In this document: positions 1-26,386 of the stretch, one piece after another
Layout of the letters: every line of letters begins with the position of its first letter
Numbering within the stretch: position 1 is the stretch's first letter
Notes under the pieces: generated by a model
The model's database searches: none
Seen by the model: only the letters and a program-made list of their open reading frames with translations
What the model was told of the DNA's origin: nothing
Translations under genes and position numbers: made by a program
Virus record (IMG/VR): IMGVR_UViG_3300031951_001045
Coordinates: 1-26,386 of that record
DNA: 26,386 nucleotides
Origin: a virus
Strand: one strand, 5' to 3'

Positions 1-37
1 TGGCTACCGCTTCAAAGCCGACGCCGCCATGGGACAT
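1..37 (-). CDS. Start of a gene leaving the window, partial
   Basis: An ATG at 37-35 on the minus strand overlaps the TAA stop of the preceding 101-aa gene (39-37) in a TAATG arrangement. The frame is open to the window edge and gives MSHGGVGFEAVA. A GCAGG stretch lies about 8 bases upstream. The tight stop-start coupling and the open frame make it likely that the late operon continues here, but 12 residues do not allow a function to be named. A virion or tail gene would fit the position. Confidence 0.55.
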   Translation of the reverse strand, partial: MSHGGVGFEAVA

Positions 38-342
38 TACGCAATACCTGCTTGGATCAGTTTCAGGGTCACGGTTCCCGCGCCTGAGTTCATGGTGATA
101 CGAATTGCGGTCACAGGAAAAGCATAGTTTCCGTCTGCATTTGCGATTGCCGCAGCTACAGTCGGGTGGGGAAACCAGGTGGAAAAACCAACCGCCGGAT
201 CGTCAAAAGTATGCTGAACCGTGTAATTTACCGTTCCAGTCTTTACCACTCCAAATCCAACATTGAAAGGAGTGGCATTTAAATTCATTACAATTGGAGT
301 GCTTGAGCCAGCTCCTGTTTGGCTTACGGTTTGTAATTTCAT
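37..342 (-). CDS. Putative small virion protein (101 aa)
   Basis: This 101-aa protein is rich in Thr, Val, Ala and Gly and looks all-beta. It has no signal peptide and no membrane segment. The segment VNYTVQHTFDDPAVGF followed by FPHPTV and a C-terminal ITMNSGAGTVTLKLIQ stretch resembles small structural proteins that sit near the capsid genes of uncultured phages; this is recall, not a search. AAGGA lies 7 bases before the ATG and overlaps the U-tract of the terminator at 355-377, so transcripts that read through would carry the ribosome site. The stop is coupled (TAATG) to the next gene. A minor capsid, neck or tail role is inference from position. Confidence 0.75.
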   Translation of the reverse strand: MKLQTVSQTGAGSSTPIVMNLNATPFNVGFGVVKTGTVNYTVQHTFDDPAVGFSTWFPHPTVAAAIANADGNYAFPVTAIRITMNSGAGTVTLKLIQAGIA

Positions 343-354
343 CTGTTATTCCTT

Positions 355-377
355 AAAAAGCGGGGGCTTTCGCCCCC
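355..377 (-). terminator. Intrinsic terminator inside the late operon
   Basis: On the minus strand this reads GGGGGC-GAAA-GCCCCC followed by GC and TTTTT. It is a 6-bp all-GC stem closed by a GNRA tetraloop with a U-tract, the classic Rho-independent form. It lies between the KKGG-repeat gene and the 101-aa gene, so it probably lowers rather than ends expression of the downstream genes. Confidence 0.8.
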
Positions 378-384
378 ACTCCAT

Positions 385-1212
385 TTAGCATGAACCACCG
401 TACCGCATTTGCTTTCCGTATTTGCTGTAAATCTCTACATCTTTAGATTTAGCAGCCTTCATGGCCGGTGCATTTTCCTTATCAAACGTCTTGGTTAGAC
501 GCTTTTCAGCGGGAGTCATGACCTGGCCACCTTTTTTGAAGGTTCCGGAAAGTTGATTGATGCTAACGGGTGTGGAAGGTTTTTTATGACCTTGAGGCAT
601 GGACTTAGCCTTGCCTGAATCATTTACCGACCCACCCTTAGCATACTTTTTTGCGGCACCGCCTTTCTTATAACCACCGCCATTACCAAGTTTTACATCG
701 CCGGTTTTAGCTGGTGAATGGTCAGGTTTGGTTGTAACCATCTTGGTATTGCGATACACCCCACCTTGATTTTCGGTGTTGATAATACCACCATGCTTAT
801 AACCGCCTTGACCATTTACTACGCCACCGGTTTTGTAACCACCTTGGCCTTTAACAACGCCGCCGGTCTTTAGTCCTTTATGAGCTTTGGAAGCAGGCAT
901 ACTTTTATGCTTCTTAAACTCACTAGCAACTTTCATTTCCTTAGCGTGTTCGGCTTTGGTTTCACCGCCTTCTTTCATCATGGGGCGCGCCGGTCGTGCT
1001 GGGCGCATAGGCATACGCGGTGCCGGTCGTGCCATAGCACGTCCAACAGGCATAGGCATGGGCGCACGCATACCAGACATACCACCATCCAACATTTTCT
1101 TAACTTTTGCACTGCCACCTTTTTTCATGGTGACGGCGCCGCCTTTTTTGAGCTTAAGCTCAACGGAAGGCTCCGTAGTCATCATCTTGACCATCGGCTT
1201 AAATTCACCCAT
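385..1212 (-). CDS. Lys/Gly-rich KKGG-repeat protein (275 aa)
   Basis: This is a strongly basic, low-complexity 275-aa protein. Residues about 45-80 form a Met/Pro/Arg/Ala stretch (MPMPVGRAMARPAPRMPMRP). Residues about 115-150 hold three imperfect 12-residue repeats of the form K-T/H-GG-V/I-V/I-x-G-QGGY. KKGG or KGG occurs repeatedly from end to end. It has no catalytic motif, signal peptide or membrane helix. AAGGAG lies 7 bases before the ATG. It sits two genes downstream of the major capsid gene and is flanked by hairpins on both sides. Small KKGG-type proteins occur in structural operons of many uncultured phages, with no known function. A nucleic-acid-binding or virion-internal role would fit the charge but is inference. 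The 60-aa protein at 6041-6223 has the same composition. Confidence 0.8.
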   Translation of the reverse strand: MGEFKPMVKMMTTEPSVELKLKKGGAVTMKKGGSAKVKKMLDGGMSGMRAPMPMPVGRAMARPAPRMPMRPARPARPMMKEGGETKAEHAKEMKVASEFKKHKSMPASKAHKGLKTGGVVKGQGGYKTGGVVNGQGGYKHGGIINTENQGGVYRNTKMVTTKPDHSPAKTGDVKLGNGGGYKKGGAAKKYAKGGSVNDSGKAKSMPQGHKKPSTPVSINQLSGTFKKGGQVMTPAEKRLTKTFDKENAPAMKAAKSKDVEIYSKYGKQMRYGGSC

Positions 1213-1234
1213 ATCTGGCTCCTTAGGTTAGAAC

Positions 1235-1256
1235 CCCGGAAGGTTTCCCCTCCGGG
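1235..1256 (-). terminator. Hairpin between late genes, weak terminator or processing site
   Basis: CCCGGA (1235-1240) and TCCGGG (1251-1256) form a 6-bp stem. After one A-C mismatch it is extended by a GG/CC pair, leaving a 4-base loop. It lies between the stop of the beta-helix-like gene and the ribosome-binding site of the KKGG gene. On the transcribed minus strand only GGTTCT follows, so the U-tract is poor. It could be a weak terminator, an RNA-stabilising hairpin or a processing site. Confidence 0.45.
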
Positions 1257-1262
1257 AGTTCA

Positions 1263-2291
1263 TCAGGTCGGATTTGTACCGATACCACCATCAGCCGCTG
1301 CCGGCTGAGGCATATCAATATAAATCTGTCCACGGGTGGTAGCGTCCGAACCGTACTCCGAAATGCCAACCATCATTGTGTTTTGCACGACCACTTGGCC
1401 GCCTGAGGATGCCGGTAGAGTGGCAAACGCAGACAGGGTTGTGGAGGTAGAGCCCACATTATTGATGAATGAGCAGTTCTTAAAGACTTGATAGCGGTCC
1501 ATGCCTGAAGCGGCAGAAACCAACAGACCAAGCGGAGTTCCGGCAGATGCTTGGAACGGAAATACGCAGCTATCAAAGATGTTGCGAGCCGTACCACCAG
1601 CCAGTTCAACAGTCGCATTCGCACCGCTACGGGCAACAGTATCGCCACCCAAAACGCAATTAATGAAGGTGTGCTCACCACCACCATTGAGTTTCAGAGT
1701 ACGCGAGTTGGCACCAGTAGCAGAGGTGCTATCGGCCATACCGTAGATGTTGACATTGCTATATGCATTGCGACCGCCAGAGTCGGTCCAAGCAATCATA
1801 CCGTTTGCGCCTGTGGAGAAACCACAGAACACAGACAGGTTAGCAAAGTAACAACCCGATGCGGTGACATTGATAAATGCCAAGCTATTGAAAGTTGCTT
1901 GTGTATAAGTACCCGTTGGAGGAGCAATACGTGCCCGCTGAGCGACCATAGTCGGCGCAGCCACACCAATCAGGTGCGTGGCGTTCTTGTTCCAATTCAG
2001 AGTACCTGCGGTTGCCGATGAATCAATCGTTTGCGCAAGAGCGGTTGACAATCGCGCAGAACCGGCAGAGGTGCCATCGCCCATCAGGACAACGACATCG
2101 TTATTGCCGGCCGTGCACTTGGCCAATGCTCCATACAAAGTCTTGAGCGGCAGCTCTGGTGTGCCATCGTTACCATCAGCACCATTTACCGGGTCTACAA
2201 AGTAGTAGTTACCGGTAAATGGAAGGCCACCAATGGTTCCGAGAACAGGCACACCAAAACTAGTAATCCCATTAGGGAAATTAGTCAGCAT
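1263..2291 (-). CDS. Putative beta-helix virion protein (342 aa)
   Basis: The 342-aa protein is rich in Gly, Ala, Ser, Thr and Asn. Near residues 29-55 it has YYFVDPVNGADGNDGT followed by PLKTLYGAL. This is the pattern seen at the start of right-handed parallel beta-helix (pectate-lyase-like) folds in phage tail spikes and surface proteins. The following 250 residues have short alternating beta-strand runs with Asn/Gly turns (for example SGCYFANLSVFCGF, EHTFINCVLGG, RYQVFKNCSFINN), as expected for stacked rungs. It lies 23 bases after the major capsid gene in the same operon. A virion surface or decoration role is likely; a tail-spike or depolymerase role is possible, but I see no identifiable active site. 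Confidence 0.7.
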   Translation of the reverse strand: MLTNFPNGITSFGVPVLGTIGGLPFTGNYYFVDPVNGADGNDGTPELPLKTLYGALAKCTAGNNDVVVLMGDGTSAGSARLSTALAQTIDSSATAGTLNWNKNATHLIGVAAPTMVAQRARIAPPTGTYTQATFNSLAFINVTASGCYFANLSVFCGFSTGANGMIAWTDSGGRNAYSNVNIYGMADSTSATGANSRTLKLNGGGEHTFINCVLGGDTVARSGANATVELAGGTARNIFDSCVFPFQASAGTPLGLLVSAASGMDRYQVFKNCSFINNVGSTSTTLSAFATLPASSGGQVVVQNTMMVGISEYGSDATTRGQIYIDMPQPAAADGGIGTNPT

Positions 2292-2314
2292 GATTTTCTC
2301 CTGTTCTCAGACGA

Positions 2315-3229
2315 TTAAATACCAGGCGTTCCGTACATCGCGCGAGGATCGGTAAAGCCAACGTCATAACGCTCGGTTGCTTTGTACCGCATAGAATCGG
2401 TTTCAAAGTCACCTTCCATGGTCTTTTCAAGGCCACGGCGCATCATCAGCTTCATACCCTCAGGCGCGTCGGTTTGCACCCACCATGCAGTCGCGGAGGT
2501 CAGACGCGACAAAACGGCAGCACCCTCATCGAGCAGTCCAATGGACTTGATCGGGTTGATGTCGTTGTTAGCGTTGCCTGCACGAAGCACTGACTTCAGC
2601 AAAACTTCAGCTTGGAAGACGTTGCCAGGAGCAACCACCAGTTGGCGGGGCACCAGACGAATCTTCTTGCCGTTGTTATCCACTGCCTGACGAATTTGGA
2701 TGAGCATCTGCTCAAGCGAGGTCTGCGACAGGTTAGCAGGTGTAGTCAGCAGGTTGCTGAAGGTACCGTTTACGATCGGGTGCGAGGTGGAGTTCAATTG
2801 AACGCCGTCGCCGCCGGGGTAAGCGGAGTTAAATGCACGGTTGAGCACGTTTGCGCTTAGTGTCTCTTTGGTCTCAATCAGAGATTGAGCCAGATGACGA
2901 GCGTAAACTTGACCAATACGAATATGGTCGCCGTCTTCCACCAGCACTTTGGTCAATGCAAAGGCCAGGCCATAGACATTGTACACATAACGCTTGAGGA
3001 AGAGCACACCACCTTGCTGATAGGTAACCGGAGTTCCATCAGGCAGTTGCGGCGCGGCGCCAAATCCATACAGGACCGGCTCTTCATGGTAATTGCGGGG
3101 AATACCTTGCTGCTCACGGAAAACCCGTGACCATTCATCGGTACGTTGATCGTAGACTCCATCGAAGCATTCATTGAGGATTGGCTCAACTATACTTCTA
3201 AAGTCGGTACTGCGCATCGGGGCTGCCAT
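2315..3229 (-). CDS. Major capsid protein, HK97-fold type
   Basis: The 304-aa protein has the layout of Mu-like/HK97-fold major head proteins: a helical N-terminus, a long spine-like helix (ARHLAQSLIETKETLSANVL, about residues 110-130), a loop with NSTSHPI, then LSQTSLEQMLIQIR. Next come a P-domain strand RLVPRQLVVAPGNVFQAEVL, a segment NDINPIKSI, and SATAWWVQTDAPEGMKLMMR near the C-terminus, a typical signature of these capsid proteins. The length fits a capsid protein without an N-terminal delta domain, and a separate scaffold-like gene lies upstream at 4415-5422. The gene order scaffold, unknown, decoration, capsid supports the call. It should be the most abundant virion protein. Confidence 0.9.
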   Translation of the reverse strand: MAAPMRSTDFRSIVEPILNECFDGVYDQRTDEWSRVFREQQGIPRNYHEEPVLYGFGAAPQLPDGTPVTYQQGGVLFLKRYVYNVYGLAFALTKVLVEDGDHIRIGQVYARHLAQSLIETKETLSANVLNRAFNSAYPGGDGVQLNSTSHPIVNGTFSNLLTTPANLSQTSLEQMLIQIRQAVDNNGKKIRLVPRQLVVAPGNVFQAEVLLKSVLRAGNANNDINPIKSIGLLDEGAAVLSRLTSATAWWVQTDAPEGMKLMMRRGLEKTMEGDFETDSMRYKATERYDVGFTDPRAMYGTPGI

Positions 3230-3242
3230 TTACATACCCTCC

Positions 3243-3842
3243 TTAAATGGCGTTCACAGTACCTGCGTACTGAGACTCGCTGATTTGTACCCGTACAATC
3301 GTGTACGCATCTCCCCAAGCGTTATCCGGATAGGGGGCTATATCAATGACACGACACTGCTTGGCAGCACCCGAACCAGCAGCCGAAGTACCTAGGGTAG
3401 CTTGCGACAGACCAGTCGTGGTTGAGCCTGCAGTCTCATTTGTGATATCAAACTCATCACCAACAGCAGCTTGTGTTAAGCTACCTGCAGCCTGAATCTC
3501 ATACACAATGTTTGCGTCTTGATAAAAGTAAACAACAACCGAGCCAACTTGGAATGATTCATTGGCAGGCCAGTAATTGCTTACACGGCGGCGACCAGTG
3601 GCATCAGTCCACTCAACACCGGCAAACGCTCCAAGGAACGCTTCACCAGTAGCAGCGGGCTCAATCCAACCGGCCGTGTTCATTTTTACAGGTTGACCTT
3701 TGAGAATGTTGCTGGCAAAACCAGCTGAAACATTCCCTGAGGTCGACACTGCTTGAATACCGTTTGCAAGTGCGAAGGCGCGATCCAGACCAGAAGGATG
3801 GAACGCCGGGCGCAATCCAAACGGAGCAGAAGTAGCACTCAT
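3243..3842 (-). CDS. Putative capsid decoration protein (199 aa)
   Basis: This 199-aa protein lies directly upstream of the major capsid gene with a 13-base gap. It begins MSATSAPFGLRPAFHPSG, a start I associate with small structural proteins next to capsid genes in uncultured tailed phages. The rest is predicted beta-rich: VSAGFASNILKGQPVKMN, a GAFAGVEW segment, FQVGSVVVYFYQDA, then a Ser/Thr/Gly/Ala-rich linker and a C-terminal YTIVRVQISESQ strand. It has no signal peptide or membrane helix. Position and composition suggest a head decoration, stabilisation or head-fibre protein; the exact role is inference. Confidence 0.7.
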   Translation of the reverse strand: MSATSAPFGLRPAFHPSGLDRAFALANGIQAVSTSGNVSAGFASNILKGQPVKMNTAGWIEPAATGEAFLGAFAGVEWTDATGRRRVSNYWPANESFQVGSVVVYFYQDANIVYEIQAAGSLTQAAVGDEFDITNETAGSTTTGLSQATLGTSAAGSGAAKQCRVIDIAPYPDNAWGDAYTIVRVQISESQYAGTVNAI

Positions 3843-3876
3843 AAGAGTCCTTTCACAGTTTGGTTATGTCCATCAC

Positions 3877-4410
3877 CTATTCGAAGACAGGTGGACGAAC
3901 GTGGGCGTCAGTATCTATGCCATCGCCCTCAACCGATACTAGTGAACGACCTTGTTTATCGCGAGCACCTTGTAATTGCTCTTGTTGCACACGAATTTTA
4001 TCTTGCTCTTCCAATGGCGCGCGATGGTGCAAATCCATCATAATTTCTTGATAGATTTCCATGGGCATTTTATAGAGAAGCATTTCATTGCAAGCAACAA
4101 AACCTACATGCTCACCTGATTTCACTTTTAAATGCTCAAAGCCGGGCAGTTCATCGGCTTTCACTGGTTCATAGCCCAGTCGCATTCTTTTATGAATGGG
4201 GTCGTAACCGTTGGTTGAAGATAGCCAACATAGATGGTAGCCGGGAATTTCCGGCGGGGTCGGAAGGGCTTCTTGTAACCACTCCGAGCGGAACATCTTA
4301 CGACGTTCCTCGGATAATGCAAAATTTTCTTCAGGCGCTGCGCGCGGTGCATCTTCTTGTGCGCGATTTTCGCGGCCTGCTCTAACATTACGTTTAATTC
4401 TTTCATCCAT
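3877..4410 (-). CDS. Unknown capsid-operon protein (177 aa)
   Basis: I do not recognise a domain. The 177-aa protein begins with a charged, disordered-looking segment rich in Arg, Glu and Ala (residues 1-45). It then has a folded part with PEIPGYHLCWLSSTNGYDPI, a G-E-H-VGFVACNEMLLYKMP segment and a helical EIYQEIMMDLHH, and ends in a Glu/Gln-rich helical stretch. It follows the scaffold gene by 4 bases and precedes the decoration-type gene by 34. Its place between scaffold and capsid suggests an assembly role, but no activity can be assigned. Confidence 0.75.
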   Translation of the reverse strand: MDERIKRNVRAGRENRAQEDAPRAAPEENFALSEERRKMFRSEWLQEALPTPPEIPGYHLCWLSSTNGYDPIHKRMRLGYEPVKADELPGFEHLKVKSGEHVGFVACNEMLLYKMPMEIYQEIMMDLHHRAPLEEQDKIRVQQEQLQGARDKQGRSLVSVEGDGIDTDAHVRPPVFE

Positions 4411-4414
4411 GATA

Positions 4415-5422
4415 TCAGCTCCGTGCCTTGTTTTGTTTATCCCACTCGCGGAATTTATTGATCATCTTTGCGCGTGCACTGGGGTCATCCCACATGCCTG
4501 CGTCTTTAATCGCTTTAACGCGCTCAGGATCTAGCCTAAATTCATTAGGCTTGAGTGAGCCAGTTGTTTCGCGACCGGAAGATGTCACTACAGACCTCGG
4601 TTTCTGATTTCTGATGGGGGGATTATACCCATTTGTGTAGCGATGGGGAAGGTATTTTTGCAACCGCTCGTCAAGCTCTTCCCAATAGTCTGCAAGCGAT
4701 GGGTCAAAGCCTTCTTCGGTTAAAGCTTGATCGATAGTTTGCGCAACTCGTGAATCATGATCACGAAGCTGCGGATCATACCAATCATTCTTCTCCATCC
4801 AACGCGTAGCCATGCGCTGAACCATAGGATCAGGCACTTGGATGTTATTTTGCTTAGGCTGACTGATCTGCTTATTGGCATTCTCTTTAATAGATTGCAG
4901 AGATTCCAACTGTCGCATGCTGTCGTACCAAAGTTGCTGTGCTTTGGTTACTTCAGCGCCATCACGAGCATTGACTGCTTCTTGCAACTTCATTTTGGCA
5001 TACTCTACACGAGTACCAGCATCGTCAATTGCTTTTTCTAATCGTGCTAACTCAGCGCCTGAGGTTCTTTTCTCTAAAACTGCTAGTCTTTCAGCTAACT
5101 CGGAGTTTTGCTTTTTAAGAGCAGTAATTAGATGGTTAGATTCACGAGCTTTTTCCTTATGAATCTGCTTTTTAAGCTTTCTTTCCTCACGACGGGCCAC
5201 TCTAATGGCCTCGCGATCCGGATCTGTGGTAGATCCTTCATCTTGTATGTCATCACCACCTTCATCGTCACTTTCTTGTGCATCTTGTGCACTTTCTGAC
5301 TCAATAGGCGGTGCTTTTACCTCTTCTTGAGGCGCAGATTGTGGCTCATCGGGCAAAGAGACCACTGCAGAGCCATCATCCGACTCCGCGACCTGCATTT
5401 CTAGTTTTTCTGTAGGTGTCAT
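4415..5422 (-). CDS. Putative capsid scaffolding protein (335 aa)
   Basis: The 335-aa protein has a very acidic, low-complexity N-terminus (about residues 1-70, runs of D/E with DDEGGDD). A long Lys/Glu/Ala/Leu coiled coil covers about 75-195, followed by a basic, Pro/Arg-containing C-terminal part. This composition and the position a few hundred bases upstream of the major capsid gene are typical of phage scaffolding proteins, which fill the procapsid and leave before or during packaging. AAAGGA lies about 9 bases before the ATG. I see no Ser-His protease triad, so this is a stand-alone scaffold rather than a protease-scaffold fusion. No separate head protease is visible in the window. Confidence 0.75.
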   Translation of the reverse strand: MTPTEKLEMQVAESDDGSAVVSLPDEPQSAPQEEVKAPPIESESAQDAQESDDEGGDDIQDEGSTTDPDREAIRVARREERKLKKQIHKEKARESNHLITALKKQNSELAERLAVLEKRTSGAELARLEKAIDDAGTRVEYAKMKLQEAVNARDGAEVTKAQQLWYDSMRQLESLQSIKENANKQISQPKQNNIQVPDPMVQRMATRWMEKNDWYDPQLRDHDSRVAQTIDQALTEEGFDPSLADYWEELDERLQKYLPHRYTNGYNPPIRNQKPRSVVTSSGRETTGSLKPNEFRLDPERVKAIKDAGMWDDPSARAKMINKFREWDKQNKARS

Positions 5423-5443
5423 ATGTCAGTTTCCTTTCAAAAC

Positions 5444-5866
5444 TTAAATAAACGCCTTAATCTTCAACGGGTCGCCGGTTACTTTGCCAATAAGTTCATG
5501 GTCATTAAAGAACGTAAACAGCGCGCGTCCTTTTAAGCCATCTTGCTCAAAGTCGACTTCCCAACGGTCGCCGCCCCACTTAGGAACGCGCACAAAATCA
5601 CCAATTTGAGCCCATGCTCCTTCGGGCCATGGCTCCATTGTGTCACGTTTCTTGAAAGCCAAAGGTCCTATGGCAATAATTTTGCCAATCATGGTGTTCC
5701 ACTTCTCGGCTTCTTTGGTTTCTTCGGGGATTACAATGCCGGCTGATGTTACTTTTTCTTTCACAGCTCTTATTTGAATAAGAACTCGAGCGCCATACGG
5801 CGACATAAGTGGATCTACTGCTGGAAACGCTTCTGCAAGCGTTTGTTCTACAATGTCATTCGACAT
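5444..5866 (-). CDS. groES: GroES-like co-chaperonin (140 aa)
   Basis: The protein matches the GroES (Cpn10) fold. A strand with ARVLIQIRAV (about 26-35) leads to a mobile-loop-like segment KVTSAGIVIPEETKEA (39-52), which in GroES contacts GroEL. Then come MIGKIIAIGP and a GDFVRVPKWGG strand-turn. At 140 aa it is longer than host GroES (about 97 aa) because of an N-terminal extension and an insert around GPLAFKKRDTMEPWPEGAWA. T4 gp31 is a known phage co-chaperonin that works with host GroEL to fold the capsid protein. Location between portal and scaffold genes fits the same job. A good ribosome site (AGAGGAAG) precedes the ATG, and the start overlaps the upstream gene by 11 bases. Confidence 0.85.
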   Translation of the reverse strand: MSNDIVEQTLAEAFPAVDPLMSPYGARVLIQIRAVKEKVTSAGIVIPEETKEAEKWNTMIGKIIAIGPLAFKKRDTMEPWPEGAWAQIGDFVRVPKWGGDRWEVDFEQDGLKGRALFTFFNDHELIGKVTGDPLKIKAFI

Positions 5867-6041
5867 TTTTTGCTTCCTCTAAAAGTTGATTAATTAAACT
5901 TAAGGCTTTTTCCAAGCCTACGTTTTCTCCAACCAAGCGTTGGTATGCTTCCCAAGACGAAGCATTGCCATTAGCTAAAGATTTTGCTATATCTCCTTGC
6001 TGTTGCTTAATCAAAGTGATTAGTTCAGCAATGGAAAACAT
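5856..6041 (-). CDS. Small helical protein of unknown function (61 aa)
   Basis: This 61-aa protein starts MFSIAELITLIKQQQGDIAK and is almost entirely predicted helix, ending LSLINQLLEEAKNVE. It may dimerise as a helical bundle. I chose the ATG at 6041 over the TTG at 6047 because GAGG lies 6 bases before the ATG but touches the TTG directly. The ATG is also coupled (TAATG) to the stop of the gene before it. It overlaps the GroES-like start by 11 bases. Small helical proteins of this kind are common in phage head operons; no function can be named. Confidence 0.7.
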   Translation of the reverse strand: MFSIAELITLIKQQQGDIAKSLANGNASSWEAYQRLVGENVGLEKALSLINQLLEEAKNVE

Positions 6042-6223
6042 TAGCAACCTCGAGCGCTACGCTTAGTCATGCCTCCATTTTTCATTGCTGATGCTTTGCC
6101 ACCATAAGCCTTGGCCATAGGTTTGGCGTTTTTTTGTACTTTGCCCCCTTTCTTTAAATGCGTCTCTGCCCCAGGTTGCCCCATGGCAATTCTTTTATGC
6201 ATATTGATAGGTCCTTCAGACAT
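6041..6223 (-). CDS. Small Lys/Gly-rich protein (60 aa)
   Basis: The 60-aa basic protein has HLKKGGKVQKNAKPMAKAYGG and a C-terminal MKNGGMTKRSARGC. Its composition and the KKGG/KNGG turns match the larger 275-aa protein at 385-1212. It ends in a single Cys. It overlaps the portal stop by 8 bases and is coupled to the next gene by TAATG, so it is clearly part of the operon. Function is unknown; a DNA- or capsid-associated role is inference from charge alone. Confidence 0.7.
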   Translation of the reverse strand: MSEGPINMHKRIAMGQPGAETHLKKGGKVQKNAKPMAKAYGGKASAMKNGGMTKRSARGC

Positions 6224-8759
6224 TTCTAAGTCCTCCTAGTTGAGATTGAAGTTGGTTTTGAGCTTCTAAAACCGTTTGCACTTGCTCACTTTGCAAACGT
6301 TGTGCATCTCGAGTCAACTCGGCTGCTTTCATTCTTTCATCAGTCAAGTTATTCTCGGTATTCATAAGTATTTCGGCCTGAAGTTTGCGCGCGTCTTGCT
6401 CATTAGCAGCGTCAAGTTTTTTGGCGTTCAACTGTACGTCGGCTTGATCTTTAATAGCTTTGCGCTGTGTTTCAGCCATTTGTGTTTGCACCAACGCTTG
6501 AATGTTAGGATCTTGCGGTTGTTGCATATTTTGACGCATTTGCTGTAGCATTTGCAACGCTTTTTGCATCATACCTTGCACACCTGCAAACTGCTCCATG
6601 CTATCTTGGTGTACATGCTGTCCAGCTGCTGCCAAAAGTTGCTGCGCTTCACGCATAATAGGCTCAACTTTTAAAACATTAAAAGGTCGATCCAACGCTG
6701 CCGAGGTATAAGAGTCCATGTGATTGAGATACCATAGCGTTAGATGTTGCTTTAAATGCTCAAGCAGGCCAGGTATAAACACCGGTGCAATGATAGGATT
6801 GGATCCATACATAGGATCTTTAAAGTAATCCAAATGGATTTGAATATGGGCCAAATGATCCTGCATGGGGAATGCCCCAACCGGTTTGCCTAGTGTCATG
6901 GCCACGTTCTCAAGCGCCGGATTCATATCTTTTACATCTGCGGGATCAGGCAATACTTCATTAATCTCAGGCAGTTTAATTTGTTTTAAGATTCTCTTTT
7001 CAACTGCAAGCCGATTGTACAAGTCCGGATTGGCTTGTGCTCTTGCAGCCAGCGTTTGAATTTGCGCATATCGTTGTGTTTCCGCAAAGATATGTGGATC
7101 AGATACTGGTACAATGTCCGAGTTCTTTTCAAAATCTTCTTTCTCGACATTTAAATCCTCAACAATCTCGCCAAAAGTTTGCTCATCCAAATACCAACGG
7201 TTGATGCGACCAAGCACACGCAAAACTCGCCGTTGACTATCATGCAGTCTGGCATGAATGGATGAGAACACAGCCGCGCCTTGCTCAATTAAAGCTTGCG
7301 TTGTACCAACAGGCGCGTTGGATGTTATGTCGGCGATCTTTTCCTCGCTGGTTGTGACAACGCCTTTTGCAGCCTGTGTTAACCAACCTAAGAGTTGGAA
7401 TAAGATCGGGCTTGGTGGATTAAATGGCACAGGCATGGCGATCTTGCGCACATCATCTACACCAGGCGCACCTTCTATCTCCGCGACTTGTGTAGGCTCA
7501 ATCTGTGTGGATTGTCCACTAATTTTAGCTCCCTTAATCTTAAGCATTGTAGGAGCATTGTTGATGTGAGCAGAGTCCAGTAAAGCGCGAAGAGCGCCAG
7601 TAAGAGCAGCAGATAAACCACCAATAAGATGGGGAAGACCAATTGCATAGGCACCTCGCCAGGGAATAAACTTAAACTCAATTAGCCAATCAAGCTTGGT
7701 GTATGTGTCATCACCATTTTCCCAGTTACGGTATAAGCCAACCACACGGCGGCTAAGCTCATCAATCATCAAAATGTAAGGTGCTCTTTCACCCTTACAA
7801 TGCTTATCATCCTCAAGCTCTAACCATGTGTAGATATGAAACACTCTACGAATGCTGTCTACGTTTAGCGACTGATCGGTGCGGCCTTCAATCTTATCGG
7901 TTGCTTTTTGACTCTTGGATTCTTCCGGCTCCTGCGATGCTCGGTGTATGCTAATATCCAAATACAGACTAGAAGAAATTCTTACCTCAAACTCCTCCTG
8001 TGTGATATCATGGACCTCCGTGACACGTGAGGCAGTATAGAAATTACCCGCCGCGAATGGGAGATAGATATTATCAATGGGCACAAATTCAGAGCACGGT
8101 CGCCGCTTCTTATCGTCATACCAGATTTTAAGATATTGAGATCCACCGAGCGGAAGCTGTGTGAGCATTTGTTCTTGTTCATCGCGGTATTCCTCAATCT
8201 GCTCGGTTAACTGCCAGTTCATGTAGTCGCGTTTACGCTCGGCGCGTTCTACTTTTTCTTCAGTAACTTCGCCAATGATCTTGGTTTTAACCGGCCCATC
8301 CGGTGGAAATAGCTCTTTAATCGCACGGGCTGCAAAGTCTACACAAGCCTCGGCCATGACGGGGTGCACAACGCGGCTGGCGCCGGTAAACTGAGCTCCT
8401 CCTGGCGCGTCATTGCCAAGTCCAGTTCTTTTAATACCTTCTTCATATTGCTTGTCGCGTTCTTCTCTGGCGCGTTTATCTTTTTCAATTAAATCTAGGT
8501 ATTTGGTCGCAATGCCATCAAGAGTGCCAATATCAACTGTATCATCAGCCAAATTGGCGTAAAAGTCGGGTGTATCCTCAGGCCCTTGCAGCTCGGCTTC
8601 TTCAAGCTTAACAATGGCCGAGCCGTCGGGTAGTTCCTCGATATCTTCTTGGTCAAAAAGCTTTACAGCCGGCGTCTTGGCAAATTCTTCTTCTTGCTCT
8701 AAGTCTTCAACGGGCTCAATAAAACGTTGAAACTCCTGGGGAATAGGCATCTCAGGCAT
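6216..8759 (-). CDS. Portal protein, P22-like
   Basis: The 847-aa protein is a large podovirus-type portal. After an acidic N-terminus (1-110), the segment QYEEGIKRTGLGNDAPGGAQ then GASRVVHPVMAEACVDFAAR is a typical entry to the portal core. The core continues with membrane-free wing/stem segments (for example IPWRGAYAIGLPHLIGGLSA near 375 and TSEEKIADITSNAPVGTTQA). The C-terminal 150 residues form a long Gln/Ala/Lys/Glu coiled coil (about 690-840), comparable to the barrel helix of P22-type portals. It would form the dodecameric ring at the packaging vertex. It lies near the terminase genes and overlaps the giant upstream gene by 8 bases. Length over 700 aa favours the P22-like over the SPP1/HK97 class. 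Confidence 0.87.
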   Translation of the reverse strand: MPEMPIPQEFQRFIEPVEDLEQEEEFAKTPAVKLFDQEDIEELPDGSAIVKLEEAELQGPEDTPDFYANLADDTVDIGTLDGIATKYLDLIEKDKRAREERDKQYEEGIKRTGLGNDAPGGAQFTGASRVVHPVMAEACVDFAARAIKELFPPDGPVKTKIIGEVTEEKVERAERKRDYMNWQLTEQIEEYRDEQEQMLTQLPLGGSQYLKIWYDDKKRRPCSEFVPIDNIYLPFAAGNFYTASRVTEVHDITQEEFEVRISSSLYLDISIHRASQEPEESKSQKATDKIEGRTDQSLNVDSIRRVFHIYTWLELEDDKHCKGERAPYILMIDELSRRVVGLYRNWENGDDTYTKLDWLIEFKFIPWRGAYAIGLPHLIGGLSAALTGALRALLDSAHINNAPTMLKIKGAKISGQSTQIEPTQVAEIEGAPGVDDVRKIAMPVPFNPPSPILFQLLGWLTQAAKGVVTTSEEKIADITSNAPVGTTQALIEQGAAVFSSIHARLHDSQRRVLRVLGRINRWYLDEQTFGEIVEDLNVEKEDFEKNSDIVPVSDPHIFAETQRYAQIQTLAARAQANPDLYNRLAVEKRILKQIKLPEINEVLPDPADVKDMNPALENVAMTLGKPVGAFPMQDHLAHIQIHLDYFKDPMYGSNPIIAPVFIPGLLEHLKQHLTLWYLNHMDSYTSAALDRPFNVLKVEPIMREAQQLLAAAGQHVHQDSMEQFAGVQGMMQKALQMLQQMRQNMQQPQDPNIQALVQTQMAETQRKAIKDQADVQLNAKKLDAANEQDARKLQAEILMNTENNLTDERMKAAELTRDAQRLQSEQVQTVLEAQNQLQSQLGGLRNV

Positions 8760-11700
8760 TATGATTCCTTAGCATCATCTCGGCGCGCATTTGCGCCAAT
8801 GTTGGATTTTGTACAAAGCCGCCACGAGCAAAAATATCTGCCGGTGGATTTTCTTCTTGTATAAGTTGATCAATTGCGCGAAGCTGCGTATCAATTACAT
8901 TATGAATAGGCGATAAGACTTCAATTTTTGCATCAATTGTATCCATGCCTTCATTTCTAAGCTCTTCAATTTTTTGCATAAGACTTGGGTAATTATCTAA
9001 AAATATTTCTAGTTGATCAATTGAGTCAAGTAGTTGCGAAAATGCGTTTCTAGCTTCTTGTAGCGTATTAGTTCTACCCATGCCAGCAATTAAACCATCA
9101 TATAACGCGCGATGATCATCAAATAGTGTTAATCTTAGCATTGGCACAGATTGCGTGTAATCACCTGTTCTTGCAGCTTTATCAGTAATTGCAGTGGCCA
9201 AAATATTTCTGTACTGCAGTGGGTCCATTTCCATGGTACGTGCTACTAGCGTAGTTGCAAGAGAATTACGTAGCTCAGTTATGCCTCTCGCGCCTAAGCC
9301 TTGTGGTTGCACTCCAGGCAGTGCTTCAGGCGTATTATTTGCCATGTCGGTTAGACCAACAAGCGTTTGAAAAGTCTCAGGCGTATTAAATCCTTGATTA
9401 GCATCAAAATATCGATCATAGGCTTCGACCGCAGTGCGAATAAACTCAGGCCTTTCTGCTGGGACTGGTAATTGCTCAGGATCAGCCATTAATGCTTGCG
9501 CAGCTTGCTGAGGTCCTAATGCATTTTCTATAATTTGTGCATGCGAATTTATGTACCTGGCAGCCAAATTACGTTGTGGTGGTTCTAATCGCGCAAACTC
9601 TTCAGTAAGTACACGATTTGCGTACTCACGAAGCTTTTCTACAGCATCGCCTGGACTAGTTACATTATCATCACCAGTAACACGATCCAAAATTGTGCTG
9701 TACGTGGTTGCTACAATTCGATCACGTGGCTCATATAACATTTCAAGCGGATTATCAGGATTGAAGTTATCTTCCATGATTGCAAAGATAGCGTTGGCTA
9801 TAAGAGGCCGCTCAGGCGCTTGTGCTACCGCAGGTAATTGCTCAAGAGGTTTGCCTGACAGTAAGTTTTGCAAATCATTGATCGTTAATTCTTTAAACGG
9901 GTCAAATGGCTGCATGTTAGCAATTCTTTGCGCAAGCTCTTGTCTAACTTCAGGGGGCGTGTTTTCTAAATCAAACATAGTGGGGCGGCGCGTAATTTGA
10001 TCTCTAAGCCTGTTTGCGTTTATACGCATATCACCAGGCTCCATTGTGTTGAAGTAATTAAGCACAAGATTGGCTGCTACGTCAACCGGCTCACCCCCTG
10101 CTTGCATAACTTTACGTCTGCCTAGTTCTCGAGAAAATTCTTTAATTAAATCTCCTGCAAAAAAACTTTCATACAACGACATAGTATTGGCAATGTCGTT
10201 AATTACATTTTGAGGCGCATTTTCTAAGTTATACAACTCAGGCCTAAGTCGTAAATCCTGTGCTACGCTAGCGCCTCTTCTTAAGTTGGTGGACTCGCTG
10301 TTTAAAGCGTTTAGCGCAGTCAGCATGCCTTGTATAACAGGGTCGTTCACGTCTGCTTCGTCAGCTTGACGTGTCTTTAAATCTTTTATGCCTTGTTTGA
10401 TTTCACTACGTGTAACAAATCTTGGCTTGCCTTGTAACACGTCATTCATCATCATAGGGGAAATAGAAAACCGACTGGCTAACTCTGCTACACCTTCACG
10501 CACAGCGTCATAAATACCTGCATCAGTAAGAGGATCACTACTATAGGCAATCTTATTAGAATTAGCATTAAGGTACTCGGCTATAGACTTTGCGTAATTT
10601 GCGTCAATTGCGCCGTTTTGATACCCGTAAGCCGAGCCTATGTTAAAAACTTGCCCAGTAGGTAATTGCTCAATCTCATTTTTAAGTGCACTAAAATTTG
10701 GCGAATCGGTAGCATTTTCCAACCAAGCTAGGCCATTTCGTACGCCACCAACGTCGACTTTTGTCATAAACTTTTCAACGTTTTCGGGCGACAAGTACTT
10801 TGCAAGTATAGCCATTACCTCGGGTGTTGGGGGCTCAGGATTTTGCACGGCAAACATTTCAATGGTGCCTACCGGGTAACCTGTTGTGTTATCACGGATA
10901 GACACAATCTGTGATGAGCCTCTTTCTACATCGCGTATGTATCTGGGCAACTGACTTTCATCAAACTTGCTTTGTATTACACCTGTAATTGGGTTTGCTA
11001 CAGGCTCATGGTTGCGTGATTTGCCTGTTAAAAAATGTTTACGTTTGCCACCGGGGCCACCCGAAGCTACACAATGATCCAATATTTCAGTATCCGCGGA
11101 AAGGAGCCTGGCAATCTCAGATTTTGGATATGAGCTGTCTATTGTTAACGCTGTGATATTGCCAAACTTGCTAACAGTGGGCAAAGTGCCAATGTCATCT
11201 AGAAGCTTGTTTTGCAAATCATTAATGTACTTAATCTCTGCTAACTTGGCGTCACGTTCTTCTTTAATTCGTGTCTCAGCAATGTCTCTAATAAACCTGG
11301 CAAGTGGCGTATTTTTAATCTGATCAACAGGAATAACGCCTTGCATAATGTCGCGTGTAAACTTACTGCCTGCTTCTTCTAGGCCAGAAATGCGAAGCGG
11401 CGATTTACGAATGTCATACACTGTTTCAATGTCGGGGATCTTCTCAATACCTGGGAAAAACTTCTTTTGCGCGTAAGACAATTCATTTTTAACATTTTGA
11501 CTAATGCGAGGCGCCATAATCGCGTCACTAATAAGCTCAAATCTATCTGCTAATTTTAGATTATCAAGCTCAAAGGACGCGCGAGTAATCTCTTTTTCTT
11601 TTGTCTTAAGAGGGTTTGTTGTTGCAGCGTACGTTGGGTCATCGGCGGGATCGCGGTTTGGATTTTCTGCTAAAAACTTTTCGCCTAATGCGCGACGCTC

Positions 11701-13245
11701 CGCGTTTAGTGTTCTATAATCATCTTGCAAAGTTTCAAGCTCTGTTTCTTTTTCAGCAATTCGTTGCTTGTATGAGCCTTCTGGGTCTTTGTTGAATTGT
11801 TGTCTTGCTTTCTTTACTTCATCAATTACTTTTGAGTAATTTGATGTGTAATCATCAATGGCTTCTATTAACTCGGCTGCAGGTCTAAATGTCATGCCTT
11901 GCTCAGCAAGTTGTAATAGCGGATCTTTCTCAGTGCCTACAAACTTTTGCACATACTGTGTAAACGGGCCTGTAAGCCATTGATTGGCTGCAGTAAGTCT
12001 GTCGTTAAATTCTTGCAACGATGGTAATTGAACGCCAAAACGTTGCGCTATGTCTTGAGCTTCAGGTGATTTAGTAAACGCGTCAAGCCAGTTGTATCGC
12101 ATTTCAAGACGTTTATCAAGCGAGTATAAAGTGTTAAAGGCTTCATAAGCTTCATCCAATGCTGCATCAGGAAATAATTGCTTAACTTGGTTTTCTTCAA
12201 AAGCTGTAAGGCTTGTTTGCATATCAAAGTTGAATGCTGATGCTTGATCTTGAGTCATATTTTCACGTGGCCCAAGATATAACTTTTGATACGTATTATG
12301 TAGTACGCCTGCATTTCCAAGACTAGCTTTAGCAAACACTTCGCCAACGGGTGAAGCCTCAGTCAATACGTCGGTAATTTTGCCAACAGGCAAACTTACT
12401 GCTTCTGGTGATATATCACCAACAGATTTAGGCACCATCAATTGGCCACCAGGCATACGAATGGCGCCAACCGGTGGCCTGTCCGTAATGCCTGGCAAGT
12501 CTAAAGCTTGGCCTGCCGACTCAGCTCTGTTAGCCACAACACCTAGTTTTGCACCAACCGTAGGCTCACCAAATTGATCAAGCCTAACCATGCCTTGTTT
12601 TGCGTTAGGAAAGTCTATTGGAATGTCACGCACTTCTTGCTTTAGCTTTGCAGCCTGTCCACCCATAGCTCTTACATCATCCGGTGTAAGCATAGACCTA
12701 ACAGGCGCTCTGCCGCCTGCAACAGGCCACATATGCGGGAGCTTGGACTCTTCAGCTAATTGCATTAAAGCTTGCAGGTTTTCTTTGCCACCTGCGGATC
12801 TTGGTTCAAACGTACGGGCTGCAATTTGTTGCTCAATGCTTGGCGTTTTGGCCAAGAGCTCAGCTCTTTGCGCCGGCGTGATTATGTTTGCAAGCTCCAA
12901 AGCTTTGGTCGTGCCCGTCTTGGCAAGCGATTCACCTGCTGCAAGAGGCATTGAGCCCATGCTTGATAAGATGGACAATGCAGGCTCAACATACGGCGCA
13001 ACCACGCGCTCCATGAATTGCCCTTGAGGCGATGTTGCCTTGACCTGTGATTGACGTCTTAAAGCTTCCTGCTCGGCCAAGTAATTACCATAAACAATAT
13101 TCTCAGGTGTAGGAATTTCTCTGGTCTGCTCGTAGTTTGCAGGCTTTGGTGGCGCGCGGTTTGCCAAAGCGTAGCGCATTTGATCAAGCTCGGACTGATC
13201 CGGATTGAGCGCGGACAGAAAGAAATCTAATTCACTAGATGGCAT
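8752..13245 (-). CDS. Giant 1497-aa protein with PcfJ-like segment
   Basis: This 4.5-kb gene sits between the large terminase and portal, overlapping them by 11 and 8 bases. Residues 1-470 look helical and mixed; a coiled coil lies near 475-560 (IAEKETELETLQDDYRTLNA). Residues about 715-800 contain TEILDHCVASGG, then YIRDVERGSSQIVSIRD and YPVGTIEMFAVQ. This matches from memory the PcfJ-like pattern (HCVGSY, then I-x-SLRD, then TIE) of plasmid and phage proteins of unknown activity. The rest is mostly helical with repeated LENTPPEVRQELAQRIANM-like segments. It ends ARGGFVQNPTLAQMRAEMML, a tail I have seen on other phage proteins. It has no signal or membrane segments. It resembles multi-domain polyvalent or ejection proteins that travel with phage DNA; this role is inference. 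Confidence 0.75.
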   Translation of the reverse strand: MPSSELDFFLSALNPDQSELDQMRYALANRAPPKPANYEQTREIPTPENIVYGNYLAEQEALRRQSQVKATSPQGQFMERVVAPYVEPALSILSSMGSMPLAAGESLAKTGTTKALELANIITPAQRAELLAKTPSIEQQIAARTFEPRSAGGKENLQALMQLAEESKLPHMWPVAGGRAPVRSMLTPDDVRAMGGQAAKLKQEVRDIPIDFPNAKQGMVRLDQFGEPTVGAKLGVVANRAESAGQALDLPGITDRPPVGAIRMPGGQLMVPKSVGDISPEAVSLPVGKITDVLTEASPVGEVFAKASLGNAGVLHNTYQKLYLGPRENMTQDQASAFNFDMQTSLTAFEENQVKQLFPDAALDEAYEAFNTLYSLDKRLEMRYNWLDAFTKSPEAQDIAQRFGVQLPSLQEFNDRLTAANQWLTGPFTQYVQKFVGTEKDPLLQLAEQGMTFRPAAELIEAIDDYTSNYSKVIDEVKKARQQFNKDPEGSYKQRIAEKETELETLQDDYRTLNAERRALGEKFLAENPNRDPADDPTYAATTNPLKTKEKEITRASFELDNLKLADRFELISDAIMAPRISQNVKNELSYAQKKFFPGIEKIPDIETVYDIRKSPLRISGLEEAGSKFTRDIMQGVIPVDQIKNTPLARFIRDIAETRIKEERDAKLAEIKYINDLQNKLLDDIGTLPTVSKFGNITALTIDSSYPKSEIARLLSADTEILDHCVASGGPGGKRKHFLTGKSRNHEPVANPITGVIQSKFDESQLPRYIRDVERGSSQIVSIRDNTTGYPVGTIEMFAVQNPEPPTPEVMAILAKYLSPENVEKFMTKVDVGGVRNGLAWLENATDSPNFSALKNEIEQLPTGQVFNIGSAYGYQNGAIDANYAKSIAEYLNANSNKIAYSSDPLTDAGIYDAVREGVAELASRFSISPMMMNDVLQGKPRFVTRSEIKQGIKDLKTRQADEADVNDPVIQGMLTALNALNSESTNLRRGASVAQDLRLRPELYNLENAPQNVINDIANTMSLYESFFAGDLIKEFSRELGRRKVMQAGGEPVDVAANLVLNYFNTMEPGDMRINANRLRDQITRRPTMFDLENTPPEVRQELAQRIANMQPFDPFKELTINDLQNLLSGKPLEQLPAVAQAPERPLIANAIFAIMEDNFNPDNPLEMLYEPRDRIVATTYSTILDRVTGDDNVTSPGDAVEKLREYANRVLTEEFARLEPPQRNLAARYINSHAQIIENALGPQQAAQALMADPEQLPVPAERPEFIRTAVEAYDRYFDANQGFNTPETFQTLVGLTDMANNTPEALPGVQPQGLGARGITELRNSLATTLVARTMEMDPLQYRNILATAITDKAARTGDYTQSVPMLRLTLFDDHRALYDGLIAGMGRTNTLQEARNAFSQLLDSIDQLEIFLDNYPSLMQKIEELRNEGMDTIDAKIEVLSPIHNVIDTQLRAIDQLIQEENPPADIFARGGFVQNPTLAQMRAEMMLRNHNA

Positions 13246-14665
13246 AGGGGTTTACCCTTCTAGGTTTTGTCTCATCGACGTAAGAGTCGGAGTCATCATA
13301 CACCACGTCAATAGTTATGAGCCCCATGTCGCGTAAAATTCTTAAAGCCTGAGTTGTACTGTCTACCAAGTCATCGTGTCTAACTTCGGGGAACGAGCAA
13401 AGCTGGTTGATGAGAGGCTCAGCCCAATCACGAGCATAGCCCGCTTTGACCGATGACTCAGGCACATAGACGCGGCCTTTGGCAATGATAGAGCTCACGA
13501 TATTAAGACGTTGCATCTTATCCGCATTGCCTGGATTGTAAGCTCTTACAGGCAAACCACCACGTTGCAAGTCCTGGACAAGTGATATGCCGGCTGATTT
13601 GTCCTCGATTAAAATGAGATCAACTTTTTTGCCATGCCCAAACTCATTCTCATCTCCATAAATGGCGCCGGCTTCCTCAATAACACGAGGCCTGAGATCC
13701 GGATACTGCATGTATTCTTCCCAGCAATCGATCAGCATGACCGACATCGCCGAGTCCGCACCCGGCTTAAACACGCCCCACACGGTGCAGGCAGTTGGAT
13801 CATTCTTAGTCTTGTCAGATGTGGCACAGTCATAGCTTTGCACGACATACTCAAATCGTGGAAGCGACTTCTCATTTGGCCAAAGCTTAAACCAATCACG
13901 TTTTATGATGCCTGATTCTTCGGGATCAATAAGCTCGGCGTAGATCTCTTGTCTTCCTAACTTAGTTCCTTCGTATTGCAAAATTTGTTGTCTGAAAGTT
14001 GGAGCGAGGTTCTGGAGATTGTCGTACGTACTGGCCGTGGTGTAGCATACATCCTGGCCGTCGCGTGCCACCAGATCGGCAACTAGAGGTTTCGGTTTTG
14101 GCGTTGTGGTGCAGATTAAGCGAGGCTGTGTGCCAAGCCGTAGCCCAAACTGAATCATGTCCCACGAATCATCAAGGTACTCCCATGCTGCAAGCTCATC
14201 GAGCCAACCACCATGGAACTGCGGGCCTCGGAATCGCTCAGGCTCAGAGGCTGGAATCCCTTTAATGAGACTCCCGTTCTTTAGTCTCAATTCATGCAAT
14301 GATCGTGTATAGGTTTCAATCAACTCGGTAGGGGTTACGCTCAGCAAACCTGAGTCACCCTCAAAGCACACATCGCGTACATCCCCTGAAGTAGGCGCGG
14401 ACACTAGCCACCGCGTACTAGGTTTGGTCCAAGCTTCGTGCCAGGTCCACTCAGCAGCAGTGCGCGTTTTACCGGCGCCCCGACCTGCCAAGAGCAACCA
14501 TATCGTCCACCAATCTCCTGCTGGAGGTATTTGGTGCTTGTTTGCGATGGTAAGCCACTTAATGCGTGCTTTGACAGCAGCACGCTGCTCTGGTGGGAGT
14601 TTGCCAAGATCCGGCCCATTACGAATCCTGTCGGCAAATTTTTCAGCTATCTCCGGCTTCAGCAT
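13235..14665 (-). CDS. terL: Terminase large subunit
   Basis: The packaging ATPase-nuclease (476 aa) shows a Walker A GRGAGKT (61-67), Walker B WLDELA (154-159), and the coupling motif CTTTPKPKP (185-193). The C-terminal RNase H-like nuclease has D279 in QSYDCATSD, E354/D355 in LIEDKSAG and D431/D432 in RHDDLVDST as metal-binding candidates. It looks like the Terminase_6/COG5323 family. It pumps DNA into the procapsid through the portal and cuts the concatemer. It overlaps the small subunit by 23 bases and the next gene by 11. All key residues are present, so it should be active. Confidence 0.95.
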   Translation of the reverse strand: MLKPEIAEKFADRIRNGPDLGKLPPEQRAAVKARIKWLTIANKHQIPPAGDWWTIWLLLAGRGAGKTRTAAEWTWHEAWTKPSTRWLVSAPTSGDVRDVCFEGDSGLLSVTPTELIETYTRSLHELRLKNGSLIKGIPASEPERFRGPQFHGGWLDELAAWEYLDDSWDMIQFGLRLGTQPRLICTTTPKPKPLVADLVARDGQDVCYTTASTYDNLQNLAPTFRQQILQYEGTKLGRQEIYAELIDPEESGIIKRDWFKLWPNEKSLPRFEYVVQSYDCATSDKTKNDPTACTVWGVFKPGADSAMSVMLIDCWEEYMQYPDLRPRVIEEAGAIYGDENEFGHGKKVDLILIEDKSAGISLVQDLQRGGLPVRAYNPGNADKMQRLNIVSSIIAKGRVYVPESSVKAGYARDWAEPLINQLCSFPEVRHDDLVDSTTQALRILRDMGLITIDVVYDDSDSYVDETKPRRVNPYAI

Positions 14666-15110
14666 CGCGCTGTCTTACGGCCAAGAGATCATTGATCAAA
14701 TCTTGTGAAAAGTCATGCATTACATCAACTTGAATTGCGCCGTCATTTTTGCCGGTGACCTCGACTTTAGAATTTTCACGATATTCGTTGGGAAACCTCG
14801 CAGCCATGGAACGCGACCATAGCCCGGTGTTAAGCTTTGGCGCGCCTGGAGTCTCAATAACGTGCGTCTCAGCAAGTTGCTCCCAGTAAGCTAGCGCGTC
14901 TAATCGTGCTAAGTCCAAGGCTGCCCGAAAATCGTCGTGAACTTCTTCCCAGTTACGAAGATTAGATGGCGTAATGCCAAGCTCGGACGCGATTTGCCAA
15001 CGCGACTTGCCCAGTTTGCCAAGTGGCTCAATTTTTTCGCACAGCGCGGGATCGTACTTAGTAGGTCGACCTAAGAACTTCCCGTCCTTTGTCGGAGTTT
15101 TCGTAGTCAT
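14643..15110 (-). CDS. terS: Terminase small subunit
   Basis: The 155-aa protein has an N-terminal GRPTKYDPALCEKI segment and a helix-turn-helix (RWQIASELGITPSNLRNWEE, about 37-56). A helical region ARLDALAYWEQLAETHVIET and a C-terminal part with LWSRSMAARFPNEYRE follow. This is the usual layout of phage small terminase subunits that bind pac/cos DNA and hand it to the large subunit, whose gene overlaps this one by 23 bases. There is no clear Shine-Dalgarno before the ATG, which lies only a few bases after a possible promoter. Confidence 0.88.
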   Translation of the reverse strand: MTTKTPTKDGKFLGRPTKYDPALCEKIEPLGKLGKSRWQIASELGITPSNLRNWEEVHDDFRAALDLARLDALAYWEQLAETHVIETPGAPKLNTGLWSRSMAARFPNEYRENSKVEVTGKNDGAIQVDVMHDFSQDLINDLLAVRQRDAEAGDS

Positions 15111-15120
15111 AGTGAAAGCG

Positions 15121-15151
15121 AGTTATACCACAACACTTTATGGATTGTACA
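15121..15151 (-). promoter_or_regulatory. Possible late promoter before terminase genes
   Basis: On the minus strand TGTACA (15151-15146) is followed, after 18 bases, by an extended -10, TGG-TATAAC (15130-15122). The -35 matches 4 of 6 and the -10 matches 5 of 6 consensus bases. A start about 7 bases later would lie only some 5 bases before the terS ATG, giving an almost leaderless message; this fits the lack of a Shine-Dalgarno but weakens the call. Confidence 0.35.
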
Positions 15152-15174
15152 CAGGTTTGGATTTTGCGCCAGCA

Positions 15175-15356
15175 GGTAACAAAAAGCAGGTAACACTAGG
15201 CCCGAAAACTATTATAGAAAAACGTATATATATGTATATACATACATAAGTACACATATCTATATAAAAATATAAATTACTGTTACTTACTGTTACCTTG
15301 TTACCTTTCAATCCAGCAAAGGCTCTCATCGGTAACACCAAAGTAACAGGGTAACA
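15175..15356. repeat. Cluster of eight GGTAACA boxes around an AT-rich core; candidate origin
   Basis: The intergenic stretch 15111-15366 between terS and the helicase-primase holds no credible gene. It carries GGTAACA-type boxes at 15175-15181, 15189-15195, 15331-15337, 15343-15348 (AGTAACA) and 15350-15356. The inverted form TGTTACC/T occurs at 15281-15287, 15291-15297 and 15299-15305. Between the groups, about 15212-15278, lies an AT-rich alternating run (gtatatatatgtatatac...) that would melt easily. Short repeated boxes beside an AT-rich tract, next to the replicative helicase gene, is the arrangement of iteron-type origins. A regulator-binding site is the alternative. Confidence 0.55.
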
Positions 15357-15366
15357 CCTTTTTTCA

Positions 15367-17484
15367 TTAATAAGCAGTTTCATTGCCAATTTCTTGTGCC
15401 AAAGCAGCTTCGGTCTCTCTCACAAGACTCGTGTAATTTTCAATTAAGCAGCTTTCTCCATTTGCAGGTGTTACCACAATGATCGTGTAGCGAGTTGATT
15501 TTTTATTGTGTTTTATTAATCGAGAGGGCTCAATATCTCCGTAAGCAGCCAAAGCTTTACGTACGTACTGAGGCTTGGCGTTTTTATCATGGCCCCACTT
15601 TTCACATAAAACTTGTATTTGGTTTGCCGTCAGTGCGGCCTTGCCTCCACAGTTGTTAACAATCCATTGCACGAGCTCTTGAGCAAAGTCCTCGGTAGGT
15701 GTTTTGCTTAGCGCGATAGCCTGTTCTTTGTATTTAGTCTTTGGCGCCGCAGCCCATGGATCAAACTTCGTAATGTCTCGGTTCAAATACCAATCCAACA
15801 CAAAGCTAAAGCCTTTGCCTCCATCTTTTCTGGCCCAGGCCATCATATTGCTTACACGATCAAAGATGTCCTTCTGATCAAACGTTGGGCATTTGTAAAT
15901 CGCCTCGCGGCGGCTGGAGTTACCCATATGCGTGATGTAAGGCTTATTGGATGTAAATACGTAGTTTACGTAATTCTTGATTACGTATTGCGCGCCATAT
16001 TTGTTATTGATCATGATCTCTTTGCCAGTGATCAGGTTCTTTAGCTTTGCAGAGTGATCCTCTCTATCACTTGAGGGCTCATTGACAACCACAAAGACTT
16101 TGCCTTTTAAGACACCATTAAAGTTGCCAAAAAGATCATCAGGGCCTAACGTCGCTGCCGGCGCGCCTTCACCAATTCCCAACATCTCGGCGATAAATTC
16201 AGGAATTGCGGACTTGCCCATGCCTTGCATGTCGTGTATAAACTGTGGGCTTGTGTTATTTCTCCTGTACGGGAATTGTATGACATTGGCTACCCAATCA
16301 TGCCAGTACTCCGCAAAGTGTGGCTCGGCTTGAAAAAAGTATTGACAAAATTCCAAGTACGGGCTTGGGTCGCCAATTAAAGGCTCGTGAGCCCAATCGC
16401 GAAACAGGTTGTAACACCTGGTTGGTGTGATCTGCAATCCCTGAAACTCCGGGTACATACCAATGTGCTCAAGTTTACAGCATTTAGGCCATTTCTTATA
16501 TTCCTCGATCAGCGGGAGTTCCTTTGTTGAGACTCCTCCGTTTGCTTTAGGCGTCGCCTGTATGAAGAAATGCTGCGCTGAGTCTATCTTAGCCTTGCCC
16601 CAGTTAAGCACCAATCCGTCGCGCAGTCTAATCACATCGCCGTTAAACAACGCGTATTGAGTTTTAAATTCATACAGCTTTGTCTCTAACGTGTCAACGC
16701 CATTCATCACTGTTGTGGTTGCAGTTAAGATTTGCCCCAAGCTGCCACCGGTTAGTAAAAAATCATCAATGGCGTATTTACTTCCCTTGCCAGAGCCAAA
16801 CCTACCAACACGGCACAGTGTGACCTCAGCGCCTAAACCCCTCAGCGTCACGGCTAACTTAGTCTCCGCCATGCCCACCTGCTCATTAGGCTCACCGTTA
16901 TCCTCTTTGCCATCATAATCAAAGATGATGTACACCTTGCGCGACTTATCTGCAAAGCTGGTTTTACGCCTCCATAGTATTTGCATTAAGTCTGCGTGCA
17001 GATGCAGGCCTTGCTTATCCGACCAACTCGTAACACCGGCCAAGCCTAGGCATGCATAACTCAATGCGTTTGCCGTTACATGCTTGGTTAGCTGCCAGGC
17101 TTTAAACTCACCCTCCGTGATGATGATAGGTATATCAACATCACCGGCGACGTGCCTCCACCCCGTTGTGGGTGGAAAGTAAATGTGTGAGCCCGAGGCG
17201 CGAGGCTGTGAGTATTTCATTTTGCTTTTTGGCGCCAACAAACGGACGCGGTTAAAGCCTGTCGGTTTACCGTCCAAGTCAAAGTACGGCAACTGAATCG
17301 ACGCCTCACGCGTATGGCCTAAGAGCTTATGCGTTTCCTCGGGCGTTAAAAGTTTTAAGCCTAATGCTTGCTCATCCGTGTGTGTGAATTGTCTATCTTG
17401 CAGGAACTGATCATACAACTGTTGGTGTGTAATAACACTTGCGCCAAAGCCTGTTATTGGCGCAGTCTGTTGCTGCTGTGTCAA
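15367..17484 (-). CDS. Toprim / SF3 helicase-primase (D5/DUF5906-like)
   Basis: The 705-aa replication protein has a toprim-like N-terminal half: IIITEGEFKAW (about 118-128), with the invariant Glu, then VYIIFDYDGKED and YAIDDFLLTGG. The C-terminal half is a superfamily 3-type helicase as in D5/DUF5906 proteins: Walker A DMQGMGKS (about 417-424), Walker B-like VFVVVNEPS (about 460-468), an NYVFTSNKP sensor and SSRREAIYKC with a likely arginine finger. It should unwind DNA and possibly prime at the fork. The start is TTG at 17484, with AGGAG 8 bases upstream; the next ATG is about 85 residues in and would remove conserved-looking sequence. It lies on the strand opposite to the polymerase gene. 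Confidence 0.88.
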   Translation of the reverse strand: MTQQQQTAPITGFGASVITHQQLYDQFLQDRQFTHTDEQALGLKLLTPEETHKLLGHTREASIQLPYFDLDGKPTGFNRVRLLAPKSKMKYSQPRASGSHIYFPPTTGWRHVAGDVDIPIIITEGEFKAWQLTKHVTANALSYACLGLAGVTSWSDKQGLHLHADLMQILWRRKTSFADKSRKVYIIFDYDGKEDNGEPNEQVGMAETKLAVTLRGLGAEVTLCRVGRFGSGKGSKYAIDDFLLTGGSLGQILTATTTVMNGVDTLETKLYEFKTQYALFNGDVIRLRDGLVLNWGKAKIDSAQHFFIQATPKANGGVSTKELPLIEEYKKWPKCCKLEHIGMYPEFQGLQITPTRCYNLFRDWAHEPLIGDPSPYLEFCQYFFQAEPHFAEYWHDWVANVIQFPYRRNNTSPQFIHDMQGMGKSAIPEFIAEMLGIGEGAPAATLGPDDLFGNFNGVLKGKVFVVVNEPSSDREDHSAKLKNLITGKEIMINNKYGAQYVIKNYVNYVFTSNKPYITHMGNSSRREAIYKCPTFDQKDIFDRVSNMMAWARKDGGKGFSFVLDWYLNRDITKFDPWAAAPKTKYKEQAIALSKTPTEDFAQELVQWIVNNCGGKAALTANQIQVLCEKWGHDKNAKPQYVRKALAAYGDIEPSRLIKHNKKSTRYTIIVVTPANGESCLIENYTSLVRETEAALAQEIGNETAY

Positions 17485-17562
17485 AGCTTTTGCTCCTGTT
17501 AAACTTTTTTACGTTGTCAATGGTCAATGGAAAAATATTTTACTACATCAGGCTTATTGTAA

Positions 17563-17766
17563 TCACTGTTTTGTCTCTCCATCACCGTCTGAGAAAAAAA
17601 CTTTCGGCGTTAAGCAATGATCAACCAAGAATTCGTAATTCTTAATTGCAGTTTGCAATCTCAATGCAGTTAGCGCGATTTCAAAAGTCGGCGCCTGCAC
17701 GGTCAAAAGCTCCAACTCTTGCATGAGCTCTTTAGATATAACCTGCGTGTTTGCTTGGCCCGACAT
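17563..17766 (-). CDS. Small protein of unknown function (67 aa)
   Basis: The 67-aa protein starts MSGQANTQVISKELMQELEL and is mostly helical (ALTALRLQTAIKNYEFLVDH), ending in an acidic FFSDGDGETKQ. I chose the ATG at 17766 over one 27 bases upstream because the motif ATTGAAAGGAAT, found before several other genes here, lies 9 bases before it; the upstream ATG lies inside this motif region. It is the first gene leftward from the central control region and precedes the helicase-primase. Function unknown. Confidence 0.72.
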   Translation of the reverse strand: MSGQANTQVISKELMQELELLTVQAPTFEIALTALRLQTAIKNYEFLVDHCLTPKVFFSDGDGETKQ

Positions 17767-17899
17767 GTTGTAGGAATTCCTTTCAATGATCAAAAAATAA
17801 GGCTACATTGCCACACCTACATTGTACAATGGATTTATGTACATGCCAGGCTGGTTACTTTTTAACCACCTCTCAGAAGCCTATCTGGCCATGGTCCGA

Positions 17900-17931
17900 C
17901 GTGTTATATTTCACGATGTAAAAATAACACG
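17900..17931. repeat. 32-bp inverted-repeat element, copy 1
   Basis: CGTGTTAT (17900-17907) and ATAACACG (17924-17931) are perfect 8-bp inverted arms around a 16-base spacer that contains TTTCACGATGTAAA. It differs from copy 2 at 20194-20225 in one base of 32. The left half also forms an extended -10-like TGT-TATATT (17902-17910). Likely an operator or phage promoter element rather than a terminator, since no U-tract follows. Confidence 0.75.
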
Positions 17932-17955
17932 AGATGGCGGTCCAGATGGCAGATT

Positions 17956-17981
17956 CGTGCTATAATTCATCTTGTAACACG
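17956..17981 (+). promoter_or_regulatory. Extended -10 promoter within a degenerate repeat copy
   Basis: The 26 bases begin CGTGCTATAATTCA and end TGTAACACG, a shortened variant of the 32-bp element with the same CGTG...CACG ends. It includes TGC-TATAAT, a perfect extended -10, 57 bases before the start codon at 18023. No good -35 is visible at the normal spacing, as is usual for extended -10 promoters. Confidence 0.6.
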
Positions 17982-18022
17982 TTTCTCTCTGTATCTAACT
18001 GACTATTGAAAGGAATCACATC

Positions 18023-18310
18023 ATGCAAGCACTGGACATCCAACTTACTCACGTCGATCAACTCGGTATGCTATTGGCTCAGATTGCTGAGCTCCAAGAA
18101 CGCGCCGAGCAGATTAAGGATAACCTTAAAAACGCCGGCGAAGGTCGCCACGAAGGCAATCTGTATGACGCTACCGTTACGCTTAGCCAACGCAACGTCA
18201 TTGATTACAAGCAAATGGTTAAGGATTTGGCCATCGACGCTCAGACCGTCAAGCAATACACCACCACGACGGCCTCCATTACCTGCAAGGTTACTGCAAG
18301 AAAGGTTTAA
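18023..18310 (+). CDS. Unknown early protein (95 aa)
   Basis: This is the first gene of the plus-strand arm. The 95-aa protein has an N-terminal coiled coil (MLLAQIAELQERAEQIKDNL, about 15-34), then a beta-type part GNLYDATVTLSQRNVIDYK and ends ITCKVTARKV. An upstream in-frame extension in another reading frame is ruled out by the leader TATTGAAAGGAAT ending 6 bases before the ATG. It lies 57 bases after the extended -10. First-in-line placement suggests strong early expression. I do not recognise a named family. Confidence 0.8.
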   Translation: MQALDIQLTHVDQLGMLLAQIAELQERAEQIKDNLKNAGEGRHEGNLYDATVTLSQRNVIDYKQMVKDLAIDAQTVKQYTTTTASITCKVTARKV

Positions 18311-18314
18311 CATC

Positions 18315-18584
18315 ATGGCCAAGACTTTCAAATTCCCTATCCCCGAGGACCCGGTCGAGCGCGATCGGTTCTTCATGGACCGCGCGGCAATGATTCGCGC
18401 CAACTCAACGGCCAAGCACTTTGGCAAACTGATCATTGATCGCGAGCTTGCTGAAAGCACACTTAAATTGTTAGAATATCTTGAGCCCGACGATTTTGGC
18501 AGGCTTCAGGCCGATAAGCGCCATTACGAGGACTTTGAGCTCTTAATCGAGGATTGGAAAAAGCAATTGAAAAAAGGAGTCTAA
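18315..18584 (+). CDS. Unknown early protein (89 aa)
   Basis: The 89-aa protein starts MAKTFKFPIPEDPVERDRFF and is then largely helical and charged (DRELAESTLKLLEYLEPDDF, LLIEDWKKQLKKGV). The ATG follows the previous stop by 4 bases. Its 3' end supplies the GGAG that probably serves the next short gene. No domain recognised. Confidence 0.75.
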   Translation: MAKTFKFPIPEDPVERDRFFMDRAAMIRANSTAKHFGKLIIDRELAESTLKLLEYLEPDDFGRLQADKRHYEDFELLIEDWKKQLKKGV

Positions 18585-18590
18585 CTGATC

Positions 18591-18761
18591 GTGGCGTATT
18601 ACCGCAGAGAACAGCTCACGGTGCTCGACGCCCTTAGGCTTGAATGCCTTAAGGGCTTTGAGTCACCGGATGAGAAGAGAGAAGTATTGATTGAGATCGC
18701 GCAAGAATATGGCATGACCTACGAAGAGGTGCTACGCCTGTACCGCGAGTGTGCAAAATGA
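18591..18761 (+). CDS. Short GTG-started protein (56 aa), HTH-like
   Basis: The frame starts at a GTG 10 bases after GGAG and runs 56 codons: MAYYRREQLTVLDALRLECL, then a helical, charged remainder that ends LRLYRECAK. The part PDEKREVLIEIAQEYGMTYE resembles a helix-turn-helix scaffold with a Gly at the turn. It fills the gap between two good genes with no other frame available, and codon use looks like that of its neighbours. A small regulator is possible but only inferred. Confidence 0.6.
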   Translation: MAYYRREQLTVLDALRLECLKGFESPDEKREVLIEIAQEYGMTYEEVLRLYRECAK

Positions 18762-18782
18762 CTTTACAAGGAGCTTTTTATT

Positions 18783-19040
18783 ATGACTGAAACAACAACA
18801 ACTGAGCAAACCACAATCCCAGTAGGTGATATCAAGGTGCAGATTGGCAACGTGGATCTTGTTTTCACACCTGCCAAGGATATTTCAGGCTATGACACGG
18901 CCAAGCTTATGGTGATGTTTATTAATGGATTAATGGCCAAGCAGCCTATTAATCTCGGCGACTACATCGCTCAGCATGACCTGTCCAAGCACTTTACATT
19001 GCTACAGAATGAGCAGCCTGCTGAGAAGCAAAATGACTGA
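18783..19040 (+). CDS. Unknown early protein (85 aa)
   Basis: The 85-aa protein has a Thr-rich start (MTETTTTEQTT), a beta-type segment DIKVQIGNVDLVFTPA and a helical stretch YDTAKLMVMFINGLMAK. AAGGAG lies about 9 bases before the ATG. The stop overlaps the next start by 8 bases. No family recognised. Confidence 0.75.
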   Translation: MTETTTTEQTTIPVGDIKVQIGNVDLVFTPAKDISGYDTAKLMVMFINGLMAKQPINLGDYIAQHDLSKHFTLLQNEQPAEKQND

Positions 19041-19224
19041 CCTACGCAAAGCAGCAGAGATGGCGTTGGAGGCTTTAGAAGAACAATGGGAAGAACATGA
19101 GGCCATAGATGCACTACGCCAAGCACTAGCGCAGACAGAGAAACCACCAGTCAAGTCTTACTGCGGGGGTAAACCTAACTATTGCACCCCTGAAGTCACC
19201 CCTCTTGAGGAGAAGAACGCATGA
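19033..19224 (+). CDS. Unknown protein (63 aa), ALEAL-type
   Basis: The start is taken at 19033, giving MTDLRKAAEMALEALEEQWE; upstream extension would run inside the previous gene without a ribosome site. The helical pattern AAEMALEALE...AIDALRQALAQ is seen in many small phage proteins of unknown role. A C-terminal part has two Cys (SYCGGKPNYC). Its stop overlaps the next ATG as ATGA. Confidence 0.7.
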   Translation: MTDLRKAAEMALEALEEQWEEHEAIDALRQALAQTEKPPVKSYCGGKPNYCTPEVTPLEEKNA

Positions 19225-19553
19225 AACCAACCATAGTGTATTGCCACGAGCTTGCATACATCGTGCGCCATGCATTGCAACAAGAACGAGGCACCTCCGT
19301 TGCAGTGCAATATGTAGGACCTATTGAGTTTGATATGGCTGGTGATAGCAAGCTGGCCTCAACGACTAAAAAAATCTCAATAAGAGATGCAAACGACACG
19401 GAGTACGTCATTACAATAGAAGAGCGAGCCAATGCACAAAAACGCGCACTACAACAACAAACACAAGAGCACGACATTAAAATGCTGCGCCATGAATTGC
19501 TAAACTGCGAAACAACATTGCAACAGGAAAGGACTTTACGTGCCAACGCGTGA
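19221..19553 (+). CDS. Unknown protein (110 aa)
   Basis: The 110-aa protein is coupled by ATGA to the gene before it. Its first half looks mixed alpha/beta (IVYCHELAYIVRHALQ, VAVQYVGPIEFDM), and its second half is a Gln/Glu-rich coiled coil (RANAQKRALQQQTQEHDIKM). AAGGAG-like GAGGAGAAG lies before the ATG. No catalytic motif seen; function unknown. Confidence 0.75.
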   Translation: MKPTIVYCHELAYIVRHALQQERGTSVAVQYVGPIEFDMAGDSKLASTTKKISIRDANDTEYVITIEERANAQKRALQQQTQEHDIKMLRHELLNCETTLQQERTLRANA

Positions 19554-19644
19554 CGCAATTTTTTATGCATGGCCTTTTGCCTCTGATGAGTGGAGAGAAA
19601 AGCTTTACATTTGGTTTTTACAACAACGGCTGCCATTAAAATGA
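19540..19644 (+). CDS. Very short GTG-started protein (34 aa)
   Basis: A GTG at 19540 follows GGAAAGGA by 6 bases and opens 34 codons: MPTRDAIFYAWPFASDEWRE, then KLYIWFLQQRLPLK. It overlaps the previous gene by 14 bases and joins the next one as ATGA. The arrangement matches the rest of the operon, but the short length leaves doubt. Trp/Phe/Tyr-rich; function unknown. Confidence 0.5.
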   Translation: MPTRDAIFYAWPFASDEWREKLYIWFLQQRLPLK

Positions 19645-19868
19645 AACGCTACTTTTGGGCTTTGCAAATTAAAGGCACGGAGCGTTTTGTTGCGCGCATG
19701 CCCGTGTATCATTGGGAATCCTTTACCACCGCGTTGTTTAAGACGCGCAAACATGCCGAGCAATGGCGCGACACGCAAGATAATGGTTATTGGCGTCTAC
19801 GAGGCGTGCCGGTAAAAGTAAAGCTACAAATTCAAACTGCGTTTTCCTCGACAAGGAGTCCTGAATAA
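19641..19868 (+). CDS. Unknown protein (75 aa)
   Basis: The 75-aa protein starts MKRYFWALQIKGTERFVARM and is basic and rich in aromatic residues. The true ATG at 19641 overlaps the previous stop (ATGA). It ends in TAATG, coupling it to the next gene. No domain recognised. Confidence 0.72.
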   Translation: MKRYFWALQIKGTERFVARMPVYHWESFTTALFKTRKHAEQWRDTQDNGYWRLRGVPVKVKLQIQTAFSSTRSPE

Positions 19869-19996
19869 TGAGAAATACCTATTGGATTGACTCAGGCCTA
19901 GCGGCCGAGGCGGCACGTGACTTAATCTGGTTTGTTGTGCTTGTCTTTGTAGGCGTGGCAGTGGTTATCTGGCGTGACATAAGGAAAAATAAATGA
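19868..19996 (+). CDS. Small single-pass membrane protein (42 aa)
   Basis: The 42 codons give a short polar start (MRNTYWIDSGLAAEAARD), one hydrophobic helix LIWFVVLVFVGVAVVIW (19-35) and a basic tail RDIRKNK, which predicts an N-out/C-in or Lys-anchored inner-membrane helix. AAGGAG lies 10 bases before the ATG. Overlaps on both sides (TAATG and ATGA) support it. It could be a host-takeover or lysis-related peptide, but nothing here decides that. Confidence 0.68.
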   Translation: MRNTYWIDSGLAAEAARDLIWFVVLVFVGVAVVIWRDIRKNK

Positions 19997-20184
19997 AAAC
20001 CATCTTGGCAATGGCCCTTTCGGGGGTTGTTTTCTTTCAAATGGGGACACATCTTGGCGAGCTCAAAGGTCAGCAAGCGGCCATCGACCCCAGAAATCCA
20101 TCAGAACAGCTTGAGATGGCCTGCGTTGGCCTATGGGTAGGGGAACAAAATAACAAGTATTGGAAGGCGCAGCAAGGCTTATAG
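19993..20184 (+). CDS. Small protein with N-terminal hydrophobic segment (63 aa)
   Basis: The 63-aa protein starts MKTILAMALSGVVFFQMGTH, which is a short signal peptide or membrane anchor, followed by a soluble part with a single Cys (QLEMACVGLWVGEQNNKYW). AAGGA lies 8 bases before the ATG. It is coupled to the preceding membrane peptide by ATGA; the two may act together at the envelope. It is the last gene before the second control region. Confidence 0.68.
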   Translation: MKTILAMALSGVVFFQMGTHLGELKGQQAAIDPRNPSEQLEMACVGLWVGEQNNKYWKAQQGL

Positions 20185-20193
20185 ACCCGTTCT

Positions 20194-20225
20194 CGTGCTA
20201 TATTTCACGATGTAAAAATAACACG
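20194..20225. repeat. 32-bp inverted-repeat element, copy 2
   Basis: It differs from copy 1 (17900-17931) only at one base (CGTGC instead of CGTGT), which breaks one arm pair. It holds TGC-TATATT (20196-20204), an extended -10-like sequence, and the shared TTTCACGATGTAAA core. It stands upstream of the DUF932 gene as copy 1 stands upstream of the first early gene. Confidence 0.75.
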
Positions 20226-20347
20226 AAAATATGAAAAAAGTCCCATTTTGCCTACACAAAGTCCCGAGAACCATTAAAATTGCAATTGTAGTACAGCACG
20301 TTTCTTGTTACTAACTAACTTTTTTGAATATTGAAAGGAATTACATC
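20226..20347 (+). promoter_or_regulatory. Second control region, before the DUF932 gene
   Basis: These bases hold no gene. TAAAAT (20275-20280) is followed by TTGTA and by CACGTTTCT (20297-20305), the same box that follows the promoter at 17961, then TATTGAAAGGAAT (20329-20341) and TACATC before the ATG. The order of elements copies the central control region, with about 20 extra bases. A promoter here is likely, with TAAAAT or the TATATT of the repeat as -10. Confidence 0.6.
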
Positions 20348-21289
20348 ATGGCACACATGATCGCACAAACAGCAGATGGTCGCAACGCAATGGCCTACGT
20401 TGGCCAAACCCCTTGGCATGGCCTAGGTCAGCAACTGACCGAGAATTCTCCGATTGAAGTCTGGGCTCAAGAATCTGGCCTTGATTTCAAACTGGCCATG
20501 GCCAATGTGATGTTCAAACCTGAATCCGGCGCGTTGAACGCTTTCAATGGCAAGCGCGTCATCTACCGCCAAGATACCAACTTGCCTCTCGGCCTGGTAT
20601 CTAATCGGTACAAGATTGTGCAGCCTATCGAGGTGCTGGAGTTTTTCCGCGACATGGTAGGCACCATTGCGCACTTGGAAACAGCCGGCGTCCTGCGCGA
20701 CGGTGCTCACTATTGGGCCCTTGCCAAAATGGAAGGCGAGTTCTCCGTGGCCGGCGATCAGGTTAACCAATATCTACTCCTGGCATCCTCGGCCGATGGA
20801 TCTTTGGCCACTCAGGCAAGGTTGACCTCGGTCCGCGTGGTATGCAATAACACTCTGCAGCTGGCTCAAGGCTCCGGCGACGTGGTTCAGGTTCGTCACT
20901 CCTCGGTCTTCAACGCCGATGAAGTCAAATCCAAGCTTGGTGAGTACAACCAAGTCTTTAAGAATTTTGAGCTCACGGCCAAAACGCTGGCCAAGATCAA
21001 AGTCTCCAGCGAGCAGGCAACTAAGATCTTTGCCAAGATTCTCGGTGGCGACGAGCTCAAGCCCAGCCGTGCTGCAACTCGAGCACTGGAGCTTTTCCAA
21101 GGCGCAGGCATCGGCGCCGACATGGAGTCCTCCAAAGGTACGGCCTGGGGTGCTCTTAACGCCGTGACGCAGCTCATGGATTGGGAAACCGCCCGCACCA
21201 CCGATGCTCGGCTCCGCAATGCTTGGTTTGGCTCCGGTGTCAATGTCAAGCAAGAAGCCGCCAACGAGCTCCTGGCTTTGGCAGCCTAA
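20348..21289 (+). CDS. DUF932 (phage/plasmid-like TIGR03299) protein (313 aa)
   Basis: The protein has the hallmarks of the DUF932 family: an N-terminal AYVGQTPWHGLGQQL, a middle VSNRYKIVQPIEVLEFFRDM, SVRVVCNNTLQLAQ, and a C-terminal QGAGIGADMESSKGTAWGAL with a following NAVTQLMDWE and DARLRNAWFGSG. These proteins are common on phages and plasmids and their molecular role is unknown. I start at 20348, where the leader TATTGAAAGGAAT precedes the ATG by 6 bases; a TTG 24 bases upstream lies before the ribosome site. GC content is higher than in nearby genes, and it has its own promoter region and a terminator-like hairpin, so it behaves as a separate, probably highly expressed unit. Confidence 0.88.
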   Translation: MAHMIAQTADGRNAMAYVGQTPWHGLGQQLTENSPIEVWAQESGLDFKLAMANVMFKPESGALNAFNGKRVIYRQDTNLPLGLVSNRYKIVQPIEVLEFFRDMVGTIAHLETAGVLRDGAHYWALAKMEGEFSVAGDQVNQYLLLASSADGSLATQARLTSVRVVCNNTLQLAQGSGDVVQVRHSSVFNADEVKSKLGEYNQVFKNFELTAKTLAKIKVSSEQATKIFAKILGGDELKPSRAATRALELFQGAGIGADMESSKGTAWGALNAVTQLMDWETARTTDARLRNAWFGSGVNVKQEAANELLALAA

Positions 21290-21298
21290 CAATAAGTT

Positions 21299-21322
21299 GG
21301 CTAGGGGCTCCGGCCCCTGGCT
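21299..21322 (+). terminator. UNCG-capped hairpin after the DUF932 gene
   Basis: GGCTAGGGGC (21299-21308) pairs with GCCCCTGGCT (21313-21322), counting two G-U pairs, around the loop TCCG. The closing C(UCCG)G is the extra-stable UNCG tetraloop. Only GCTTATGG follows, so the U-tract is poor: a weak terminator or a 3' mRNA-stabilising hairpin. Confidence 0.6.
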
Positions 21323-21327
21323 GCTTA

Positions 21328-21370
21328 TGGTATAATTAACACTGTAGTTCTCCTGTTGATTATTGAAAGG
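21328..21370 (+). promoter_or_regulatory. Extended -10 promoter and leader for the next operon
   Basis: TGG-TATAAT (21328-21336) is a perfect extended -10, 6 bases after the hairpin. The leader motif TATTGAAAGG follows at 21361-21370, 11 bases before the ATG at 21382. This promoter would restart transcription for the nucleotide-metabolism and polymerase genes. Confidence 0.6.
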
Positions 21371-21381
21371 CATCCACCACT

Positions 21382-21915
21382 ATGAATATCTTTTATCTAC
21401 ACCCTTCGGCGCCACTTGCAGCCAGTATGCATTGCGACAAACATGTCGGCAAAATGCTTATGGAAAGCTGCCAACTCTTAGCCACTGCACACCATCAACA
21501 CGGCAATGGCCATACAGTTGTCTACAAGCCTACGCATGTCAATCATCCTAGTGCCAAATGGTGTAGGCAATCACGTTTGCATTACGACTGGCTTGTTGAC
21601 TTAGCCAACTATCTTGGCCGTGAATTCTTTAACCGTTATGGCAAACGGCATAAATGCCACGACGTATTGCACGACCATCTCTATTATGCACCACCAACCT
21701 TGGCCAATTTACCCCTTAAATGGCAACCACCACCCTTGGCTATGCCTGACGAATTTAAAAGCGACGACCCTATACAATCTTACCGTCGCTATTACGCCAG
21801 CAAAGCCAGCCGTATGCCCATGGTGTATTACAAAGGCCAACGCAAACCACCCATTTGGCTATCCGACTTATGGCAAACCAATGACAACAACATTATTGAG
21901 GAGCAACTAGCATGA
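21382..21915 (+). CDS. Conserved phage protein with HCDKH motif (177 aa)
   Basis: The 177-aa protein begins MNIFYLHPSAPLAASMHCDK and has H17-C-D-K-H21, then KMLMESCQLLATAHH, a YKPTHVNHPSAKW segment and YDWLVDLANYLGREFFNRYG. I recall this pattern as a conserved phage family without a settled function. The clustered His, Cys and Asp residues suggest a metal site or an enzyme, but no reaction can be named from sequence alone. The C-terminal part is Pro- and Tyr-rich (KGQRKPPIWLSDLWQ). It has its own promoter and leader and is coupled by ATGA to the next small gene. Confidence 0.78.
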   Translation: MNIFYLHPSAPLAASMHCDKHVGKMLMESCQLLATAHHQHGNGHTVVYKPTHVNHPSAKWCRQSRLHYDWLVDLANYLGREFFNRYGKRHKCHDVLHDHLYYAPPTLANLPLKWQPPPLAMPDEFKSDDPIQSYRRYYASKASRMPMVYYKGQRKPPIWLSDLWQTNDNNIIEEQLA

Positions 21916-22019
21916 CACGCATTCAATTTGCATGGAGTAAATATTTCCCCTGGTACTTTATTGGCGACCTAGCCATTGTAGGTTTGATCTTTGCTCTCAT
22001 TGCCTGGGCCGTTAAATGA
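21912..22019 (+). CDS. Tiny single-pass membrane protein (35 aa)
   Basis: The frame starts at an ATGA overlap with the previous stop and ends in another with the next gene. Its product is MTRIQFAWSKYFPWYFIGDL followed by AIVGLIFALIAWAVK. There is a basic/aromatic start and one hydrophobic helix (about 16-33). The double coupling supports it being translated. Function unknown. Confidence 0.6.
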   Translation: MTRIQFAWSKYFPWYFIGDLAIVGLIFALIAWAVK

Positions 22020-22414
22020 TGTATGCCCAAGTAAAAGAGTTCAGACAAAAAATGGCTTTGCCAATAGGTGATAAGCCGCAGTTACTTTCACCAGAGCAAA
22101 CCAGCTACTTTGCACGCTTCATCATGGAGGAACTCAGCGAGTACCTCCGTGGCGTTGAGGAAGGTAGCATAGTGGACGCGTCCGACGCCCTTGCCGATTT
22201 GGTTTACGTTACTCTTGGCATGGCCCACGCCATGGGGTTGCCTTTCAACCAACTGTTTGACATTGTACACGAGGCCAATATGCAAAAAGAACCTGCTAAT
22301 GATCGAGTACGGTCTTTACGCGGTCAACAATACGATGTTGTAAAGCCTGTTGGTTGGCAAAACCCCGAGCCCGAGATTGAACGGGTACTAAGAGCGCATG
22401 GAGCAATGCTATGA
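22016..22414 (+). CDS. MazG/PRA-PH-like nucleotide pyrophosphohydrolase (132 aa)
   Basis: The protein fits the all-alpha NTP pyrophosphohydrolase superfamily (MazG, dUTPase-like, PRA-PH). FARFIMEELSEYLRGVEEGS (32-51) carries the first Glu pair (E39/E42), and DASDALADLVYVTLGMAHAM (54-73) the second acidic group (D57/D61); together they bind Mg2+ for cleavage of nucleoside triphosphates to monophosphates and PPi. Phage versions clean or tune nucleotide pools, or lower ppGpp or dUTP; the substrate here is unknown. Two ATGs stand in tandem (22016, 22019); the first overlaps the upstream stop. It is coupled by ATGA to the next gene. Confidence 0.82.
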   Translation: MMYAQVKEFRQKMALPIGDKPQLLSPEQTSYFARFIMEELSEYLRGVEEGSIVDASDALADLVYVTLGMAHAMGLPFNQLFDIVHEANMQKEPANDRVRSLRGQQYDVVKPVGWQNPEPEIERVLRAHGAML

Positions 22415-22776
22415 ACATCAAAGATCTTATCGACCAATTTGTTGAAGTCAAAGCTTTGAAGGAAAGCTTAAATGAACAAATTAAAAAGTGCAATGAAGAC
22501 CTGGCCAAAATCGAAGCCGACATCATGGAACAAATGTCAACTGCAGGTCTTACGCAAGCATCGTCTGAAAAGGCTAGCTGCACAATGCGTGAAGCTAAAC
22601 ACCCAGCCATTATTGATTGGCCGGCCTTCTATGATCATGTTGCAAAGACAGGTGAATTCGAACTTCTTCACAAGCGTTTATCCTCGACCGCATTCCGTGA
22701 GCGCTGGGAATCGGGCGAGCAAATTCCTGGTACCGAGATTACTTCGGTCTGGGAGCTCAGCGTTCGTCGCAAGTAA
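22411..22776 (+). CDS. Coiled-coil replication-region protein (121 aa)
   Basis: Residues 1-45 form a coiled coil (VEVKALKESLNEQIKKCNED), and the rest has HPAIIDWPAFYDHVAKTGEF, LLHKRLSSTAFRERWESGEQ and a final WELSVRRK. The DW-x-AF-x-HV / F-x-LL-x-KRLS pattern recurs in phage proteins encoded beside ssDNA-binding proteins, as here, but I know of no proven role. It overlaps the pyrophosphohydrolase by ATGA. A 25-base gap with the leader TATTGAAAGGA separates it from the next gene. Confidence 0.75.
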   Translation: MNIKDLIDQFVEVKALKESLNEQIKKCNEDLAKIEADIMEQMSTAGLTQASSEKASCTMREAKHPAIIDWPAFYDHVAKTGEFELLHKRLSSTAFRERWESGEQIPGTEITSVWELSVRRK

Positions 22777-22801
22777 CTCGTTACTATTGAAAGGAGCCCT
22801 T

Positions 22802-23557
22802 ATGGCTAAGCAACAAAACGCAGTCGCGTTATTTGAAGATCAACTTGCAGCTTTGGCAACCGAGTCAGTCAAAGCGGAGCAGGCAAGTTTGCAAACAACT
22901 TTTATATCAACCAAAGGAGGTACTCTCAGCTACCGTGGTGATCCGGTTGCTAACAATAAACTGGCTTGTGTAATCTTATCCGGCCCGATTGAGCGTTTGT
23001 ATTACTCCAGTCGGTATGACCCAACCAAGATCGTACCTCCGGATTGTTTTGCCATCGGCACGTCGGCGAGTGATATGGCCCCGGCAGCTGGATCGCCAAA
23101 GCCTCAATCCAGTAAATGCGACGGCTGCCCGATGAATGAATGGGGCTCCAGCCCCACAGGAGGAAAAGGCAAAGCATGTCGTGAAACACGTAGACTATTG
23201 TTGGTCCCAGCCGACGCAATCTCAACGCCTGAGACCGTTAAAACTGCTGAGGTCGCAGCTCTACGTCCACCGGTAACTAGCCTAAAGAACTACGCAACCT
23301 ATGTACAAACAGTCGCTGCAACATTGAAGCGCCCTCCCTTGGCCGTTATCAGTGAGATCTCAGTGGCGCCAGATGCCAAGACGCAGTTCAAGGTTAATTT
23401 CTCCATGGTCAAACCAATTGAGGACACTGGCGTCATCCAGGCCTTGATTGCTAAAGCCAAGGATGAATTGGAAAAGGCCATCGAATCGGCAGGCGAAATT
23501 GGTGATGGTGGCTTGGTACAGGAGCCGGTAGCTGAAGCCGGCAGTGATAAATATTAA
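22802..23557 (+). CDS. Four-cysteine protein, candidate ssDNA-binding protein (251 aa)
   Basis: The start is taken at 22802, after the leader TATTGAAAGGA; longer frames run into the previous gene. The 251-aa protein has C82, C106, C109 and C126 in CDGCPMNEWGSSPTGGKGKA-C, a plausible zinc-binding knuckle, followed by RRLLLVPAD and a beta-type ITSLKNYATYV-like region. It has an acidic C-terminal tail (SAGEIGDGGLVQEPVAEAGS), as in ssDNA-binding proteins that recruit partners. It lies between nucleotide metabolism genes and the polymerase. The ssDNA-binding role is inference from context and layout. Confidence 0.65.
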   Translation: MAKQQNAVALFEDQLAALATESVKAEQASLQTTFISTKGGTLSYRGDPVANNKLACVILSGPIERLYYSSRYDPTKIVPPDCFAIGTSASDMAPAAGSPKPQSSKCDGCPMNEWGSSPTGGKGKACRETRRLLLVPADAISTPETVKTAEVAALRPPVTSLKNYATYVQTVAATLKRPPLAVISEISVAPDAKTQFKVNFSMVKPIEDTGVIQALIAKAKDELEKAIESAGEIGDGGLVQEPVAEAGSDKY

Positions 23558-23565
23558 AATAAGCT

Positions 23566-23640
23566 TGGGGGCGAGGGTGGAGAACAATTAAGATCAAGGT
23601 GAGATCTCGGTTGTTGTACACACTCTGCCCGTAGCCCCCA
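23566..23640 (+). ncRNA. Strongly folded 75-nt RNA element before the lipoprotein gene
   Basis: Nested inverted repeats make a long hairpin. TGGGGGC (23566-23572) pairs with GCCCCCA (23634-23640), 7 bp perfect. GGGTGGAG (23575-23582) pairs with CTCTGCCC (23623-23630), with two wobble pairs. AACAA (23583-23587) pairs with TTGTT (23611-23615), and AGATC (23591-23595) with GATCT (23603-23607) around the 7-base loop AAGGTGA. It ends 4 bases before GGAG of the lipoprotein gene. It could be a cis-regulatory leader, an attenuator or an independent small RNA. Confidence 0.55.
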
Positions 23641-23653
23641 CTTGGAGCTAAAT

Positions 23654-23965
23654 ATGAACGCAAAATTAGCTTTATGTATGTCAATGCTTGTAGTTGGTTG
23701 CGCACAGCCAGAATACAAATCAATTAATCAAGTACCGCCTTTTCCACCAATGTACACGGGTCGTATTCCTGAGCCTAACAGCGCTTTGGATGTTGATCCA
23801 CATGTGCGCCCTTTAAGCCGTAATGAAGTTATTACTGCAATTCAGGAATGTGAAGGCAATGGTGCTCGTGCCGTAATGGTCTATGGCAAACGAAGAGTTA
23901 ATAACTACACAACTGATGTTGTGATTGATGTTACCTGTGCTCCAAAATATAAACTTCTTTTTTAG
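23654..23965 (+). CDS. Small lipoprotein (103 aa)
   Basis: From the ATG at 23654 (GGAG 7 bases upstream) the product begins MNAKLALCMSMLVVGCAQPE: a short signal peptide with a lipobox LVVGC (12-16), so the mature protein would be acylated at C16 and anchored in a membrane facing the periplasm or outer membrane. The mature part is about 88 aa: a Pro-rich linker (NQVPPFPPMYTGRIPEP), SRNEVITAIQECEGNGARAV and a C-terminal VIDVTCAPKYK with two Cys. It lies among early replication genes, not in a lysis cassette, and no spanin partner is next to it. A superinfection-exclusion role, as for some phage lipoproteins, is a guess. Confidence 0.75.
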   Translation: MNAKLALCMSMLVVGCAQPEYKSINQVPPFPPMYTGRIPEPNSALDVDPHVRPLSRNEVITAIQECEGNGARAVMVYGKRRVNNYTTDVVIDVTCAPKYKLLF

Positions 23966-23971
23966 GTAGCC

Positions 23972-25786
23972 ATGCAACCTATTGTATTAGACTTTGAAAC
24001 TCTCGGCATTGAATCGCGACCTAAGTATCCGCCTGAGCCAGTTGGCTTGGCTGTGTATGACCCATTAACCGATGCTTGTAACTACTACGCTTTTGGCCAT
24101 GTTGTAGGCAACAACTGCGCTTTTGACATAGTTAAGTCATATTTAACCTGGGCTTACAACTCAGGTCGACCGTTGCTATTTCATAATGCAATGTTTGATC
24201 TTGATGTGATTGAGACTTATTTCAATTTACCAGTGCCAAGGCCTGAGCTTATTCATGATACACTCATACTTGCTTTCTTACATGATCCGCATGTACAATC
24301 ATTGGCGCTAAAAGACTTGGTTGTAACATGGGGCTTGGCCGAGCCTAGTGAAAGAGATGAGCTCCGTGAATGGATTATTAACAATGTGCCCGAGGCAAAA
24401 CGTAAAAAATCTACCTGGGGCGCTCACATATCAAAAGGCCCGGTTAATTTAGTTGGCCAATACGCTATGGCTGATGTAAGACTAACTTACAAGCTTTTTA
24501 CTTTTTTACATGATAAAGTTCTGCCTGCACAGCAAGAGCCGTACTATCGTGAGTTAGAGCTAATCCCAATGTTGCTTGAAAATTCTCGGCTTGGCGTACG
24601 CGTTGACCAACAAGGTCTACAGCAAGCAAAAGAACAAGCAGAAAAAGATATTGAAGCCAGTACTGTTTGGGTCCGTTCATTGTTAAAGTCTCCTGAATTG
24701 AATGTTGACAGCGATCAACAGCTTGTCGAGAGTATTTATCAATCCGAGCATTGGGATAAAAATAAAATTTGGCCTACCACGGATAAAGGCCAAATGCAAG
24801 CCACCAAAGAAGCTTTGGATGAAATGCTAATCAATAAGGAGTTAAAAGATGTACTCAGATATCGAGCCAACTTATCAACTTGCTTATCAACTTTCATTGA
24901 GCCCTGGCTACACGCTTCAACATCTACAGGTCGAATCTACACCAACTGGAACAGTGTACGAGGCGAGCGTGGCGGTACCCGTACAGGACGACTTTCATCA
25001 ACACCAAATTTTCAAAATGCGCCTATTCGATACCCTAAGGTTGAATTGCCAAAAGACTTAAATGTTGCGCCATTGCCATTAATTCGTAGCTTTATTTTGC
25101 CTGATGAAGGTCATAAACTTGTGGCGTGTGATTTTAACGCACAAGAGCTGCGTATCTTTGCCCACTTTGAAGGTGGCAACCTAATGCAGCAGTATCAACA
25201 GGATGCTCGAGCTGATTTGCATACCTACGCAGCTGAGATGATGACCAAAGCCAGCGGCCGCGAGGTAAGTCGTACGTATTCAAAAGGCGTATCATTTGCA
25301 ATCCTATACGGCGCTGGGCCTAAAAAGATTAGTGAAATGTTAGAGATTGATTACAACTTGGCCAAAACATTGATGGATGCCTACACATCGGCCGTGGCGC
25401 CAGGACTTAAGTCAATGCAGGCTACAATGCGTCAGCGTTACAAGCTTAATCAGCCTATTAAAACTCTAGGCGGTCGCTTAGTTAAGATGGAGCCTCCTAA
25501 GGTTATCAATGGTCAATTACGTGAGTTTGACTATAAAGGTGTTAACTTGTTAATTCAAGGCTCAGCTGCGGATCAAGCCAAAGCGGCAATGTTGTTGTAT
25601 CAAAAGACAAAGCAAGATAGTAGACTGTTATTAAGCGTGCATGATGAGTTGGTTATCTCCGCACCTGAAGAGCACATTGAACGTGAGGCTAATTGTCTTA
25701 TGCATGCCATGTGCAATGCATGTAAAATGGATGTACCCATGGTCTCTGATTATAAGGTTGGCAATTCTTATCAGGAAACAAAATGA
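23972..25786 (+). CDS. polA: DNA polymerase, family A with 3'-5' exonuclease (604 aa)
   Basis: This is the replicative phage DNA polymerase. The proofreading domain shows Exo I VLDFETLG (5-12), Exo II HNAMFDLDV (about 66-74) and Exo III YAMADVRLTY (about 162-171). The polymerase domain shows motif A LVACDFNAQELR (about 381-392, catalytic Asp), motif B SRTYSKGVSFAILYG (about 432-446) and motif C SVHDELV (about 554-560). No 5'-3' exonuclease domain is present, as usual for phage versions. The residue four after the motif B Lys, equal to E. coli Pol I 762, is Phe. The ATG follows the lipoprotein stop by 6 bases; the stop is coupled to the next gene by ATGA. Confidence 0.95.
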   Translation: MQPIVLDFETLGIESRPKYPPEPVGLAVYDPLTDACNYYAFGHVVGNNCAFDIVKSYLTWAYNSGRPLLFHNAMFDLDVIETYFNLPVPRPELIHDTLILAFLHDPHVQSLALKDLVVTWGLAEPSERDELREWIINNVPEAKRKKSTWGAHISKGPVNLVGQYAMADVRLTYKLFTFLHDKVLPAQQEPYYRELELIPMLLENSRLGVRVDQQGLQQAKEQAEKDIEASTVWVRSLLKSPELNVDSDQQLVESIYQSEHWDKNKIWPTTDKGQMQATKEALDEMLINKELKDVLRYRANLSTCLSTFIEPWLHASTSTGRIYTNWNSVRGERGGTRTGRLSSTPNFQNAPIRYPKVELPKDLNVAPLPLIRSFILPDEGHKLVACDFNAQELRIFAHFEGGNLMQQYQQDARADLHTYAAEMMTKASGREVSRTYSKGVSFAILYGAGPKKISEMLEIDYNLAKTLMDAYTSAVAPGLKSMQATMRQRYKLNQPIKTLGGRLVKMEPPKVINGQLREFDYKGVNLLIQGSAADQAKAAMLLYQKTKQDSRLLLSVHDELVISAPEEHIEREANCLMHAMCNACKMDVPMVSDYKVGNSYQETK

Positions 25787-26007
25787 ACTACGCAGACTTA
25801 ACAACAGGGGCATCTTTTAATGGCCTAGGCACAACCGTTTTAGCCAATGCTAACCAAGGTACATTTCAAATTAGGCTAGGCGCTGACTTTAAAGAATGGA
25901 TAAAAGATCAGCGTCCGTCAATGATGGATCCTGCAATCACAACAGGCGAGGCCAATCGTCTTTGGCTACATGATAAACTGAATGAGTTCTTGGATGCATG
26001 TAAATGA
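25783..26007 (+). CDS. Unknown protein after the polymerase (74 aa)
   Basis: The 74-aa protein is coupled by ATGA overlaps to the polymerase and to the nuclease. It has a beta-type start (FNGLGTTVLANANQGTFQIR) and a helical end (EANRLWLHDKLNEFLDACK). No family recognised; its place suggests a replication or recombination accessory role. Confidence 0.72.
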   Translation: MNYADLTTGASFNGLGTTVLANANQGTFQIRLGADFKEWIKDQRPSMMDPAITTGEANRLWLHDKLNEFLDACK

Positions 26008-26386
26008 GCTTCTCAAATTCAAGCATTAAAGCTTACGAGCAGTGTCCGTTTAAGTACAAGCTTACACGAATTGACAGGTTACATGAACCTGCAGGCGACG
26101 CTGCAGATCGTGGCAAGCAAATTCATGAAAAGTTTGAAAAAGCTTTAGAAGGTTTGCATTTACCCATCGAGGACGCCTTTGCCTATTGGAATCCCTATCT
26201 TGCCGAGTTAAGGCAAAAACAAGCAAGGCCTGAGGTTGAGCTTGGCGTAGACCGTGAATGGCTACCTTGTGGCTTTAGCGAGGCAAAAGTCTGGCTACGT
26301 GGAGTCATGGACGCCATGTATGTTGATGGTACCTCAATCCATGTATTGGATTGGAAGACAGGCAAAGAACGTGACTATGGTGATCA
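26004..26386 (+). CDS. PD-(D/E)XK nuclease, Cas4/RecB-like, 3' end cut by window
   Basis: The frame starts at an ATGA overlap and is open to the window end (127 codons). It begins MSFSNSSIKAYEQCPFKYKL, the usual N-terminus of RecB/Cas4-like PD-(D/E)XK proteins with a Cys in Y-x-x-CP-x-K. DRGKQIHEKFE (about 37-47) follows, then RGVMDAMYVDG with the Asp and HVLDWKTGK with the D-x-K catalytic pair. The C-terminal cysteine cluster, if present, lies outside the window. Phage enzymes of this type process DNA ends in recombination or replication. Confidence 0.85.
   Translation, partial: MSFSNSSIKAYEQCPFKYKLTRIDRLHEPAGDAADRGKQIHEKFEKALEGLHLPIEDAFAYWNPYLAELRQKQARPEVELGVDREWLPCGFSEAKVWLRGVMDAMYVDGTSIHVLDWKTGKERDYGD

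What the first reader, a model, noticed from the sequence alone, without database searches (positions are those of the whole stretch)
17900..20225. A 32-bp inverted-repeat element duplicated in front of two transcription units
Copies at 17900-17931 and 20194-20225 are identical at 31 of 32 positions although they lie 2.3 kb apart in non-coding DNA. Copy 1 has perfect 8-bp arms CGTGTTAT/ATAACACG. Each includes an extended -10-like TGY-TATATT and a TTTCACGATGTAAA core. A shorter variant at 17956-17981 keeps the CGTG...CACG ends and has a perfect TGC-TATAAT. Conservation at this level suggests an operator for a phage- or host-coded regulator, or a phage-specific promoter class.
Basis: partly seen in the sequence, partly recalled or inferred. 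Interest (0 to 1): 0.7.

Follow-up and report, generated by a model that had tools for sequence, protein, structure and literature searches.

The report
Conserved phage operator before two promoters
The repeated 32-base element is this freshwater phage's version of a 15-base two-fold symmetric protein-binding site that distant relatives carry at a fixed distance in front of most of their promoters, so it is very probably the switch site of an unidentified, probably phage-encoded gene regulator.

Summary
Confirmed: the 32-mer is at 17900-17931 and 20194-20225 (31/32 identical), in non-coding DNA, with no other copy in the window; chance gives none. A sister phage (44.8 kb, about 98% identical proteins) has both copies, 32/32 identical to each other. 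The conserved part is the core TTTCACGATGTAAAA, a lineage variant of the palindrome TTTCAC-N3-GTGAAA. More distant phages (DUF932 protein 65-73% identical) carry 7-13 copies, 49 of 53 intergenic, never with another spacer (0-9). All 25 of their extended -10 promoters (TGnTATAAT..GTAG) have the palindrome upstream, 22 with its centre at -40/-41, where a -35 box would be; shuffled decoys never line up. A matrix trained only on those phages ranks the two window 32-mers first and second. In a third lineage the sites precede the same two homologous genes. The element is therefore very probably an operator for a dimeric regulator. Fixed spacing and promoters without a -35 favour an activator (like Mu Mor); repression is not excluded. 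The outer 8-bp arms and the embedded TATATT are private to this lineage. The regulator is unidentified: a MarR-like 94-aa protein co-occurs with the sites in relatives but was not found in the window or its sister.

The parts
17900..17931 (+). 32-bp element, copy 1, in the divergent intergenic region
   Evidence: 31/32 identical to copy 2; only two matches in the window; conserved in sister phage
17909..17923 (.). operator core TTTCACGATGTAAAA (one mismatch to TTTCAC-N3-GTGAAA), centre about -57 to the 18023 promoter
   Evidence: joint top score (18.4 bits) of a matrix trained only on other phages; best of 40 shuffles 15.6
20194..20225 (+). 32-bp element, copy 2, upstream of the DUF932 gene
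20203..20217 (.). operator core copy 2, centre about -77 to the DUF932 promoter; same place (-77/-78) in lineages L041, L045, L048
   Evidence: joint top score; spacing N=54 here, 55 in L045 and L048; L041
17956..17981 (+). 26-bp variant: extended -10 promoter TGCTATAAT (17958-17966) of the 18023 unit, no -35 box
   Evidence: identical in sister; best -35 candidate has 4 of 6 mismatches; not a top matrix hit
20275..20293 (+). putative DUF932 promoter: -10 TAAAAT (20275-20280) then GTAGTA
   Evidence: GTAG start motif shared with DUF932 upstream regions of many relatives
18023..18310 (+). first gene of the rightward unit (95 aa, unknown function); homologue follows the operator in G002 (61% identity)
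20348..21289 (+). DUF932 gene (313 aa), second operator-linked unit
   Evidence: PF06067, E 2.8e-54; homologues with upstream operators
17821..17826 (-). possible -10 (TACAAT) of the leftward promoter toward 17563 and the primase/helicase gene
   Evidence: consensus scan only

Best explanation
Each 32-mer holds an operator, a 15-bp two-fold symmetric site (TTTCAC-N3-GTGAAA family), bound by a dimeric, most likely phage-encoded transcription regulator that controls the first rightward unit and the DUF932/replication unit together. In related phages the same site sits where the -35 box would be (centre -41) in front of extended -10 promoters that lack a -35 box, so the regulator most likely works as an activator that replaces the -35 contact for host sigma-70-type RNA polymerase; in the window lineage it sits further upstream (-57 and -77). 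Shown by sequence: existence, symmetry, conservation, intergenic placement, fixed spacing. Inferred: protein binding, phage origin of the protein, activation rather than repression, and transcription start positions.
For: Two copies only, chance 0. Sister phage keeps both. Relatives: 7-13 palindromes per record at up to 1 mismatch in the richest records, reversed-pattern control 0 in all 14 records. 49 of 53 non-redundant sites intergenic against 24% expected, p 2e-26. 25 of 25 extended -10 promoters carry the site, 22 at spacer 17/18; shuffled half-site decoys put at most 2 at any one spacing against 18 for the real one, and only an N3 spacer occurs (16 exact sites, 0 for N0-N2 and N4-N9). 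Whole-IMG/VR scan shows the 17-18 spacing in this phage family. Matrix from other phages ranks the window's and sister's two sites and G002's two sites first and second. Same two homologous genes are preceded by the site in G002. Five bacterial bins that hold relatives' capsid genes show the palindrome only at about control frequency, so no host regulon was seen.
Against: No binding or transcription data. In the window the sites are at -57 and -77, not -41, so the activator argument is carried over from relatives. The window core has one imperfect half (GTAAAA). The candidate MarR-like regulator of the relatives was not found in the window or sister. In G002 the second site scores below the best shuffle (14.9 against 16.8). 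A repressor with a preferred site position would give similar patterns.
Confidence: 0.7

Rival explanations
1. The sites are repressor operators: the regulator shuts early and DUF932 promoters off (or loops between copies) by blocking polymerase at the -35 region.
For: MarR-like winged-helix candidate belongs to a fold best known for repressors; arrays of sites 20 bp apart upstream of a leftward promoter in relatives; site pairs at N=17 and N=44.
Against: 22 of 25 promoters keep the spacing to within one base and lack a -35 box, which a simple blocker does not require; window sites at -57/-77 lie outside the polymerase core contacts.
Confidence: 0.25
2. The 32-mer is itself a promoter (TGYTATATT extended -10) with the operator over its start site, giving tandem promoters before each unit.
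For: Extended -10-like TGCTATATT in copy 2 and both sister copies, TGTTATATT in copy 1; similar layout to the 26-bp promoter at 17956.
Against: No -10 box at this position of the operators in L041, L045, L048 or the 40% GC clade; TATATT is one off consensus.
Confidence: 0.12
3. Replication-origin iterons or partition sites bound by an initiator, terminase or ParB-like protein rather than a transcription regulator.
For: Tandem array with 20-bp spacing next to terminase genes in G005 and relatives; half-site resembles that of chromosomal parS.
Against: Fixed spacing to promoters; no ParB_N match in 8 phage records and no HTH_ParB match above cut-off; parS has no 3-bp spacer and no N0 site occurs; window has only two separate sites.
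Confidence: 0.08
4. A recent chance duplication, an RNA hairpin, or a remnant of coding sequence with no regulatory role.
For: Copies nearly identical; copy 1 RNA folds (z -2.3); a 59-aa ORF runs over copy 1 in the sister.
Against: Cores at the same places in other lineages; copy 2 does not fold (z -0.5); the sister's ORF has an in-frame stop in the window after four codons.
Confidence: 0.03

Closest known systems
Phage Mu middle promoter Pm and its activator Mor (PMC4390567)
   Same: Dimer-type inverted-repeat element replacing the -35 box (Mor site 16 bp, centred -43.5), recognisable -10, host sigma-70 polymerase
   Different: Site sequence and length unrelated, 3-bp spacer between 6-bp arms, several copies per genome, extended -10; no Mor-like protein was looked for by profile; window sites lie at -57/-77
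P2 Ogr / P4 delta late promoters (from general knowledge, not checked here)
   Same: Symmetric activator site upstream of -35-less phage promoters, centred near -55, close to the -57 of the window
   Different: Consensus TGT-N12-ACA; zinc-finger activator; late genes rather than early and replication units
MarR-family operators (fold of the candidate regulator)
   Same: Short palindromes bound by winged-helix dimers; candidate co-occurs with sites in relatives
   Different: Candidate not found in window or sister; recognition helix differs between G002 and G005 although the site is the same
Chromosomal parS (ParB site), Rex operator (letters from general knowledge)
   Same: Shared letters TTTCAC/GTGAAA
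   Different: parS has no central spacer; the Rex box has the half-sites in the opposite order; no ParB_N match and no HTH_ParB match above cut-off in these phages

Membership tests
Activator site of the -41 class that replaces the -35 box (Mor-like) | Inverted repeat centred near -41 to -43 with a -10 and no -35 | tested here: met
   Met in the 40% GC clade: 22 of 25 promoters; in 12 of them the best -35 candidate has 2-4 of 6 mismatches, mean 2.9 against 3.5 at random
Activator site of the -41 class that replaces the -35 box (Mor-like) | Same position in the window's own promoters | tested here: not met
   Centres at -57 and -77 (spacers 34 and 54)
Activator site of the -41 class that replaces the -35 box (Mor-like) | Promoter activity depends on the bound protein | not testable with these tools
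   needs reporter assay
Mor/C protein family | Phage encodes a Mor/C homologue | not tested
   Only selected proteins were scanned with Pfam; none matched, but not every gene of the sister was scanned
MarR-like regulator as the binder | Regulator gene present in every operator-bearing phage | tested here: not met
   Present in 13 of 17 operator-bearing loci against 2 of 63 others, tallied by hand; not found in window, sister, L041, L048, though all are incomplete records
parS/ParB | parS spacing and an encoded ParB | tested here: not met

The most novel reading that the evidence does not exclude
A family-wide promoter class of uncultured freshwater (probably betaproteobacterial) phages, in which an undescribed phage regulator bound to TTTCAC-N3-GTGAAA takes the place of the -35 contact at nearly all promoters of the early half of the genome, with the window lineage having moved the site upstream by about one and a half and three and a half helical turns.
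Probability: 0.45. Interest if true: 0.65.

Novelty: new member of a known kind. Interest (0 to 1): 0.5.

Why it matters
It gives a sequence-defined regulon, with operator, promoter spacing and target units, for an uncultured phage group, found by comparison alone. It makes the control of early transcription in these phages directly testable and offers a bait (the operator) for finding the unknown regulator.

Tried and rejected
The first pattern I searched was mistyped and found nothing. Nucleotide search of phage records found no relative. Exact 23-mer scan of IMG/VR found only the sister phage. Rfam: no hit. RNA hairpin: copy 2 does not fold. A second spacing peak at N=29-31 in the IMG/VR scan was set aside after reading the sequences: the N=29 set shares one conserved stretch with a TTGATA box, and the N=31 set has a canonical TTGACA -35, so these look like unrelated phages. 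ParB and parS and Rex (half-site order) rejected. Host-coded regulator: no excess of sites in five bacterial bins, weak because the true host is unknown. Isolated relatives by capsid protein (Caulobacter phage GB2A, MW202545, DSL-LC04) lack the site; HTVC023P has two matches, not checked further. The structure of the 18023-family protein was uninformative (pLDDT 54). A literature search for the operator letters returned mainly Rex and parS papers, no phage operator among those listed. Helical phasing of the upstream positions (34, 44, 54) was seen but not claimed: spacers 51/52 break it.

Full report
Observation. The two 32-mers are at the stated places, 31/32 identical, and are the only matches in the window at up to 3 mismatches; shuffled sequence gives none. 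The window is a 26,386-base virus record. A sister phage (IMGVR_UViG_3300013132_003474, 44,755 bases, DUF932 protein 98% identical) has both copies, identical to each other and 2,968 bp apart, plus the 26-bp variant. The sister has C at position 5 in both copies, so the perfect 8-bp arms of copy 1 are not conserved. As RNA, copy 1 folds weakly and copy 2 does not, so the element is better read as DNA.

What is conserved. Reading 230 bases upstream of DUF932 genes in about 60 viral loci showed that L041, L045 and L048 carry TTTCACGATATGAnAAA about 71-72 bases before the DUF932 -10 box, the same distance as in the window. A pattern scan then showed that a 40% GC clade of relatives (L066, L069, L074, L075, L083 and others; DUF932 65-68% identical) carries many copies of a perfect or near-perfect palindrome, TTTCAC-N3-GTGAAA. 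The window core TTTCACGATGTAAAA is this palindrome with one mismatch. Whole records confirm 7-13 copies in the richest of them, with none for the reversed control pattern. These phages share gene order and capsid genes with the window phage: capsid protein 85-94% identical between G000/G001, G002 and G005.

Placement. Of 53 non-redundant sites, 49 are intergenic although only 24% of the sequence is (p 2e-26). In G002 the two sites lie in front of homologues of the same two genes as in the window, the 18023 gene (61% identity) and DUF932. In G005 sites lie in the divergent region, before DUF932, and as a tandem array 20 bp apart beside the leftward terminase unit.

Spacing. Every one of 25 distinct TGnTATAAT promoters with a GTAG-type start in the 40% GC clade has the site upstream; 22 have it with 17 or 18 bases between site and TG, so its centre is at -40/-41 if the start is 12 bases after the first base of the -10 box. 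Three have spacer 34/35. Shuffled half-sites reach at most 2 promoters at one spacing; the real one reaches 18. Exact half-sites occur only with a 3-base spacer (16 cases, none for 0-2 or 4-9). The -35 region in these promoters has no good match. A scan of all IMG/VR with a free spacer of 5-35 gives a 17-18 peak made of these phages; the other peak, 29-31, comes from sets that share a different conserved context and carry TTGATA or TTGACA boxes.

Window promoters. The 18023 promoter TGCTATAAT (17958) has spacer 34 and the DUF932 promoter TAAAAT (20275) has spacer 54, so centres are about -57 and -77. G002 has 34 leftward, 44 rightward, 55 at DUF932; L048 has 55. A position matrix trained only on the other clade ranks the two window cores first and second (18.4 bits, best of 40 shuffles 15.6), likewise in the sister (17.9, best shuffle 17.0); in G002 the two sites also rank first and second (22.3 and 14.9, best shuffle 16.8). 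This is the strongest evidence that the 32-mer is the same kind of site.

Mechanism. A symmetric site of fixed spacing that replaces the -35 contact is how phage Mu Pm works: a Mor dimer binds inverted repeats in a 16-bp element centred at -43.5 and replaces the -35 element, with sigma-70 polymerase (PMC4390567). By analogy I take activation as most likely, about 55%, repression about 25%. For the window this rests on relatives, since its own sites are further upstream.

Regulator. A 94-aa protein (A2) with a confident winged-helix model (pLDDT 88) and MarR-family structural matches (best E 4e-4) is encoded in 13 of 17 operator-bearing loci and 2 of 63 others (hand tally, relatedness not corrected). 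It was not found in the window or sister, whose records are incomplete but cover the early region, so it cannot be the answer there without a missing copy. ParB-type proteins were not found above cut-off. Host origin is disfavoured by background site counts in five bacterial bins holding relatives' capsid genes, all five titled as betaproteobacteria, but the true host is unknown.

Limits. No experiment, inferred starts, heuristic gene calls, and related phages that are not independent.

Noticed in passing
window 15110-15367: AT-rich gap between the terminase small subunit and primase genes with ATATATAC tract and repeated GGTAACA; G002 has a similar gap with GGTTACA repeats. Possible origin or terminator.
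   Followed up: no
L099 6726-6937 (G005 46726-46937) and L066 3463-3675: Tandem array of palindromes spaced 20 bp (some abutting) upstream of a leftward CTATGTATAATG promoter beside the terminase genes (spacer 43).
   Followed up: partly
window 17563-17766 (-): 67-aa leftward ORF opposite the operator whose leader TTGATCATTGAAAGGA resembles those of the rightward genes; G002 has the same leader before a 20-aa ORF.
   Followed up: partly
L010-L065 upstream of DUF932: Operator-negative DUF932 phages share other elements there (AAAGTATACA, TTGCAA repeats), perhaps other regulator specificities.
   Followed up: no
L111, L112, L114, L115, L118, L122, L129-L131, L136, L138, L140: Apparently unrelated phage set with a conserved ATTTCACC-GGTGAAAT palindrome followed by TTGATA and TGATATAAT at constant spacing.
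   Followed up: partly
window 22016-22414: MazG/PRA-PH-like nucleotide pyrophosphohydrolase (PF01503, E 3.6e-16).
   Followed up: no
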